Source of the DNA: Glycomyces sp. TRM65418
Lineage (GTDB): Bacteria; Actinomycetota; Actinomycetes; Mycobacteriales; Micromonosporaceae
Reading direction: 5' to 3'
NCBI RefSeq assembly: GCF_019710475.1
Contig: NZ_JAJFAX010000004.1
Coordinates: 62,001-126,000 of the forward strand
Length of the DNA: 64,000 nucleotides
Notes under the pieces: generated by a model
The model's database searches: none
The model's input: the letters and a program-made list of their open reading frames with translations, nothing else
Told to the model about the DNA's origin: nothing
Position numbers and translations under genes: made by a program
Part shown: positions 1 through 64,000 of the stretch, piece after piece
Layout of the letters: every line of letters starts with the position of its first letter
How positions within the stretch are numbered: position 1 is the stretch's first letter

Positions 1-369
1 CAGGAGCACCAGGTCATCTGGGCCGGCGAGCGCGGGCGCACCTACTTCTTCCAGAACGAGATGCCCTACGACCCCCCGGACCAGCAGACCTGGCGCGAAG
101 GCCCGGCGCTCGGGTGGGCGTCGTACAAAGTGGACGACGGCGTCGCCGAGCACGCGGCGTGGGGCGTCGCCGGCTACTGCTTCTTCAACGCCGACCCCGC
201 CGTGGTCTGCGACCGCGTCTTCGAAGTCCCCGAGACCGAAGGGGTCCGCTTCACCCACCTCGCCGCCGTCTCCCTCGGCGGGGTCGGCACGATCCGCACC
301 GTCATCAACGACCGCGGCGATCAGGTCGACGAGTCGACCTTCACCAGTTACGTCGTGAGGTACCCGTGA
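1..369 (+). CDS. C-terminal part of a secreted GH55-like protein (5' end outside window)
   Basis: The frame is open from the first base and ends with TGA at 367-369, so this is the last 122 residues of a longer gene. The tail reads like the C-terminal beta-sandwich of actinobacterial GH55-type (exo-beta-1,3-glucanase) proteins, often misannotated as adenylyl cyclase: 'HAAWGVAGYCFF', 'VPETEGVRF', then a short region ending in 'TSYVVRYP'. The next gene is a secreted glycosidase 35 bp downstream, which fits a polysaccharide-degradation locus. No catalytic residues are visible because the body of the protein is missing. The family assignment rests on remembered sequence pattern and is moderate at best; the existence of the reading frame is secure. 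Confidence 0.55.
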   Translation, partial: QEHQVIWAGERGRTYFFQNEMPYDPPDQQTWREGPALGWASYKVDDGVAEHAAWGVAGYCFFNADPAVVCDRVFEVPETEGVRFTHLAAVSLGGVGTIRTVINDRGDQVDESTFTSYVVRYP

Positions 370-404
370 GCCGCTTCCGCCCCAGATCCCTTGAGGAGTC
401 ATCG

Positions 405-2567
405 ATGCCGTCAACTCTGCAACGGTCGGGCCGGCGGGCCGCCGTGCTCGCCCTCGTGGCGATCACCGCGGCCGCGTCCTGGCTGCTCGCCGTCAACACC
501 GCCCAGGCCCAGCCCGAGGACGTGGCGCTGCTGTCGCAAGACCGCCCCGCTTCGGCCTCGTCGGTCGAGAACCCCGACTACACGCCCGCTTCGGCCGCGT
601 TCGACGGCGACCCGGGAACCCGCTGGTCCAGCGAGTTCGCCGACCCGCAGTGGATCCAGGTCGACCTCGGGGCCGTGTTCGACCTGAAGCGGGTCGACCT
701 GGTCTGGGAGGGCGCCTACGCGTCCTCCTACGCGATCCAGGTGTCCACCGACGGGACCGACTGGTCCACCGCGTACCGCACCCAGTCCGGGAAGGGCGGT
801 TCCGAGACGATCGCCCTCGACGCGCCGGGCCGCTACGTCCGCATGCACGGGCTCGAACGCGCCACCGGCTACGGCTACTCGCTGTGGAGCTTCGACGTCT
901 ACGGCTGCACGGCCGGCGACGGCGGCGGCTCCGGTGGAGCCGCGGCCGTGGAGGTGACCGGGACCCAAGGCGACTGGCGGCTCACGGTCGACGGCGAGCC
1001 GTTCACCGTCAAGGGACTCACCTGGGGCCCGTCCACCGCCGAAGCCGAGCGGTGGATGCCCGAGCTCAAGTCGATGGGCGTCAACACGCTGCGCACCTGG
1101 GGCACCGACGCCTCGTCGCTGCCGCTGCTCGACGCGGCCGCCGCCCACGACATCAAGGTCATGCTCGGGTTCTGGCTGCTCCCCGGCGGCGGCCCGGGCT
1201 CGGGCGGCTGCATCGACTACGTCACCGACGACTCCTACAAGTCGCAGACGCTGGCCGACATCGTCGGCTGGGTCGAGACCTACCGCGACCACCCCGGCGT
1301 GCTCATGTGGAACGTCGGCAACGAGTCCGTCCTCGGCCTCCAGAACTGCTACGGCGAAGGCGAGGTCGACGCGCAGCGCCACGCCTACACGTCCTTCGTC
1401 AACGACGTCGCCGTCGCGATCCACGCCGTCGACGACCAGCACCCCGTGACCTCCACGGACGCCTGGACCGGCGCCTGGCCGTACTACAAGGCCAACGCCC
1501 CCGACCTCGACCTGCTGTCCGTCAACGCCTACCAGGTCGTCTGCGGCGTCGAGGAGGCCTGGAACGAGGGCGGCTACGACAAGCCCTACCTCATCACCGA
1601 GACCGGCCCGGCCGGCGAATGGGAGGTCCCCGACGACGCCAACGGCGTGCCCGACGAGCCCGGCGACATCGCCAAGGCCGAGGCCTACACGCAGGCGTGG
1701 GAGTGCATCACCGGCCACGAGGGCGTCGCGCTCGGCGCGACCATGTTCCACTTCGGCACCGAAGGCGACTTCGGCGGCGTCTGGTTCAATCTCATCCCCG
1801 GCGGCAACCGCCGGCTCGCCTACTACGCCGTCGCCGAGGCCTACGGCGGCAGCCCGCAGGCCAACACCCCGCCCGTGATCGCCTCGATGGACCTCGGCCT
1901 CGACGGCCCGGTCACCGGCGGCGAGGAGTTCACCGTCCGCCTCGACACCGTCGACCCCGACGGCGACGCCGTCGAGTACATCCCGATGGTGAACAGCGCC
2001 TACATCAACGGCTCCTGGGACATGCTCCTCGCCGACTACACCGTCAACGGCGACGGCACCATCACCGTCCGCGCGCCCGAGATCCTCGGCGTCTGGAAGC
2101 TCTACGTCTGGGCCGAGGACGGCCACGGCAACGTCGGCGTCGAGTCCGCCTCGTTCGAAGTGACCGTCCCCGACGTCGAGGGCCGGAACGTCGCCGCCGG
2201 CAAGCCCACCACCGCCTCCACGTTCCAGGAATGGGGCGGCCACACCCCGGACCAGGCCACCGACGGCGACCTCGCCACCCGCTGGGCCAGCGAATGGGCC
2301 GACCCGCAGTGGATCCAGGTCGACCTCGGCGAGCGCACCGAGTTCCACACCGTGCAACTGGTGTGGGAGACCTCCTACGCCGCCGCCTACCAGGTCCAGG
2401 TCTCCGACGACGGCCGGACCTGGACCACCGTCCACGAGACCTCCGGCGGCGACGGCGGCGCCGACACGATCACCGACGGCGGCGCCGGCCGCTACGTGCG
2501 CGTGCTCGGCACCGAGCGCGGCACCGAATGGGGCTACTCGCTCTACGAGTTCGGCGTCTACGCCTGA
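405..2567 (+). CDS. Secreted glycoside hydrolase with two F5/8-type (discoidin) domains
   Basis: This is a 720-residue exported enzyme, probably acting on extracellular polysaccharide. The ATG at 405 follows 'TTGAGGAGTC' and is followed by a typical signal peptide with a likely cleavage after AQA (residue 35). Domain order: discoidin/CBM32-like domain (about 40-165), Gly-rich linker, TIM-barrel of the GH2/GH5-like clan (about 175-485), an Ig-like domain (about 487-595), and a second discoidin domain (about 600-720) that repeats the first ('TRW.SE.ADPQWIQVDLG' in both). The candidate acid/base is E307 in 'NVGNES' and the nucleophile E399 in 'ITETGP', the usual retaining-clan arrangement. Substrate cannot be read from sequence; beta-1,3-glucan-type substrates would fit the upstream neighbour. 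Confidence 0.85.
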   Translation: MPSTLQRSGRRAAVLALVAITAAASWLLAVNTAQAQPEDVALLSQDRPASASSVENPDYTPASAAFDGDPGTRWSSEFADPQWIQVDLGAVFDLKRVDLVWEGAYASSYAIQVSTDGTDWSTAYRTQSGKGGSETIALDAPGRYVRMHGLERATGYGYSLWSFDVYGCTAGDGGGSGGAAAVEVTGTQGDWRLTVDGEPFTVKGLTWGPSTAEAERWMPELKSMGVNTLRTWGTDASSLPLLDAAAAHDIKVMLGFWLLPGGGPGSGGCIDYVTDDSYKSQTLADIVGWVETYRDHPGVLMWNVGNESVLGLQNCYGEGEVDAQRHAYTSFVNDVAVAIHAVDDQHPVTSTDAWTGAWPYYKANAPDLDLLSVNAYQVVCGVEEAWNEGGYDKPYLITETGPAGEWEVPDDANGVPDEPGDIAKAEAYTQAWECITGHEGVALGATMFHFGTEGDFGGVWFNLIPGGNRRLAYYAVAEAYGGSPQANTPPVIASMDLGLDGPVTGGEEFTVRLDTVDPDGDAVEYIPMVNSAYINGSWDMLLADYTVNGDGTITVRAPEILGVWKLYVWAEDGHGNVGVESASFEVTVPDVEGRNVAAGKPTTASTFQEWGGHTPDQATDGDLATRWASEWADPQWIQVDLGERTEFHTVQLVWETSYAAAYQVQVSDDGRTWTTVHETSGGDGGADTITDGGAGRYVRVLGTERGTEWGYSLYEFGVYA

Positions 2568-2623
2568 CCCGACCCGGGCGGGCCGCCGCGCGCGGCCCGC
2601 CCCGCACCGAAAGGAGCACGACC

Positions 2624-3529
2624 ATGAAACGAACACTCGCCGCAGCGGCGGCCGCGGCGCTGGCGCTGGCCGCTTCCGCGGCCGCCGCAGTCCCGACGGC
2701 CTCGGCCGACGAGCTGGTCACCCACCACGAGTTCCAGGCGAACTGCACGATCAGCCACACCGCGCACGACGACCCGATCGTCTTCCCCGACCGGCCGGGG
2801 GCCTCCCACCACCACACGTTCCTGGGCAACACCGGGACCGACGCCTACTCGACGCCGGCGTCGCTGCAGGAGGGCGGCACCACCTGCCTCGTGCCGGCCG
2901 ACCGGTCGGCGTACTGGTTCCCGACGCTGTTCAACGGCGACGAGCCGGCGCTGTCGACCTGGCACCAGGTGATCTACTACAAGTCCGGAGTGGAGGACTA
3001 CACCACCGTGGTGCCGTTCCCCGCGGGCCTGCGGTTCGTCGTCGGCGACCCGCGCGCGACCACGGAGGAGTTCCAGAACGCGCCGGGCACGGTCGAAGGC
3101 TACGAGTGCGGCGAGAGCGCCCACAACTACACGTTCCCGGCCCACTGCCCCGACTATTCGTGGCTGAACATCCGCTACCAGGCGCCGAGCTGCTGGGACG
3201 GGGTGAACCTCGACTCGCCGGACCACAGGAGCCACATGGCCTACCCGGTCGGCGGGACGTGCCCGGCCTCGCACCCGGTCCCGGTGCCGATGCTGGAGTT
3301 CAAGATCCACTTCCCGGTCAACGGCGACATGTCGCAGGTGCGGCTCGCGAGCGGCGCCGGGGCGTCGTGGCACTACGACTTCATGAACGCCTGGGAGCCG
3401 GAGACGCTCGCGGCGCTGGTGGAGCACTGCGTCAACGGCGGCCTCCAATGCGACTCGCGCGGCTACGACCTGTACAAGCCGGACCGGGGAGCGGTCCTCG
3501 ACGAGGACTACGAGTTGATCGACGGCTAG
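2624..3529 (+). CDS. Secreted DUF1996 domain protein
   Basis: The 301-residue product has an N-terminal signal peptide (Ala-rich core, cleavage near 'TASA'). The rest matches the DUF1996 family pattern: an early 'CTISH', the His-rich 'GASHHHTFLGN', 'SAYWFPTL', 'YYK' and a late 'PVPMLEFKIHFPVN' and 'SWHYDFMNAWEP'. The several His, Cys and aromatic residues suggest a metal- or carbohydrate-binding fold, but no activity is established for the family as far as I know. A strong ribosome-binding site (AAGGAG) precedes the ATG. It lies 56 bp after the glycosidase on the same strand and is probably part of the same secreted carbohydrate-related set. Confidence 0.85.
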   Translation: MKRTLAAAAAAALALAASAAAAVPTASADELVTHHEFQANCTISHTAHDDPIVFPDRPGASHHHTFLGNTGTDAYSTPASLQEGGTTCLVPADRSAYWFPTLFNGDEPALSTWHQVIYYKSGVEDYTTVVPFPAGLRFVVGDPRATTEEFQNAPGTVEGYECGESAHNYTFPAHCPDYSWLNIRYQAPSCWDGVNLDSPDHRSHMAYPVGGTCPASHPVPVPMLEFKIHFPVNGDMSQVRLASGAGASWHYDFMNAWEPETLAALVEHCVNGGLQCDSRGYDLYKPDRGAVLDEDYELIDG

Positions 3530-3550
3530 GGCCCGCTCGGTGCGCCGACG

Positions 3551-4222
3551 CTAGGCCGACGCCGGCCGGTCCCCGCCGGCCTGCGTTCCTTCGCTCGGGC
3601 CCGTGCCGATCACGGGCCCGAGATAGGCGCCGATCGCGCGCTTCGCCTCGGCGGTGACGGCCGCCAGCTCGTCGCCTTCCTCCGCGGCCATGATGAGCGG
3701 CAGCAGCCCCCGGAAGAGGTGCACGGCGACTTCGGCCGTGCGCCGACGCTCGGCCTCGGGGAGCCGGGGCGCCCGGGCCGCGAAGATGGCGTCCAAGCGC
3801 TCGAACATCGCCTGCTGGGCGGGCCGCTTCGCGGCCGCGAGCTCGGGCGAGAGGTGCGGGTCGGCCAGCAGCACCGCGAAACCGGGGTGCGCGCGGTCGA
3901 ACGCGATGAGCGGATCGACGACCCGGTCGAGCAGTTCGTCCAGCGGCAGGCGGGCCACCCTGAGGTCGAACGCCTCGCCGTGCGCTTCGCGCAGCCGCTC
4001 GACGTACCGGGCCATGAGCGCCTCGGCGAGGGCTTCCTTGTTCTTGAAGAACTGGTACAGCGTCCCCGGCGAGGCGCCCGCCCGTGCGGCGATCGCGTTC
4101 GTGCTCGCGCCCTTGAAGCCCTGCTCCGCGAAGACCTCCGCCGCGGCGTCGAGCAGCTGGGCGATCCGCTGCTCGCCCCGCGCCTGCCGCCTGCGCCCGG
4201 ACTTCGGCGTGTCGTCGGTCAC
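3551..4222 (-). CDS. TetR-family transcriptional repressor
   Basis: The protein has 223 residues. The N-terminal TetR helix-turn-helix is clear at about residues 18-65 ('LLDAAAEVFAEQGFKG' and 'GASPGTLYQFFKNKEAL'), followed by a helical ligand-binding and dimerisation domain. It is transcribed away from an MMPL-family exporter, and the 96-bp gap holds two tandem inverted repeats, so it very likely represses both itself and the exporter. The start is GTG at 4222, preceded by a GAGGG-like ribosome-binding site. The inducer is unknown; by the partner it is likely a lipophilic drug or lipid intermediate. Confidence 0.9.
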   Translation of the reverse strand: MTDDTPKSGRRRQARGEQRIAQLLDAAAEVFAEQGFKGASTNAIAARAGASPGTLYQFFKNKEALAEALMARYVERLREAHGEAFDLRVARLPLDELLDRVVDPLIAFDRAHPGFAVLLADPHLSPELAAAKRPAQQAMFERLDAIFAARAPRLPEAERRRTAEVAVHLFRGLLPLIMAAEEGDELAAVTAEAKRAIGAYLGPVIGTGPSEGTQAGGDRPASA

Positions 4223-4246
4223 TAACCGTCCCTCGCTCTAGGAAAC

Positions 4247-4287
4247 ACGAGCAATCACTCGTATTTTAAATACGAGTATTCGCTCGT
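4247..4287. promoter_or_regulatory. Two tandem TetR-type operators
   Basis: Two copies of ACGAG-N6-CTCGT lie at 4247-4262 and 4272-4287, exactly 25 bp apart, each followed by ATTTT. The junction between them also reads as a perfect 21-bp palindrome at 4257-4277 centred on a T, so four half-sites alternate in orientation. The block is much more AT-rich than its surroundings and fills the gap between the divergent tetR and MMPL genes. This is direct sequence observation; binding by the adjacent TetR protein is inference. Confidence 0.75.
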
Positions 4288-4318
4288 ATTTTCAGTCTAC
4301 GCCGGTCGGGAGACCTCC

Positions 4319-6505
4319 ATGACCTCCACCACCGCCCCGAATCCTAAGCTCCGGCCCGCCGCGGGCGATGCGGCCATGCACCGGCTCGGCCGGTTCGTCG
4401 TGCGCCGCTGCCGACTCCTCCTCGCGGCGGCGGCGCTGGTCTTCGTCGCCTCCGGCGTCATCGGCTCCGGCACCCTGGACGCGCTCGTGCTCTCCCGCTT
4501 CGAGGCCCCCGGCTCGGAATCCATCGTCACCGGCGACCGCCTCCACGACCGGTTCGAGACCGGCAGCGCCAACTTCCTCCTCCTCGTCACCGCCGACGAC
4601 GTCGACTCGGCCGAGACCGCCGCGGCCGGAGCCGCGCTCGCGGCCGAACTGGCCGCGCACGACCGCGTCGCCGGGGTGCACTCCTATTGGGACGGCTCCT
4701 CGCCGACGCTGCGGAGCGAGGACGGCACCCAGGCGCTCATCACCGCCTACGTCCCCGGCGACGTCACCGACGTCCGCGAGAACGTCCTGCCCGGACTCAA
4801 AGCGACCTTCACCGGCGACCGCGGGCCGCTCCACGTCGCCGTCGGCGGCTCCGACGAGCTCTTCCGCGAAGCCGCCGAACTCGCCCGCCAGGACTTCCTG
4901 CTCGCCGAGGCCATCGTCCTGCCGAGCCTGCTGATCCTGCTCATCGTCCTCTACCGCCGCCCCGTCGCCGCGTTCCTCACCATCGGCGTCGGCCTGTTCT
5001 CGCTGGCCACCTCGCTCGCCCTCATGCGGGCGGTCGCGGCGGCGACCGAGGTCTCCACCTTCGCGGCCAACCTCATCCTCGTCATGGCCGTCGGCCTCGC
5101 CGTCGACTACTGCCTGTTCATCGTCAACCGCTACCGCGAAGAGGCCCCCGCGGGCCGCGCCCACGCCGTCGCCGCCACCGTCGCGACCGCCGGGCGCACG
5201 GTGGCGTTCAGCGCCGTCACCGTCGCCGCCGGCCTCTCGGTGCTGCTGGCCATGCCCTTCCCCTTCCTGCGCTCCTTCGGCTACGCGGGCATCATCGTCC
5301 CGCTCACCGCCCTGCTCGGCGCCGTCGTCGTCCTCCCCGCCGCGCTCGCGATCTGGGGCCACCGCGTCGAACTGCGCCGACCCGCACCCGCCGTCCACGA
5401 AGGACGCTGGTACCGCCTCGCCACCGCCGTCATGCGCCGCCCGCTGCTGTGGGGCGCGGGCGCGCTCGCGCTCGTCCTCCTGCTCGCCTCACCGATCCTC
5501 GGCGTCCGCTTCGGCGTCCCCGACGAGCGGGCCCTGCCCGAGGACGCCGACTCCCGCGTCGTCGCCGACCAGATCACCGCGAACTTCACCGCCGAGGCGA
5601 CCGACGCCCTCCAGATCCTCGCCGCCGGCGCCGAACCGGACGCGCTGGCCGCCTACGCCGCCGCGGTCTCGGCCGTGCCCGGCATCGCCCAGGTCGACTC
5701 CGCCGCGGGCCGCTTCGTCGACGGCGACCTCGCCGCCGCACCCGAACCGGCCCGCTTCGCTCACGACGGCGACGACACGTGGCTCTCGGCCGTCCCCACG
5801 GTCGAGGCCATGCGAGCGGACCCGTACGCCCTCGTCGGCGACGTGCGCGCGGTCGAGGCGCCCTTCGCCGTCGCCGTCTCCGGCTACCCGGCCGACCTCG
5901 CCGACTTCCGCGACGCCCTGCTCGACCGGCTCCCGCTCCTCGTGGCGCTCATCGTCCTGGTGACGTTCGCGATCCTGTTCCTCATGACCGGCAGCGTCAT
6001 CGCACCGCTCAAAGCGACAGTCCTCAACGGACTTTCCCTTGCGGTGATGTTCGGCGCCCTGGTGTGGGTCTTCCAGGACGGCCACCTCTCGGCGCTCATC
6101 GGCTTCACCCCGCAGGGCTCGTTCGAACCGAGCATCCCCATCCTCATGTTCTGCATCGCCTACGGCCTGTCGATGGACTACGAGGTGTTCATGCTCGCGC
6201 GCATCAAGGAGGCGTACGACCGCACCGGCGACCGCACCGGCTCCATCGCCACCGGCCTGCAGCGCAGCGCCCCGCTCGTCACCGCCGCGGCCCTCGTGCT
6301 GGCGTTCACCTTCGCCGTCTACGCCACCGGCCAGGTGGTGTTCCTCCAGATGCTCGGCGTCGGCATGGCCCTGGCGATCGTCGTCGACGCCACGCTCATC
6401 CGCGGCGTCCTGCTCCCCGCGGCCATGCGGCTCACCGGCAGGTACAACTGGTGGGCGCCGCGGCCCCTGCGGGCCCTCCACGCGCGCATCGGCCTCCGCG
6501 ACTGA
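4319..6505 (+). CDS. MMPL/RND-family membrane transporter
   Basis: The 728-residue protein matches the MMPL family: an N-terminal membrane anchor (about 30-55), a first extracytoplasmic domain, a bundle of transmembrane helices (about 195-375), a second extracytoplasmic domain and a second helix bundle (about 540-710). Family-typical stretches are 'VGLAVDYCLFIVNRYREE' and 'IAYGLSMDYEVFMLARIKEAYD', which carry the Asp-Tyr pairs used for proton coupling. Such proteins export lipids, siderophores or drugs at the plasma membrane. ATG 4319 follows GGGAG. Control by the divergent TetR through the tandem operators is likely. Substrate is not deducible. Confidence 0.9.
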   Translation: MTSTTAPNPKLRPAAGDAAMHRLGRFVVRRCRLLLAAAALVFVASGVIGSGTLDALVLSRFEAPGSESIVTGDRLHDRFETGSANFLLLVTADDVDSAETAAAGAALAAELAAHDRVAGVHSYWDGSSPTLRSEDGTQALITAYVPGDVTDVRENVLPGLKATFTGDRGPLHVAVGGSDELFREAAELARQDFLLAEAIVLPSLLILLIVLYRRPVAAFLTIGVGLFSLATSLALMRAVAAATEVSTFAANLILVMAVGLAVDYCLFIVNRYREEAPAGRAHAVAATVATAGRTVAFSAVTVAAGLSVLLAMPFPFLRSFGYAGIIVPLTALLGAVVVLPAALAIWGHRVELRRPAPAVHEGRWYRLATAVMRRPLLWGAGALALVLLLASPILGVRFGVPDERALPEDADSRVVADQITANFTAEATDALQILAAGAEPDALAAYAAAVSAVPGIAQVDSAAGRFVDGDLAAAPEPARFAHDGDDTWLSAVPTVEAMRADPYALVGDVRAVEAPFAVAVSGYPADLADFRDALLDRLPLLVALIVLVTFAILFLMTGSVIAPLKATVLNGLSLAVMFGALVWVFQDGHLSALIGFTPQGSFEPSIPILMFCIAYGLSMDYEVFMLARIKEAYDRTGDRTGSIATGLQRSAPLVTAAALVLAFTFAVYATGQVVFLQMLGVGMALAIVVDATLIRGVLLPAAMRLTGRYNWWAPRPLRALHARIGLRD

Positions 6506-6523
6506 ACGAGCCCCGAAGCGCCC

Positions 6524-7588
6524 CTAATCGAGCCGCGCGCCGACCATGACCGGCTCCGGGTGCAGCCGCACGCCGAACTTCGCCTCGACCGCGTCCGCGA
6601 CCTCGCGGGCCAGCGCCAGCAGTTCGCCCGTGCTCGCCCCGCCGCGGTTCGTCAGCGCCAGCGTGTGCCTGGTCGAGAGGCCGACGTTGCCGCGCCGGTG
6701 GCCCTTCTCGAACCCGGCCGCGCCGATGAGCCACGCGGCCGAGACCTTCACCCGCTCGTCCCCGAGGGGCCAATGCGGCGGTTCGCCTCCGGCCCGCTCG
6801 GCCAGATCGCGATAGTCGTGCGCGCCGATGATCGGATTCGTGAAGAACGAGCCCGCGCTCCACGTGTCGTGGTCCCGCTCGTCGAGCACCATGCCCTTGC
6901 CTCGGCGCAGTTCGACGACCGCCTCGCGGGCCTCGGCCAGCGGCACCCGCTCGCCGACCTCGACGCCCACCCGCTTCGCGAGCTCGGCGTACGCGACCGG
7001 CTGCGACAGCGGCGAGGCCTCCAGCCGGAAGTCGACGCTCATCACGAAATACCGGTCGTCGTGCTTGAACACGCTGTGCCGGTACGCGAAGGCGCACTCC
7101 TCGGGCGTCCAGTCGCGGACCTCGTCGCGCTCGCGGTCCCACACCCGCACGGCCGCGATGGTCTGGGCGACCTCCTGCCCGTACGCGCCGACGTTCTGGA
7201 TCGGGGTCGCCCCGGCCGAACCGGGGATCCCGCTGAGGCACTCCACGCCCGAGAAGCCCTCGGCGACGGTCCACGCCGCGAAGTCGTCCCACACCTGACC
7301 GGCCTCGACCCGGATCGCGTCGCCGACCGGTTCGATGCCGCCGCCGCGCAGCAGCACCACCGTGCCGTCGAAGCCGTCGTCACCGATCACCACGTTGCTG
7401 CCCCCGGCGAGCACCAGCGTCGGGCCCTGCGCCTCGCGCAGGACCTCGACCGCCTCCTCGGAGGAGCGGACCTCGACCAGCTCCCGGGCCGGGCCGCCCA
7501 ATCGCAGGGTCGTGTACTCGCTGAGCGCCGTACCGGGCGCCCGGCGGGGGACGGAGCGCTCGCTCGGCGTCGGACTGGCGTGTGTCAC
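6524..7588 (-). CDS. murB: UDP-N-acetylenolpyruvoylglucosamine reductase
   Basis: This is the cytosolic FAD enzyme that reduces UDP-GlcNAc-enolpyruvate to UDP-MurNAc in peptidoglycan synthesis. The 354 residues show the FAD-binding 'GGSNVVIGD' (62-70), 'PGSAGATPIQNVGAYGQE', the substrate Arg in 'AYRHS' (R170), the catalytic Ser in 'AGSFFTNP' (S247) and the C-terminal 'HPEPVMVG'. The presence of a Tyr-containing loop and overall length suggest the type I form. The start is GTG at 7588, with no ribosome-binding site but a -10 hexamer exactly 7 nt upstream, so the mRNA is probably leaderless. The gene converges with the MMPL gene 18 bp away. Confidence 0.95.
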   Translation of the reverse strand: MTHASPTPSERSVPRRAPGTALSEYTTLRLGGPARELVEVRSSEEAVEVLREAQGPTLVLAGGSNVVIGDDGFDGTVVLLRGGGIEPVGDAIRVEAGQVWDDFAAWTVAEGFSGVECLSGIPGSAGATPIQNVGAYGQEVAQTIAAVRVWDRERDEVRDWTPEECAFAYRHSVFKHDDRYFVMSVDFRLEASPLSQPVAYAELAKRVGVEVGERVPLAEAREAVVELRRGKGMVLDERDHDTWSAGSFFTNPIIGAHDYRDLAERAGGEPPHWPLGDERVKVSAAWLIGAAGFEKGHRRGNVGLSTRHTLALTNRGGASTGELLALAREVADAVEAKFGVRLHPEPVMVGARLD

Positions 7589-7595
7589 ACCGAAA

Positions 7596-7601
7596 AGCCT
7601 A
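7596..7601 (-). promoter_or_regulatory. -10 element of leaderless murB promoter
   Basis: On the minus strand TAGGCT is followed by exactly 7 nt and then the GTG start of murB, the TANNNT-N7-start layout of actinobacterial leaderless mRNAs. No clear -35 hexamer was found. Confidence 0.6.
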
Positions 7602-7635
7602 AGCTTTACGGAGGCTACGAGGAACGGCGGTCACC

Positions 7636-8382
7636 ATGGCTAAGCTGCGCATCACCGACTACCTCACCGAGTTGAAGACCGAGGCCGCGGGCCTGCGCTC
7701 GGTCTGCTCGCCCGACGTGCTCGACCGCGTGGTCCCCTCCCGTCCCGACCTGAGCGTCGCGGAGGTCCTCCTCGAACTCGTCCGCCTCTACCGGTGGACC
7801 GTCGAGGTCCTCTTCACCCCGCCCGCCGGCGACGCGGCGATCCCCGAACCGGCCCCCGTGGACGCCCCGGGCCGTAAGGCGCTCGACGTCTTCGATCAGT
7901 CCCTCGCGGCCGTGCTCGACGCCGTCGAGGCCCGCGGCCCCGACTCGCCCGCGTGGACGTGGGCGCCGGTGCACTGGCGGGCCGAGTTCTGGCACCGGCG
8001 CGTCGCCGTCGCCACCGGGCTGGCCCGCTGGGACCTCCAAATGGCCGTCGGCGCCACCGCCCCGGTGCCCGCCGCGCTCGCCGCCGAGGCCATCAGCGAG
8101 GTCTTCGAGGCGTTCATCCCCGCCGGCGTCCGCCGCGGCGTCCACCCCGGCGCCACCGGGCTGGTGCAGCTGTTCGCGCAGGACGCCGACGCGACCTGGT
8201 TCGTGCGCCTGCGCGAGGGCCGCGTCGCGCTGCTCGACCACCCCGACGCGCGCACCGAGCTCCAGGCCCGCGCGGCGGGCTCGGCCTCGGACATCGCCCT
8301 GGCGCTGTGGGGCCGGCTCCCGTTCGGGATCTGCGACGTCGTGGGGGACGAGCGGCTCCTGCAGGCCGTGCGCGTGGAATAA
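7636..8382 (+). CDS. Maleylpyruvate isomerase N-terminal (DinB-like, mycothiol-type) family protein
   Basis: The 248-residue protein has the four-helix N-terminal domain of the mycothiol-dependent maleylpyruvate isomerase family (about 10-155), including 'FWHRRVAVATGLARWDL', and a C-terminal SCP2-like domain ending 'LALWGRLPF'. Canonical members carry a metal triad in which the region equivalent to 'WHRRxAxETxxHRxD' supplies Glu and His. Here that segment reads 'ATGLARWD', so two usual ligands appear absent and the protein may not be a metal-dependent transferase. It is divergent from murB. The ribosome-binding site is weak. True function is unknown; many genomes have several such paralogues. 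Confidence 0.75.
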   Translation: MAKLRITDYLTELKTEAAGLRSVCSPDVLDRVVPSRPDLSVAEVLLELVRLYRWTVEVLFTPPAGDAAIPEPAPVDAPGRKALDVFDQSLAAVLDAVEARGPDSPAWTWAPVHWRAEFWHRRVAVATGLARWDLQMAVGATAPVPAALAAEAISEVFEAFIPAGVRRGVHPGATGLVQLFAQDADATWFVRLREGRVALLDHPDARTELQARAAGSASDIALALWGRLPFGICDVVGDERLLQAVRVE

Positions 8383-8430
8383 CGTTTCGGTAAACCTTGC
8401 GCGGAAACCGGACAAACGTTCGGCGCCCTC

Positions 8431-8460
8431 TTGGCAAAGGCATTCAACCGCGGTTACGCT
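8431..8460 (+). promoter_or_regulatory. Promoter of the MsiK-like ATPase gene
   Basis: TTGGCA (8431-8436) and TACGCT (8455-8460) are separated by 18 bp, a good housekeeping-sigma promoter. Initiation about 7 nt downstream would place +1 near 8467, the first base of a stable hairpin, giving a leader of about 139 nt. Confidence 0.6.
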
Positions 8461-8466
8461 CACCAC

Positions 8467-8605
8467 ACGAGTCGCGGTGCTCACATCGCGGCTCGTATCG
8501 CAGCGCAGGGCCGCGCCGCATGCGCGAGGTCCCGATCTGTGATGACACAACCGCCTTTTACCACGGATCGTCTGGCACGTACCTGCCAGTGAAAGGGACC
8601 ACATC
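8467..8605 (+). ncRNA. Structured 5' leader, candidate msiK-type RNA motif
   Basis: The leader begins with a 10-bp hairpin (8467-8476 with 8487-8496, one U-G pair, 10-nt loop) and ends with a second hairpin (CTGGCA 8572-8577 with TGCCAG 8584-8589) just before the ribosome-binding site AAAGGGACC. An 'msiK RNA' motif is known from the 5' leaders of actinobacterial msiK genes; this leader is in the same context, but I could not compare it with that consensus. No open frame of note lies within it. Confidence 0.4.
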
Positions 8606-9700
<1,095 letters not shown>

Positions 9701-9713
9701 CACGACCCCGGGC

Positions 9714-9776
9714 AAGGGCCGCACCGAGCCGCTCCACGGCTCGCCAGCTTCACTGAGAAGCGGTGCGGCCCTTTCC
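9714..9776 (+). terminator. Intrinsic terminator after msiK-like gene
   Basis: A perfect 13-bp stem (9714-9726 with 9761-9773) encloses a smaller hairpin (GAGCCG 9726-9731 with CGGCTC 9737-9742) and ends in CTTTCC. Confidence 0.75.
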
Positions 9777-9816
9777 CCGTGCCCACACCGAAACGCGGCC
9801 GCAACGCGCATAGCGC

Positions 9817-9822
9817 TACGGT
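9817..9822 (+). promoter_or_regulatory. -10 element of leaderless amrS promoter
   Basis: TACGGT is followed by 7 nt and the ATG at 9830. This decides the start: an in-frame ATG at 9779 lies upstream of the -10 and would add 17 residues that do not resemble the family. Confidence 0.6.
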
Positions 9823-9829
9823 AGTGAGT

Positions 9830-11044
9830 ATGGCCGCCCTCACTCCCAGTAGGCCCCTCGCGGAAGGCGCCGACGCGTTCACCGTCGGCACCCGGTTCCA
9901 CCGCGCCCTGGGCGACGGGCGGATCGAGTGCACGGTCTGCCCGCGGGCCTGCCGCCTGCGCGAGGGCCAGCGCGGCCTGTGCTTCGTGCGCGCCCGCCGC
10001 GGCGACGAGGTCGTCCTGACCTCCTACGGCCGCTCCTCCGGGTTCTGCGTGGACCCCGTCGAGAAGAAGCCGCTGGCCCACTTCCTGCCCGGGACGCCGG
10101 TCCTCTCGTTCGGCACCGCCGGATGCAACCTGGCCTGCCGGTTCTGCCAGAACTGGGACATCTCCAAGTCCCGCGAGACCGACACGCTCACTTCGGAAGC
10201 CGAACCGGAGACGCTCGCCACCACCGCGAAGCGCCTGGGTTGCAAGTCGATCGCGTTCACCTACAATGACCCGACGGTGTTCCTCGAGTACGCGGCCGAC
10301 TGCGCGGACGCGGCCCGCGACGCCGGGCTCAAGGCGGTGGCCGTCTCGGCGGGGTACATCCGGCCCGAGGCGCGCCGAGAGCTCTACGCGCACATGGACG
10401 CCGCGAACATCGACCTGAAGGCGTTCACCGAGGAGTTCTACCGCACGATCGCGTTCGCGGCTTCGCCGCCTGCAAGCCGTCAATCCGCAGGGCTGAGGAC
10501 CGTCCTCGATACACTCGAATACCTGGTGCACGAGACCGACGTGTGGACCGAGATCACCACGCTGCTCATTCCCGGCCGCAACGACTCGGACGCCGAGATC
10601 GCGGCCGAATGCGCATGGATCCACGAACATCTGGGCCCGGACGTGCCGCTGCACTTCACGGCGTTCCACCCGGACTTCAAGATGCGCGACGTGCCCCCGA
10701 CGCCGGTGGCCACCCTGCGGCGGGCCCGGGCGATCGCGCGCGACACGGGACTGCGGTACGTCTACACCGGCAACGCGCACGATCCCGAAGGCCAGACGAC
10801 CACGTGCGCGGACTGTGGGGAAGCCCTCATCGTGCGTGATCGATACCGAATCGTCCGTTATGCGGTGTCGGATAACGGACACTGCAGCGGTTGCGGCGCG
10901 GCCGTTCCCGGGATCTTCGACGGGCCGCCGGGAGACTGGGGTCCCAAGCGGCAACCGATCCGCCTCCCCGACCCGTCCCACAAGCGAGCACCGGCACAGG
11001 GACCACCACCGGCTCACCGACCAGAGCCGTCACACCGACCATAG
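9830..11044 (+). CDS. amrS: AmmeMemoRadiSam system radical SAM enzyme
   Basis: The 404-residue protein has the radical-SAM cluster motif C99-x3-C103-x2-C106 ('[10 protein letters not shown]'), an N-terminal Cys-rich segment ('[18 protein letters not shown]') and a C-terminal pair of CxxC motifs like a rubredoxin knuckle. The order and spacing match AmrS, which occurs with AmrB (Memo-like) and AmrA (AMMECR1) in a widespread system of unknown reaction. The amrB gene follows 23 bp downstream. Between 'KAFTEEFYR' and 'VLDTLEYL' there is a stretch ('[19 protein letters not shown]') longer than the short linker I expect in the family, encoded by an imperfect inverted repeat. The last about 20 residues are Pro-rich and probably dispensable. 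Confidence 0.88.
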
Positions 11045-11067
11045 GAACCACCACCGGAAGACCTGCG

Positions 11068-11868
11068 ATGCCTACGATCAAATCAGACACCGTGCGGCCC
11101 CCGGCCGTCGCCGGACGCTTCTACCCGGCCGACCCCGGGCAGCTCCGCGCCGACATCGAGCGCCTCATCGACACCGTCGGACCGGTGAGCGAACCGCTCG
11201 CCGCCGCCTACATCGCGCCCCACGCCGGATACGGCTACTCCGGCCCCGTGGCCGCCGAGGTCTACGCCCGCCTCGCCGCCCACCGCGGCCGCGTCAAGCG
11301 CGTCGTCCTCGTCGGCCCCTCCCACCACTCCCCGCTCCGCGGGCACGCCGCCGCGCCGTACGCGCGCTGGGACACGCCGCTCGGGCAGGTGCGGGCCGTC
11401 CCCACGACCGTCGTCGGCTCCTCCCGGCTGCCGCACCAGTCCGAGCACTCCCTGGAGGTGCAGCTGCCGTTCCTGCAGGTCGCCCTCGGCGAGGACATCG
11501 AGGTCACCCCGGTGGCCTGCGGGATGAGCCAGACCCCGGACACGGCCCGGGTCATCGCGGCCCTGCTGGAGGAGGCCGGCGAGGACGCGGTCCTCATCTG
11601 CTCCACGGACCTGTCGCACTACCACGACCAGGCCACGGCCGACCGCGTCGACGCCGCGACCGCCGAGGCGATCCGGAGCCTGCGCCCCCGCGAGATCGCC
11701 CCGCAGCACGCCTGCGGCGTGTTCGCCCTGCGCGGCACCCTCGCCTGGGCCGACGCGACCGGGCGGCGCCCGCGCCAGCTCGCGCTCGCCACGTCGGCGG
11801 AGACCGCCGGCCGCCCGGACCGCGTCGTCGGCTACCCGGCGTTCGCGATCGAGCGCCCGGTGGTGTGA
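11068..11868 (+). CDS. amrB: AmmeMemoRadiSam system protein B (Memo family)
   Basis: The 266-residue protein resembles the Memo family, a dioxygenase-like fold: '[14 protein letters not shown]' at the N-terminus, '[12 protein letters not shown]', '[11 protein letters not shown]', '[11 protein letters not shown]', 'STDLSHYHD' and 'HACGVFA' supply the His/Asp/Cys cluster that could bind metal. It sits directly after amrS and is probably co-transcribed. The usual third member, AMMECR1/AmrA, is not fused here and not present in the window. The start ATG 11068 was chosen because upstream in-frame sequence overlaps amrS and lacks family similarity. Confidence 0.88.
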
Positions 11869-11917
11869 CACGCCGCGATGCGGCGAAACTCGCATGCCGC
11901 GCCGCGGCCGGGACATT

Positions 11918-11923
11918 TACCCT
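11918..11923 (+). promoter_or_regulatory. -10 element of leaderless lysS promoter
   Basis: TACCCT is followed by 7 nt and the GTG start of lysS, the same layout as at amrS and murB. It separates lysS from the amr genes transcriptionally. Confidence 0.6.
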
Positions 11924-11930
11924 TGAACAC

Positions 11931-13436
11931 GTGACCGAGCACGAGCAGACCACCGATTCCGGCGACGACCTTCCCGAGCAGATGCAGATCCGGCGCGAGA
12001 AGCGCGCCGCCCTCCTCGCGGAAGGCAAGGAGCCGTACGCGCTCGGCTATCCGCGCACCCACACGCTCGCCGAGCTGCGCGAGCAATTCGCGGGCCTCGC
12101 GGACGGCGAGTCCTCGGGCGTCACCGTCAGCACCACCGGACGGGTGATCTTCGTCCGCACGGCCGGGAAGCTCTGCTTCGCGCGCCTGCGCGACGGCGAC
12201 GGCGCCGAGTTCCAGGTGATGCTCTCCCAGGCCCGCATCGGCGAGGACGCGCTCGGCGAGTGGAAGCGCCTGGCCGACATCGGCGACCACATCGGCGTCA
12301 CCGGCGAGGTCGTCACCTCCAAGCGCGGCGAGCTGTCGGTCATGGCCGACTCCTTCACGATCACCTCGAAGGCCCTGCGCCCGCTTCCCGTGGCCCACAA
12401 GCCGCTCGCCGAGGAGACCCGCGTCCGCCAGCGGTACGTGGACCTCATCGTGCGCCCCGAGGCCCGCGCGAACGCCCGCAACCGCGCCAAGGTCGTCCGC
12501 TCGCTGCGCGAGCAGCTCGACGACCGGGACTTCATCGAGGTCGAGACGCCGATGATGCAGGTGCAGCCGGGCGGGGCCACCGCGCGGCCGTTCGTGACGC
12601 ACATGAACGCGTACGACATGGACCTGTACTTGCGCATCGCCCCGGAGCTCTATCTGAAAAGGTGCGTGGTCGGCGGGATCGACCGCGTATTCGAGATCAA
12701 CCGGAACTTCCGCAACGAGGGCGCCGACTCGTCGCATTCGCCGGAGTTCGCGATGCTGGAGGCTTATCAGGCCTACGGCGACTACCGCACCATCGCCGGG
12801 CTCACCCAGTCGCTCATTCAAGGCGCGGCCCGGTCGGTGTTCGGCTCCGAGACCGTGGAACTCGCCGACGGCGCCCAGTACGATCTCGGCGGCGAGTGGG
12901 CCGAGATCACCGTGTTCGGGTCCCTTTCCGAAGCCCTCGGAGAAACCGTGACCGTCGACACCCCGCTCGAGACGCTCCGCGCTTACGCGGACAAAGTCGA
13001 ACTCGGCGTCGACCCCATGTGGGGACCGGGGAAACTCGCCGAGGAATTGTTCGAGCTGCTGGTCGCCGATCACCTCCACGAGCCCACGTTCGTCTTCGAC
13101 TACCCCGAGGAGACCTCGCCGCTCACGCGCGGTCACCGCACCACTCCCAGGCTCACCGAGAAATGGGACCTGTACGTCCGCGGCTTCGAACTCGCCACCG
13201 GCTATTCGGAGCTGATCGACCCGGTGATCCAGCGCGAGCGACTGGAGGCGCAGGCCAGACTGGCCGCGAAGGGCGACGCCGAGGCGATGTCGGTCGACGA
13301 GGACTTCCTCCGCGCGATGGAGTACGGGCTGCCGCCGCTGTGCGGCATGGGCATGGGAATCGACCGGTTGCTTATGGCGCTCACCGGACTCGGTATCCGA
13401 GAGACCATCCTCTTCCCGCTGGTGAAACCCGAATAG
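11931..13436 (+). CDS. lysS: Lysine--tRNA ligase, class II
   Basis: This charges tRNA-Lys in the cytoplasm. The 501-residue length is typical of bacterial class II LysRS. It has an N-terminal OB-fold anticodon domain (about 50-150, '[21 protein letters not shown]') and a catalytic domain with motif 1 ('[18 protein letters not shown]'), motif 2 ('[20 protein letters not shown]') and motif 3 ('[13 protein letters not shown]'). GTG 11931 is placed 7 nt after a -10 hexamer and gives the expected N-terminus; a longer open frame extends upstream through amrB but is a shadow. A terminator follows. Confidence 0.95.
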
Positions 13437-13447
13437 CGAGCCAATGC

Positions 13448-13535
13448 GACCGCGCCGGCAGTGACGGGTCAATTCCCCGTCCGGCCTCCCCGACTTGCGA
13501 CCGGTAAGTCGGCCCGGCCGCCGGCGCGGTCCCTT
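13448..13535 (+). terminator. Terminator after lysS
   Basis: GACCGCGCCGGC (13448-13459) pairs perfectly with GCCGGCGCGGTC (13520-13531), followed by CCTTTTC. The intervening 60 nt can fold internally. Confidence 0.6.
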
Positions 13536-13670
13536 TTCGCCCTGACCCGGGAGCATGGACGCTTTCGATTCAACGGGACCGCCGCCGTAGCCGCGTATTC
13601 ACAAATAGATGCGCCCACCCTCTTTCCCTTCGCTAATGGACTCGTATATGCTCTGGCACTAGCAAGACGG

Positions 13671-13698
13671 TTGTCCCGGCAGCGGTAGTCGCTACAGT
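13671..13698 (+). promoter_or_regulatory. Promoter of lsr2
   Basis: TTGTCC (13671-13676) and TACAGT (13693-13698) are spaced by 16 bp, 16 bp ahead of the ATG. The stretch just upstream (about 13560-13665) is relatively AT-rich for this genome, the kind of DNA Lsr2 itself binds, so autorepression is possible. Confidence 0.5.
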
Positions 13699-13714
13699 TC
13701 GAGAGGAATTTGCC

Positions 13715-14071
13715 ATGGCGAAGAAGACACAGGTCATCCTGATCGACGATATCGACGGCAGCAAGGCTGAGGAAACCGTCAAATTCGCCATCGACGGCCA
13801 GGCCTACGAGATCGATCTTTCAGCGTCGCACGCGAAGGAACTGCGCGATGCGCTGGAGAAATTCCAGGAGGCCGGCACTCGCCTCGGCCGCTACAGCCTC
13901 GGCGCGCCGCGCGGCCCGGTCCGCGGGGGCGGCGCCCCCCGCCGCCAGACCGTGGACCGCGAGCAGAACAAGGCCATCCGGGAGTGGGCCGAGCGCAACG
14001 GCAAGCGCGTCTCACCCCGTGGACGCATCCCGCAGGCGATCGTCGAGGAATACAACGCGGCGCACAACTAG
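13715..14071 (+). CDS. lsr2: Lsr2 nucleoid-associated protein
   Basis: Lsr2 is the actinobacterial H-NS-like protein that bridges DNA and silences AT-rich, often horizontally acquired, genes. The 118-residue length and both domains are typical: an N-terminal dimerisation/oligomerisation domain (about 1-60, '[23 protein letters not shown]') and a C-terminal DNA-binding domain (about 75-118) with '[19 protein letters not shown]'. The RGR AT-hook-like triad is visible. A GAGAGGAATT ribosome-binding site precedes the ATG. It is monocistronic between two terminators. Confidence 0.96.
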
Positions 14072-14098
14072 TCCCGCAGTCCGGCGACCCGAATCGGT

Positions 14099-14129
14099 GC
14101 CCGTTCCCCGCCAGGGGAGCGGGCGTTTT
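14099..14129 (+). terminator. Terminator after lsr2
   Basis: An 11-bp stem (14099-14109 with 14114-14124, one U-G pair) with a GCCA loop is followed by GTTTTC. Confidence 0.8.
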
Positions 14130-14205
14130 CGATGCGGGCTTCGGCGGGCGTGTCGCACCCGCGCGGCGCCGTCAATTGGATTGCCGCGGCGGCGGGCGGG
14201 TATTG

Positions 14206-14219
14206 CGCTCACAGCGAAC
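14206..14219. promoter_or_regulatory. Candidate ClgR operator upstream of clpC
   Basis: CGCTCACAGCGAAC fits the ClgR core CGC-YNANR-GCG-WWS described for actinobacterial clp promoters at every position. It lies 156 bp upstream of clpC in the 303-bp lsr2-clpC gap, which otherwise holds the lsr2 terminator and presumably the clpC promoter and leader. ClgR control of clpC is known in related genera; here it is inference. Confidence 0.5.
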
Positions 14220-14374
14220 GTTTTATCACTGGGAATGGTCGAAGGTGCACGCTTGTTGTCACCCACGTGGCACCCGTCGTCCGCGGACCCGGGAGATAAG
14301 GTGTACCCACAGGGTTTTGCAAGCCACGACCAGTATCGACGACAAGTAGCGGCGGACGCGAGGAGCAGAAGCGC

Positions 14375-16987
14375 ATGTTTGAACGGTTTACGGACCGTGC
14401 CCGACGCGTGGTCGTCCTGGCCCAAGAAGAAGCCAGGATGCTCAACCACAACTACATCGGCACGGAACACATCCTGCTCGGTCTCATCCACGAGGGCGAG
14501 GGCGTGGCGGCGAAGGCCCTGGAGAGCCTGGGCATCTCCCTCGAAGGCGTCCGCCAGCAGGTCGAGGAGATCATCGGCCAGGGCCAGCAGGCCCCGTCCG
14601 GGCACATCCCCTTCACCCCACGGGCGAAGAAGGTGCTCGAGCTGAGCCTGCGCGAAGCGCTGCAGCTGGGCCACAACTACATCGGGACCGAGCACATCCT
14701 GCTCGGCCTCATCCGCGAGGGCGAGGGCGTCGCCGCCCAGGTCCTCATCAAGCTCGGCGCCGACCTCAACCGGGTGCGCCAGCAGGTGCTGCAGCTCCTG
14801 TCCGGCTACCAGGGCAAGGAGCCCGCGGGCGCCACGTCCGGCGGCACCTCCCAGGAGGCGCAGCAGTCCGGCTCGCTCGTGCTCGACCAGTTCGGCCGCA
14901 ACCTCACGCAGGCCGCCCGCGACGGCAAGCTCGACCCCGTGATCGGCCGTCAGCGCGAGATCGAGCGCGTCATGCAGGTGCTCTCGCGCCGCACCAAGAA
15001 CAACCCGGTGCTCATCGGCGAGCCCGGCGTCGGCAAGACCGCCGCCGTCGAGGGCCTCGCGCAGGCGATCACCAAGGGCGAGGTCCCCGAGACGCTCAAG
15101 GACAAGCAGCTGTACACGCTGGACCTGGGCGCCCTGGTGGCCGGGTCCCGTTACCGCGGCGACTTCGAGGAGCGGCTGAAGAAGGTCCTCAAGGAGATCA
15201 AGACCCGCGGCGACATCATCCTCTTCATCGACGAGATCCACACGCTCGTCGGCGCGGGGGCCGCCGAGGGCGCGATCGACGCGGCCTCGATCCTCAAGCC
15301 GATGCTCGCCCGCGGCGAGCTGCAGACCATCGGCGCGACCACGCTCGACGAGTACCGCAAGTACCTCGAGAAGGACGCCGCCCTGGAGCGCCGCTTCCAG
15401 CCGATCCAGGTGGCCGAGCCGTCCCTGGCGCACACCATCGAGATCCTCAAGGGCCTGCGCGACCGCTACGAGGCCCACCACCGCGTCTCCATCACGGACG
15501 GCGCCCTGGTGCAGGCCGCGACGCTCGCGGACCGGTACATCTCGGACCGGTTCCTCCCGGACAAGGCCATCGACCTCATCGACGAGGCGGGCGCGCGCAT
15601 GCGCATCCGCCGCATGACCGCTCCGCCGGACCTGCGCGAGATCGACGAGGAGATCGCCGAGACGCGCCGCCAGAAGGAGTCGGCGATCGACGCCCAGGAC
15701 TTCGAGGCCGCCGCGCGCCTGCGCGACACCGAGAAGCGCCTCCACGAGAAGCGCGCCAAGCGCGAGCAGGAGTGGAAGGCCGGCGACCTCGACCAGGTCA
15801 CCGAGGTCGACGAGGAGATGATCTCCGAGGTCCTCGCGAACTGGACCGGCATCCCGGTCTACAAGCTGACCGAGGAGGAGACCTCCCGCCTGCTGCGCAT
15901 GGAGGAGGAGATCCACAAGCGCATCATCGGGCAGGAGGACGCCGTCAAGGCCGTCTCCAAGGCCATCCGGCGCACCCGCGCGGGGCTCAAGGACCCGAAG
16001 CGCCCCTCCGGTTCGTTCATCTTCGCCGGCCCGTCCGGTGTGGGTAAGACCGAGCTGGCGAAGGCGCTCGCGGAGTTCCTGTTCGGCTCCGAGGACGCGC
16101 TGATCCAGCTCGACATGTCCGAGTTCCACGACCGCTACACGGTCTCGCGCCTCGTCGGCGCGCCTCCCGGCTACGTCGGCTACGACGAGGGCGGGCAGCT
16201 CACCGAGAAGGTCCGCAGGAAGCCGTTCAGCGTGGTCCTGTTCGACGAGATCGAGAAGGCCCACCCGGACGTGTTCAACACGCTTCTGCAGATCCTGGAG
16301 GACGGTCGCCTGACCGACGGCCAGGGCCGCATCGTGGACTTCAAGAACACGGTGCTGATCCTGACCACGAACCTCGGCACGAGGGACGTCGGCAAGGCCG
16401 TGTCGCTGGGCTTCCAGGCCGACTCGAGCGAGGGCGGCGACTACGACCGGATGAAGGAGAAGGTCAACGAGGAGCTGAAGAACCACTTCCGCCCCGAGTT
16501 CCTGAACCGCATCGACGACACGATCGTGTTCCCCAAGCACACGCAGGAGGCGATCGTCGCGATCGTCGACCTGATGGTCAAGCGCATCGAGGACCAGCTC
16601 GCGAACCGCGACATGGCCTTGGAGCTGACCGACAACGCGAAGCTGTACCTGGGGCACAAGGGCTACGACCCGGTGCTGGGCGCGCGGCCGCTGCGCCGCA
16701 CGATCCAGCGCGAGATCGAGGACACGCTCTCGGAGAAGATCCTCTTCAACGAGTTCGTGGCCGGGCAGATCGTCATCGTGGACGTCGACGGCGACCCGAA
16801 GGACATCGAGAAGACCAACCTCGTGTTCCGGGGCGCCGACAAGCCCGCGGGCGTGCCGGACACGCCGCCGACCGAGCTGGCCGGTGAGCGGGCGCCCAAG
16901 AGCCCGAGCGCCGGAACCGGCACGATGCCCCCCAAGAGCCCCGGTGCGGGCCCCAGGGGCGGCATGGCCGGCGAGGGCGGCGCCTAG
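14375..16987 (+). CDS. clpC: ATP-dependent Clp protease ATP-binding subunit ClpC
   Basis: This Hsp100 unfoldase feeds substrates to ClpP in protein quality control and regulated proteolysis. The 870 residues show the double N-terminal Clp_N repeat (about 5-140), first AAA+ module with Walker A 'GEPGVGKT' (215-222), a UVR-containing middle domain (about 410-470, '[15 protein letters not shown]'), second AAA+ with 'GPSGVGKT' (552-559), and a C-terminal ClpB_D2-like domain. The last about 50 residues are a Pro/Gly/Ser-rich tail. The ATG follows GAGGAG. The gene is alone between terminators, possibly under ClgR control. Confidence 0.96.
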
Positions 16988-17022
16988 CCGGTAGGGCTGC
17001 AAGCGCGAGGCACGCAGTGAGA

Positions 17023-17050
17023 GGGGCGGGACCGAGGGTCCCGCCCCTTT
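17023..17050 (+). terminator. Terminator after clpC
   Basis: An 11-bp perfect stem (17023-17033 with 17037-17047), GAG loop, then TTTC. The rest of the 323-bp gap up to the tRNA gene (about 17051-17247) contains nothing I can assign. Confidence 0.8.
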
Positions 17051-17247
17051 CGCGTGGGCCGACGGGACGGTGAGCGTCCCGCGAGGCAGCCGCAGGAGAG
17101 CAGAGGGCTCTTCGCCGCCGCAAGCGGCGGCTCGGTGGCGAGCCGGGTACCGGCGTCTGGGGAGTCGATGAGTCCCATGCGGTTCGCAACCCTGGCGCGT
17201 CCTCAGCGGGGGACGACAGCGGAAATCACCGGGCGCGCACAGCAAGA

Positions 17248-17277
17248 AGCCGACCGGCTCGCAAGAACCGGTCGGCT
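17248..17277 (-). terminator. Terminator downstream of tRNA-Ser
   Basis: AGCCGACCGG and its exact complement (17248-17257 and 17268-17277) form a 10-bp hairpin with a 10-nt loop, 33 bp past the 3' end of the minus-strand tRNA-Ser. Confidence 0.65.
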
Positions 17278-17310
17278 GCTGTTTCCGCAGGTCGACCCTG
17301 CTGCTCGTGG

Positions 17311-17395
17311 CGGAGGATAGGGGATTCGAACCCCTGAGGGCGTTAACCCAACACGCTTTCCAAGCGTGCGCACTAGGCCACTATGCGAATCCTCC
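17311..17395 (-). tRNA. tRNA-Ser(GGA)
   Basis: On the minus strand the 85-nt sequence starts GGAGGAT and ends ATCCTCC plus discriminator G, a perfect 7-bp acceptor stem. The anticodon arm CACGC-TTGGAAA-GCGTG gives anticodon GGA, the long variable arm is characteristic of serine tRNA, and the T arm has GGTTCGAATCC. CCA is not encoded. Confidence 0.97.
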
Positions 17396-17418
17396 GCGGG
17401 GAAGCTTACCGGATCGCC

Positions 17419-18777
17419 TCAGCGGTCCTGAGCCGGGCCGTCCGGCGTGACCTGCGTTGCACCGTCACCGGGCGCTTCCGGCTCGGTGCCGTCCGCCTCG
17501 GTTGCACCGGGAGTCGCCGGCAGGTCGCGCAGGCGGATCACGGGGGACAGGACGAGGGCGACCAGGACGGCCGCGGAGCCGATCGCCGCCACGGTCAGCG
17601 CGCTGTGCGCGCCGATCCGGCCGGCGAGCAGGCCGGCGGCCAGTCCGCCGAGCGCGCCGCCGCCGAACAGCAGGGTGCGGAAGACCGCGGTCATCCGCCC
17701 CATCATCGACTGCGGCGTACTGGCTTGGCGGAGGCTGACGATGACGACCCCGGCGACGCCCAGGCCGAGGTAGGTCGTGAAGAAGGAGAGGATGAACATC
17801 CCCACCATCACCGGCCGGGGCCCGCCGGCGACGACGATCAGGGCCGGTCCGACGAGCAGGGCCGACTGGGCGACGAGGTAGACCAGTCCGAGCCGGAACC
17901 GCCGGATGACGCTGCGGGAGATCGCCGCTCCTATCAGGCCGCCCACCGAGGCGGTGGCGAGGATGCCGCCGAGGGTCGCCGAGTCCAGGTGCAGGTCGCG
18001 GGTGCCGTACAGCAGGAACATGGTCCATACGGTCACCATGGAGAAGTTGCAGCAGCACCCGATCAGGGCGAGTGAGCGCAGGACCGGGCTCCCGATCACC
18101 CAGCGCAGGCCCTCGCGCAGCTCCGTCGGCAGGTGCCGCCTCGGGGGCGGTGCGGGCCGGGGCTCGGGCGCGCGGATGAGCAGCAGCGAGACCAGGGACA
18201 GCAGGTACGAGCAGGCGTCGACGATGAGCGCGACGGGCGCGCTGACGGCGCTGATCAGCAACCCCGCCAGCCCCGGGCCCGCCACATCGGCCGCCGACGA
18301 GCTCATGCCCATCTTGGCGCCCGCTTCGACGTAGTGCTTCGGGTCGCGCACGAGCGCGGGCACGTACGCCATCCAGCTCACGTCGAACAGCACCGAGGCG
18401 ATGCCGACGGCGCAGGCGATCACCAGGAGGAAGGCCATGCTGAGCGCGTCGGTCCAGTAGAGGAGGGGCACCAGCGCGAGCAGGACCGCGCGTGCGAGGT
18501 TCGCGCCGAGCATGATCGGCCGGCGCCGGACCCGGTCCGCCCACACCCCGAAGACCAGCGCGAGGCCGAGGTACGGCACGAGCTGCAGGAATCGCAGGAC
18601 GCCGACCTGCTCGTCGCCGGCGTTGAAGGCGAGGATCGCGGTCAGCGGCAGGGCGAGGTTCGTGACCTGGGTGCCGAGCAGCGAGACGGACTCGCCGAAC
18701 CAGAATTTGAGGAAGTCGCCGTTGTGCCAGAGGCTCCGCTCGGACGCTGCCGTGGGTCGCGTCTGCGTGGCGGTCAT
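17419..18777 (-). CDS. MFS transporter (DHA3/enterobactin-exporter-like)
   Basis: The 452-residue integral membrane protein has about 12 hydrophobic helices. The MFS loop-2 motif appears as 'GVWADRVRRRPIMLGANLARA', and 'QASTPQSMMGRMTAVFRTL' resembles the equivalent loop of the second half. This fits the MFS_3/DHA3 group of exporters (macrolide or siderophore efflux). The ATG follows GGAGG. It is divergent from a MocR-type regulator with operator-like repeats between them, so it may carry a substrate related to that regulator's ligand. The substrate is unknown. Confidence 0.88.
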   Translation of the reverse strand: MTATQTRPTAASERSLWHNGDFLKFWFGESVSLLGTQVTNLALPLTAILAFNAGDEQVGVLRFLQLVPYLGLALVFGVWADRVRRRPIMLGANLARAVLLALVPLLYWTDALSMAFLLVIACAVGIASVLFDVSWMAYVPALVRDPKHYVEAGAKMGMSSSAADVAGPGLAGLLISAVSAPVALIVDACSYLLSLVSLLLIRAPEPRPAPPPRRHLPTELREGLRWVIGSPVLRSLALIGCCCNFSMVTVWTMFLLYGTRDLHLDSATLGGILATASVGGLIGAAISRSVIRRFRLGLVYLVAQSALLVGPALIVVAGGPRPVMVGMFILSFFTTYLGLGVAGVVIVSLRQASTPQSMMGRMTAVFRTLLFGGGALGGLAAGLLAGRIGAHSALTVAAIGSAAVLVALVLSPVIRLRDLPATPGATEADGTEPEAPGDGATQVTPDGPAQDR

Positions 18778-18886
18778 CGCGGCCTCCGGCCGCCGGGACG
18801 GCGCGAGGGCGCTTCGCGGTGCAGGCGGACGAGCGCCGGCCCATGGTCCGCGCGGAGAACCCGGCGGCGATCGGCTGCGCGGGAGT

Positions 18887-18951
18887 GAAGTGCTTCCGGC
18901 ACCGATCCAGAAGCGCTACTATGATCTCTCATGAATAACAGTAGCACTTCT
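18887..18951. promoter_or_regulatory. MocR operator repeats and promoter
   Basis: Three related 10-12-bp boxes occur: GAAGTGCTTC (18887-18896), AGAAGCGCTACT (18909-18920) and the inverted AGTAGCACTTCT (18940-18951). The last two form a near-perfect inverted repeat with 19-bp spacing that straddles the -10 hexamer TACTAT (18917-18922) and the ATG of the regulator (18931, 8 nt after the -10). MocR-type regulators commonly bind such direct or inverted boxes and autoregulate. Confidence 0.55.
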
Positions 18952-20361
18952 GCGGATCTGGCCGCCGGTCTCCGCGCGCTGCTCTCCCGGCTCCGACCCG
19001 GCGACCGCCTGCCGAGCAGCCGGGAACTGGTCAGGGAATACCGGGTCGGGCCGGCGACCGTGGCTCGGGCCATCGCCGCACTCGCCGCCGAAGGCGCCGT
19101 GGTCACCCGCCCCGGCAGCGGCACCTTCAAAGCACCGCAGGGCCGACCGCGCGACCGCGCCGCCGACGGCGCCGCCGACACCGACTGGCAGACGGTCGCC
19201 CTCACCGACCGCGCCGTCGACGTCAGCCTCGTCGCCGACCCGCTCGGGCCGGCCCCGGCCGGCGCCATCGCCATGGACGGCGGCTACGTGCACCCCTCGC
19301 TCCAACCGACCCGGGCGTTGAGCGCGGCCCTCGCACGCGCCGCACGGCACCCGCAGGCCTGGGAGCGCGCCCCGGCCGCCGGCCTGACGGCCCTGCGCAC
19401 GGTCCTCGCCCGGACCGTCGGCGCTGGCGTGGCCGCCGACGACGTCCTGGTCACCGCCGGCGGGCAGAGCGCGCTGTCGATCGCGTTCCGGGCCATCGCC
19501 GGACCCGGCAGTCCGGTCCTGGTGGAGTCGCCGACCTACCCGCTGGCGCTGGCCGCCGCCCGCGCCGCGCAGCTGCGGCCCGTCCCCGTGCCGATCGACG
19601 CCGACGGACTGCGCCCGGACATGCTGGCCGACGCCTTCGCGATGACCGGCGCGCGACTGCTGTACTGCCAGCCGACCTTCCAGAACCCCACGGGCGCCGT
19701 GCTGGCGCCCGAGCGACGCCGCCAAGTACTCGACATCGCCCGCGCCGCGGGCGCGTTCGTGATCGAGGACGACTTCGCGAGGCACCTGGGGCACGGCGGC
19801 CCCGTGCCCCGGCCCCTGATCGACGACGACGAAAACGGCACGGTCGTGCACGTCACCTCGCTCACCAAGCCCACCGCGCCGAGCATGCGGATCGGCGCGC
19901 TGGTGGCCCGCGGACCGGTCATGGAGCGGATGCGCGCGGTGCGCCTGGTCGACGACTTCTTCATCGCCCGGCCGCTGCAGGAGGCCGCGTCCGAAGTGCT
20001 CAGCTCCCCGTCCTGGGACCGGCATGTCCGCACCCTCGGCGCGGCGCTGCGCGAACGGTGCGCCGTGCTGGCCGCCGCCCTGGCCCGGGAGGCCCCTGGA
20101 GCGGTGGTGGCGCGGATGCCGACGGGAGGGCTGCACCTGTGGGTCCGCCTGCCGCCCGGGGCCGACGACGCCCGCCTCGCCGGCGCCGCCCGGATGCGAG
20201 GCGTGGCCGTGAGCGCGGGCGGGCGCTACTTCGCCACCGAGTCGCCGGCGCCCCACCTGCGCATCGGGTTCGCCGCCACGGCCGATCTCGCGGAGTTGAC
20301 CGAGGGCGCCCGCCGGCTGGGGGCCGCGCTCGCGGAACTCGACCTGGAGCCTCAGGAGTGA
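18931..20361 (+). CDS. MocR-type regulator: GntR helix-turn-helix fused to aminotransferase domain
   Basis: The 476-residue protein combines an N-terminal winged helix (about 5-75, 'RLRPGDRLPSSRELVREYRVGPATVARAIAAL' in part) with a fold-type I PLP aminotransferase domain (about 110-470). The PLP lysine is in 'HVTSLTKPTAPSMRIG', with 'YCQPTFQNPTGAVL' and 'IEDDFARH' supplying the Asn and Asp of the cofactor site. Members respond to PLP or amino-compound ligands. It probably controls itself and the divergent MFS exporter. The start sits 8 nt after a -10 hexamer, so the mRNA may be leaderless. Confidence 0.9.
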   Translation: MNNSSTSADLAAGLRALLSRLRPGDRLPSSRELVREYRVGPATVARAIAALAAEGAVVTRPGSGTFKAPQGRPRDRAADGAADTDWQTVALTDRAVDVSLVADPLGPAPAGAIAMDGGYVHPSLQPTRALSAALARAARHPQAWERAPAAGLTALRTVLARTVGAGVAADDVLVTAGGQSALSIAFRAIAGPGSPVLVESPTYPLALAAARAAQLRPVPVPIDADGLRPDMLADAFAMTGARLLYCQPTFQNPTGAVLAPERRRQVLDIARAAGAFVIEDDFARHLGHGGPVPRPLIDDDENGTVVHVTSLTKPTAPSMRIGALVARGPVMERMRAVRLVDDFFIARPLQEAASEVLSSPSWDRHVRTLGAALRERCAVLAAALAREAPGAVVARMPTGGLHLWVRLPPGADDARLAGAARMRGVAVSAGGRYFATESPAPHLRIGFAATADLAELTEGARRLGAALAELDLEPQE

Positions 20362-20512
20362 GGCCGACCCGCTGCCGGCTCGGGGGCCTGCGGTCGGACT
20401 CGAAGTAGGTGATCCCGCGGGGAGGGCGGCGAGGCCCGGTCCGCCCGATCGGGGGCCGTGACCTCGGTGACCCTCGGGGCTCGCCCGCTTCGGGTTCGCC
20501 GCCGGGGTGCGG

Positions 20513-20518
20513 TAGGCT
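20513..20518 (+). promoter_or_regulatory. -10 element of the SRP RNA promoter
   Basis: TAGGCT is followed by 7 nt and then G20526, the first base of the predicted SRP RNA stem, the same geometry as at the leaderless genes. A weak -35 (TTCGGG, 20489-20494) is 18 bp upstream. Confidence 0.55.
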
Positions 20519-20525
20519 ATTGCCC

Positions 20526-20610
20526 GTCCCTCATGCGGCGTCATCTTGTGAACCTCCCCAGGGCCGGAAGGCAGCAAGGATAAGCGAGCTCTGGCGGGTG
20601 CGTGAGGGAC
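20526..20610 (+). ncRNA. ffs: Small bacterial signal recognition particle RNA (4.5S)
   Basis: The conserved Ffh-binding core is present: 'TGTGAACCTCC', 'CAGGGCCGGAAGGCAGCA' and 'GCGAGCTCTGGCGGGTGCG', with the GGAA tetraloop. The ends GTCCCTCA (20526-20533) and TGAGGGAC (20603-20610) pair perfectly, giving a hairpin of about 85 nt, the short SRP RNA type. It delivers membrane and secretory ribosome-nascent chains with Ffh. A tRNA gene begins 3 nt further on. Confidence 0.95.
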
Positions 20611-20613
20611 CCA

Positions 20614-20689
20614 GCCGCCTTAGCTCAGTCGGCAGAGCGATTCACTCGTAATGAATAGGTCGTCGGTTCGATTCCGACAGGCGGCTCCA
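20614..20689 (+). tRNA. tRNA-Thr(CGT)
   Basis: The 7-bp acceptor stem GCCGCCT/AGGCGGC, D arm 'TAGCTCAGTCGGCAGAGC', anticodon arm ATTCA-CTCGTAA-TGAAT (anticodon CGT) and T arm 'GTCGGTTCGATTCCGAC' are all complete. A CCA end appears to be encoded (20687-20689). It follows the SRP RNA by 3 nt, so the two are probably processed from one transcript. Confidence 0.97.
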
Positions 20690-20696
20690 GCAGCAG

Positions 20697-20726
20697 AAAG
20701 ACCCTGGTCACCCAGGGTCTTTTTCT
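20697..20726 (+). terminator. Terminator after ffs-tRNA-Thr
   Basis: An 11-bp stem (20697-20707 with 20712-20722) with a short loop runs into TTTTCT, a canonical intrinsic terminator. Confidence 0.9.
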
Positions 20727-20800
20727 CTGCCCGAGAAGCCCGCTCACGCGGCCGCGCCAGGTCGGCCCGCGCTCACGCGGCCGCTCCCGGCAGGACCGCC

Positions 20801-21059
20801 CGCCCCTGGGGCCGCCGGCGGGCAGGCCCGATGCCGCTCCTCGCCGAATCGCTCCTCCCGTCCAGGCTCGGCGGCCTCGGCGGAGTGCTCATCGGGACGG
20901 CCGTGACCGCGCTGCACGCGCCCTCGCGGGCGCGGCCGGCGGTCGTGCCGCACTGGGCGACCGCAGGCGGTGCGGCCGCCACGCTGTTCATCGGCACGGT
21001 CGCCGGGCTCGACCCGGCGGTGCGGGCCTCCCGGCCCTCGCCGACCGAGACCCTCCCGC
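20801..21059 (+). pseudogene. Remnant of an FtsX/MacB-type ABC transporter permease
   Basis: The encoded segment reads 'LLAESLLPSRLGGLGGVLIG', 'ATLFIGTVAGLDPAVRASRP' and 'SPTETLP'. This is the last transmembrane region and C-terminal end of FtsX-family permeases, which in intact proteins runs from 'RxALGATRxxIxxQFLAESLLL' to 'LYPAxRAAxLSPTEALR'. Only about 85 residues remain and there is no start, no upstream transmembrane or periplasmic part and no partner ATPase. The frame stays open to 21154 but the extra residues are hairpin-encoded. I read it as a degraded 3' fragment, with several substitutions at conserved sites (for example Asp for Tyr in 'GLYPA'). Confidence 0.65.
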
Positions 21060-21074
21060 GCAGTGACGAGAACA

Positions 21075-21132
21075 CCCGCCGCCGCAGAGCCGATCTGCGG
21101 CGGCGGGCGCTCGCCGTGAACTCAGTTCACGG
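21075..21132 (-). terminator. Two hairpins downstream of the CE2-type esterase gene
   Basis: A 19-nt perfect palindrome (21114-21132) lies immediately past the stop codon at 21135, and a 14-bp GC-rich hairpin (21075-21088 with 21094-21107) follows. No long T-run is present on either strand, so efficiency is uncertain. Confidence 0.5.
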
Positions 21133-21134
21133 TA

Positions 21135-22622
21135 CTAAATGTACTGATCGATGATCGGCGTCAACCGGTTCGCGATCTTCCGGTGCCCCTGATCGCTGGG
21201 ATGGACGCTGTCGACGAGGTCCCCGGAGTCGGGGAGCCAGCCGGTCGTGTCGACGAAGTGCACCTTCGCGTCGCCCGCGCCGACGCGGGCGTTCACGGCC
21301 GCCTGGGTCTCGGCGCTGTAGCGGCCCCGGAACGTCTCCATCGCGAAGATCTGCGCGTTCGGGTACGCCTGGCGGACCCGTTCGAGCATCACGATGTAGT
21401 TCTGCTGGAACTGCGCACCCGAGACGCCGTGCCCGACGTCGTTCGTGCCCAGGTTGATCACCACGGCCGTGGCCTGGTAGCGGGAGAAGTCCCAGTCGTC
21501 GCCCGAGACCCACGCCGACGAGCGGCGGAACCAGTCCATCATCCCGTAGCAGTCCTGGCTGACCAGGCACGCGCCGCCCTGCGCGACCTGGGTGTGCCCG
21601 GCGTTCAGGTTGTCGCCCACCAGGTACCCGTACGCGGTGAAGGGCCGATCGCCGTTCGGCTGGCCCACGGTGATCGAGTCGCCGATGAACTCGATGAAGT
21701 TCGCCGGCCGCGCGCTCGCCGCCGTCGAACCGCCCGGGGCGAGGAGGAACCCGCCGAAGGCCGGGTCGCCGTTGTAGGAGCCGGCGCGCTCGCGGAAGCC
21801 GATCCGGATCGTGTGCGCGCCCGGGCTCAGGCCCGTCCGGACGGTCGCGTTCCCGGAGACGCCGCGCATCCACGTCTCGGCGCCGCCGTCGATCGAGTAG
21901 TACATGTCGATGGTGCCCCGCAGCTTGACGCCGATGGAGGAGCCGGTGAAGGCCGTCTCGACGTAACCGCCGGCCCAGCCCATCGTGTACCAGGACGCGT
22001 CGGCGGTGTTCCAGCGCCCGTAGTACTGCACGTTCGGGTCGGTGAGCGAACCGTTCCCGGTCGCCCCGCCGGACTCGACCGGCACGAGCTTCCAGTGCTG
22101 CGTCTCGCGGTTGTTGCGGTCGTACTGGGAGACGCGGCTGCCCGGGGTGGTCGCCGCGGCCCAGTTGTCGAGGGCCTTGCCGGAGTTGCGGTTCACCAGT
22201 TCGACGCTGCCGTCGGACTGGTCGTTGACCTGCCACTGCTGGTTGGCGCCGTTGTTGTCGGCCCACTGGACGACGTCGGCGCCGTTCGCGGTCGACTTGG
22301 CGTAGACGTCGAGTACCTGATTCGAGTGCCGGGCTTGGATCCGGTAATGGCCGCCGCCGGAGTCGACGAAACGGAACTGCTGGTCGGCGGCGTTCGACGG
22401 GGAGGCGAGGACCGCCGTCGCGCCGGCGGTGGTCGAGCCGTTCTGGATGCTGACGGCCAGACCGGAGTGGTCGTTGACGATCCGGTACCAGACGTCGGTC
22501 TCCACGGCGGCGGCCGGAGCGGCGGTGAGGACGGTGAGGCCCGCGGCGGTGCAGACGGCGACCGCGGCGGCGGCCAGCCAGCGCGCGAGGCGCGGGCGGC
22601 GAGGTGGAGCGGGAGAACGCAA
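21135..22622 (-). CDS. Secreted SGNH esterase (CE2-like) with ricin-type lectin domain
   Basis: The 495-residue exported protein has a signal peptide (about 1-39), a ricin-B/CBM13-type lectin domain (about 45-180, repeated 'N.....QW' and 'QQFRF' elements), a beta-sandwich (about 195-300) and a C-terminal SGNH hydrolase. The nucleophile is S316 in 'FIGDSITVG', the Asn of block III is in 'VVINLGTNDVG', and the catalytic Asp/His are D471 and H474 in 'DSVHPSDQGH'. The jelly-roll plus SGNH order is that of carbohydrate esterase family 2, deacetylating plant or microbial polysaccharide. The start is TTG at 22622, chosen for the AAGGAG 7 nt upstream. A LacI-type operator lies just upstream. Confidence 0.85.
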   Translation of the reverse strand: MRSPAPPRRPRLARWLAAAAVAVCTAAGLTVLTAAPAAAVETDVWYRIVNDHSGLAVSIQNGSTTAGATAVLASPSNAADQQFRFVDSGGGHYRIQARHSNQVLDVYAKSTANGADVVQWADNNGANQQWQVNDQSDGSVELVNRNSGKALDNWAAATTPGSRVSQYDRNNRETQHWKLVPVESGGATGNGSLTDPNVQYYGRWNTADASWYTMGWAGGYVETAFTGSSIGVKLRGTIDMYYSIDGGAETWMRGVSGNATVRTGLSPGAHTIRIGFRERAGSYNGDPAFGGFLLAPGGSTAASARPANFIEFIGDSITVGQPNGDRPFTAYGYLVGDNLNAGHTQVAQGGACLVSQDCYGMMDWFRRSSAWVSGDDWDFSRYQATAVVINLGTNDVGHGVSGAQFQQNYIVMLERVRQAYPNAQIFAMETFRGRYSAETQAAVNARVGAGDAKVHFVDTTGWLPDSGDLVDSVHPSDQGHRKIANRLTPIIDQYI

Positions 22623-22637
22623 GGGGGAACTCCTTAG

Positions 22638-22653
22638 ATTGAAACGTTTAAAT
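22638..22653. promoter_or_regulatory. LacI-family-type operator before the CE2 esterase
   Basis: ATTGAAACGTTTAAAT is a near-perfect palindrome centred on AAACGTTT, within 20 bp upstream of the esterase start. Such CG-centred A/T palindromes are typical of LacI-family sugar regulators. No lacI gene is in the window. Confidence 0.5.
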
Positions 22654-22860
22654 ACGTTGTACTGCTAGAGGATACCGCTTGCAGATCAGTGAGACCACCC
22701 CTCGAGACGTCCGAGATCAGAGGATCGCCGAACCGTCACCACGCCGACCGCTCCGCCGCGATGTGCCGCCCGCACCAACACCGACGGTCGCGCCGCCGAA
22801 CGTCGGACCCAGGCCGTACCCTGGCATCAGACCCAAGAGCCCGGCTAGCTGGAGGACGAC

Positions 22861-24909
22861 GTGGCACTCGCGCTGTACCGCAAATACCGGCCGCAGACCT
22901 TCGCCGAAGTCGTCGGCCAAGAACACGTCACCGAACCCCTCATCAACGCCATCCGGGCCGGACGCCTCAACCACGCGTACCTGTTCTCCGGACCCCGCGG
23001 CTGCGGCAAGACCTCCTCGGCGCGCATCCTCGCCCGCTCCCTCAACTGCGCCCAGGGCCCCACCCCCGAACCCTGCGGCGAATGCAACTCCTGCCGCGCG
23101 CTCGCGGCCGACGGACACGGCTCGGTCGACGTCATCGAGATCGACGCCGCCAGCCACGGCGGCGTCGACGACGCCCGCGAACTGCGCGAACGCGCCGTCT
23201 TCGCCCCCGTCGACTCCCGCTTCAAGATCTACATCATCGACGAAGCGCACATGGTCACCGCCGCGGGCTTCAACGCCCTGCTCAAGCTCGTCGAAGAACC
23301 CCCGGACTACGTCCTCTTCATCTTCGCCACCACCGAACCGGACAAGGTCCTCCCGACCATCCGCTCCCGCACCCACCACTACCCGTTCCGGCTCATCCCG
23401 CCGCCCGCCATGCGCGAACTGTGCCGGAAACTCTGCGACGAAGAGGGCGCGGTCGTCGCCGACGACGTCCTCCCGCTCGTCGTCCGCGCCGGCGGCGGCT
23501 CCGCCCGCGACACCCTCTCCGTGCTCGACCAGCTCATCGCCGGCGCCGGGCCCGAAGGCGTCACCTACGAACGCGCGGCCGGCCTCCTCGGCGTGACCGA
23601 CGCGGGCCTCCTCGACGAGATGTGCGAGGCCTTCGCCGCCGCCGACGGCGCGGCCGTCATGGAAGTGGTCGAACGCGTCGTCGAAGGCGGCCACGACCCC
23701 CGGCGCTTCGCCGGCGACCTCCTCGAACGCCTCCGCGACCTCATCGTCCTCACCCAAGTTCCCGACGCGGGCCCGGCCGGACTCGTCGACGCCCCGGCCG
23801 ACCAGCTCGCGAAGATGACCAGCCAGGCCACCCGCATGGGCACCTCCACCCTGACCCGCATGGCCGAGGTCATCGCCGCCGGCCTCGCCGGCATGCGCGG
23901 CGCGACCGCCCCGCGCCTCCTGCTCGAACTCGCCTGCGTGCGCGCGATCCTGCCCGGCTCCGACGAGTCGATGGCCGGACTCATGCAACGCCTGGAGACC
24001 CTGGAGCAACGCGCCGCCGGCGCCGCATTCGCCGCGCCGCGCGACGCGAGCGGACCGACCCCGACCGGCCCCGCCGCCGCACGCACCGCGCTGGCGAGGG
24101 CCACGGGCGGCACCGCCCCGTCGCCCCGGCCCGCACCCGCCGCGGCCGAGACGGCCTCCGAACCGGTCGCGCCGCCGTCTGTCGAAGCCGTCGAGCCGGT
24201 CCGTGTGGCGACCGCCGTCGAAGCCACGGTCGAGGCGGTCGCCGTCACGGCCGAGCCGACGCCGCCATGGGACGAGGAACCCGAAGCGCCGTCGGCGAGC
24301 GCGCCGGCGCAGGCGCCGGCCGACGACTGGGCCGACGCGGAGCCCGTCCCGGCGGCGGCCCCTGCGCCTGCTGAGGGGCCTGCGGCCGGTGGCGGCATGA
24401 CGGCCGCGTCGATCCGCCGCCAGTGGGACCGGATCATGATGGCGGTCAAGGACCGTAAGCGGACCACCGCGGCGCTCCTGCAGGAGGCGACGATCGCCGA
24501 CGCCACCGACAGCGAAGTGGTGCTGGCCTTCAAGCACGCCTTCCACGCCGAGAACCTGCAGAAGGAGCCCGCCTACGGGATCGTGGTGCAGGTCTTCAAC
24601 GAAGTGCTCGGCGGGAACTGGAAGATCCGGTGCGAAGTGGGGGAGGCGGCGAACCTCCCAAAAGCGGGGACGGGGGCGGCGCGGGTCCCCGCGCCTAGCA
24701 GCGCCGCGCCCGCGCAGCGGCGCGCCGCGAGCCCTCCGCCTCGCCAGTCCTTCCCGCCGCAGGCGCCGGAGTCGTTCGAGGAGCCGCCGCCGGAGGACTT
24801 CGACGAGCCGAGCCCGGACGACCCGGTCGCCCCGGGCGGCTTCGGCACCAGCGAGGAGCAGGCCGTGAAGCTCCTGACGACCGCCTTCGGCGCCAAGCAG
24901 ATCGCCTGA
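22861..24909 (+). CDS. dnaX: DNA polymerase III subunit gamma/tau
   Basis: This is the clamp-loader ATPase of the replisome. The 682-residue protein begins 'MALALYRKYRPQTFAEVVGQ', has Walker A 'GPRGCGKTSSARI', a four-Cys zinc module ('CAQGPTPEPCGECNSC'), Walker B/DEAH-like 'IYIIDEAHMVT', the SRC-like 'ATTEPDKVLPTIRSR', and AAA+ lid and collar helices to about 370. A long Pro/Ala linker (about 390-515) leads to a C-terminal tau-type domain (about 520-640). GTG 22861 follows GGAGG. The product stays tau-length; no obvious A-rich slippage site for a gamma form was noticed. Confidence 0.95.
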   Translation: MALALYRKYRPQTFAEVVGQEHVTEPLINAIRAGRLNHAYLFSGPRGCGKTSSARILARSLNCAQGPTPEPCGECNSCRALAADGHGSVDVIEIDAASHGGVDDARELRERAVFAPVDSRFKIYIIDEAHMVTAAGFNALLKLVEEPPDYVLFIFATTEPDKVLPTIRSRTHHYPFRLIPPPAMRELCRKLCDEEGAVVADDVLPLVVRAGGGSARDTLSVLDQLIAGAGPEGVTYERAAGLLGVTDAGLLDEMCEAFAAADGAAVMEVVERVVEGGHDPRRFAGDLLERLRDLIVLTQVPDAGPAGLVDAPADQLAKMTSQATRMGTSTLTRMAEVIAAGLAGMRGATAPRLLLELACVRAILPGSDESMAGLMQRLETLEQRAAGAAFAAPRDASGPTPTGPAAARTALARATGGTAPSPRPAPAAAETASEPVAPPSVEAVEPVRVATAVEATVEAVAVTAEPTPPWDEEPEAPSASAPAQAPADDWADAEPVPAAAPAPAEGPAAGGGMTAASIRRQWDRIMMAVKDRKRTTAALLQEATIADATDSEVVLAFKHAFHAENLQKEPAYGIVVQVFNEVLGGNWKIRCEVGEAANLPKAGTGAARVPAPSSAAPAQRRAASPPPRQSFPPQAPESFEEPPPEDFDEPSPDDPVAPGGFGTSEEQAVKLLTTAFGAKQIA

Positions 24910-24918
24910 CGCCGCGCC

Positions 24919-24975
24919 GAGTTATCCACAAGCAACTGACCTGCGGATACGCCGAACTCCCCAGAGTTATCCACA
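24919..24975 (+). repeat. Pair of perfect DnaA boxes in a direct repeat
   Basis: GAGTTATCCACA occurs at 24919-24930 and 24964-24975, start to start 45 bp apart and in the same orientation. Each contains a perfect DnaA box TTATCCACA. They lie just after the dnaX stop codon in a gene-free region of 423 bp (24910-25332). Confidence 0.75.
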
Positions 24976-24998
24976 GGAGGGAAACTCGCTGTTGTCGC

Positions 24999-25026
24999 TT
25001 GACTACGGGGCATGTTGTAGTAGATA
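24999..25026 (+). promoter_or_regulatory. Strong sigma70-like promoter inside the dnaX-ybaB gap
   Basis: TTGACT (24999-25004) and TAGATA (25021-25026) are separated by 16 bp, close to consensus. It starts 24 bp after the second DnaA box and about 300 bp before ybaB, giving a long leader or a separate RNA. Downstream sequence includes GGCGAC/GTCGCC-type hairpins near 25055-25090. Confidence 0.5.
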
Positions 25027-25156
25027 GCAAAAAAGCCATCTGGCTCTTGCGGGATGGCGGCGACATAGGGGATTCGCGAACGTCGCCATACCGAGGCCGC
25101 GCGCGGGAAGCCGCCCGCGTGCGGTCCCTGCAGGAGCCTCCGCCTCCATGGGGGCA

Positions 25157-25192
25157 CGCGTGGCGGCCGAGTCCGGACTCGGCCGCCACGCG
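25157..25192. repeat. 36-nt perfect palindrome
   Basis: The 18 bases 25157-25174 are followed immediately by their exact reverse complement (25175-25192), with CCGG at the centre. It could form a cruciform or a strong RNA hairpin that ends a short transcript from the promoter at 24999. No T-run follows. Nothing else in 25027-25332 suggests a gene. Confidence 0.8.
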
Positions 25193-25332
25193 AATACACA
25201 ACGCTCGCGCCGAAACGCGCGCCGATGGGCCGGCTCTCGGCCAGGCGTGCTCAGCGGGTGCGTGTCGTGCCGGGCGGCTAGGCTGGCAGGGAACCGAGGA
25301 ATCCCGAAGCCGACCGGCGAGGAGTGATCGAG

Positions 25333-25671
25333 ATGTTCCCAGGCGGAGACATGGGCAAGCTGCTGCAGCAGGCGCAGCAGATGCAGGCCGACATGATGCA
25401 GGCCCAGGCCGAACTGGCCGAGACCGAGGTCAGCGCCTCTGCGGGCGGGGGCCTGGTCACCGCCACGGTCACCGGCGACGGTGAGCTCCGCGGGGTCAAG
25501 ATCGACCCGAAAGCCGTCGACCCGGAAGACGTCGAGACCCTCGAAGACCTCATCCTCGCCGCGGTTCAGGCCGCGACCGAGGACGCGAAGCGTCTCGCCG
25601 CCGAGAAGATGGGCCCGCTCGGCGACGCCCTCGGCGGCATGACCGGCGGCCTCGGCCTCCCGGGCATGTAA
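25333..25671 (+). CDS. YbaB/EbfC family nucleoid-associated protein
   Basis: The 112-residue protein is a small dimeric DNA-binding protein almost always found between dnaX and recR. It has the N-terminal helix rich in Gln/Met ('[19 protein letters not shown]'), the central beta sheet '[20 protein letters not shown]' and a Gly/Met-rich C-terminal tail. ATG 25333 is preferred over the GTG at 25324 because GGAG at 25321-25324 is then 8 nt upstream. It probably acts with recR in recombination or nucleoid organisation; the precise role is unsettled. Confidence 0.9.
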
Positions 25672-26080
25672 CCCCGATGCCCTAGGGCCGCCAGGTCATA
25701 GCGCAGCCGGTCCCGAAGCGCCAGGCAGTACGGCAACGGCGCATCGTGACCACGACGCACCAGGGCCGCTGAGCATTGGCCCCTTGCGACCGCCGTCACT
25801 GGGGCCGCATGGCAACGGTGTATCGCGACCCGGGAGCGCCGGGGGTCCATCGGCCAAGGCGTGTCGCCGCCGTGAATCGCTGTGGTCCAACGGTGGAAGT
25901 GCATCGCGAACCGCCGGGGCTTTACGGCTTCGGTGCATCGCGACCGTGATCCACCGGGGCCGGCGCGGCAGAGCCGGTTTCCGGCTTTGCGGCGCGTCTG
26001 CCGCGACTGATCGCGTGGCCGCCGCGCTGACCGTACTTGTCCATATTGACCACGCTTGAGCTGCAGGAAAAGAGAGATCC
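25672..26080 (+). other. Gene-free gap with degenerate spaced repeats
   Basis: No convincing reading frame was seen in these 409 bp. Variants of GGTGCATCGCGACC recur near 25735, 25815, 25855, 25896 and 25928, spaced by roughly 32-41 bp (one interval double that). The best copies are GGTGTATCGCGACC, AGTGCATCGCGAAC and GGTGCATCGCGACC. The last 40 bp hold the recR ribosome-binding site and a more AT-rich stretch that may be its promoter. Confidence 0.45.
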
Positions 26081-26677
26081 TTGTACGACGGGGCTTTGGG
26101 CGATTTGATCGAAGAGCTGGGCCAGCTCCCGGGCATCGGCCCGAAGAGCGCTCAGCGGCTCGCCTTCCATCTGCTCGCCTCCGACAGCGCCGACGTCGAG
26201 CGCCTCACTTCCGCGCTTGAGCGCGTCAAGGCCCAGGTGCGGTTCTGTGAGAACTGCGGCAACGTCACCGAGGCCGAGCAGTGCGGGATCTGCCGGGACC
26301 CCCGGCGCACCGAGACGCTCATCTGCGTCGTGGAGGAGCCCAAGGACGTGCTCGCCGTCGAGCGCACCGGCGAGTTCCGGGGCCGCTATCACGTGCTCGG
26401 CGGGGCGATCAACCCGCTGGAGGGCATCGGCCCCGACGACCTGCGCATCCGCCAGCTCATGGTGCGGCTCCAAAAGGGAGAGACCAAGGAGCTGATCCTC
26501 GCCACCGATCCCAACACCGAGGGCGAGGCCACCGCCACCTACCTGGCGATGCTCGTGAAGCCCATGGGCTTCAAGGTCACCCGCCTCGCCAGCGGACTGC
26601 CCGTCGGCGGGGACCTCGAGTACGCCGACGAGGTGACCCTCGGGCGGGCCTTCTCCGGCCGCCGCGACGTGGACTGA
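26081..26677 (+). CDS. recR: Recombination mediator protein RecR
   Basis: RecR acts with RecO/RecF in loading RecA at gaps. The 198-residue length is exact for the family. The N-terminal helix-hairpin-helix '[20 protein letters not shown]', the zinc finger '[16 protein letters not shown]' (Cys-x2-Cys-x8-Cys-x2-Cys) and the Toprim domain ('[19 protein letters not shown]', '[17 protein letters not shown]') are all intact. The start is TTG 26081, giving the standard 'MYDG' N-terminus, with AGAGAG upstream. Confidence 0.95.
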
Positions 26678-27117
26678 GGAGGTGCTCGTCCGCCTTTCCA
26701 GTGGGTGGGATTCGCGGTCGTGTCGCTTCGGTCTATCGCCGGGCGCGCTTGGTCCGGGCACTGCGCCGTATGCCGTCTCCTGGCGTGTCGGATCCGTGGT
26801 CCGATCGCTTCGGGTTCCCGGCGGTGCGTGCTTGCTTCGGTCGCCCTGACTTGGACCGGTTTGGTCCCTCTGGTCCTCCGCGCGGCAGGTCGCCTCGGCG
26901 GGGCCTTCCGGTGGCGAGGGGCTTCGGGCGCTCCGCGGGTTGAACTTCCGATGCGTTGCGGCGCAATGAATTTCGTGTGAACGCGTTGCGTGCGAATCAG
27001 GTAACAATATTCGCCGAAATGGTCACGATCACATAACGCTTAACAGTGGTGCAGCTCACCTGGTCTTAGGCTGTGGGCAACCTCCGTATACCCAACGACC
27101 GACGGGTGAGACAACCT
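26678..27117 (+). other. Gene-free gap before the peptide ABC operon
   Basis: The first about 260 bp have no recognisable content. The last 130 bp become AT-rich (about 26960-27045, 'GGTAACAATATTCGCC' and 'ATCACATAACGCTTAAC') and probably carry the operon promoter; a TAGGCT hexamer lies at 27067-27072. I could not pair it with a clear -35. Confidence 0.4.
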
Positions 27118-28860
27118 ATGCGCATGTCACCAACCCCAGTCAGGCGAGCCCTGGCCGCAGCGGCGGGCGCCGCCATGGCAGTGGGCCTGTTCACGGCCTG
27201 CGGCTCCGACGGCGACTCCGGTGGGGACGCCGACACCGCCGAGGACTTCGACTTCTCCTGTCCCGAGCGCACCGACGGCTCCCCTGAGGCCGACACGGCC
27301 GCCAACGAGTCGCAGCCGTTCGTCTTCGGCACGCCCGGCGACCCGACGAGCCTGGACCCGGTCCTGGCGTCCGACGGGGAGACCTTCCGCGTCAACCGCC
27401 AGGTCTTCGACACGCTCCTCGACGCCGACTGCACGGACACCGTGCCCGGTCTCGCCGAGTCCTACGAGCAGAACGAAGAGGGCACCGAGTGGACGTTCCA
27501 CCTGCGTGAGGGCGTGACCTTCCACGACGGCGCCGCCCTCGACGGGGCCGTCGTCTGCAAGAACTTCGACCGGTGGGCGAACTTCACGGGCGGCTTCCAG
27601 TCCCCGAACTTCACCTACTACTACTCGTCGGTCTTCGGCGGCTTCGCCGAGAACGACCCGGCGATGGGCATCGAGACCGAGTCGATCTACGAGGGCTGCA
27701 CCGCCGACGGGCTCGACGTGACCATCAGCCTGAGCAAGTACACCTCCAGCTTCCCGGGGGCGTTCACGCTGGAGTCGCTCTCGATCATCAGCCCGAACTC
27801 CATCGACGCGATCGCCGACGTCGAGCTGCCCGCGGCCGACTCGCCGCTGCCGGAGTACACCCAGACCGTCGGCACCCTCGCCGGCACGGGCCCGTACATG
27901 CTCGAGGAGTGGAACCACAGCGAGCAGCAGGTGACCCTCACCCGCTTCGACGACTACTGGGGTGAGCCGGCGAAGGTCAAGACCGTGATCTTCCGGACCA
28001 TCTCGGACGAGACCGCCCGCCGCCAGGCCCTCGAGGCCGGCGACATCCACGGCTACGACCTCGCGGCCCCCGCCGACGCGCAGACGCTCATGGAGGCGGG
28101 CTTCCAGGTCCCCGTCCGCGGCGTCTTCAACCTGCTGTACCTCGCGTACACGCAGGGCCACGCGCCCCTCGACGACCACGCGGTCCGCGAGGCCCTGTCG
28201 CACGCCATCGACCGCCAGCGCATCGTCGACTCGGTGCTCCCGGCGGGCGGCATGGTCGCGACGCAGTTCATCCCGCCGAGCCTGGAGGGCTACTCCGAGG
28301 ACGTCGCCACGTACGACTACGACACCGAGAAGGCCACGGAGCTGCTCGCCGAGGCGGGTGCGGAGGACTTGACGCTCACGTTCTGCTATCCGACGGACGT
28401 GACCCGGCCGTACATGCCGGCGCCGAAGGACATCTTCGACATGATCTCCTCCGACCTGGAGGCCGCGGGCGTCACGGTCGAGGCCCGTCCGATCACGTGG
28501 GTGGAGTACATCCCGGCGACGCGCAGCGGCGAGTGCCCGCTGTACCTGCTCGGGTGGACCGGTGACTACGCGGACCCGTACAACTTCCTGGGCACGTGGT
28601 TCGCCACCGAGTCGACCGAGTGGGGTTTCGACAACCCCGAGGTGTTCGACGCGATCGCGGCGGCCAACACCGAGCCGGACGAGGCGACCCGCGTGGAGCT
28701 GTGGAAGACCGCGAACGAGGTCGTGATGGAGGAGCTGCCGGGTCTGCCGATCTCGTCGTCGCCGCCGTCGATCGCGTTCGCGCCGAACGTGTACCCGCCG
28801 GACGTCTCTCCGCTGACGCGGGAGGACTTCTCGCAGGTCTACTTCACCACCGGCTCTTGA
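27118..28860 (+). CDS. Peptide/oligopeptide ABC transporter substrate-binding lipoprotein
   Basis: The 580-residue SBP_bac_5 family protein captures peptides outside the membrane. It has a lipoprotein signal with the lipid-bearing Cys in 'GLFTACGSDG', an acidic Ser/Gly linker, and family stretches 'TSLDPVLASDGETFRVNRQVFDTL', here split as 'SLDPVLAS' and 'RVNRQVFDTL', plus 'WTFHLREGVTFHDG', 'LGWTGDYADPYNF' and 'LPISSSP'. ATG 27118 follows GGGTGAG and gives a compact signal peptide; an in-frame ATG at 27073 would add 15 unlikely residues. First gene of a five-gene operon. Confidence 0.93.
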   Translation: MRMSPTPVRRALAAAAGAAMAVGLFTACGSDGDSGGDADTAEDFDFSCPERTDGSPEADTAANESQPFVFGTPGDPTSLDPVLASDGETFRVNRQVFDTLLDADCTDTVPGLAESYEQNEEGTEWTFHLREGVTFHDGAALDGAVVCKNFDRWANFTGGFQSPNFTYYYSSVFGGFAENDPAMGIETESIYEGCTADGLDVTISLSKYTSSFPGAFTLESLSIISPNSIDAIADVELPAADSPLPEYTQTVGTLAGTGPYMLEEWNHSEQQVTLTRFDDYWGEPAKVKTVIFRTISDETARRQALEAGDIHGYDLAAPADAQTLMEAGFQVPVRGVFNLLYLAYTQGHAPLDDHAVREALSHAIDRQRIVDSVLPAGGMVATQFIPPSLEGYSEDVATYDYDTEKATELLAEAGAEDLTLTFCYPTDVTRPYMPAPKDIFDMISSDLEAAGVTVEARPITWVEYIPATRSGECPLYLLGWTGDYADPYNFLGTWFATESTEWGFDNPEVFDAIAAANTEPDEATRVELWKTANEVVMEELPGLPISSSPPSIAFAPNVYPPDVSPLTREDFSQVYFTTGS

Positions 28861-28883
28861 CCGACATCGATCAATAGCGAAAT

Positions 28884-29891
28884 ATGCTGCGCTACACCGT
28901 TAAGCGCCTCCTGCAGTTGTCCGTGGCGCTCTTGGGGCTGACGCTGCTGCTGTTCGCGTGGTTCAAGGCCCTTCCGGGCGGACCCGAGAACCGGCTGCTT
29001 CCCGAGAACGCCACGGACCAGCAGCGGGAGGCGCTGCGGGCCTCCCTGGGGCTCGATGAGCCCGTCTGGGTCCAGTACGGCGAGTTCCTGGCCAGGATCG
29101 CCCGTTTCGACTTCGGTTCCTCGTTGTCGAGCGGGCGGCCCGTGGCCACGGAGCTCGCCGACCGGCTGCCCGCCACCATCGAACTGTCGTTGGCCGCGAT
29201 GATCATCGCGGTCGGTCTCGGCATCCCGCTCGGTTATCTCGCGGCGAAGCGCCGGGGGACGTGGCTGGACTTCGCCGCGGTCTCGGGTTCGCTGCTGGGC
29301 ACGTGCATCCCGATCTTCTTCTTGGCGGCCATGTTGAAAGTGGTGTTCGCGCAGGAGCTCGGGTGGCTGCCGACGGCGTTCCGGCTGTCGGCGGGTGCCG
29401 ATTACACGGACGTCACGGGCCTGCGGGTCCTGGACGGGGTGATCACCGGCGAGTTCGGGGTCGCCTGGGACGCCGTGCGGCACTTGATCCTCCCGGCGAT
29501 AGCGCTGTCGTCGATTCCGCTCGCGGTGATCGTGCGGATCACCCGCGCGAGCGTCCTCGACGTGGTGGGGGAGGACTATGTGCGCACGGCGGACGCGAAG
29601 GGCCTCAAGCCGTCGACGATCCGCGGGCGGCACGTCATGCGCAACGCGATGCTGCCGATCGCGACGATCATCGGCCTCCTGCTGGGGAGTCTGTTCGCGG
29701 GGGCGGTCCTGACCGAGAGCGTGTTCTCCTTCGGCGGCATCGGCTCGTTCGTCTATCAGGCGACGACCGAGCGGGACTATCCGGCGCTGATGGGCTTCAT
29801 CCTCGTCATCGCCGTGTTCTACGTCGTGATCAACCTGATCGTGGACCTCTCTTACGGCCTCCTCGACCCGAGAGTGCGGGTGCGGAAATGA
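28884..29891 (+). CDS. Peptide ABC transporter permease (DppB type)
   Basis: The 335-residue inner-membrane permease starts 'MLRYTVKRLLQLSVALLGLT', has six hydrophobic helices, and carries the EAA-loop region 'YVRTADAKGLKPSTIRGRHVMRNAMLP' (here 'RTADAKGLKPSTI' is the contact helix for the ATPase). The C-terminus overlaps the next gene by 4 nt (ATGA), so translation is coupled. It forms the translocation pore with the next product. Confidence 0.93.
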   Translation: MLRYTVKRLLQLSVALLGLTLLLFAWFKALPGGPENRLLPENATDQQREALRASLGLDEPVWVQYGEFLARIARFDFGSSLSSGRPVATELADRLPATIELSLAAMIIAVGLGIPLGYLAAKRRGTWLDFAAVSGSLLGTCIPIFFLAAMLKVVFAQELGWLPTAFRLSAGADYTDVTGLRVLDGVITGEFGVAWDAVRHLILPAIALSSIPLAVIVRITRASVLDVVGEDYVRTADAKGLKPSTIRGRHVMRNAMLPIATIIGLLLGSLFAGAVLTESVFSFGGIGSFVYQATTERDYPALMGFILVIAVFYVVINLIVDLSYGLLDPRVRVRK

Positions 29892-30850
29892 CGATCGCGA
29901 AGATCGAGAAGCTCGACCGGCTCATCGAGGCCACCGCGACGGCCCGGGACGCCCGGGGCGGTTCGCTGTGGCGTCAGTCGATCCGGCGGATGCGCCGTTC
30001 GCCGATGGCGATCTGCGGTGCGGTCCTGGTGGGCCTGTTCGTGGTCGTCGCGGTGCTGGGGCCGTTCATCGCCCCGCACGATCCGACGGCGCAGACGTGG
30101 GGCCGGGAGGTGTTCCTCAACCGGAACGTGTTCCCGGGGCCGCGCGCGGAGAACTGGTTCGGGCTCGACCATCTGGGCCGGGACATGTTCTCCCGCATGA
30201 TCGTGGGGGCCCGCCAGACGTTGATGGTCGGCGTGGTGGCGACGCTCATCGGCTTCGTCGCCGGGGCGGTGGTCGGCGGCGTCGCCGCGGCGGCGGGCAC
30301 GTTCGGGGGCCGGTGGGGGGAGCGCGTCGAGGCGGTCATCATGCGTGCCGTCGACGTCGCGCTCGCGATCCCGATGCTGCTGTTGGCGCTCAGTGTCGCG
30401 GCGCTGCTGGGGCCGTCGCTGCGGACGGTGATGATCGCGGTCGGGGTGGCGCAGATCCCGATCTTCGCGCGGTTGCTGCGCGGGTCGATGCTGGCGCAGG
30501 CGCATTCGGACTACGTCCTCGCGGCGATCTCGCTGGGTGTCCCCAAGGGACGGATCGTGGTGTCGCACATCCTGCCGAACTCGCTGGGGCCGGTGATCGT
30601 GCAGGCGACGCTGGTGCTCGCGACGGCGATCATCGAGGCCGCGGCCCTGTCGTACCTGGGTCTGGGCAATCCCGATCCGGGCAGTCCGGAGTGGGGGACC
30701 ATGCTCGCCGACGCGCAGCGGTTCCTCTCGGGCGCGCCGCAGCTCGCGATCTACCCGGCGGTGGGCATCATCGTCACCGCGCTGGGCTTCACCCTCCTGG
30801 GCGAGGCCATGCGCGAATCGCTCGACCCGAGGCTGAGGAGGCAGGAGTAG
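29888..30850 (+). CDS. Peptide ABC transporter permease (DppC type)
   Basis: The 320-residue partner permease has the N-terminal OppC_N helix ('SIRRMRRSPMAICGAVLVGL'), 'HDPTAQ', 'WFGLDHLGRDMFSRMIVGARQT' in part, and an EAA loop 'DYVLAAISLGVPKGRI'. It ends 'ESLDPRLRRQE', the usual C-terminus. The start overlaps the upstream stop codon, and the stop overlaps the next GTG start. Confidence 0.93.
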   Translation: MTIAKIEKLDRLIEATATARDARGGSLWRQSIRRMRRSPMAICGAVLVGLFVVVAVLGPFIAPHDPTAQTWGREVFLNRNVFPGPRAENWFGLDHLGRDMFSRMIVGARQTLMVGVVATLIGFVAGAVVGGVAAAAGTFGGRWGERVEAVIMRAVDVALAIPMLLLALSVAALLGPSLRTVMIAVGVAQIPIFARLLRGSMLAQAHSDYVLAAISLGVPKGRIVVSHILPNSLGPVIVQATLVLATAIIEAAALSYLGLGNPDPGSPEWGTMLADAQRFLSGAPQLAIYPAVGIIVTALGFTLLGEAMRESLDPRLRRQE

Positions 30851-31959
30851 TGGCACTGCTCGAAGTGGAGGACCTGCGGGTCGCGTTCGGCCCGGCCACG
30901 GCCGTCGACGGCGTCTCCTTCGCCGTGGACGAGGGCAAGGTCGTCGGCCTGGTCGGTGAGTCCGGGTGCGGCAAGTCCGTGACGAGCCTGGCGATCATGG
31001 GCCTGCTGCCGAAGCGCAGCCGCGGCAACGGCCGCCTCGCTCCCGACACGGAGGCCCGGGCCGTGACCGTGGAACCGGCCGGCGGCGCCGAAGCGGCCGA
31101 GTCGTCGCCGGCGGTCCCGTCCGCGCCTGCGCCCCGGACCGCCATCGGCGGTGAGGGCCGCCGCCGGGGCCGGGGCGCGGACGTCGACGGCCGTGCGGTC
31201 TTCGACGGCGTCGACCTCCTGTCGCTTCCGTCCGCGGCGATGCGCCGCCGCCGCGGCAGGGATCTCGCGATGGTCTTCCAGGACCCGCTGTCGAGTCTCA
31301 ACCCGGTCGTGCCGATCGGCCGGCAGATCACCGAGGTCCTCGAACGCCACCGGGGTCTCAAGGGCGACAAGGCCGTCAAGGAGGCCTCGCACCTGCTCGA
31401 CCGGGTCGGCATCCCCGATCCGGCCCGGCGGTTGCGCGAGTACCCGCATCAGCTTTCGGGCGGCATGCGCCAGCGCGTGCTCATCGCGATCGCGGTGGCG
31501 TGCGCGCCGCGGCTGCTGATCGCGGACGAGCCGACGACGGCGCTCGACGTCACGATCCAGGCGCAGATCCTCGAACTGCTCAGGGACCTGGTCGAGTCCG
31601 AGGGGACGGCGCTGCTGATGATCACGCACGACCTCGGGGTCGTGGCGGGGCTGTGCGACGAGGTGAACGTGCTCTATTCGGGCCGCGTGGTCGAGTCGGC
31701 GCCGGTGCGGGAGCTCTTCGCGCGGCCCACGCACCCGTACACGATCGGTCTGCTCGGGTCGATCCCGCGTCTGGACCTGCCGATGGACGAGCCGCTCAGG
31801 CCGATCCGCGGTTCGATCCAGGACGTGATCCGCTGGAGGGACGGCTGTGCGTTCGCGCCCCGCTGCGACCGTGTCACCGAGAAGTGCGTCGCGGGGGAGC
31901 CCGCGCTGGTCGGGGCCGTGCACGCCCATCGCTGCGTCATGGCCGAGGAGGTCGCATGA
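30850..31959 (+). CDS. Peptide ABC transporter ATPase (DppD type) with unusual insertion
   Basis: The 369-residue ATPase has Walker A 'GESGCGKS' (37-44), Q-loop '[13 protein letters not shown]', signature '[14 protein letters not shown]', Walker B '[13 protein letters not shown]', H-loop 'MITHDLGVV' and the C-terminal oligopeptide domain with 'CAFAPRC' Cys motif. Between residues about 62 and 112 there is an Ala/Pro/Glu/Arg-rich low-complexity insertion not expected in the family, sitting before the Q-loop where a short loop is normal. The GTG start overlaps the dppC-like stop; the next gene overlaps by 4 nt. Confidence 0.92.
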
Positions 31960-33011
31960 GCACTGAGCCGGAGGCGCCCGGGGGCGCCGCATCGCGGCCG
32001 CCGCTGCAGCGCGCGGACGAGCCGGCGGTGCCCGCGAAGGCGCCGCTGCTGGAGGTGGAGGACCTCGAGGTCCATTTCCCGATCCGGCGCGGCATCCTCG
32101 TGGAGCGCACGGTCGGGCACGTCCGGGCGGTCGACGGGGTGAGCTTGAGCGTCCAGCCCGGCGGCACGTTCGGTCTCGTGGGCGAGTCCGGTTGCGGGAA
32201 GACCACGTTCGGCCGGGCGGTGCTGCGTTTGGAGGAGCCGACGGCGGGGCGCGTGCGCCTCGGCGGCGACGAGGTGACGGCGCTGCGCGGGGAGCGCCTG
32301 CGGCGCTTCCGTTCGAAGATGCAGATGGTCTTCCAGGACCCGCTCGGTTCGCTCAATCCGCGGCACAATGTGGACATGCTCTTGGCGGAGCCGTTGAAGG
32401 TCCACGGCGTCGGTTCCAGGGAGGAGCGCCGCAAGCTCGCGGTCGAGACCTTGGACGCGGTGGGGTTGCCGAAGTCGGTGCTGGAGCGGTATCCGCACGA
32501 GTTCTCGGGCGGGCAGCGCCAGCGCCTGGGGATCGCGCGGGCGCTCATGCTGCGGCCGGACCTGATCGTGTGCGACGAGCCGGTGAGCGCGTTGGACGTG
32601 TCGATCCAGGCGCAGGTGATGAACCTGCTCGACGAGCTGCAGGACGAGTTCGGGCTGACGTACCTGGTGATCGCCCACGACTTGGCGGTGGTGCGCCACC
32701 TCTCCGACCGCGTGGGCGTCATGTACCTCGGCAAGCTCGTCGAGGAGGCGGACTCGTCGCAGATCTACGAGCGTCCGCGGCATCCGTATACGAAGGCGCT
32801 GCTGTCGGCGGTGCCGCAGCCGGATCCGGAGGTCGAGGCGACTCGGGAGCGGATCATCCTGAAGGGCGACCTGCCGTCGCCGGCGAATCCGCCGAGCGGC
32901 TGCCGGTTCCGCACGCGCTGCCCGTGGGCGGAGGACATCTGCGCCGAGGTCGAGCCCGAGTGGCGGGAGGCGGCGACCGGCCACAGGGTGGCGTGCCACT
33001 TCGATCTGTGA
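31956..33011 (+). CDS. Peptide ABC transporter ATPase (DppF type)
   Basis: The 351-residue second ATPase has about 25 disordered N-terminal residues, then Walker A '[20 protein letters not shown]' region, '[13 protein letters not shown]', signature '[15 protein letters not shown]', Walker B '[19 protein letters not shown]', H-loop 'VIAHDLAVV' and the C-terminal '[14 protein letters not shown]' motif. It ends the operon; a strong terminator lies 38 bp downstream. Confidence 0.93.
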
Positions 33012-33048
33012 GCGATCGCCGTTCGACGTCGTGTTCCCGACGGCGGAC

Positions 33049-33092
33049 CGGCAGCGGCCGGGAAGGGTCTCCTTCCCGGCCGCTGCCGTTGT
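33049..33092 (+). terminator. Terminator of the peptide ABC operon
   Basis: An 18-bp perfect stem (33049-33066 with 33071-33088), GTCT loop, then TTGT. The following 33093-33511 has no recognisable gene; a 16-nt inverted repeat TGTCGGGAACCCGACA lies at 33444-33459. Confidence 0.8.
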
Positions 33093-33511
33093 CGGTGCGG
33101 TCGTCGCTGTCGGGTGGGCCGCGGGCCGGTCTCCTCGGCGACCGGGCGGGCGCCGTTGACGGCGGGGCCGCCGATATCGCCTCGTAGTCGCACTGCAGGC
33201 GGGTCCCCGGCTCGGGGGAGGCGTCGACGCCGCCCGTCTCCGCTGGAGCGCGCCCGGGGAGTGCGGCGAGGGTGTGTTGGCCGCTTGGTGCTGCGGCCGG
33301 CGCGGCGGTCGCCCGCCCTGGTGCAGGACCGCCCCGTCGTCGTTGACGCCTCGCCGGTCGGCGCACGGTGACCGCCGTGTCCGGTGGAGGGGCACCGGCT
33401 CGGCGGGCGTCCGGTTGCGGCCGCTCGGTGGCGCCTCGAAAACTGTCGGGAACCCGACACTATCCGGTCCGACTCCCGCCTGGAGGCGCTCGTCCGCCTC
33501 CCCGGGCATCG

Positions 33512-33623
33512 TGAAACTCCCTCCACGGTCGAATACTTTCAGTAACTTGTTGGTGACCACAAGTAGTGGCATCGAGATCCAATTGCCCCATCGCATCGAT
33601 GGGAGCGGAAGGAGTACCAGATC
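33512..33623 (+). promoter_or_regulatory. Promoter and structured leader of the I36-type inhibitor gene
   Basis: TGAAAC (33512-33517) and TACTTT (33534-33539) are 16 bp apart. The roughly 77-nt leader can form two hairpins, ACTTGT/ACAAGT (33545-33550 with 33559-33564) and CCCATCG/CGATGGG (33587-33593 with 33597-33603), before the ribosome-binding site GGAAGGAG. Confidence 0.5.
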
Positions 33624-33965
33624 ATGCGCAAGCGCATCATGGCAGGCATCGCCTCAGGGTTCTTCATCGTCGGCGCACTGGCGTCGCCCGCGGCGGCCGG
33701 CGGCGGCCACGACCACGACGACCCCGAAGACTGCCCGTACAACGCGGTCTGCTTCTGGGAGCACAAGCACTTCGAGGGCGACATGTCGATTCGCTGGAAC
33801 CCCGGCACTGAGTGCGACAAGGCTCCCGACGGCAAGATCGGGTCGGTCGTGAACAACCTCCACCAGGACGTCTGGCTCTACAGCGACTGGGACTGCGACA
33901 ACGTGACCGAAGTCGTCGAGGCCCACAGCTGGGACGCGAAGGTCCACGCGCACAGCTGGATCTGA
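33624..33965 (+). CDS. Secreted peptidase inhibitor family I36 protein
   Basis: The 113-residue protein has a signal peptide (about 1-25, ending 'SPAAA'), a short His/Asp-rich segment ('GGGHDHDDPED') and one beta-gamma-crystallin-like domain with 'CPYNAVCFWEHKHFEGDMS' and four Cys positioned for two disulfides. This pattern is common to small secreted actinomycete proteins annotated as peptidase inhibitor I36 (SMPI-like). The His/Asp segment could bind metal. It is monocistronic with its own promoter and terminator. Inhibitory activity is not proven. Confidence 0.8.
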   Translation: MRKRIMAGIASGFFIVGALASPAAAGGGHDHDDPEDCPYNAVCFWEHKHFEGDMSIRWNPGTECDKAPDGKIGSVVNNLHQDVWLYSDWDCDNVTEVVEAHSWDAKVHAHSWI

Positions 33966-33990
33966 CGCGCAGTGCGTCTGCACGTCCGAC

Positions 33991-34022
33991 AGGCCCCACT
34001 TCGCGGGAGCGAAGCGGGGCCC
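33991..34022 (+). terminator. Terminator after the I36-type gene
   Basis: A 13-14-bp hairpin with one mismatch (33991-34004 with 34009-34022), loop GGGA, followed by a weak T-containing stretch. Confidence 0.65.
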
Positions 34023-34074
34023 TGCTGTGCCCACCGGGTCGTGAACACTCGTCTCGTTCCGTCACACTGGGGCG

Positions 34075-34620
34075 ATGGAAACCTTCACCGCCCCTCCCGA
34101 GTTGAGTGCCGGCGTTCGCCGCAACGGCGTCATGATCTGCGCGTTCTTCGGCCTCGGCTGGTACTTCGCGGGCCATGGCGTGCTCAGCGACGGCCCGGCG
34201 GCCTGGATCGGGCTCGCCGTCGCCGTCGCCGTGACCGTCGCGCTGGCCGTGGCGAGCGGGCGGGTCGCCTCGACCCGGAGGCGCCCGCGTGAACTCCCGA
34301 AGGACTGGCTGCGCCGCAACGGCCTGTGGATCGGCTTCGAGGTGGTGCTCATCGTCGCCGCGATCCTGGTCTTCCGCGCCCTCGGCCTCGTCGAATTCCT
34401 GCCGGGCACGATCGCGATCATCGTCGGCGTGCATTTCATTCCGCTCGCCCCGACGTTCGACGAGCCGATGTACCGGTGGACCGGGGCCGCGGTGATCGTC
34501 GCCGGCATCGCGGGTCTCGTCGCCGGCGCCGGCGATGTGGCGCTCGCGGGAGCGGTGGCCGGGTTCGGTTGCGCCGCAGCCCTGTGGCTCACGGGTGCGG
34601 CGGTGGTCAAGCGCGGCTAG
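34075..34620 (+). CDS. Hypothetical six-helix membrane protein
   Basis: The 181-residue protein has about six hydrophobic helices with an Arg-rich cytoplasmic loop ('STRRRPRELPKDWLRR') after the second. The pattern 'GTIAIIVGVHFIPLAPTF' near residue 125 is seen in small conserved membrane proteins of unknown role. There is no obvious ribosome-binding site; a -10-like CACACT lies 7 nt before the ATG, so a leaderless mRNA is possible. Function is not recognised. Confidence 0.75.
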   Translation: METFTAPPELSAGVRRNGVMICAFFGLGWYFAGHGVLSDGPAAWIGLAVAVAVTVALAVASGRVASTRRRPRELPKDWLRRNGLWIGFEVVLIVAAILVFRALGLVEFLPGTIAIIVGVHFIPLAPTFDEPMYRWTGAAVIVAGIAGLVAGAGDVALAGAVAGFGCAAALWLTGAAVVKRG

Positions 34621-34699
34621 GCGCCGTGCCGTCTCGGCCCGATGCGGAAGGCATCGGGCTTTTCCTCTCCCGAATCGGGCGGGCGCGCGGCGTCGCGGC

Positions 34700-35932
34700 T
34701 CAGGTAAGGCGGTCGGCCTTCACCGCGCCGCCCTGCATGACGAGCCTCAGGTGCGTGTCCGGGTCGGTGAGCAAGCCCAAGTCCGCGAGCGGGTCGCCGT
34801 CGACCACCAGCAGGTCCGCCAACGCGCCCGGGGCGATCCGGCCGATCCGGCCCTCCTCGCCGAGCAGCCTCGCGGCGGTCACCGTCGCCGACCGGATCAC
34901 GTCCGCCGCGGGCAGGACCGCGCCGCGGATCCTGAACTCCTCCAGCTGATGCCGCCGCATGCCGCCGAGCAGGTCCGAGCCGTAGCAGAGGTTCACCCCG
35001 GCCTCGTGCGCCATCCGCAGGGCCTGCAACCCCGCGTCCAGCACGAACGCGTTCTTCTCCAGGTTCCGCGCGGGCAGGCCGAACTCGGCGCCCTCGACCG
35101 CCATCCGCTCGTAGGTCACCAACGTGGGCACCAGGAACGCGTCGTACTCCAGAAACAGCTCCACACTGGACTCGTCGAGGAGGTTGCCGTGCTCGATCGA
35201 CCGCACGCCCGCCTCCAGGCCCCGGTTGATCGCCCGCGCCGTGTAGGCGTGCCCGGCGACGTACCGGTTGGCGGCCTCGGCCTCCTCCACGATCGCGCGG
35301 ATCTCCTCCATGGCGAACCCGGTCGAGTCGATCCGGTCGGTCGGCGACGCGACACCGCCCGAGAGCATGATCTTGACGTGGTGCGCGCCGGTGCGCAGCT
35401 GCTCGCGGGCGGCCTTGCGCACCTCGTCCACGCCGTCGCACACCACCCCCAGGTCCGGGCAGCATTGATGGTCGTCGCGCACGCTCCGCCCGCGCGGGCG
35501 CATGTCGACGTGCCCGCCGGTCTGCGAGAGCGCCTTGCCGCCGAAGAACAGCCTCGGCCCGTCGATGAGCCCTTCGGCGACGGCGTCGGCGATGCCGAAG
35601 TCCGCCCCGCCCGGGTCGCGGACCGTCGTGAACCCGCGGTGCAGCATCGCGCGCAGCTCGACCGCGGCCTTCACCGCCACGTACGCGGGCGACTCGTCGG
35701 CCAGGCCGGACAGATCCCCGCTGTGGGCGTTCACGTGGACGTGGCAGTCGATGAGCCCGGGCATGAGGGTCTTCCCGGCCAGGTCGATCACCCTGGCCCC
35801 TGCCGGGGCCTCGATGCCGGCGCCGACGGCGGCGATCGTCTCGCCCCGCACCAGCACTCGCCGGTCGCGGGCGAGCGCGCCCGCGACGGGGTCGAGCACG
35901 GCGGCCCGGTCGAACAGCACGGTCTCGGTCAT
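34700..35932 (-). CDS. Amidohydrolase family protein (imidazolonepropionase/prolidase-like)
   Basis: The 410-residue protein belongs to the metal-dependent amidohydrolase superfamily: 'LMPGLIDCHVHVNAH' (HxH metal ligands), 'HHVKIMLSGG' (carbamylated-Lys position), 'GHAYTARAI' and 'SIEHGNL' His ligands, 'CYGSDL' final Asp, and the C-terminal 'GALADLLVVDGDPLADL' of the composite beta domain. The group includes Xaa-Pro dipeptidases and imidazolonepropionase-like enzymes; substrate is uncertain. ATG 35932 has AGGAGAGG upstream; a longer frame to 36022 lacks support. Divergent from a cupin gene. Confidence 0.88.
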   Translation of the reverse strand: MTETVLFDRAAVLDPVAGALARDRRVLVRGETIAAVGAGIEAPAGARVIDLAGKTLMPGLIDCHVHVNAHSGDLSGLADESPAYVAVKAAVELRAMLHRGFTTVRDPGGADFGIADAVAEGLIDGPRLFFGGKALSQTGGHVDMRPRGRSVRDDHQCCPDLGVVCDGVDEVRKAAREQLRTGAHHVKIMLSGGVASPTDRIDSTGFAMEEIRAIVEEAEAANRYVAGHAYTARAINRGLEAGVRSIEHGNLLDESSVELFLEYDAFLVPTLVTYERMAVEGAEFGLPARNLEKNAFVLDAGLQALRMAHEAGVNLCYGSDLLGGMRRHQLEEFRIRGAVLPAADVIRSATVTAARLLGEEGRIGRIAPGALADLLVVDGDPLADLGLLTDPDTHLRLVMQGGAVKADRLT

Positions 35933-35964
35933 CGGCCTCTCCTGTCCCTGCACGCCCCGCGCGC

Positions 35965-35992
35965 TTGCCGATCGGCCGGCGCCGGGTATCAA
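35965..35992 (+). promoter_or_regulatory. Promoter of the cupin gene
   Basis: TTGCCG (35965-35970) and TATCAA (35987-35992) with 16-bp spacing, about 108 bp upstream of the cupin ATG, in the divergent gap with the amidohydrolase gene. Confidence 0.4.
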
Positions 35993-36099
35993 TATGCCGG
36001 ACCGCCCGGTACGGTCGGACACGGGCCCGGCAGGCGGCAGGCGATGCGTTCTCGCGACCGGATCGTCTGCGCCCGTGACGTTGAGAGAGAGCGAGTGCC

Positions 36100-36585
36100 A
36101 TGTCCTATCCCGAACCGAGGTACTTCGGCGACGACGGCGAGATGAGCGCCTATTTCCGGCCGGTGTCGGCCCCGCCAGACCTGGTCTACCCGAGCGGCGT
36201 CTCCGTCGACTACCTCGCGACCGGTGCGACCACGAACGGCCAGTTCGGGCTCTACCAGTGGAACACGAGCGGAGGCCGCTCGGGGCCCGAGCCGCACTTC
36301 CACCGCACGATCTCCGAGTCCTTCTACATCCTCTCGGGGACGATCACGATCTACAACGGCGCCGAGTGGGTCGACCATGAGCCGGGCGATTTCGTCCACG
36401 TTCCCGAAGGCGGGGTCCACGGCTTCCTCAACGAGTCCGGCGCTCCCGCCTCGATGCTGCTGATGTTCCACCCCGGCGCGCCCCGCGAGGCCTACTTCGA
36501 AGGCCTCGCCACGCTCGGTGAGATGTCCGAAGAGGAGCGCAAGGCGTTCTTCATCGAGCACGACAACTACTGGATCGACGACTGA
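36100..36585 (+). CDS. Cupin-domain protein
   Basis: The 161-residue protein has a single cupin barrel: motif 1 'GPEPHFHRTISESFYILSGTI' (split G-x-H-x-H and Glu, usual metal ligands), and motif 2 'PGDFVHVPEGGVHGFLN' with the last His. The C-terminal about 35 residues are helical. Such small cupins are often dioxygenase-like or sugar-modifying enzymes or binding proteins; no specific reaction can be assigned. A GAGAGAG-type ribosome-binding site precedes the ATG. It converges on sucD. Confidence 0.85.
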   Translation: MSYPEPRYFGDDGEMSAYFRPVSAPPDLVYPSGVSVDYLATGATTNGQFGLYQWNTSGGRSGPEPHFHRTISESFYILSGTITIYNGAEWVDHEPGDFVHVPEGGVHGFLNESGAPASMLLMFHPGAPREAYFEGLATLGEMSEEERKAFFIEHDNYWIDD

Positions 36586-36599
36586 CGCCGGGCGCACGA

Positions 36600-36629
36600 C
36601 GAGGGCCGGACGCCTCCGCCCGGCCCTCG
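36600..36629. terminator. Shared terminator between the cupin gene and sucD
   Basis: A 10-bp perfect stem (36600-36609 with 36620-36629) with a 10-nt loop lies midway between the two convergent genes. Confidence 0.65.
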
Positions 36630-36644
36630 ACTCGTATGGCGCCC

Positions 36645-37532
36645 TTAGAGGTTCTCGATGACCTCGCGCATGAGGCGGGCGGTCTCGCTCGGGGTCTTGC
36701 CGACCTTGACGCCGGCGGCCTCGAGGGCCTCCTTCTTGGCGTCCGCGGTCCCGGCCGAGCCGGAGATGATGGCGCCGGCGTGGCCCATCGTCTTGCCGAC
36801 GGGCGCGGTGAACCCGGCGATGTAGCCGACCACGGGCTTGGTCACGTTCGCCTTGATGAACTCGGCGGCCCGCTCCTCGGCGTCCCCGCCGATCTCGCCG
36901 ATCATGACGATCGCCTTGGTCTCGGGGTCCGCTTCGAACGCCTTGAGGCAGTCGATGTGGGTGGTCCCGATGACCGGGTCGCCGCCGATGCCGACGGAGG
37001 TCGAGAAGCCGATGTCCCGCAGCTCGTACATGAGCTGGTAGGTCAGCGTGCCCGACTTGGAGACGAGGCCGATCGGGCCCGAGCCGGTGATGTCGGCGGG
37101 GGTGATGCCCGCGTTCGACTTGCCGGGGCTGGCGATGCCGGGGCAGTTCGGGCCCACGATGCGGGTCTTGTTGCCCTTGGACTCGGCGTAGTTCCAGAAC
37201 GTCACCGAGTCGTGCACCGGGATGCCCTCGGTGATGACGATGGCCAGTTCGATCTCGGCGTCGATCGCCTCGATGACGGCGTCGCGGCAGAACGCCGGCG
37301 GCACGAAGACCACCGAGGTGTTCGCGCCGGTCTCGGCCATGGCCTCCTGCACGGAGGCGAACACCGGCAGGCTGGTGCCGTCGACGTCGACCTTGGTGCC
37401 GGCCTTGCGCGGGTTCACGCCGCCGACGATCTCGGTGCCGGCCTTGAGCATGCGGCGGGTGTGCTTCATGCCCTCGGAGCCGGTCATGCCCTGGACGATG
37501 ACCTTGCTGTTCTCGTTGAGGAAGATCGCCAT
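36645..37532 (-). CDS. sucD: Succinate--CoA ligase, alpha subunit
   Basis: The TCA-cycle enzyme interconverts succinyl-CoA and succinate with substrate-level NTP formation. The 295-residue alpha subunit has the CoA-binding N-terminal fold ('[29 protein letters not shown]' region), '[11 protein letters not shown]', and the phosphohistidine loop '[14 protein letters not shown]'. It is second in the operon, 4 bp after sucC. Confidence 0.97.
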
Positions 37533-37536
37533 TGGC

Positions 37537-38715
37537 CTAGGCCCCCTTGTTCGCGAGCTCGGCGGCCTTGTCGGCGGCCGCGTCCATGGTCTCGACCACG
37601 GTGATGAGCGGGTGGTTCGCGTCGGCGAGGATCTGGCGACCCGCCTCGGCGTTGTTGCCGTCGATGCGCGCGACGAGCGGCTTGGTGACGTCCTCGCCGC
37701 GGTCGGCGAGGGTCTGGAGCGCGCCGAGGATGCCGCGGGCGACCTCGTCGCAGGCGGTGATGCCGCCGAAGATGTTCACGAACACGCTCTTGACCTGTGG
37801 GTCCGAGAGGACCACTTCGAGGCCGTTCGCCATGACCGCGGCGGAGGCGCCGCCGCCGATGTCGAGGAAGTTCGCGGGCTTGACGCCGCCGTGCGCCTCG
37901 CCGGCGTAGGACACCACGTCCAGCGTGGACATGACGAGCCCGGCGCCGTTGCCGATGATGCCGACCGCGCCGTCGAGCTTGACGTAGTTGAGACCGGAGT
38001 CCTTGGCGCGCTGCTCGAGCGGGTCCACGGCCGACTTGTCCTCGAACTCGGCGTTCTCGGGGTGGCGGAACCCGGCGTTCTCGTCGAGCGTGACCTTCGC
38101 GTCGAGCGCGAGGACCTTGCCCTCGGGCGTGCGCACGAGCGGGTTGACCTCGACGAGCGTGGCGTCCTCGGCCACGAACGCGCCCCACAGCTTGACGAAG
38201 ACGTCGACGAGCTGATCACGCAGGTCCTCGGGGAACCCGGCCTTGCTGACGATGTCGTTCGCGATCTCCGGGGTGACGCCGACGCCGGCGTCGATCGGGA
38301 GCTTCACGACCTTCTCGGGGTCGGTGTGGGCGACCTCTTCGATCTCCATGCCGCCCGCGGTCGACGCGATGCACAGGAAGGTGCGGTTCGCCCGGTCGAG
38401 CAGGTAGGAGAAGTAGTACTCCTGGTCGATGTCGGCGGTGACCGTCAGCATGACCTTCTCGACGGTGTGGCCCTTGATGTCCATGCCGAGGATGTTCTGG
38501 GCATGGGTCTGGGCCTCGGCGACGGTGTCGGCGAGTTTGACGCCGCCCGCCTTGCCTCGGCCGCCGACCTTCACCTGCGCTTTGACGACCACCCGGTCAC
38601 CGAGGCGCTCCGCGAGTGCCACGGCCTCCTGGGGGGTGGTGGCGACGCCGCCGTCCAGTACCGGCACGCTGTGCCGGGCGAACAGTGCGCGGCCCTGGTA
38701 TTCGTACAGATCCAC
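37537..38715 (-). CDS. sucC: Succinate--CoA ligase (ADP-forming), beta subunit
   Basis: The 392-residue beta subunit begins '[19 protein letters not shown]', has an ATP-grasp domain (about 5-235, with '[18 protein letters not shown]') and a C-terminal ligase-CoA domain containing 'LDIGGGASA' and '[16 protein letters not shown]'. The start is GTG 38715 with GGAG 12 nt upstream, slightly distant. It is the first gene of sucCD. The 676-bp region upstream is gene-free and rich in hairpins. Confidence 0.97.
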
Positions 38716-39041
38716 TGTAGAGTCCGCTCCGCTAGCTAGTCTTCTTTGACCGGACGGCCTGGCCCTCCCACGGCGAGCGGGTTCGGGTACAGGAGCCCGT
38801 TAGCGCAGGGTAACCCCGCGCGAGCCCGCCTAGACGCCCGGCGGGCGGTCGGTGTGACGAGTTCGAAGATCGCACGGCCGAAACGGCAGGCCGTGCGGTG
38901 CGACGGCCCCGGGGCCGGGGGCGCCGGAACGCGGTCGCCACGAGTCGAGCATGCCGCGCGGGCGCTCCTGCCCGCGGGCATGAAGGAAGGCGCCGGTCGC
39001 GATCGGCATGGGCGCGGTGCGGAAATCGGGGGTGAAGAGGC
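38716..39041. other. Gene-free region upstream of sucCD, part 1
   Basis: No gene was recognised. Hairpins include CGCACGGCC/GGCCGTGCG (38871-38879 with 38889-38897) and a longer imperfect one at about 38950-38982 (CATGCC...GGCATG). It should contain part of the sucCD promoter or leader on the minus strand. Confidence 0.5.
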
Positions 39042-39160
39042 GGGGACCGGACGCACCCCTCAGGCGTCCGGTCCCCTTAGCGGAAATCAAGCCCACCCCT
39101 CAAAGGCTTGATTCCCTCAGGCACGATGCCCTATCGCCACCCCTCAATCGACAGGGCATC
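39042..39160 (+). ncRNA. Candidate 6C-type small RNA with three C-rich hairpin loops
   Basis: Three consecutive hairpins have unrelated but fully or nearly fully paired stems and the same loop core CACCCCTCA. Stem 1 is 39042-39053 with 39065-39076 (12 bp). Stem 2 is 39085-39093 with 39105-39113 (9 bp). Stem 3 is 39125-39132 with 39153-39160 plus 39134-39136 with 39149-39151 (11 bp, one A/C mismatch). Loops of 11-12 nt contain six or seven cytosines. Known actinobacterial 6C RNAs have two hairpins with six or more C in the loop and are thought to pair with G-rich ribosome-binding sites. Strand and boundaries are uncertain; on the minus strand the loops read TGAGGGGTG and the element would sit in a long sucCD leader. 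Confidence 0.6.
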
Positions 39161-39391
39161 GGCAGTATGTGGCATAGCTCAATGAACCATGCTAAATGCC
39201 GCGGTCTTGAACCGGGAGTGAACTCCCGGTGTCCCGGCTGTCTTACTCAATAGCGGCCTTTCGGCCGGCTGCCGATGCGTCTCGCGCCGTTTTCCACTGC
39301 GTCCGACACTTATAAGAACGAGGGCGCTCGCGGGCGGTTACGGCGTTCCCAAAGAATTTTTTCGCCTCGGCGTTCGCGCTGGCAGCAGCCG
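39161..39391. other. Gene-free hairpin-rich region downstream of the C-loop RNA
   Basis: A hairpin GGCATAGC/GCTAAATGCC (about 39171-39200), a tight ACCGGGAG-TGAA-CTCCCGGT hairpin (39211-39230, possible terminator of the plus-strand RNA) and CGGCC-TTTC-GGCCG (about 39254-39267) follow. On the minus strand TATAAG near 39296-39301 is a possible -10 for a transcript running toward sucCD. An AT-rich patch with GAATTTTTTC lies near 39353-39362. No gene was recognised. Confidence 0.4.
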
Positions 39392-39823
39392 TTATACGGT
39401 CGTCGCGCGCCCCTGATCGGGTGAGGCGACGTGCTCGCGGACCCATTCGGCGATCGCCTGGGTCGTCGCGCCGGGGCCGAATATCGCGGCCACTCCGGCT
39501 TCGCGCAGTTGCGCGGCGTCCTCTTCGGGAATGATGCCGCCGCCGAACACCACGATGTCGCGGGCGTCCGCCTCATCGAGGAGTCGCAGCACTCGCGGGA
39601 ACAGCGTCATGTGCGCGCCGGAGAGAATGCTCAGGCCGATCGCGTCGGCGTCCTCGGCGAGCGCGGTCGCCACGACCTGCTCGGGGGAGTTGTGCAGGCC
39701 CGTGTAAATGACCTCCATGCCCGCGTCGCGCAATGCTCGCGCCACGACTTTCGCGCCCCGGTCGTGCCCGTCGAGCCCGACCTTAGCGACGACCACCCTG
39801 ATCGGTGCGCCTGTTGCGGACAT
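39392..39823 (-). CDS. Cobalamin B12-binding protein (methylmalonyl-CoA mutase C-terminal domain type)
   Basis: The 143-residue protein is a free-standing B12-binding domain: '[23 protein letters not shown]' with the DxHxxG lower-ligand motif (here DGHDRG), 'GLSILSGAH', and '[15 protein letters not shown]' for the nucleotide tail. Such stand-alone domains pair with methylmalonyl-CoA or isobutyryl-CoA mutase large subunits encoded elsewhere. ATG 39823 follows GAGGAGG; the longer frame to 39859 adds an unlikely 12 residues. No mutase large subunit is in the window. Confidence 0.92.
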
Positions 39824-39939
39824 CCCTGTACCTCCTCGTACGGAGGCCGCGGCACCCACGGCGCTCTTGGCGAACCGTGCGTGCCGCGGCCGTTGCTGAT
39901 ACGAGTGAGCTTAGTCGCGACCGGCGTGGGGCGGTAGGC

Positions 39940-40938
39940 CTAACCGCCGTAGGGCGGTTGCGGCGGCTGCTGCCCCTGGTGGGGGTAGCCGGGGGGCGGG
40001 GGCGGGTACGCGCCGGGCTGGCCCTGCGGCGGGCCGGGCTGCTGCTGCGGCTGGCCGTACTGCTGCTGCGGATAGCCCGGAGGCGGGTAGCCGCCGGGTG
40101 CCGCCGGAGCGCCCTTGATGTAGGCCTTGACCGCGTCGTCCTTGATGTAGAGGAAGGACGCGTAGCCGTAGACCCCCGCGGCGGCCAGGTTGAGCAGCAG
40201 GCCGAGGACCGCCGCGCCGCCGACGACCGCCAGCGAGCCGAGGCTGCCGAGGACGCCGAGCAGGGCGAAGCCGGCGCCGATCATGATGAGGACGATGCCG
40301 GTCATGCGCAGGCCGCTCGAGGCGATCTGGCCCTTCGGGAGCGCCCAGCCGTACCAGCCGAACGCCAGCGCGAAGAGGATGCCGATCGACGCGGAGAAGA
40401 TGGCGAAGCCGCCGAGCATCACGAGGGAGACGATGCTGCTGACCAGGCCGACGCCCGCGCCGATGAGCACGATCATGCCGATGCGCTTGATGCCTTCGGG
40501 GACCGGGCCCTGCGGGCCGGCGGGCGGCGCCTGCGGGTAGCCGCCGGGCTGCTGCTGGGGCGGCGGGCCCGGGTAGGGCTGCTGCTGCTGGCCGTACGGC
40601 TGCTGGCCCATGGGCGGCGGCTGCGTCTGGCCGCTGCCGAGCGGGTTGGGCTGCGGCTGCGCGGGCTGGTGGCCGGGCTGGAAGCCGGTCTGGGAACCGC
40701 CCTGCTGCGGCATGACGGTGGTCTCGGCGTAGGACGCGGCGGGCGGGTCGGCCGGGCCGGTCGGGTTGCCGAGCGGGGAGGGGGGCGGGGGCGGCGGGGA
40801 GCCGGCCTGGCGCTGGATCTTCATCGTGCGGTCGAGGCCCGATTCATCGCTCGGGGCGGCCGGTTCGGAGGCGCCGGGTTTGAGCTTGAAGGTGCCGCCG
40901 TCCTCGTCCTCGGGTCGGTCGTTCTCTGGGGGAGTCAT
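39940..40938 (-). CDS. Proline/glutamine-rich membrane protein
   Basis: The 332-residue protein has a long Pro/Gln/Gly-rich N-terminal region (about 1-148, many 'PQQQ' and 'QPYG' tracts), four hydrophobic helices (about 150-275) and a second Pro/Gln-rich tail (about 280-332) ending 'PPYGG'. Similar proteins are common in actinomycetes and are annotated only as hypothetical or DUF4064-like; the disordered arms may interact with other envelope proteins. There is no recognised enzymatic motif. Confidence 0.8.
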   Translation of the reverse strand: MTPPENDRPEDEDGGTFKLKPGASEPAAPSDESGLDRTMKIQRQAGSPPPPPPSPLGNPTGPADPPAASYAETTVMPQQGGSQTGFQPGHQPAQPQPNPLGSGQTQPPPMGQQPYGQQQQPYPGPPPQQQPGGYPQAPPAGPQGPVPEGIKRIGMIVLIGAGVGLVSSIVSLVMLGGFAIFSASIGILFALAFGWYGWALPKGQIASSGLRMTGIVLIMIGAGFALLGVLGSLGSLAVVGGAAVLGLLLNLAAAGVYGYASFLYIKDDAVKAYIKGAPAAPGGYPPPGYPQQQYGQPQQQPGPPQGQPGAYPPPPPGYPHQGQQPPQPPYGG

Positions 40939-41091
40939 TGGTCCACGCTCCTGCCGGATCGGTTGTGACTGCTCTGGGTCTCACCTTACCGACCGTGACC
41001 CGGGTCGGGGAATCCGTCTTGCGGTACGGACGGGGACGCGCGAGGGGCCTGGAGGCGCCGCGCGGTGCGGGGCCGGGGCGGACTTCGGGCG

Positions 41092-41478
41092 TCAGCCGAA
41101 GTGCTTGATGAGGACGCTCCGGTGCGTCGGGGCGGCGGCCTCGAAGCGCTCCTTGCCGGCGGGCGTGAGCATGAGGAAGTTGGCGCGGCGGTCGAAGTCG
41201 CAGGCGGCGCGTGTGACGAGTCCGGCCCGCTCCAGGCGGGTGACGGTGCGCGAGAGGGCGCTCTGGCTCAGGTACATCGCGGCCTCGAGGTCCTTCATCT
41301 TGGCCTTGCCGCCGGACTGCCCGCAGCACTTGGACAGGTTGAGGAGGACCTCGAACTCGCTGAGCCCCAGGTCGTGCCGTGACTGCAGCTCGTTCTCGAG
41401 CTCGCAGGATGTGGTGTGGTACACGCGCAGTGTTTCAGACCACTTGGCGCATACGTCTCCGTCGCTTCCAGCCTCCAT
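41092..41478 (-). CDS. MarR-family transcriptional regulator, cysteine-rich
   Basis: The 128-residue winged-helix protein has the MarR pattern 'LGLSEFEVLLNLS', recognition helix 'AMYLSQSALSRTVTRLERAGLV' in part, and wing 'DRRANFLMLTPAGKERFE'. It contains five cysteines (C10, C25, C51, C52, C93), including a CC pair, so redox or thiol sensing is possible. The ATG is 7 nt after TAAAGT (leaderless). It is divergent from a DHA2 exporter with palindromes in both promoters and is probably its repressor. Confidence 0.9.
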   Translation of the reverse strand: MEAGSDGDVCAKWSETLRVYHTTSCELENELQSRHDLGLSEFEVLLNLSKCCGQSGGKAKMKDLEAAMYLSQSALSRTVTRLERAGLVTRAACDFDRRANFLMLTPAGKERFEAAAPTHRSVLIKHFG

Positions 41479-41485
41479 AACCAGG

Positions 41486-41557
41486 ACTTTACCATGTCAA
41501 GACATTTAATGTCCACTCATTAGATGTGTTGACATCCAATGCGCGTGCATGTAAGTT
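41486..41557. promoter_or_regulatory. Divergent marR/MFS promoters with MarR-type palindromes
   Basis: For the exporter, TTGACA (41529-41534), 17 bp, TAAGTT (41552-41557), 7 nt and ATG 41565 form a near-ideal leaderless promoter. For marR (minus strand) the -10 is TAAAGT (41486-41491) with a TGGACA-type -35. A perfect 12-bp palindrome ATGTCAAGACAT (41494-41505) abuts the marR -10, and GATGT-GTTG-ACATC (41523-41536) covers the exporter -35. A further ATGTC half-site lies near 41509-41513. Confidence 0.75.
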
Positions 41558-41564
41558 CTTCGGC

Positions 41565-43016
41565 ATGACGATCACCGAAGTCCAACCGCACACCGACGAC
41601 GCTGCGAACCTCCCCGATCCCAAGTCACACGCCCCGAGCCGATGGGGACCCAAGCTCTGGGCCATCCTCTTCGTGGCCGGCCTCGCGATGTTCCTCGACG
41701 CGCTCGACGTCTCCATGGTCGGCGTCGCGCTCCCGTCGATCGGCGCCGAGCTCGGCCTGGAGACCTCGTCGCTCCAGTGGATCGTCAACGGCTACATCCT
41801 CGGCTACGGCGGCCTGCTCCTCCTGGGCGGACGCATGGCCGACCTGCTGGGACGCCGCCAGGTCTTCCTCACCGCGCTCGTCGTCTTCGGCCTCGCCTCC
41901 CTCGTCGGCGGCCTGGTCGACAACGAGGCCCTCCTCATCGCCTCCCGCATCGTCAAGGGCGTCGCCGCCGCCTTCACCGCCCCGGCGGCCCTGTCGATCA
42001 TCACCACCACCTTCAAAGAAGGCCACGACCGCAACAAGGCGCTGTCGATCTTCACCGTCTTCGGCGCGACCGGCTACGCCTCGGGCCTCATCGCCTCCGG
42101 CCTGCTCACCAGCGTCGACTGGCGCCTGACGTTCTTCGCGCCCGTCGTGGTCGTCACCGGCGTCATCATCGCCGCCTTCTTCGTCGTGCCCCGCAACGCC
42201 GAGCGCGAACGCGGCGGCATCGACTTCGCCGGCGCGACCACGCTCACCGGCGGCATGCTCGCCGCCGTCTACACGATCGTGACCGCACCGGAGACCGGCT
42301 TCACTCCGGTCGTCATCACCACCACGGTCGCCGCGGTCGTCCTGCTCGGCGCGTTCTTCGTCATCGAGAACAAGGTCGCCCACCCGCTGGTCCGCCTGAG
42401 CATCTTCAAGGTCAAGTCGATCGTCCGGGCCAACCTGGCCGCGCTCGCGATCTTCGGCTCCTACATCAGCTTCCAGACGATCGTGTCCCTGTACCTGCAG
42501 AACACGCTCCAGTGGGAGCCGATCCAGATGGCCCTGGCGCTGGCCCCCGCGGGCATCATCGTCGCGTTCCTGTCGCCGGTGGCCGGCAAGTTCATCGACC
42601 GCTACGGCACCAAGTCGATGATCATCGCCTCGATGGGCTCGTTCGTCCTCGGCTACCTGTGGTTCATCCTGCGCGGCGGCAGCGCCCAGCCGAACTACTT
42701 CGCCGACTACCTGCCCTCGTTCCTGCTGCTGGGCCTCGGCTTCGCGATCGGCTTCTCCGCGGTCATGGTGCAGGCGACCGAGGGCATCGCCGACGACGAG
42801 CAGGGCCTGGCCTCCGGCCTGGTCCAGACCTCCGGTCAGATCGGCGGCGCGGTCGTCCTGGCGATCGTCACCGGCCTGATCTCCGGCGGCGTCGCCACCG
42901 GCATCGGGCAGTACACGCCCGGCCTGTACTTCGTCGAGATCGTCGCCGTGGTCGGCCTGATCGCCAGCGCCACCGCGCTGCTGACCCGCCGCCAGGCCGC
43001 GGTCGAACCGGCCTAG
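41565..43016 (+). CDS. MFS drug exporter, DHA2 (EmrB/QacA) type
   Basis: The 483-residue protein has about 14 hydrophobic helices and DHA2 signatures: 'LDVSMVGVALPSIG' in helix 1, 'GGRMADLLGRRQVF' (motif A) and 'SRIVKGVAAAFTAPAAL'. It should export lipophilic drugs or metabolites using the proton gradient. ATG 41565 is fixed by the leaderless promoter; the GTG at 41526 lies within the promoter. Control by the divergent MarR is likely. Confidence 0.92.
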   Translation: MTITEVQPHTDDAANLPDPKSHAPSRWGPKLWAILFVAGLAMFLDALDVSMVGVALPSIGAELGLETSSLQWIVNGYILGYGGLLLLGGRMADLLGRRQVFLTALVVFGLASLVGGLVDNEALLIASRIVKGVAAAFTAPAALSIITTTFKEGHDRNKALSIFTVFGATGYASGLIASGLLTSVDWRLTFFAPVVVVTGVIIAAFFVVPRNAERERGGIDFAGATTLTGGMLAAVYTIVTAPETGFTPVVITTTVAAVVLLGAFFVIENKVAHPLVRLSIFKVKSIVRANLAALAIFGSYISFQTIVSLYLQNTLQWEPIQMALALAPAGIIVAFLSPVAGKFIDRYGTKSMIIASMGSFVLGYLWFILRGGSAQPNYFADYLPSFLLLGLGFAIGFSAVMVQATEGIADDEQGLASGLVQTSGQIGGAVVLAIVTGLISGGVATGIGQYTPGLYFVEIVAVVGLIASATALLTRRQAAVEPA

Positions 43017-43051
43017 CGCCACCGAACCGCCGCACACCGCCGACACCCGCA

Positions 43052-43089
43052 CGGGAGGGGCCGCCGTCTTCGGACGGCGGCCCCTCCCG
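43052..43089. terminator. Bidirectional terminator with TTCG tetraloop
   Basis: A 17-bp perfect stem (43052-43068 with 43073-43089) is closed by a TTCG tetraloop between the convergent exporter gene and the FtsX-type permease gene. Confidence 0.85.
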
Positions 43090-43104
43090 CGCGTCGTCGG
43101 GAAT

Positions 43105-45588
43105 TCAGTCCACGGCCAGCGCCGCCGTCGGCGGCCCCGCGAGCGCCCGCCGGACCGGGATCGCGGTGGCGGCCCAGGCGAGGAGCACGGCCGCGCCCGC
43201 GGTGACCGGGATGACCCACCATGGACCATGCGGCCACGGTTCCCCGAGGAACCCCAGGCCGAGCACGGCCATCGGCGGCACCGAGAACGCGAGCCCCGCG
43301 CCGACGGCGATGGCGGCGGTGACGAGCGCTTCGCGGCCGACCATCGCCCGCACCTGGCGGGGCGTGGCGCCGACCGCGCGCAGCGCGGCGAACTCGCCGC
43401 GGCGGCGGCCGGTGGCGGCGACGAGGCCGTTGGCCGTGCCGAGGAGGACGTACCCGGTCATGGCGAGCGTCGCCATGAGGCTGATCCACTGATCAGGGGT
43501 CATCCCGGTCGGCGCCTGCGGCACCGCCGCGCCCTCGGCCGTCGTCAGCCCCGGCACGCCCGAGGCCCAGCCGGCCACCGCCGCCGGGTCGCCCGCGACG
43601 AGCACGGCGTCGTAGAAACGCGGCCCGGCGAGCAGATCGGCGGCGAGGACGATGGACCCGAACCCCAGCCCGCGCTCGTACGTCGCGGTGATCTCGGGAG
43701 CGGCCTCGGTGCCGTCGGCGAGGACGAGGTCCAGTCGGTCCCCGACGCCGACCCCCCACAGGCGCGCGGCGTCCGCGCCGACCGCGACGGCGTCCCCGCG
43801 CAGGTCGGCGAGGTCGCCGTCGACCACGCCGAGGTCGGCGACCGCGGCGACGCCGGGCGTGAACGCCAGGGCCGCATAGGGTTCGGCGCTGCCGATGTCG
43901 TCGAGGACGCGCAGGACCGTGGTCGGCGCGACGCCGACCGCGGCGTCCACGCCCGGCCGGTCGCGGAGCTCGGCGAGGTCGGCCGCCCCAACGGGCCCGG
44001 TGACCGTCGCGTCGGCGGTCGCCCCGTCCTCGATCTCGGCGGCGGTCACCTCGGTGTACGTCGTCTGCGAGAACACCTGCGTGATCGTGAGGCCCACGGC
44101 CAGGGCGAGGACCGCGACGGCCCCGGCGGTCCGGCGCGCGAACGCGCGGCTGTTCTGCACCGCCAGCCACTTCGGCGCGGGCGTCCGGTCGTCGAGCCGC
44201 CGCGCGGCCCGCCGCGTGAGCGCGCCGACGAGGACCGGTCCGGCGAGCGCGAAGCCGATGACGGCCACGATGGTCGCGGTGACGGCGGCGATGAACGCGG
44301 TCTCGCCGGGGGTCACGAGCGGCAGCAGCGCCTGCGCGCCCGCCATGACGAGCAGGACGAAGCCGATGACGGTGCGGACGCGGCCGGGCGCTTTCGGTTC
44401 GACCCGGGCCTCGGCGACCGCTGCGGTCGCGGGCAGGCGCGAGGCGCGCATGGCGGCGCCGCGCGCGGCCAGCTGCACCGTCAGCAGCAGCAGCGAGGCG
44501 ACGATCGCCGCGCTGATCGGCGTGCGCGCCAACGGGAGTCCTGCGGGGAGCATCCCCGAGTCGGTGAGGAAGCCGGTGAAGCCGCCGGCGAGGAGATGCC
44601 CGGCGGCGATGCCGGGGATGAGCGCGATCGCGGCGGCGGCGCTCGCCTGGGCGGCGACGAGGCGGCGCACTTGGCGCGGGGTCGCCCCGACGGCGCGCAG
44701 GAGCGCGAGGTCGCGGCGCTGGTTCGCGACGGCGACGGCGAGCGCTCCCGCGGTGATGAAGCCGACGAGGAGCACGATGGTGCCGGCCATCGCGATGGCC
44801 AGTGCGATGAGGTCGGCACTGGCGGTCGCGTCGCCGAGGCGTTCGACGTCCCCGCGCGCGTCGCCCACGGCCACCTCCAGACCGGGCAGCGTTTCGCGCA
44901 ATGCGTCGGCGACGGCGTCGACGTCGGCCCCCGGTTCGGTGCGCACGGCGATGACGTCGGCCTCGTGCGCGTCCAGCCCCGCGAGGCCCTGCGCGGTCGC
45001 GGCGTCGGTGTGCAGCCCGGGCGCGTCCGTGAGGCCCACGACGGTGAACACGCCGGTGCCGGTGGGCGTGGTGACTTCGGCGGTGTCGCCGACCGCCAGC
45101 CCCGCGGCGTGCGCGGTCGCGTCGCCGAGGACGATCTCGTCCGGCCCGGCGGGGGCGCGTCCGTCCACCTCGGCGCCGGTGAGCGCGGCGGTGTCCCAGC
45201 TGTGCCCTGCGACCGCCCCGGCCGTGAACGGCTCATCGATCCGGGCGGTGAACGCGACGTCGGCGGCGGCCGCCTCGACGCCGGGCACCGCCGTGACCGT
45301 GTCGACCAGATCGGCGTCGATCGGGACCCGTTCCGGCAGCGGCGGGTCGACGTCCTCGGGCACGGGATGCGACTGCGTGGCGGCGACCAGCACCTCGGCC
45401 GCCTCCAGCCGTTCGGGCCCGATGTGCGACGTGAGCCCCGTTTCGGCGAGGATCGCGGCGACGGTGATCATCGCGGCCCCGCCCGCGACGGCGAAGCCGA
45501 CCGCCACCAGTCCGGCGAGCCGCCGCCGCGCCATGTGCAAGGTGGGGGCGGCCATGCCGAGCCTGCCGGACGGGAGGTCTCGGGCCAC
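43105..45588 (-). CDS. ABC transporter permease with two FtsX-type domains
   Basis: The 827-residue membrane protein has two copies of the FtsX arrangement: an N-terminal helix, a large extracytoplasmic domain (about 40-235), three helices (about 240-385), a further helix, a second extracytoplasmic domain (about 505-690) and three final helices. Each half has the characteristic 'RRxxxAxLRAVGATPRQVR' loop ('LALLRAVGATPRQVRRLVAAQ' and 'FAALRAVGATPRQVRAMVGRE' regions). It probably exports peptides or acts as a mechanotransmission pump with the ATPase encoded 2 bp upstream. GTG 45588 is taken for its position; ATG 45555 is an alternative with a better ribosome-binding site. Confidence 0.88.
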   Translation of the reverse strand: MARDLPSGRLGMAAPTLHMARRRLAGLVAVGFAVAGGAAMITVAAILAETGLTSHIGPERLEAAEVLVAATQSHPVPEDVDPPLPERVPIDADLVDTVTAVPGVEAAAADVAFTARIDEPFTAGAVAGHSWDTAALTGAEVDGRAPAGPDEIVLGDATAHAAGLAVGDTAEVTTPTGTGVFTVVGLTDAPGLHTDAATAQGLAGLDAHEADVIAVRTEPGADVDAVADALRETLPGLEVAVGDARGDVERLGDATASADLIALAIAMAGTIVLLVGFITAGALAVAVANQRRDLALLRAVGATPRQVRRLVAAQASAAAAIALIPGIAAGHLLAGGFTGFLTDSGMLPAGLPLARTPISAAIVASLLLLTVQLAARGAAMRASRLPATAAVAEARVEPKAPGRVRTVIGFVLLVMAGAQALLPLVTPGETAFIAAVTATIVAVIGFALAGPVLVGALTRRAARRLDDRTPAPKWLAVQNSRAFARRTAGAVAVLALAVGLTITQVFSQTTYTEVTAAEIEDGATADATVTGPVGAADLAELRDRPGVDAAVGVAPTTVLRVLDDIGSAEPYAALAFTPGVAAVADLGVVDGDLADLRGDAVAVGADAARLWGVGVGDRLDLVLADGTEAAPEITATYERGLGFGSIVLAADLLAGPRFYDAVLVAGDPAAVAGWASGVPGLTTAEGAAVPQAPTGMTPDQWISLMATLAMTGYVLLGTANGLVAATGRRRGEFAALRAVGATPRQVRAMVGREALVTAAIAVGAGLAFSVPPMAVLGLGFLGEPWPHGPWWVIPVTAGAAVLLAWAATAIPVRRALAGPPTAALAVD

Positions 45589-45590
45589 GG

Positions 45591-46358
45591 TCAGCGCAGC
45601 CCGAGGGTCGTCAGCCGCTGCGCGAGCTCGGCCGCGTCCGGATGCGGCAGGTACGCGTCGATCCGGCCGTCGACCATCACGCAGGTCGCGTGCGCGCGGG
45701 CCGCGGCGGCCGGGTCGTGGGTGACCATGACGACGGTCTGCTCCCACTCGTCGACCAGCTCGCGCAGCAGGTCGAGCACTTCGGCGGCGGTGTCGACGTC
45801 GAGCGCGCCGGTCGGCTCGTCGGCGAAGACCACGGCCGGCCTGGCGGCGAGCGACCGGGCGATGGCCGCGCGCTGCTGCTGCCCGCCCGAGAGCTCGGCG
45901 GGCCTGCGGTGCAGGAGCTCGGCGATGCCGACGCGTTCGACCAGATGCCGCAGCCAGCGCCGGTCCGCGTCGGCCCCGGCCAGGCGCAGCGGCAGCGTCA
46001 GGTTCTCCTCCACGGTCAGCGACGGCAGCAGGTTGTAGGACTGGAACACGAACCCGACCCGGGCGCGGCGCACCCGGGTCCGTTTCGTCTCGCTGAGCCC
46101 GGAGATCCGCGTGCCGCCGATGCTCACTTCGCCGCCGGTCGGGTCGTCGAGCCCGGCCGCGCAGTGCAGCAGGGTCGACTTGCCCGACCCGGACGGGCCC
46201 ATGACCGCCAGGAAGGTGCCGCGGGCGACTTCGAGCGAGACGCGGTCGAGCGCGGTGTGGGCGCCGTCGTAGGTCTTCGTCACCTCGTCCATGAACAGCG
46301 CGGGCGGCCGGGCGGTGCCCGAACGCAGATGCTCGCGGGGCGCGGTGAGGGTGCTCAT
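45591..46358 (-). CDS. ABC transporter ATPase (MacB/LolD type)
   Basis: The 255-residue ATPase has Walker A 'GPSGSGKST', Q-loop 'FVFQSYNLLPSLTVEENL', signature 'LSGGQQQRAAIARSL', Walker B 'VVFADEPTGALD' and H-loop 'MVTHDPAAA', typical of the MacB/LolD/FtsE group that partners FtsX-like permeases. It overlaps the preceding small membrane gene by 4 nt (ATGA) and is followed by the permease, making a tight operon. Confidence 0.93.
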   Translation of the reverse strand: MSTLTAPREHLRSGTARPPALFMDEVTKTYDGAHTALDRVSLEVARGTFLAVMGPSGSGKSTLLHCAAGLDDPTGGEVSIGGTRISGLSETKRTRVRRARVGFVFQSYNLLPSLTVEENLTLPLRLAGADADRRWLRHLVERVGIAELLHRRPAELSGGQQQRAAIARSLAARPAVVFADEPTGALDVDTAAEVLDLLRELVDEWEQTVVMVTHDPAAAARAHATCVMVDGRIDAYLPHPDAAELAQRLTTLGLR

Positions 46359-46585
46359 CGGCGCTTCCCGCCGGCGACGGCCCGGACGACGAGCGCGACG
46401 GCGGAGCCGACGGCGATGAGGCCGAACGGGACCGCGAGGATCCACAGCCCGGCGGCCTGGAGGCCGACGTTGAACACGGCTCCGGCGGCCAGGCCGATCC
46501 ACAGCGCGGCGCTGGTGAGCTTGTGGTGGTCGGGCGCGTCCTTGCGGGGCGGCGCGGGGGCGGCGATGCGGTACTGGTCGTTCAC
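46355..46585 (-). CDS. Small two-helix membrane protein
   Basis: The 76-residue protein has a polar, basic N-terminus and two hydrophobic helices ('ALWIGLAAGAVFNVGLQAAG' and 'AVPFGLIAVGSAVALVVRAV') separated by a short turn, ending 'GGKRR'. GTG 46585 follows GGAGGG. First gene of the ABC exporter operon and translationally coupled to the ATPase. Resembles small accessory proteins found with such exporters; function is unknown. Confidence 0.75.
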   Translation of the reverse strand: MNDQYRIAAPAPPRKDAPDHHKLTSAALWIGLAAGAVFNVGLQAAGLWILAVPFGLIAVGSAVALVVRAVAGGKRR

Positions 46586-46770
46586 GGTGTTCCCTCCGAT
46601 GGATCGGTTGTGAACGACGCTATGGCGAATCGCCCTCGCGCCCAATGCAGTCACCTGGCGGATTCGGGGTGGGGCCAGGTGCAGGCCCCGAGGTACAGCC
46701 AGCTGTAGCGACGATCGACGCCGCCGCGGGTAGGTTTCTGGAGCCGGAGGCGACGACACGGGAGGTGCGC

Positions 46771-48078
46771 ATGGCGAACGACCGGTCCGAGCGTTGGCGC
46801 GCCCGGTTCGAGGCGCTGGTGCGCGTCGAACGGGAGGACACCGACCTGCGCTCGCTGCTCCTCGCGGCTCTGCGGGCCACCGGCTACGGCACAATCGCCG
46901 CCGGTTTCGCGATCCTCGCGCTCTACTCCATCCCGATCCTGCTGCTCACCGGCTTCCTCGCCCTCCTCGGCGTCGGCCGCCCGCTCATCGCCCCCATGAT
47001 GCAGTGGGTCCGGATCGTCGCCGGCCTGGAACGCCGCCGCCTGCGCCGCCTCGGCTACGAGGTCCCGGCCCCGTACACGGCCCCGATCGCCGACCCGCCC
47101 CGCACCTTCGGCGAGCTCAAGGCCGACCCGAGCGCCCGCCGCGACCTGGCGTGGATCGGCCTCCACGCCACGTGGGGGCTCATCCTCGGCGCGCTGGTCC
47201 TGCAGATGCCCATCATCTCGGTCCGCGACGTCACCTACCCGCTGTGGTGGGCCGCCGCGCCCACCACCGAGCGGCAGATCCTCAACGGCCTCATCGCGGC
47301 CGACACCCAGGCCCTCGCCAACCTCGGCTGCGCCACCGGCGTCGCCGTGTTCGCCCTGTGGCTCCTGTTCGCCCCCAAACTCCTCGACCTGCAGGCCCGC
47401 CCCGGCGTGAACCTCCTCGGCCCCGACCCCGAAGTCGACCTGTCCGAACGCGTCGCCCGCCTCACCGCCACCCGCGCCGCCGCGCTCGACGCGCACGCCG
47501 TCGAACTGCGCCGCATCGAACGCGCCCTCCACGACGGCGCCCAGAACCGCCTCGTCGCCGTCGCCGTCCTCATCGGCGCCGCCCGCCGCGAGGTCACCCG
47601 CGCCCCCGAACGCGCCGACGAGATCCTCGAACGCGCCCAGACCACCGTCGAGGGCGCGCTCGCCGAACTGCGGGCCGTCGTCCGCTCGATCCTCCCCCCG
47701 GTCCTGGAGGACCGGGGCCTCGCCGGCGCGCTCAGCGCGCTCGCCTCCGACTGCGCCGTGCCGTGCACCGTGGAAGTGGACGTCGCGCATCGCTGCCCCG
47801 CGAGCGTCGAGGCCACCGCCTATTTCGTGGTCGCCGAGTCGCTCACGAACGTGGCGAAGCACTCGCACGCGTCCAACGCGTCGGTGGAGGTCCGACTCAA
47901 GGGGCATACGCTCACGGTCGCGGTCGTCGACGACGGCCGCGGCGGCGCCGACGCCGCCTCCGGGTCCGGGCTCGCGGGGATCGCGCGCCGCGTGGAGGCG
48001 CTCGACGGCACCGCCACGGTGACCAGCCCACCGGGTGGGCCGACCGAGATCAGAGTGGAGCTGCCATGCGGATCGTGA
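46771..48078 (+). CDS. Sensor histidine kinase (NarL/DesK type) with putative-sensor domain
   Basis: The 435-residue membrane kinase has a hydrophobic N-terminal sensor region (about 25-220, four helices, matching the 'putative sensor' type with 'GLERRRLRRLG'), a HisKA_3 dimerisation domain with H254 in 'RALHDGAQNRLVAVAV', and a HATPase domain ('VAESLTNVAKHSHASNASV', 'DDGRGGA', 'GSGLAGIARRV'). ATG 46771 follows GGGAGG. The response regulator overlaps its 3' end. Divergent from an ABC exporter operon that it probably regulates. Confidence 0.93.
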   Translation: MANDRSERWRARFEALVRVEREDTDLRSLLLAALRATGYGTIAAGFAILALYSIPILLLTGFLALLGVGRPLIAPMMQWVRIVAGLERRRLRRLGYEVPAPYTAPIADPPRTFGELKADPSARRDLAWIGLHATWGLILGALVLQMPIISVRDVTYPLWWAAAPTTERQILNGLIAADTQALANLGCATGVAVFALWLLFAPKLLDLQARPGVNLLGPDPEVDLSERVARLTATRAAALDAHAVELRRIERALHDGAQNRLVAVAVLIGAARREVTRAPERADEILERAQTTVEGALAELRAVVRSILPPVLEDRGLAGALSALASDCAVPCTVEVDVAHRCPASVEATAYFVVAESLTNVAKHSHASNASVEVRLKGHTLTVAVVDDGRGGADAASGSGLAGIARRVEALDGTATVTSPPGGPTEIRVELPCGS

Positions 48079-48713
48079 TCGCCGAGGACGACACCCTCCT
48101 GCGCGAGGGCCTGAACCTGGTGCTGCAGGGGGAGGGCTTCGAGGTCGTGGCCTCCGTCGGCGGGCCCGAGGAGTTCCTCGCGGCCGTGGAGGAGCACCGG
48201 CCCGACGTGGCGGTGGTCGACGTGCGGATGCCGCCGACCCACACCGACGAGGGCATCAAGGCCGCCGTGGCGGCGCGCCGCGCCCACCCGGGCCTCGCGG
48301 TGCTCGTCCTCTCGGCCTATGTGGAGCAGAGCTTCGCGACCGACCTCCTCGCCGACGGCGCCCGCAGCGTCGGGTACCTGCTCAAGGAGCGGGTGGGCCG
48401 CGTGGACGCGTTCGTGGAGGCCCTGCGCCGGGTCGCCGGGGGCGGCACGGCGATCGACCCGGAGGTCGTGGCGCAGCTGTTCGCGCAGCGGCGCGCCGAC
48501 GACCCCGTCGAGCGGCTGACCCCGCGCGAGAAGGAGGTCCTGTCGGTCATGGCCGAGGGCCTCGGGAACGGCGCGATCGCGCAGCGGCTGTTCATCACCG
48601 AGAACGCCGTCCACAAGCACATCCGCAACATCTTCCTGAAGCTCGACCTGACCCCCGACGACCAGACCGACCGCCGCGTCGCGGCCGTCCTCCACTACCT
48701 GGAACGCACCTGA
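48066..48713 (+). CDS. LuxR/NarL-family response regulator
   Basis: The 215-residue regulator has a receiver domain with acidic E7-D8-D9, phosphoacceptor D52 ('VAVVDVRMPP'), a conserved Lys in 'GYLLKERV', and a C-terminal LuxR helix-turn-helix ('LTPREKEVLSVMAEGLGNGAIAQRL' in part, 'ITENAVHKHIRNIFLKL'). It overlaps the kinase gene by 13 nt. Likely target is the divergent ABC exporter operon (46585 leftward). Confidence 0.95.
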   Translation: MRIVIAEDDTLLREGLNLVLQGEGFEVVASVGGPEEFLAAVEEHRPDVAVVDVRMPPTHTDEGIKAAVAARRAHPGLAVLVLSAYVEQSFATDLLADGARSVGYLLKERVGRVDAFVEALRRVAGGGTAIDPEVVAQLFAQRRADDPVERLTPREKEVLSVMAEGLGNGAIAQRLFITENAVHKHIRNIFLKLDLTPDDQTDRRVAAVLHYLERT

Positions 48714-48831
48714 CCGACTGCAGGCGTCCGCGTCAGGCCGGAGCCATGGGACGATGCGGGATTCGCACCGACCCGGAGGCGGAGCGGGCGCCGGCGGCCC
48801 CGACCGCGGACGGCCGCACCGCCCCGCCGTG

Positions 48832-49269
48832 TCAGTCGAGGGCCCTCGCCGACCACATGCCCCGGCGTTCGGCCTTGGCGAGCTTCTCGGCCTTGCGCAG
48901 CGTGTCGCCGATCGTCAGCTCCTGGTGCCGCAGGATATAGGTGTGCGCCATGCCCTCGGCGACGGCGAGAACGGCGTAGTTCATGCCGTTCTCCATCACC
49001 ACGTGCATGAGCAGCCGGTCGTACTGGTCCTTCGACGGATCGCCCGGGTCGCTGAACAGGTGCACCGTGCGGCCTTCGAGCTTCCTCCTCGCGTACGCCT
49101 TCGCCTCCGCGCCCCAGTCCTCCTCGTCGCGGTAGCCGCCCGACTCGGGGGAGTTGATCCCCATGATCCGCACGCGGACCTTCTCGCCGTCGATGAACGC
49201 GCGGAACGTGTCCCCGTCGACCACGTCGTGGACCTCGACCGTCGCGTAGAAGTCGCCCGGACCTTCCAT
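48832..49269 (-). CDS. Thermonuclease (SNase-like) family protein
   Basis: The 145-residue protein is a compact staphylococcal-nuclease fold: 'VVDGDTFRAFIDGEKVRVRIMGINSPES' in part gives the Asp, Arg and Glu of the active site, and 'DQYDRLLMHV' supplies the second catalytic Arg. There is no signal peptide, unlike classic thermonucleases, so it may act in the cytoplasm. ATG 49269 has GGAGG 8 nt upstream. It is divergent from the DUF6350 gene. Confidence 0.88.
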   Translation of the reverse strand: MEGPGDFYATVEVHDVVDGDTFRAFIDGEKVRVRIMGINSPESGGYRDEEDWGAEAKAYARRKLEGRTVHLFSDPGDPSKDQYDRLLMHVVMENGMNYAVLAVAEGMAHTYILRHQELTIGDTLRKAEKLAKAERRGMWSARALD

Positions 49270-49384
49270 GTGCTGCCTCCAGCTTCCCGACCCCCGGCAC
49301 CGGAGGTTTCGCGGACATCCTCGCATTGCGAAGCCGTGGACGGGAACCGTCCTCGACGTGCCCGGCTGTGACAGACTGGTCGGC

Positions 49385-50770
49385 GTGGAGCGACGACCGA
49401 ACCGACGCCCTGGCAGAACAGGGTCAGTGCAGCGAAGCACCGTGCGCATCTCCACGGCCGCGCCCGGCGACGCCCCGCCGGCCGCGAGCCGCACCGCCGA
49501 CACCGCAGTGGTCGACACCGCGGCGTCCGTGAAGCGCGCCAAGGCGAAACGCCCGCGAACGCTCTTCGCGTCCGCGCTCGCCACCACGGTCTGGTGCGCC
49601 ACGGTCGTGTTCACCCCGATCCTCGTCGTCGTCATCCTCGGCTGGTGGCAGGCCGGACGCGAAGGCGCCGTCGCCGCGGTCGCGGCCGCCGCCGGGATCG
49701 CCTGGCTCTCCGGCCACGGCGTCCCGGTCGACATCGGACCGATCCACCTGAGCGTCGCCCCGCTCGCGCTCACCGCCCTCATCGCCTGGCGCCTCGCCAA
49801 GGCCGCCGCGGGGACCACCCGCGCCATCGGCGGCCGCGACGCCGCCGCCGTGCGCGCCGCCGCAGGCGTCGTCAGCATCCTCTACACCGGACTCCTCGCC
49901 GGGGCCGTCGCCTTCTGCAACACCGGCCCCTTCGGGGTCGACATGCTCCCCGCCCTGCTGCACGCCGTCCCGCTCATCGCCGTGGCCACCGCCTTCGGCG
50001 CGGCCCGCGAAGCCGGGATCCTCCCGTGGGGCGCCGCCTCGGTGTGGCTCCGGCGCGGCCTGCGCACCGGCATGATCACCGCCGGGGCGCTGCTGGCCTG
50101 CGGCGCGGCCGCCACGGGCGTCGCGTTCGCCGTCCGCGGCCCGCTCGTCGCCGACACGCTGCGCCTCTACGGACCCGAGTCCTGGATCGTCGCCCTCCTG
50201 GCCCTGATCTACCTGCCGAACTGCGCCGTGTGGGCCGCCGCGTACATCACCGGGCCCGGCTTCGCCGTCGGCGCCGGCACCGCCGTGCAGGCCGAGATGG
50301 TCGAACTCGTGCCGCTCCCGGCGTTCCCGGTCTTCGCGGCCGTCCCGAACGGCCCCCTGCCCTCCTACGCGACGATCCTCATCGGACTGCCGCTGATGCT
50401 CGCGGCGGTCTTCGGCGTCATCCTCACCTACCGGTCCCCCGACCTGCGCGTCCCGCGCATCACCACCGCCGCCACGGTGGCCGCCGCGACCGCCGCGGTG
50501 GTCCTCGGCGGCCTCGCCCACCTCTCGGGCGGCGCGGCCGGGCAGCACCTCATGGCGGACCTCGGCCCCGACCCGCTCGCGGTCGCCGGAATCGCCGCGG
50601 CGCAGTTCGTCATCGGCCTCGTCGGATCCGCGCTCATCGCGCGCCTGTTCGCCGTGCACCGCCGCGCCGCCGAATCCGAGCTGGTGCGGAGGGACACGGT
50701 GGTCATCCCCGAACCCGCTTCCGGCCGCGACGACGCGTTACCGTACTCCCGTGACCACTGCGCCAATTGA
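49385..50770 (+). CDS. DUF6350-type multi-helix membrane protein
   Basis: The 461-residue protein has about ten to eleven hydrophobic helices, starting near residue 60, and matches the DUF6350 membrane family that commonly precedes purN in actinomycetes. Motif-like stretches are 'GHGVPVDIGPIHLSVAPLAL', 'IALIYLPN'-type 'LLALIYLPNCAVWAAAYITGPGF' and 'PLPSYATILIGLPL'. GTG 49385 lies 7 nt after CAGACT, a weak leaderless -10, and is uncertain; another GTG at 49427 is possible. The stop codon lies inside the first tandem repeat of purN. Function is unknown. Confidence 0.75.
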   Translation: MERRPNRRPGRTGSVQRSTVRISTAAPGDAPPAASRTADTAVVDTAASVKRAKAKRPRTLFASALATTVWCATVVFTPILVVVILGWWQAGREGAVAAVAAAAGIAWLSGHGVPVDIGPIHLSVAPLALTALIAWRLAKAAAGTTRAIGGRDAAAVRAAAGVVSILYTGLLAGAVAFCNTGPFGVDMLPALLHAVPLIAVATAFGAAREAGILPWGAASVWLRRGLRTGMITAGALLACGAAATGVAFAVRGPLVADTLRLYGPESWIVALLALIYLPNCAVWAAAYITGPGFAVGAGTAVQAEMVELVPLPAFPVFAAVPNGPLPSYATILIGLPLMLAAVFGVILTYRSPDLRVPRITTAATVAAATAAVVLGGLAHLSGGAAGQHLMADLGPDPLAVAGIAAAQFVIGLVGSALIARLFAVHRRAAESELVRRDTVVIPEPASGRDDALPYSRDHCAN

Positions 50771-51455
50771 CGGCTCGCCAGCATCGCCGAAGGGGCCAAT
50801 TGACGGCTCGCCAGCATCGCCGAAGGGGCCGACCGACGGCTCGCCGGCATCGCCGAAGCGGCTCGTCGTCCTCGTCTCCGGCTCCGGCTCCAACCTGCAG
50901 GCCCTCATCGACGCCTGCGCCGACCCCGCCTACGGGGCCGAGGTCGTCGCCGTCGGGGCCGACCGCGAGGGCACCTACGGCGCCGAACGGGCCGCCGAGG
51001 CCGGCGTCCCCACGTTCGTCCACCGCGTCAAGGACTACCCGACGCGCGAGGCCTGGGACGAGGCCCTGACCGCCGAGGTCGCCTCGTACGAGCCCGACCT
51101 GGTCGTCTCCGCCGGATTCCTGAAGCTCTGCGGCCCGCGCTTCCTGGCGACCTTCCCCGGCCGGTACATCAACACGCACAACTCGCTGCTCCCCGCGTTC
51201 CCGGGCATGAACGGCCCCGGCGAGGCCCTCGCCGCGGGCGTGAAGCTCGCGGGCGCGACCCTGTTCATCTGCGACTCGGGCGTGGACACCGGCCCGATCA
51301 TCGCCCAGTGCGCCGTCCCCGTGGAGGACGACGACACCGTCGACACGCTGACCGAGCGCATCAAGGAAGCCGAACGCGCGCAGCTGGTCGAGTCCGTGGG
51401 CCGCATGGTCCGCGACGGCTGGAAGGTCGAAGGCCGCCGAGTCCGCCTCGGCTAG
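50751..51455 (+). CDS. purN: Phosphoribosylglycinamide formyltransferase
   Basis: This transfers formyl from 10-formyl-THF to GAR in purine synthesis. The 234-residue protein has 'VVLVSGSGSNLQALIDAC', the catalytic Asn/His in 'YINTHNSLLPAFPG' and the Asp in 'CDSGVDTGPIIAQ'. Its N-terminus carries three copies of an 11-residue repeat 'PIDGSPASPKG' (last copy variant), about 35 residues not present in normal PurN, encoded by a 33-bp tandem repeat. GTG 50751 overlaps the DUF6350 gene by 20 nt. purH lies downstream after a vanZ-like gene. Confidence 0.93.
   Translation: MTTAPIDGSPASPKGPIDGSPASPKGPTDGSPASPKRLVVLVSGSGSNLQALIDACADPAYGAEVVAVGADREGTYGAERAAEAGVPTFVHRVKDYPTREAWDEALTAEVASYEPDLVVSAGFLKLCGPRFLATFPGRYINTHNSLLPAFPGMNGPGEALAAGVKLAGATLFICDSGVDTGPIIAQCAVPVEDDDTVDTLTERIKEAERAQLVESVGRMVRDGWKVEGRRVRLG
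50763..50861 (+). repeat. Three-copy 33-bp tandem repeat in the purN 5' end
   Basis: Units at 50763-50795 and 50796-50828 are identical; 50829-50861 differs at a few positions. Each unit encodes 11 residues, so copy number changes keep purN in frame. The stop codon of the upstream gene (50768-50770) lies within unit 1. Confidence 0.95.
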
Positions 51456-51646
51456 CCCGCCTCCCCTCAAGCAAGAGGCGGACAACGACATCCGGGCCCC
51501 GCTGTCGGCGGGTTCGTTCGGAAGTGACGACGGTCGAGCGCCGGCCCCGAACTGGTTGGCGACTGCGCCGCTGATACCACCTTCACGGCATCGGCGAGCC
51601 CGATCGCCGGAGCGCCGTGTCGGTGCAGTCCGGCTAGGGTCGCTGC

Positions 51647-52285
51647 ATGACCGCTCCCCTCGCCGTCAACGCGCTCGAGACCGCCACCGTCCTCGTCTCC
51701 TTCGCCCTGGCGCCGCTGGCGTTGCTCCTCGCCTGGGGGCTCGCGTCCTTCCGGGTCCGTCGCGGCGTCCCCTCCGGAACCGCTTGGCGCCGCTCCGTCG
51801 CCGAGGTCGGGATGGTCGCCGGGACGCTGCCCTGGCTCTTCCTCGTGCTCACGCCCCGCGGCGGCTCCGGCGGCGTCCAGCCCGTGCCCTTCGCCGACCT
51901 CATCGACCTGGCCTCCGCCGACCCCCGCACCATCGTCGAGCAGCTCGTCGGGAACCTGCTCCTGTTCTTCCTCGCCGGCGTCTTCGTGCCGCTGCGGTTC
52001 CGCGTCGGCCTCCTCGCGGTCTTCCTCGGCGGGGCCCTCGGGGCCGCACTCGTCGAGACCGCCCAGTTCGCGTTCGGCACCGGCCGCGTCGCCTCGATCG
52101 ACGACGTCCTCCTCAACGCGATCGGCGCCCTGCTCGGGGCCCTCGCCTCGCGCCGCTGGTGGCGGGGCTCACCCTCGCGCGTCGCGCCGACGGCCGAATC
52201 GACCGTGTTACGCTCGGCTGGTCGCGACTGGCGAGTGACGTCTTTCGAGGTTTCCCGTGGCACGGACCGGGCAGCTCGTTGTTGA
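51647..52285 (+). CDS. VanZ-like family membrane protein
   Basis: The 212-residue protein has four hydrophobic helices and the VanZ-like core: '[18 protein letters not shown]', '[32 protein letters not shown]' (acidic/aromatic EtaQ and DDvlLN-G pattern, quoted here in two parts of the same helix pair). Some VanZ proteins give low-level teicoplanin resistance; most are uncharacterised. TAGGGT lies 6 nt before the ATG. The last about 25 residues ('[16 protein letters not shown]') are encoded by the start of the purH riboswitch and are probably incidental. Confidence 0.85.
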
Positions 52286-52400
52286 GGGGAAACCTCCCGA
52301 GACGGTCGCAGGTGGAGCACCACCAGGGAGCGGCACTGCTGAACCTGTTACTGCGGTCGAACGCCTGGGCCGCAGTCATTACTCGATCAGGAGCAGTGCA
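52214..52400 (+). promoter_or_regulatory. ZTP (pfl) riboswitch controlling purH
   Basis: The conserved 5' half ('GGTCGCGACTGGCGA', from 52220), the central 'CCACCAGGGAGCG' (about 52320-52332) and the 3' 'CGCCTGGGC' (about 52362-52370) match the ZTP/ZMP aptamer upstream of actinobacterial purH. GCACTGCT (52333-52340) is exactly complementary to AGCAGTGC (52392-52399), which overlaps the purH ribosome-binding site AGGAG. This suggests translational control, with ZTP binding freeing the site. The 5' half overlaps the vanZ-like coding end. Confidence 0.88.
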
Positions 52401-52403
52401 TTC

Positions 52404-53969
52404 ATGTCTGAGCGGAAGCGCATCAAGCGAGCCCTCATCTCGGTCTTCGACAAGACCGGCATCGTCGAACTGGCCGCCGATCTCCACACGGCGGGCGTCG
52501 AACTCGTCTCGACCGGCTCGACCGCCGCGCGCATCAGCGAGGCCGGCGTCCCCGTCACGAAGGTCGAAGGCCTCACGGGCTTCCCCGAGATCCTCGACGA
52601 CCGCGTCAAGACCCTCCACCCGAAGGTCCACGCCGGCATGCTCGCCGACGTCCGCCGCGAGTCGCACCGCGCGCAGCTCGCGGAGCTCGGCATCGACGCC
52701 TTCGACCTGCTCGTGGGCAACCTCTACCCGTTCGCGGCCACGGTCGCCTCCGGCGCGGGCTTCGACGACATCGTCGAGAAGATCGACGTCGGCGGCCCCT
52801 CGATGGTCCGCGGCGCGGCCAAGAACCACGCCAACGTCGCGGTCGTCGTCGACCCCGCCGACTACGCGCTCGTCCGCGAGGCCGCCACCGAAGGCACCAC
52901 CGCCGCGCAGCGGCTCCGCTTGGCCGCCAAGGCCTTCGCGCACCTCGCCACCTACGACGCCGCCGTCGCCACCTGGCTCGCCGAGCAGGTCGACGGCCCC
53001 GAAGGGGAGCAGTCCGCGGACGCCGGACTCCCCGACTTCCAGGCCGTGCCGATGACCAAGCTCGCCGACCTGCGCTACGGCGAGAACCCCCACCAGCCGG
53101 CCGCCGTCTACGCCGCGCCCGGCGCGCCCGGTCTCGCGCAGGCCGAGCAGCTCCACGGCAAGGCCATGAGCTTCAACAACTACACCGACGCCGACGCCGC
53201 CTGGCGCGCCGCGCACGACTTCACCGACCCGTGCGTCGCGATCATCAAGCACGCCAACCCGTGCGGCATCGCCGTGGGCGGCTCGATCGCCGAGGCCCAC
53301 CGCAAGGCCCACGAATGCGACCCGGTGAGCGCCTTCGGCGGCGTCATCGCCGCCAACGCCGAAGTCGACGCCGAGGCCGCCGCGCAGATCGTCGCGATCT
53401 TCACCGAGGTCGTCGTCGCGCCGTCCTTCACCAAGGAGGCGGTCGCGATCCTCTCGGCGAAGAAGAACCTCCGCCTCCTCCAGGTTCCCGAGTGGGCCCC
53501 GGCCGACGTCGAGCTGAAGCCGATCTCGGGCGGGGTGCTCGCGCAGCGGCCCGACCGCATCGACGCCGACGGCGACGACCCGGCGAACTGGACCCTCGCC
53601 ACGGGCGACGCCGCCGACGCCGCGACCCTCGCCGACCTCGTCTTCGCCTGGCGCGCGGTGCGCGCGGTGAAGTCCAACGCGATCCTCCTGGCCGCCGACA
53701 ACGCCTCGGTCGGCGTCGGCATGGGCCAGGTCAACCGCGTCGACTCGGCGAAACTCGCGATCGAGCGCGCGGGCGAGCGGGCGACCGGTTCGGTCGCGGC
53801 CTCGGACGCGTTCTTCCCGTTCGCCGACGGCCTGCAGATCCTCATCGACGGCGGCGTGAAGGCCGTCGTCCAACCGGGCGGCTCCGTCCGCGACGAGGAA
53901 GTCGTCTCGGCCGCCAAAGAAGCCGGCATCACGATGTACCTCACCGGAACCCGCCACTTCACGCACTGA
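52404..53969 (+). CDS. purH: Bifunctional AICAR formyltransferase / IMP cyclohydrolase
   Basis: This performs the last two steps of IMP synthesis. The 521-residue length is typical. The N-terminal MGS-like cyclohydrolase domain (about 1-145) has '[11 protein letters not shown]' and '[12 protein letters not shown]'; the AICAR transformylase domain follows with '[12 protein letters not shown]', the catalytic '[10 protein letters not shown]', 'DPVSAFGG' and the C-terminal '[10 protein letters not shown]'. ATG 52404 follows AGGAG at a spacing of 10. Controlled by the ZTP riboswitch just upstream. Confidence 0.97.
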
Positions 53970-53989
53970 GGCAGCAGCGAGCGAAGCGA

Positions 53990-54039
53990 AAGCGCCCGAT
54001 CGGTACTCCGCCCCGTCAAGGAGCATCGACCGGGCGCTT
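53990..54039 (+). terminator. Terminator after purH
   Basis: AAGCGCCCG (53990-53998) pairs with CGGGCGCTT (54031-54039) across a 32-nt loop. The following 54040-54269 shows no recognisable gene and may include the vanished 5' end of the HAD pseudogene. Confidence 0.55.
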
Positions 54040-54269
54040 CCGTCTGCGGAGCGGGGACCGCGCAGCCCTCATGCCGGCATCGCGTTCCGCGTGGCGGCCG
54101 TCTCGGGGGATACGGTCTCGCTGCCTTGACGACTTCCATGTCCATGGATTCTCGTTCCATCATCACCACACCAACCGCGACGAGCCCGCGCACCATGGAC
54201 CGATATACGCCATCTGGCGGGCAGAACGGCAACGGATCGGAGGCGAGCGTCACCGAGCCGTACCCTGCA

Positions 54270-54646
54270 GGGATCGACGCTGAGCCGGCTCATCGACTGG
54301 CCGTGCCGCCATGCCGACTCATCGGGGACCCAACCTGGGAAGATGAGGCCGACACCGCATTGGCGCCTCGGCGGGGCTGTCGCCATTGTCGGCGGTGCAC
54401 CGGCCGGAACCGTCGAGCGAGGGCGAACTCGAAGACCGGTGGTCCAATCTGCATTGGAAGCTCGCACGCTGGTCGCCTGGGCCAACGGACGTTCGTTTGC
54501 TGGGTCGACGACGAGATCGCCGGCGCCGACATCGAGTGGGTCGCCGCTCATCATCACGGCCGCGCCCTGCTCTACCCGTTGACGCCTCTCCGGGCATCAC
54601 TCACCGTGGTCTCGAAGCCCTCGAGGTCCGACTCCAGGAAGCCTGA
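54270..54646 (+). pseudogene. Frameshifted HAD-family (HAD_SAK_2-like) hydrolase gene
   Basis: Pieces of one protein appear in order in alternating frames. 'PPCRLIGDPTWEDEADTALA' is at about 54300-54366; 'RWSNLHWKLA' is in a second frame ending near 54467. 'RTLVAWANGRSF' is in the third frame (54463-54498). 'FVCWVDDEIAGADIEWVAAH' continues to 'HHGRALLYPL' in the first frame (54492-54582), and 'DASPGITHRGLEALEVRLQE' is in the second again, ending at TGA 54646. Together they match the C-terminal two thirds of the HAD domain family with 'TTWEDEAN', 'HWKxxxLVAWA' and 'WVDDE'. The segments abut almost seamlessly, so at least four frame changes, rather than chance, explain the pattern. The nucleophile-bearing N-terminus is not found. 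Confidence 0.7.
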
Positions 54647-54740
54647 AACAGGCTCAGTACCACTATTTCGGCATAAACGCTGTAACCTCATGTAACCCCG
54701 CAACGACGCGTCCTCCCCCTGCGACCCCAGGAGTACCCGC

Positions 54741-55190
54741 ATGCCCGAAACCCCCGGTGAAGGCGGCCAGTTCGCCGCCGATCTCTACGAGCTGTACGAA
54801 GTGGCCCAGAAGGATCTGCGCCCGCTCGCGGAGCAGTACAGCGGCTATTCGGCCGCTCTCGCCCAGTCGTCGGCCTACGAACTCGACCCGTCGCCCGTTG
54901 CCGGGGCCGCGTTCCCAGGCGGCGGCATCTTCCGCTCCGGCTCCGCGCTGCTCACCCTCCGGGACGAAGTCCAGTACGCGTTCGCTAAGAGCAGCGAGAA
55001 CATCGAATCCGCAGCGGTGACGCTCACCCAGGTCGTAGAGAACTATGCGTCCACGGACGATGAGACGCAGGCGGACTTCGACTCGCTGACGGCGGAGGGC
55101 TTCACCGATGATGGAACACGGCGGCCGTCGTCTGAGCCCGTCTATCCCGAAGGCCGCAGCAACTCCGGTGGGCCGATCCCTCGGGACTGA
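54741..55190 (+). CDS. Small helical protein, candidate type VII secretion substrate
   Basis: The 149-residue protein is predicted to be mostly helical, with a Gly/Pro break near residue 60 and a polar, disordered tail (about 105-149). The helical part ends in 'VVENYASTDDE', which contains YxxxD (Y102-D106), the general ESX secretion signal that follows the second helix in WXG100-type substrates. No WXG is visible. AGGAG precedes the ATG. It is first of a three-gene run with a WXG-type protein and a membrane-anchored protein. The substrate role is inference. Confidence 0.65.
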   Translation: MPETPGEGGQFAADLYELYEVAQKDLRPLAEQYSGYSAALAQSSAYELDPSPVAGAAFPGGGIFRSGSALLTLRDEVQYAFAKSSENIESAAVTLTQVVENYASTDDETQADFDSLTAEGFTDDGTRRPSSEPVYPEGRSNSGGPIPRD

Positions 55191-55223
55191 CGCAGATCTG
55201 ATCGACGGCACAGAGGAGACGAA

Positions 55224-55946
55224 ATGACAGACCCGAACACGCCGGAGGAGCTCGAGCAGGCCCTCTACGACTTCGCCGTCAAGGCCAATGAGTTGAAGGC
55301 CCTCGAAATGGCGATCGACGCCTGGAACCCGATATCCGCCGCGGCGGCGGCAGTGGGCACGGGCCTTCCGTTCCAGGCGTACTACAACGCTGCGGTAGAG
55401 GAGGTCGGCGCGGTGATCTCCAGCGGCGACTATCCGGACCTGGGCGGCATCCCCGACTTCTGCCGGAACATCTTCAGCATCGATGCCGAGCAGTTCCGGG
55501 GCGCTGCCGAACTCCTCGACGGAACGGCCATGGACATGGTCGGCCTCGAAGGAGCGCCGGGCAACGTGCTCGGAAAGATCGGTAACTGGTACGGCGACGC
55601 CGCCGAGGCGTTCGAGGAGTACTTCGCCGGGTACGGACCCGCCCAGGCGAGGCAGGCGGAGCTGTTCGCCGCTGCGATCAACGCCTGCGCCTCGATGGAC
55701 GCGATCGCGACGTCCGCCAAGGAGTCGGTCGCGAGTCTGATCGCGGGCGCCAACAAGCTCGCGGACGACCTGATCAAGACGTACTGGGAGACCCAGGAGA
55801 CCATGCAGCGAACGATGACGTTCGCTGTCCTGGGCGTCATCGCGGCCGGGTTGAGCGCGGGCGCCGCAGCGGGCGCACTGGCCATCGTCGGGCTGTCGGA
55901 GGCGGTGCCTCCGCGTTGGCGGGCAGCATGTATTCGTTCCAGGTGA
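55224..55946 (+). CDS. WXG-motif ESX-type protein, N-terminal part (interrupted by frameshift)
   Basis: The 240-residue frame encodes a long helical protein with W122-Y-G124 in 'GNWYGDAAEAFEEYF', a WXG-type turn between helices, and an Ala/Gly-rich hydrophobic segment near residue 200-222 ('GVIAAGLSAGAAAGALAIVG'). After 'AIVG' the frame gives an implausible basic tail and stops. Reading on in the -1 frame from the GGG at 55890-55892 gives 'AVGGGASALAGSMYSFQVTE', a smooth continuation to 56167. The intact product would have 314 residues. GAGGAG precedes the ATG. Either a one-base deletion in a G run, a sequencing error, or recoding. Confidence 0.75.
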   Translation: MTDPNTPEELEQALYDFAVKANELKALEMAIDAWNPISAAAAAVGTGLPFQAYYNAAVEEVGAVISSGDYPDLGGIPDFCRNIFSIDAEQFRGAAELLDGTAMDMVGLEGAPGNVLGKIGNWYGDAAEAFEEYFAGYGPAQARQAELFAAAINACASMDAIATSAKESVASLIAGANKLADDLIKTYWETQETMQRTMTFAVLGVIAAGLSAGAAAGALAIVGLSEAVPPRWRAACIRSR

Positions 55947-56167
55947 CCGAGAAGCAGTTGACCGCCAACAATCTCGAGACCTTGCTGACCTCTCTCGGGG
56001 AGCGGTTCAGTGAAGTCGAGAGTGCGATCAGAGAAGCCGACGACGAGATCTGCGAGAGCATCGACGCGCTGCGCAGTGAATGGAGCATGCGCGAGATCGC
56101 CATTCCCGCACCTCCCGGGGCCGAGGACGTCGACACGGAGAGTTTCCACCATGCCTCCAGCCTCTGA
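55916..56167 (+). CDS. C-terminal part of the frameshifted ESX-type protein
   Basis: This 83-residue frame (TTG 55916 or ATG 55928) encodes an amphipathic helical segment ('LTANNLETLLTSLGERFSEV', 'IREADDEICESIDALRSEW') and a polar tail. By itself it lacks a clear ribosome-binding site at a normal distance. Its upstream in-frame extension joins naturally to the preceding gene, so it is best read as that gene's 3' end, although a separate small helical protein cannot be excluded. Confidence 0.6.
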   Translation: MAGSMYSFQVTEKQLTANNLETLLTSLGERFSEVESAIREADDEICESIDALRSEWSMREIAIPAPPGAEDVDTESFHHASSL

Positions 56168-56810
56168 CGTCTCCATGGGGCCGCGAAGGTGGGAGCCGGG
56201 TTCCAAGCGCCGGATGCTCGTCGTAGGGGGCATCGTCCTCGCCTTCCTCGGACTGTTGGCGGCCTATCCGCTCTTCAAGCAGATCGGCCTCGACTACCGG
56301 TTCGTCGCCCCCGCAGCCTGGTCGGAGGCGTGCCTCGGGGGGACCGAGACCGTCACCGGGCTGCTCGACTGGGGCGAGGCCGACGCTCCGCGCCCCGACG
56401 TCTCCAGGCTCGAGCCGTCGTACGACTCCTACCTGTGCGACTGGCGATGGCGGACGGACTCCGCCACGGACGGCCAGTCCCTCTCCATCGAGGTCAGCGT
56501 CAACGACGACCGTTCGTACGGCCCGTTCGACCCCGCGGCCGAGCAGAACCTGGGCGGCGACGGCTGGCGCATCGACTACGAAACGCTGAACGGATGGGAG
56601 CACGGCATCTGCCGCGATCGAATCACCTCGAGCGTGCCGGCCTCCTACGAGTGCGTCGCCTCCACGAGCAATCTGCGACTCGTCATCCAGAGCAGGAACC
56701 TCGACTCGGACTCGGACCTCGATCCGAAGTACTTCGGTCCGGGGGAGGTGTCGGTGGAGGATCTGACCGTGGAGGTGGGGAAGCTGGTCCGCGAGGTGTT
56801 CGAGGACTGA
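56151..56810 (+). CDS. Membrane-anchored extracytoplasmic protein of the ESX-like cassette
   Basis: The 219-residue protein has a short basic N-terminus, one transmembrane helix (about 20-42, 'MLVVGGIVLAFLGLLAAYPL') and an outside domain with four spaced cysteines ('EACLGG', 'YLCDW', 'GICRDR', 'YECVAS') and a final helix. The layout resembles lipoprotein-like DUF3558-type domains, compare the lipoprotein at 58897. It overlaps the preceding frame by 17 nt and has GGAGAG upstream. Role unknown; possibly a surface partner of the ESX-type proteins. Confidence 0.7.
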   Translation: MPPASDVSMGPRRWEPGSKRRMLVVGGIVLAFLGLLAAYPLFKQIGLDYRFVAPAAWSEACLGGTETVTGLLDWGEADAPRPDVSRLEPSYDSYLCDWRWRTDSATDGQSLSIEVSVNDDRSYGPFDPAAEQNLGGDGWRIDYETLNGWEHGICRDRITSSVPASYECVASTSNLRLVIQSRNLDSDSDLDPKYFGPGEVSVEDLTVEVGKLVREVFED

Positions 56811-57001
56811 CCGGACGCCGGCCCGAAGACGGAGAACCACCTTGGGGGAGAGATTCAGTCGGGCGTGCCGGGTACGGAGCCATCGGAGTGCCGAAGTCGC
56901 CTCCTCGACGAGGCACCGGAGTGACGCGCGGCCGACCTCTGCGGCGGGCGCCGGCGCGCTGCCCCACCGCAGCGCGCCGACTCGTCTTCAGCGGGGGAGG
57001 A

Positions 57002-57274
57002 TCACCCGTCGCAGTCGCGGCGGACCTCGTTCCAGATGCTGACGGCTTCGGCGATGATCGATGCACTGTGGATGGTCGCCCATTCCACGTGGAGCGGCGC
57101 AGAGACGCGGAGTCCAGGAGCATCGGTGTCGAGCCCGATCACGGAGCCGAGGGCCTCGGGCTGCGTGCCGATGCCGCCGAAGGTGATGCGGAGCCGCGCC
57201 TGGTACGGGATGGCGGTGAACCGCAGCAGGCGTTCGCCGATCCACGCCGTGGCGAGGTAATGCGTGCCGTTCAC
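57002..57274 (-). CDS. Hypothetical 90-residue protein coupled to the upstream gene
   Basis: The protein appears to be a small alpha/beta domain ('TAIPYQARLRITFGGIGTQP', 'VEWATIHSASIIAEAVSIWN'). The GTG start (57274) overlaps the stop of the preceding minus-strand gene (GTGA), indicating translational coupling. No signal peptide or membrane helix. I do not recognise the family. It may function with the proline-rich protein encoded upstream. Confidence 0.6.
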   Translation of the reverse strand: MNGTHYLATAWIGERLLRFTAIPYQARLRITFGGIGTQPEALGSVIGLDTDAPGLRVSAPLHVEWATIHSASIIAEAVSIWNEVRRDCDG

Positions 57275-58272
57275 AGGACCGCCGCCTCGTTGAACCCGCG
57301 CTGGGCGTCGAAGGTCTGTTCCCAACGGGACATGTATGGCAGCGGCGAGGGCCGGGGCCGGGCCTGCCGGGGCTGCTCCCGCCAGTGCGCGGCGAGCTGG
57401 GCGTGGGCGGCTTGGGCATCACTGGTCGCCGGGGCGAGCTGCGTGCCGCCGCGCGTCGGCGAACTCTCGTTCGTGCTGGGGCCCTTGATGATCGCGACGA
57501 TCCACCGGAACACGCGTATGAGCCAAGAGGTCATCCGGCCGTACTCGCAGGTGAGCCCCAATGCCGTGACCTGGTGGGCGGCGGCGAGGTCGGCGGACTT
57601 GACGACGAACCGGTCCCAAGCGTCCTCGCGCATCTTCGAGAACCGGTAAGGCTCCTCGGGCGCAGCTTCGGCGTTCACCTGTTCCTCTGCCCGCGCCTCG
57701 GACCAGAAGCTCGGGCGGCTACGCGGCTGCGCCGGAGGCTGCTCGGGCACGGTCGGCAGGCCGCCTCCGCTCCCCTCATCGTCGTCGCGGGACCTGTTGC
57801 GCCAGGCGCGGGGGCGCTCCGAGCCCTGCCGGGCCGCGGAGTGCGTCGCCTCGGGCTGCTCCCACGGCGGGATCGGGTCGGGCAGTTCGCCGCGACGGTG
57901 GCGTCCGGTGCGCGGGTCCGGCCGCCAACCGGCGGTCCCGTACGGCCCGGGATCGTCGGGGTCGCGGGGCTTGCCGCCGACCTCCCACGTGTCGCCGGGA
58001 CGGTGGCGCAGGTGCGGCGGCTCGTAGCGCGGCGAGGCCGGATCGGACTCGGGCGCGGCGGGATCGCACAGGTCGGGATGAGCCTGATGGCGGTAAGCCC
58101 CGGGAGTCATCGGATCGGGTGACCGATCGGCGAGGAACAGGCGGCGGCCCGCCCAGTCGTAATAGCCGTCGACGCGTTCTGTCAGACCGAGATCGGCGAT
58201 GGACGGTTCGGCGGCGGAGGCGTTTCGACCTACCGGTTCCGGCGGGTTTTGGCGTAGGCTGACGCTAACCAT
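57271..58272 (-). CDS. Hypothetical proline/arginine-rich protein
   Basis: The 333-residue protein has an N-terminal segment with 'ERVDGYYDWAGRRLFLADRS', a long disordered Pro/Asp/Arg-rich region (about 55-190) and a C-terminal helical part with a hydrophobic stretch ('MTSWLIRVFRWIVAIIKG', about 245-262) that may associate with the membrane. ATG 58272 is chosen because AAGGA lies 8 nt upstream, following an 11-bp hairpin; an ATG at 58362 would place that hairpin inside the coding sequence. Function is not recognised; it sits divergently between two ESX-like cassettes. Confidence 0.6.
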   Translation of the reverse strand: MVSVSLRQNPPEPVGRNASAAEPSIADLGLTERVDGYYDWAGRRLFLADRSPDPMTPGAYRHQAHPDLCDPAAPESDPASPRYEPPHLRHRPGDTWEVGGKPRDPDDPGPYGTAGWRPDPRTGRHRRGELPDPIPPWEQPEATHSAARQGSERPRAWRNRSRDDDEGSGGGLPTVPEQPPAQPRSRPSFWSEARAEEQVNAEAAPEEPYRFSKMREDAWDRFVVKSADLAAAHQVTALGLTCEYGRMTSWLIRVFRWIVAIIKGPSTNESSPTRGGTQLAPATSDAQAAHAQLAAHWREQPRQARPRPSPLPYMSRWEQTFDAQRGFNEAAVL

Positions 58273-58297
58273 GGAGGGTTTCCTTCCCTGGTTGGGA

Positions 58298-58339
58298 GGT
58301 GGGTCGCCGATCTGATTGGCGTTGGAAGGGCGACCCACC
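58298..58339 (-). promoter_or_regulatory. Leader hairpin upstream of the 58272 start
   Basis: GGTGGGTCGCC (58298-58308) and its exact complement (58329-58339) form an 11-bp stem with a 20-nt loop ending 26 nt before the minus-strand ATG. A second palindrome, CCGCCCA-C-TGGGCGG, lies at 58363-58377. Confidence 0.55.
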
Positions 58340-58501
58340 GGTCCGTTCAATTGTGCTGACATCCGCCCACTGGGCGGTCCTTTCAGGCTGGCACAAAGGT
58401 GCGACGGAATCGATTCGCGACACGCGCGACGTGCAGAAGTGTCTAGTTCTTGGCACAGGAGTATGGCATTAACTGGGGAACTGCGGTTCGTAATCGGTTG
58501 G

Positions 58502-58507
58502 TACCCT
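58502..58507 (+). promoter_or_regulatory. -10 hexamer of the second ESX-like cassette
   Basis: TACCCT, 47 bp before the GTG start at 58554. Initiation about 8 nt downstream gives a leader of roughly 39 nt carrying GGAGGG. Confidence 0.45.
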
Positions 58508-58553
58508 GGCGTTGAGCACTGAAGATCCCAAATCTCCCCCCGGAGGGCCCGCC

Positions 58554-58877
58554 GTGGCGCAACGCATCCTGGATCCCGAGTACCTGACCGCTTACCGCGA
58601 CGAGCTGGTGGCCCGTCTCAACTTCGTCACCGAGCTGACCGGAAAACTGCAGCCCGGCAACGAACTCGGCGCCGAACCGGGCTTCGGGCTCCTCGACTCC
58701 TCGCAGGCGGCCCGGCAGCAGTACGCCCAGGCGCACCGGGACACCTGGGACAACCTGCAGAAGCTCCGCGCCGACCTCTACGGCGCGATCGTGACGCTCA
58801 ACGAGTCGATGGGCCTGAGCACCGATGCCGAGGAACTGAACATCGTCGAACTCGACGCCACCGGCTCCGACCTCTAG
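58554..58877 (+). CDS. WXG100-sized helical protein
   Basis: The 107-residue protein is predicted to be two long helices ('LDPEYLTAYRDELVARLNFV' and 'AHRDTWDNLQKLRADLYGAI') joined by a Gly/Pro-containing loop, the size and shape of ESX/WXG100 proteins, though the turn lacks a literal WXG. GTG 58554 is preferred since GGAGGG is 6 nt upstream; a TTG at 58512 is in frame. It leads a tight three-gene operon with a lipoprotein (19-bp gap) and a large WXG protein. Confidence 0.7.
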   Translation: MAQRILDPEYLTAYRDELVARLNFVTELTGKLQPGNELGAEPGFGLLDSSQAARQQYAQAHRDTWDNLQKLRADLYGAIVTLNESMGLSTDAEELNIVELDATGSDL

Positions 58878-58896
58878 AACCAGGACTCCCAAGCGC

Positions 58897-59634
58897 ATGA
58901 AGCACACTTTCGCCAAGGCCGCCAAGGCCTTCGCCGCGGCAGGCGCCGCCGCGTTCGTCTTGACCGGCTGCAGCGTCATCACCGGCGAGACCGACGGCTC
59001 CTCCACCGACGATTCAGGTGAGGGCGGCGACGACCCGGTCTACACCGAAATGGCCTCCTGGAACGCCTGCGAGGTCCTGAACAATCTCCAGCCCATCACC
59101 GACTACATGGGGATCGAAGGCTACGGTTCGACCACTGCTGCAGGCGGCGAGCCGAGCAACTCGGAGATCGGCAACACCTTCGATCCCGAGGCTATTGGCT
59201 GCGGTGATCTCATCAGCGTTTCCGCGGCGGATGAGTATGCGAGCACCATGGGCGGCGGCGAAATCAAGGTCAAGATCGTTCCCACTGAGAGCGAAGACCA
59301 GGCCACGACCGCCTTTGCGGACCGCCTCGCCGCCGCAGAGTCGGCGTCGTCTCAGGGGGCCGATGCCCAGAGCGAAGAGTTCGCCGACCCCTGGGACCAG
59401 GGAACCTTGGTCTCCTGGATCGGCAGCGCCGAGAGCCCCAACCTCGAGCTCGTTGCCCGCGATGGTCAGTGGGTGTTCCACATCCAGCTGAACTACGGCG
59501 CAGACTTCGGACTTCGGAACGAAGGAACTCCGGCATACCAGTTCACCAGAGATGAACTCAACCGATGGTTCATCGATACCTACCTGCCTGAGGTCAACCA
59601 GACCATCAACGACCGGCTCGCGGAGGTTCAATAG
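58897..59634 (+). CDS. Lipoprotein (DUF3558-like) of the ESX-like cassette
   Basis: The 245-residue protein has a lipoprotein signal with lipobox 'LTGC' (Cys25), an acidic Ser/Gly linker, and an extracytoplasmic domain with two cysteines ('NACEVL' and 'IGCGDL') and a C-terminal helix ('TYLPEVNQTINDRLAEV'). The Cys-Glu-Val-Leu start resembles DUF3558-type actinobacterial lipoproteins. It ends 2 bp before the next gene start. Outer-face partner of the WXG proteins is a plausible but unproven role. Confidence 0.75.
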   Translation: MKHTFAKAAKAFAAAGAAAFVLTGCSVITGETDGSSTDDSGEGGDDPVYTEMASWNACEVLNNLQPITDYMGIEGYGSTTAAGGEPSNSEIGNTFDPEAIGCGDLISVSAADEYASTMGGGEIKVKIVPTESEDQATTAFADRLAAAESASSQGADAQSEEFADPWDQGTLVSWIGSAESPNLELVARDGQWVFHIQLNYGADFGLRNEGTPAYQFTRDELNRWFIDTYLPEVNQTINDRLAEVQ

Positions 59635-59636
59635 CC

Positions 59637-61403
59637 ATGAGCGACATCGAGTTTGCCACCGAAGACCACGCAGACCTGACCGGTCAGGACGCCATCAACA
59701 GCCAGCAGGCGAGCGCCGACGGCGCTTATCTCAGTGGCGACCCCTGCACCAACGGCGATTGCCAGAACACCCACAATCCGGCCGAAGACGCCTGGGTCAA
59801 ACTCGTCTCGGCCATTCCCGTCGCCGGGCAGATCTCCAGCCTCAAGTGTGTGGCCACCGGCACCGCGGCTCCCAGCCAGGAGGAAGTCCAGTCTCTGGTC
59901 GCCCAGATCAGGCCCGCCGACCCGGACAAATATGCGCTCAAGGAAATCGCGGCCAAGTGGTTGCTCTTCAACAACGACTTCTCGGTGAACGAGGGGACGG
60001 CAGTCGAACCGATCCTGCGTTCGAAATTGTCGGAGTTGGCGAACGGCTGGCAGGGCAGCGACTTCGACGCGTTCGCCGAGCAGATGGAGGCGGTGTTCGC
60101 CAACTGCGCCCAGATCGCGAGCGACATTGGCACTGAAACCACCGGCATGGCCGGTCTGCTCAATCAAAAGGGCGACGAGATCTACAACCTCCAGGGCGCC
60201 GGCTCCGGCGAGCTGCCGTACCCCGCGCCGCAGTACTGGGTCGAGGACGAGGGCAGCCTGTTCACCGACACCAAGGTCCATGTCCGTCCTCCGTTCCACT
60301 CCGGCGAGTGCGAGATCACCGACGGGTGCTCCTGGGACGGCGAGGACGACGGCGTCAAGGGCGCGATGGAGATGGGCGGGTTCGACGGCGAGTACACGAA
60401 CGAGCTGAACCAGTACGTCGTCGACCAGACCGAGTACCACTACACGCGTCTCAAGGCCGAGCATGTCAACGGCGTCGACACCACCGGCATGAACGCCTCC
60501 GAGAAGGCCGAGGCGACCACGCTGACCGCCTCGCAGGAGTCCTCGCTGCGGGCCGAGGCCCAGCGTCTGGCCGAGCAGGACGCGAACACGCGGGCCCAGC
60601 AGGACTATGAGGCCGGTTCCCAGGACTACGAAGCCCGTGCGGCCGAACAGAACGACTCGGTCACCGCCCGCTGGCAGGACGCCGAGGTCTCCGCCTCCGA
60701 GTTCACGCCGAGCGTCCAGCCCTCCGGTGAGACGACGTTCCGGGACTCGGCCGGAGACCTGGCGGGCGCCGACTACTCGCCGCCCGGCGGCGGCGACTTC
60801 AACGGCCTGCCTTCCAGTTCGGGTTCCGCGGGTTTGATCCCGCCGGAGTCCCCCACGCCCTTCGGCGGCGGCCCGACCATCCCCGGCGGCAACGGCGGCG
60901 GCTACAGCGGTGGCAGTGGCCTCGACGGTGCGAACCCTTGGGAGACCGGCGGTTCGGACGATGACGAGACCTCCGGCGGTCTGGCCTCCGGTGGCGGTCT
61001 CGGCCCGGGGGCGCTGACCGCACCGGGCGCGGGTACCGCTTTCGGCGCCGGCACGGGTGGCGGCGGCATGGGCGGCGGGGGCATGGGCCTTGGTGCCGGT
61101 GCCGGTCTGTTCGGCCCGTCCGTGGGCGGATCGAGCCCGGGCGGCGTGGGTCGCGGCAGCGGCGCGAGTGGTCCCGGCCGCGGGCAAGGCCTGTTCGGCA
61201 AGGCCGCGGGCGGCGCGAGCGGCCCCGGCGGCAAAGCCGGTGCCGGCGCGGCAGGCCGTGCGGGCGCGGGCGGCGGCATGATGGGCGGCCGTCCGGCCGG
61301 CGCGACCGGCGAGGACGAACAGGGCAGGGAGACCTGGCTGACCGAGGACGACGACATCTGGGGCCTCGCCCGTTTCAACGACGAGAACGACCCCTTCGCG
61401 TAA
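59637..61403 (+). CDS. Large WXG-motif protein with glycine-rich C-terminus (ESX-like substrate)
   Basis: The 588-residue protein has an N-terminal domain containing W138-Q-G140 in 'ELANGWQGSDFDAFAEQMEA', a helix-turn-helix of the PPE/WXG type (about 80-170), an acidic middle region, a predicted coiled coil (about 275-340, Glu/Ala/Gln-rich) and a long Gly-rich segment (about 375-560). It ends in 'TWLTEDDDIWGLARFND', an acidic Trp-containing tail I associate with actinobacterial ESX-type proteins. GGAGG precedes the ATG. The Gly-rich region gives strong base-composition bias. Confidence 0.75.
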   Translation: MSDIEFATEDHADLTGQDAINSQQASADGAYLSGDPCTNGDCQNTHNPAEDAWVKLVSAIPVAGQISSLKCVATGTAAPSQEEVQSLVAQIRPADPDKYALKEIAAKWLLFNNDFSVNEGTAVEPILRSKLSELANGWQGSDFDAFAEQMEAVFANCAQIASDIGTETTGMAGLLNQKGDEIYNLQGAGSGELPYPAPQYWVEDEGSLFTDTKVHVRPPFHSGECEITDGCSWDGEDDGVKGAMEMGGFDGEYTNELNQYVVDQTEYHYTRLKAEHVNGVDTTGMNASEKAEATTLTASQESSLRAEAQRLAEQDANTRAQQDYEAGSQDYEARAAEQNDSVTARWQDAEVSASEFTPSVQPSGETTFRDSAGDLAGADYSPPGGGDFNGLPSSSGSAGLIPPESPTPFGGGPTIPGGNGGGYSGGSGLDGANPWETGGSDDDETSGGLASGGGLGPGALTAPGAGTAFGAGTGGGGMGGGGMGLGAGAGLFGPSVGGSSPGGVGRGSGASGPGRGQGLFGKAAGGASGPGGKAGAGAAGRAGAGGGMMGGRPAGATGEDEQGRETWLTEDDDIWGLARFNDENDPFA

Positions 61404-61596
61404 GCGAGACCAGGCCCGGCCCCCTGCCCGCCGGTCTGCTGCGCTGCACGGGTTCGCGTGTTCCCGGCGGCGACCGCCGACGTCCCGGCCGCGACATGCG
61501 GAGGTGGGCCGAAGCGATTCGCTCTGCGCCGTTCGGTTGGAGGACGTCCTCTTCGGACGGATCGAGCGTCTGCGCTGGGGCCTAAGGGGTTCGGAC

Positions 61597-61620
61597 GGGC
61601 CGCACGCTGCCGTGCGGCCC
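61597..61620 (-). terminator. Terminator after the SH3-like gene
   Basis: A 10-bp perfect hairpin (61597-61606 with 61611-61620) with a 4-nt loop sits 8 bp past the minus-strand stop. The rest of 61404-61596 has no recognisable content. Confidence 0.6.
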
Positions 61621-61627
61621 GCGGGGG

Positions 61628-61957
61628 TCAGGAGGCCCAGACGACGCAGGTGCTCGGGACGTAACCCCACGAGTCGCCGTAGTAGTTGACGTAGGCCCAC
61701 TGGTCGGTGGTCGCGCCGCAGGCGGTGTACGTGCCGCCCGGCACCAGCGCGCAGTCGGCGTCGTACGAGCGCCCGGCGACGACCGATCCGACGCTCGCTC
61801 CCACGGCGGGTTGCGCCCACACGGTGCGGTGCTCCTTCGCCACGGTCGAACAGACCGCGGCGGCGTCCGCGTCCTCGGCCTGTGCGGTCGCGGCGAAGCC
61901 GGTGGTGAACGCCGCCGCGGCGGCGACGGCGGCGAGCGCTGTCAGGATTCGTTTCAC
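61628..61957 (-). CDS. Small secreted SH3-like domain protein
   Basis: The 109-residue protein has a signal peptide (about 1-27, ending 'ATAQA') and one bacterial SH3-type domain ('TVWAQPAVGASVGSVVAGRS', 'WAYVNYYGDSWGYVPSTCVV') with four cysteines, probably two disulfides. Such domains bind cell-wall peptidoglycan or act as small secreted modules. GTG 61957 has GGAG upstream and starts the signal peptide directly; a longer frame to 62017 is not supported. Confidence 0.8.
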   Translation of the reverse strand: MKRILTALAAVAAAAAFTTGFAATAQAEDADAAAVCSTVAKEHRTVWAQPAVGASVGSVVAGRSYDADCALVPGGTYTACGATTDQWAYVNYYGDSWGYVPSTCVVWAS

Positions 61958-62153
61958 GATCCACTCCGTTTCTGTCGTTCTGCGCGGGGGTTGCCCGCGC
62001 CACGCCGACGCTTTCATGAACGGAGTGTCGCTGTCGATGCCGGAACGCTTTTAGTCAGGTTTCTTACCGGTGCCGTTCTTGCTGTGAGAACTCTCAGGCG
62101 GGGTGCCCGGTTCTGATTAGGCATCCATGGCGATTTCACGATAAGTTGATGTC

Positions 62154-62501
62154 ATGATGCAGATGCTCTGTCCGAAATGTCAGAACCCGATGCACCAGTA
62201 CGAGCGCAACGGCGTGGTCGTGGAGCAGTGCTCCGAATGCAAGGGGATCTTCCTCGACCGCGGCGAGCTCGAGCACCTGATGAACTTCGAGGCTTCCTTC
62301 CACGGCGGCGGCGCCCCCATCGCTCCCGGCGTGCCCACCGGTCCGCCCCCGCGCGAACCGCGATACGACGATCGCCGCCACGATGACCGCCGCTACGACG
62401 ACCGCCGTCGCGACGACCACTACGGCGACCGCCGCAAGGACGACTACTACTACAAGAAGAAGAAAAAGAAGAGCGTCTTCGAAGACCTCTTCGACTTCTA
62501 G
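62154..62501 (+). CDS. Zinc-ribbon (zf-TFIIB) domain protein with charged repeat tail
   Basis: The 115-residue protein has an N-terminal TFIIB-type zinc ribbon ('MLCPKCQNPM' and 'VVEQCSECKGIFLDRGELE', Cys-x2-Cys twice), a Pro-rich linker, and a tail of DDRR-type repeats (about 70-97) ending in a run of lysines and an acidic C-terminus. It is likely nucleic-acid or protein binding. The ATG lies 6 nt after TAAGTT, so the mRNA may be leaderless; ATG 62157 is an alternative. It is divergent from the SH3-like gene across a 196-bp gap (61958-62153) with no other feature recognised. Confidence 0.85.
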   Translation: MMQMLCPKCQNPMHQYERNGVVVEQCSECKGIFLDRGELEHLMNFEASFHGGGAPIAPGVPTGPPPREPRYDDRRHDDRRYDDRRRDDHYGDRRKDDYYYKKKKKKSVFEDLFDF

Positions 62502-62512
62502 CGGCCCTGCAC

Positions 62513-62544
62513 GCCGCCGGGCTGCGCCCACGGCCCCCGGCGGC
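62513..62544. terminator. Shared terminator between convergent genes
   Basis: GCCGCCGGG (62513-62521) pairs with CCCGGCGGC (62536-62544) between the zinc-ribbon gene and the 2H phosphoesterase gene. Confidence 0.5.
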
Positions 62545-63144
62545 TCAGCGGCTTCCCAGGCGGAAGACCGCTCTCGGCGTCCACGGCACCGGTGCGCCCG
62601 TGAGGGTGTCCGAAGTCCAGTCGCCCGGGCTCGGGTGCGTGTACAGCGTGAACGACTCGACCCGGAACTTCGCCTCGAAGCCCGCGAGCGCGTGGAACGC
62701 CGCGTCGAGCGCGACCGTCCCCACGTTCTGCGCCACCGTCACGTGCGGGTGGTACGGGAAGTTCCGCTCCCGGCGCGCCGGCCCCCGGCGGATCGCCGAT
62801 TCCAGCTGCTCGCACACGGCGATCCCGTCCACGACGGCCACGAACACCACTTCGGTCACCGGCCGGAACGAGCCGGTCCCCCGCAGATGCAGGTCGAACT
62901 GCGGGAACGAGGCCGCCACCGCCGTCAGATGCGCCTGGTAGCCCTCCAGCGCCTCCGCCGGGATCTCCGTGGGTCCGAGCAGCGTCAAGTGCGCGGGTAC
63001 GATCCCGCCGAGCGGGTCGCCCGAGGCGATGCGGGCGTCGTCGAGCACCTCGCGCCACGGTGAGGGCACGGGGATCGCCACCCCGATGTTGACGACCCGC
63101 CCCCGCCCGGCGCGGCCGAACGGCGCCGCTGGATCCGACGACAC
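62545..63144 (-). CDS. 2H phosphoesterase (2'-5' RNA ligase-like) family protein
   Basis: The 199-residue protein has the two HxT/S motifs of the 2H superfamily, H52-L-T54 ('AHLTLLGPTE') and H134-V-T136 ('YHPHVTVAQN'), with the expected spacing. Members act on RNA 2',3'-cyclic or 2',5'-linked phosphates or on small nucleotides. The GTG start overlaps the trpS stop codon (TAGTG), so it is translated from the trpS mRNA by coupling; this pairing is common in actinomycetes. Confidence 0.88.
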   Translation of the reverse strand: MSSDPAAPFGRAGRGRVVNIGVAIPVPSPWREVLDDARIASGDPLGGIVPAHLTLLGPTEIPAEALEGYQAHLTAVAASFPQFDLHLRGTGSFRPVTEVVFVAVVDGIAVCEQLESAIRRGPARRERNFPYHPHVTVAQNVGTVALDAAFHALAGFEAKFRVESFTLYTHPSPGDWTSDTLTGAPVPWTPRAVFRLGSR

Positions 63145-64000
63145 TAAAGCGCCACCGGCGGGTAGAACCCGACCTTCTTGTACGCCTTGGCGAGCGTGCG
63201 GGAAGCGACTTGCCGCGCCTTCTCCGCGCCCCGCGTGAGAATCCGGTCCAGTTCGGCCTTGTCGGCGAGGTACTCCTTGGTCCGCACCGCGATCGGCCCG
63301 AGCGCGTCGGCCGCGACCTCGGCGAGGTCGCCCTTGAAGTCCCCGTAGCCCTTCCCGGCGTACTCGGCTTCGAGCTTCTCCACGGTCGTCCCCCCGAGGG
63401 CGGCGTAGATGTTCAGGAGGTTCGACACGCCCGGCTTCTTCTCGGGGTCGTAGCGGACTTCGGCCTCGGAGTCGGTGACGGCGCTCTTGATCTTCTTGCG
63501 CATCTGGCCGGGCTCGTCGAGCAGGTACAGGCACCCGCGCGGGCTCGGGGAGGACTTCGACATCTTCTTCTCGGGCTCGGCGAGGTCCTTGATCGTCGCG
63601 GTCTCCTTGACGATGTAGGGCTCGGGCACCTTGAACGTCGCGCCGTAGGTCGTGTTGAACCGGCCCGCGAGGTCGCGGGTCAGCTCCAGGTGCTGGCGCT
63701 GGTCCTCGCCGACCGGGACCTGGTCGGTCTGGTACAGCAGGATGTCGGCGGCCTGGAGGATCGGGTACGTGAACAGGCCCACGGTTGTGCGTTCTTGTTT
63801 GGCGGACTTGTCCTTGAACTGGGTCATGCGGCCGGCCTCGCCGAATCCGGTCTCGGCGCCCAGGATCCAGGCGAGCATCGGGTGCTCGGGGACCTGCGAC
63901 TGCACGAAGAGGGTGCATCGCTCGGGGTCGAGCCCGAGCGCGAGGAGCTGAGCGGCGCTCACGCGTGAGCGCTGGTGCAATACCTTTGGATCGTGATCGA
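63144..64000 (-). CDS. trpS: Tryptophan--tRNA ligase (5' part outside window)
   Basis: The frame is open to the window edge, giving the last 285 residues of a class I TrpRS. Visible features are '[20 protein letters not shown]', '[10 protein letters not shown]', '[13 protein letters not shown]', '[19 protein letters not shown]' and the KMSKS loop in '[12 protein letters not shown]'; the HIGH-like motif lies beyond the edge. The C-terminal helical domain ends 'GFYPPVAL'. The 2H phosphoesterase gene overlaps its stop. Confidence 0.96.

Follow-up and report, generated by a model that had tools for sequence, protein, structure and literature searches.

A conserved minus-strand hairpin element with repeated G-rich loops beside sucCD in Glycomycetaceae and Micromonosporaceae

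Three hairpins between a B12-binding gene and sucC

The 64-kb stretch of Glycomyces DNA that we analysed (the window) carries, between a gene for a B12-binding-domain protein and the sucC–sucD pair, a compact run of inverted repeats. The features of this region, all on the minus strand, are as follows.

36645–37532, minus strand: sucD, a flanking gene
37537–38715, minus strand: sucC (ATP-grasp/CoA-ligase), roughly 330 nt downstream of the element, on the same strand
About 39042–39161, conserved pairing on the minus strand: the whole element, three adjacent inverted repeats
39042–39076, minus strand: hairpin C, the 3′-most and GC-rich, with a 13-bp stem and UGAGGGGUG in the loop
39054–39062, minus strand: loop motif UGAGGGGUG, copy 3 (motif scan of the 64 kb)
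39082–39116, minus strand: hairpin B, in the middle, with a 13-bp stem that includes G·U and UGAGGGGUG in the loop
39094–39102, minus strand: loop motif UGAGGGGUG, copy 2 (same scan)
39124–39161, minus strand: hairpin A, the 5′-most of the conserved hairpins, with a 13-bp stem (CGAUGCCCUGUCG/CGAUAGGGCAUCG) and a 12-nt loop (AUUGAGGGGUGG)
39138–39146, minus strand: loop motif UGAGGGGUG, copy 1 (same scan)
39172–39192, minus strand: hairpin 0, a short 5′ hairpin (GCAUGGUUC-AUU-GAGCUAUGC) from folding and by-eye comparison
39392–39859, minus strand: gene for the B12-binding-domain protein (155 amino acids), upstream and on the same strand in Glycomyces

An earlier note on this DNA, made from the letters alone, had described three adjacent hairpins sharing one loop, and its coordinates and loops were correct. 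On the minus strand, with G·U pairs allowed, the three stems have 13 pairs each; the loop is the sequence that the three share. The string TGAGGGGTG occurs three times in the window, always inside the element on the minus strand, against a mean of 0.45 in shuffled sequence, where three occurrences were reached in 1 of 100 shuffles. AGGGGT is present in 13 copies (10 minus, 3 plus), three of them within 13-pair stems; among six permuted 6-mers used as a control, a stem of at least nine pairs was found at 2 of 211 occurrences.

The plus strand places CACCCCTCA between the arms of each of the three repeats. Its fold scores z = −2.6 against dinucleotide shuffles, 3 of 200 of which fold equally well, and its best structure disrupts the middle hairpin. 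When a slightly shorter stretch was folded, the minus strand formed three clean hairpins at −78.3 kcal/mol and the plus strand reached −66.6 kcal/mol with rearranged flanks. Hairpin C resembles a terminator, yet it lacks a U-run.

Hairpin 0 may belong to the same transcript as hairpins A–C. By-eye comparison indicates that its sequence differs among species, and a variable 5′ hairpin is likewise predicted in many leaders of the Micromonosporaceae type defined below. Farther upstream, at about 39210–39230, the minus strand carries a palindrome (ACCGGGAGTTCACTCCCGGT) between the B12-binding gene and the element; it is shared by several Glycomyces loci but absent from others, and it may terminate the B12-binding gene.

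Strand of the selected pairing and conservation of the loop

Comparison of relatives distinguishes the strands, since a G·U pair on one strand reads as A·C on the other. We scored 1,238 stem cells in 37 loci found by similarity (22 from Glycomyces, window included, and 15 from other genera of the family): 1,132 form Watson–Crick pairs; another 80 read as G·U on the minus strand, and hence as A·C on the plus, with no case the other way round. The last 26 pair on neither strand and lie almost entirely at the outermost position of hairpin C. The 87 distinct Micromonosporaceae-type sequences, which overlap in part with these loci, gave 217 G·U against 0 A·C on the RNA strand, alongside 2,043 Watson–Crick cells and two others. 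Neither a plus-strand RNA nor a DNA palindrome predicts biases of 80:0 and 217:0, which disfavour both and overturn the plus strand that the earlier note had implied. A minus-strand RNA with G-rich loops is thus a well-supported reading of the conserved structure, as judged from comparative sequence. Three further loci (L128, L181 and L196), which come from a pattern scan of named genomes, have a variant hairpin A whose altered stems, as judged by eye, pair only if G·U is allowed on the RNA strand; they do not fit the strict pattern for hairpin A, and the promoter, orientation, 217:0 and copy-number counts leave them out.

An alignment of 22 sequences supports the same structure. Its pairs are kept in 98.4% of 570 cells, its covariation score was matched by none of 500 shuffles, and control structures slid along the same alignment were only 38–47% paired. 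Both sides have changed in 14 of the 26 pairs, although the changes in helix 2 lie partly between two different hairpins, because the alignment lines up the middle hairpin of eight three-hairpin rows with the final hairpin of the remaining rows; the per-hairpin counts of 80:0 and 217:0 are free of this mixing.

The loop is conserved along with the stems. AGGGGU is present in at least two hairpins in 37 of the 37 similarity-found loci. The earlier proposal of selection on structure plus loop holds. The 151 elements used in later counts were picked with the strict hairpin A pattern, which itself contains the loop, so that loop conservation among them is partly by construction and the unselected evidence is that of the 37 loci.

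Two types of element can be distinguished by the letters of the loop that precede GAGGGG, a definition under which two Stackebrandtia-like loci (L026 and L111) count as Micromonosporaceae-type. The loop occurs twice in 127 of 127 Micromonosporaceae-type elements and three times in 23 of 24 Glycomycetaceae-type elements, the remaining one having two. All 22 Glycomyces genomes have three loops. Hairpin A is present at each of the 37 similarity-found loci, whereas hairpin B is seen at the 22 from Glycomyces and, outside that genus, in a single further one (L024). A single Hamadaea record (L147), 1 of the 151 elements, has an extra GAGGGGUGG/GAGGGGTGG loop in its variable 5′ hairpin. A more distantly related genus from outside the family, f13 g28, has four syntenic loci (L212–L215), each with one loop-bearing hairpin and a neighbouring hairpin whose loop is unrelated; two of the four also have, by eye, CCGTTACC..GCGTTG-like boxes upstream. 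A loop present one to three times offers a natural series for probing how multi-loop small RNAs act.

The element is spread throughout the family. In a DNA search of 61 genomes, every one of the 37 from the same family, the window's own among them, matched strongly (E at or below 1.9e-7), and the next best genome had E = 0.009; relaxing the threshold to E ≤ 1 raises the tally to 55 of 61, chance matches among them. A custom covariance model (R1), a search of the kind that the earlier note had proposed, bore out this distribution: from 298 genomes across the order it picked out 60, with 54 in the same family, four in f13 g28 and two in f15. We accept f13 g28 as homologous because its four loci sit divergent from sucC, and take the two f15 matches (G226 and G256), in which we saw no sucC-like ORF by eye, as chance. 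The 20 listed of the 238 genomes that R1 missed are all of other families. At class level R1 matched 5 of 246 genomes, three of the same family and two weakly; the near-threshold matches outside the family in G399 and G516 were treated as chance. A pattern scan of named genomes returned at least 120 rows, the genera among the matches listed being Micromonospora, Actinoplanes, Dactylosporangium, Phytohabitans, Catellatospora, Asanoa, Hamadaea, Stackebrandtia and Glycomyces. The element and its 110-nt flank are identical in L062 and the M. zingiberis locus L137, which identifies g4, the genus of L062, as Micromonospora. A scan of viral contigs for hairpin A found nothing. The element is conserved across the antibiotic-producing Micromonosporaceae and the Glycomycetaceae.

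Gene orientation, promoter and relation to 6C RNA

We surveyed the orientation of the neighbouring genes at 157 loci. In all 24 Glycomycetaceae-type loci the element is flanked by the B12 gene on its upstream side and by sucC on its downstream side, and all three share one strand. Among the 129 Micromonosporaceae-type loci, both neighbours lie on the opposite strand in 114, which are all of those showing both; where one neighbour was seen, it was sucC in six and the B12 gene in seven, again on the opposite strand, and in L026 and L111 it was the B12 gene, which there precedes the element on the element's own strand. Its orientation to both genes differs between lineages, which speaks against its being the leader of either one. 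Independence from sucC is well supported by this genomic arrangement, and the element is probably a gene of its own.

Many of these elements have a promoter consensus of their own, a second pointer to a separate transcription unit. CGTAAC-N16-CGTTGA lies in exact form upstream on the RNA strand of 112 of 127 Micromonosporaceae-type elements, at 35–68 nt (median 42) from hairpin A; the others have a near form (12), a loose one (two) or none (one). The scan took elements with at least 150 nt upstream, leaving out L134 and L197 with less than 150 nt. Across 2.65 Mb of locus DNA the exact string occurs 136 times, a count that takes in both strands and places represented more than once. The exact form is absent from the 150 nt upstream of all 24 Glycomycetaceae-type loci, including that of the window, and seven of them have a loose one; a scan of the window region for sigma-70-type promoters found no alternative.

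The motif is exactly the one that PMC2375139 gives for sigma BldN; PMC4125116 and PMC4255298 describe BldN as developmental, and the latter confines convincing orthologues to morphologically complex genera. One Micromonospora genome (G024) encodes a BldN-like sigma factor (L323), which turned up when 30 of its 62 sigma-region-4 matches were inspected. The best solved-structure match of this protein is 6dxo_A (E 6.2e-67), which we take to be the RsbN–BldN complex. The Streptomyces sigma-BldN regulon (bldM, chaplins, rodlins) has this consensus in common with the 112 elements, but the targets named in passages of PMC4125116 are protein genes, whereas the element here would encode an RNA; a literature search for BldN together with small RNAs had no such RNA among its best-ranked matches. 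Developmental control of the RNA is well supported by these promoters for the Micromonosporaceae only. There, the BldN promoter would drive the RNA, which would probably be made at the onset of aerial growth or sporulation because the promoter is that of a developmental sigma factor. The promoter found in most carriers would tie the element to the switch from growth to sporulation.

The earlier note had read the hairpins as a relative of 6C RNA with an extra loop or as a new class; the evidence favours the latter. The Rfam 6C covariance model (RF01066, gathering score 47 bits), which the note had named as a check, has no match in the window, none in the element region at E up to 10, none in the whole genome of the window at E ≤ 0.001 and none in the loci of seven relatives at E up to 1. 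The model does detect 6C in the order, in 78 of 121 genomes at E ≤ 0.001 (72 above the cut-off). Twelve same-family genomes have a true 6C, in 12 of 12 at another place than the element, and none was found in the three Glycomyces genomes of the sample. The loops of the five 6C sequences that we examined are runs of C; the element, on the strand of selected pairing, has GAGGGGUG loops in place of the six or more loop cytosines that mark transcribed 6C. Given the separate places and the G-rich as against C-run loops, the element and 6C are different genes with opposite loop chemistry, and strand, model score and genomic place together rule out 6C membership.

The two RNAs nevertheless have features in common. 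6C is likewise short, with hairpins in tandem (two in 6C), a repeated loop and a stand-alone gene; published work connects it with sporulation in S. coelicolor and, in M. tuberculosis, with pairing through its C-rich loops (PMC9569102). The element differs in its G-rich UGAGGGGUG loops, in having one to three of them (two or three by lineage within the family, where 6C has two adjacent hairpins), in its lack of a covariance-model match, in its genomic place and in the BldN-type promoter of most relatives.

No Rfam family reaches its cut-off at the element, which is nonetheless real, conserved and structured. We took as chance the three rows from two microRNA families in the window region, far below their cut-offs, a match to ar14 at L033 (22.4 versus 58.8 bits), antisense to the element and overlapping it, and a match to RT-15 at L031 (20.3 versus 82 bits). 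A literature search, in several parts confined to the best-ranked matches and thin on subscription journals, yielded no earlier description of the element.

Candidate targets and competing explanations

If the loops pair with other RNAs, the expected site is their complement, CACCCCUC. The earlier note had suggested pairing with TGAGGGGTG-like ribosome-binding sites, a proposal that falls because the conserved strand is the minus strand, whose loops would pair with CACCCCUC instead. Mimicry of the Shine–Dalgarno sequence by the loops was also rejected, as their duplexes with the anti-Shine–Dalgarno reach −10.7 to −11.3 kcal/mol against −21.0 kcal/mol for a perfect Shine–Dalgarno.

In 101 genomes of the family, 25 of which were individually shown to carry the RNA, CACCCCTC was counted 499 times ahead of GGAG..ATG, and the control 8-mer, its reverse with the same dinucleotides, 262 times; these counts include orthologous sites repeatedly. 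By genus, the means are 4.75 and 2.79 per genome (44 genera, Wilcoxon p = 1.4e-4), and the four element-bearing f13 g28 genomes have 24 against 13. The 46 genomes from other families of the order (18 shown as R1 misses, the rest not seen as matches) have 104 against 92 (20 genera, p = 0.23). Throughout 10 family genomes the 8-mer occurs 1,807 times and its reverse 1,558 times (1.16 times), while near ribosome-binding sites in the same genomes the counts are 77 and 39 (p = 0.006, still 1.7-fold). The direct contrast between family genera and other genera reaches p = 0.045 on differences and p = 0.23 on log ratios.

Individual sites, with genes named by eye, recur within genera: four Glycomyces (L287, L288, L289 and L291) have one ahead of a gene for a GH3-type glycosidase, and three Micromonospora (L295–L297) have one ahead of a gene for an iron-transport-like binding protein; a single site precedes a phosphate-permease-like gene (L304). 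Such within-genus repeats were the only ones in the 20 stretches compared, with no target common to several genera, and none of the three sites in the window's genome recurs in them. We regard the enrichment as a modest, suggestive lead.

The explanation that we favour, and to which we give an about even chance, is that the minus strand encodes a trans-acting, development-linked small RNA whose repeated loops bind CACCCCUC sites in mRNAs. The transcript would comprise two or three hairpins, each with a UGAGGGGUG loop, and the variable 5′ hairpin, and the final GC-rich hairpin probably also ends it. The repeated loops would most likely pair in trans with CACCCCUC sites, some directly adjoining Shine–Dalgarno sequences, and this pairing would lower translation of the mRNAs that bear them. 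More speculatively, and rather improbably, the RNA could represent a new class of development-controlled riboregulator, a mirror image of 6C in which BldN-driven, identical G-rich loops silence mRNAs that have CACCCCUC next to the Shine–Dalgarno sequence, with a loop copy number tuned by lineage.

A protein, rather than mRNAs, might be what the loops bind, with the RNA sequestering it as CsrB and RsmZ do CsrA; we consider this possible, if doubtful. Repeated identical loops are typical of protein sponges, and RNAs of the CsrB/RsmZ type likewise carry an identical loop motif in unrelated stems. The element fits this pattern in having the same loop core in differing stems, in its copy number of one, two or three and in the additional loop copy in the 5′ hairpin of L147. 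However, CsrA sites contain GGA, which the loop lacks, the copies number only one to three, and to our knowledge no CsrA partner is known in Actinobacteria; the CACCCCTC enrichment near ribosome-binding sites, although weak, would also be unexpected.

Pairing of the G-rich loops with the C-rich loops of 6C itself, as partner or sponge, is unlikely. Twelve same-family genomes do encode 6C, and against the five sequences with C-run loops the computed duplexes are −15.7 to −17.9 kcal/mol for the hairpin A loop and −10.3 to −13.7 kcal/mol for the hairpin C loop (a perfect 10-bp complement reaching −19.5 kcal/mol), values that ignore intramolecular folding. These duplexes, however, engage parts of 6C within its stable stems, the loop–loop overlap amounts by eye to about four G–C pairs, and 6C went undetected in the three Glycomyces genomes, where G-rich loops are most numerous.

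Three other explanations fare worse than a trans-acting small RNA. A cis-acting leader controlling transcription or translation of the succinyl-CoA synthetase genes sucCD is very improbable: the element is 5′ of sucC on the same strand at the 24 Glycomycetaceae-type loci, but the stretch between the last loop and sucC ranges from 184 to 617 nt in 24 loci, and sucC is opposite and divergent at 120 of 120 Micromonosporaceae-type and 4 of 4 f13 loci where it was seen, which contradicts a leader for most of the family. We give similarly little credence to an element acting as DNA, whether transcription terminator or protein-binding inverted repeats; the 3′-most stem is GC-rich and intergenic, but a palindrome gives no reason for one strand to show G·U rather than A·C, the loops are conserved along with the stems, and a terminator consensus scan of the window region called no intrinsic terminator. 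That the plus strand encodes a 6C RNA with an extra hairpin, which its CACCCCTCA loops with 6–7 C and two or three tandem hairpins had suggested, is barely credible given the strand counts, the lack of a 6C match at the site or in the genome, the location of 6C elsewhere and a BldN promoter that in relatives runs along the G-loop strand.

The window holds further RNA features. A small SRP RNA (20523–20616, plus strand) adjoins a tRNA gene (20614–20686), the Rfam coordinates overlapping by three bases, and an msiK RNA cis-regulatory motif lies at 8546–8604 on the plus strand. A ZMP/ZTP riboswitch match at 52214–52377 on the plus strand scores 41.1 bits against a cut-off of 39; it spans 164 nt for a model of 86 positions, which implies a long insertion.
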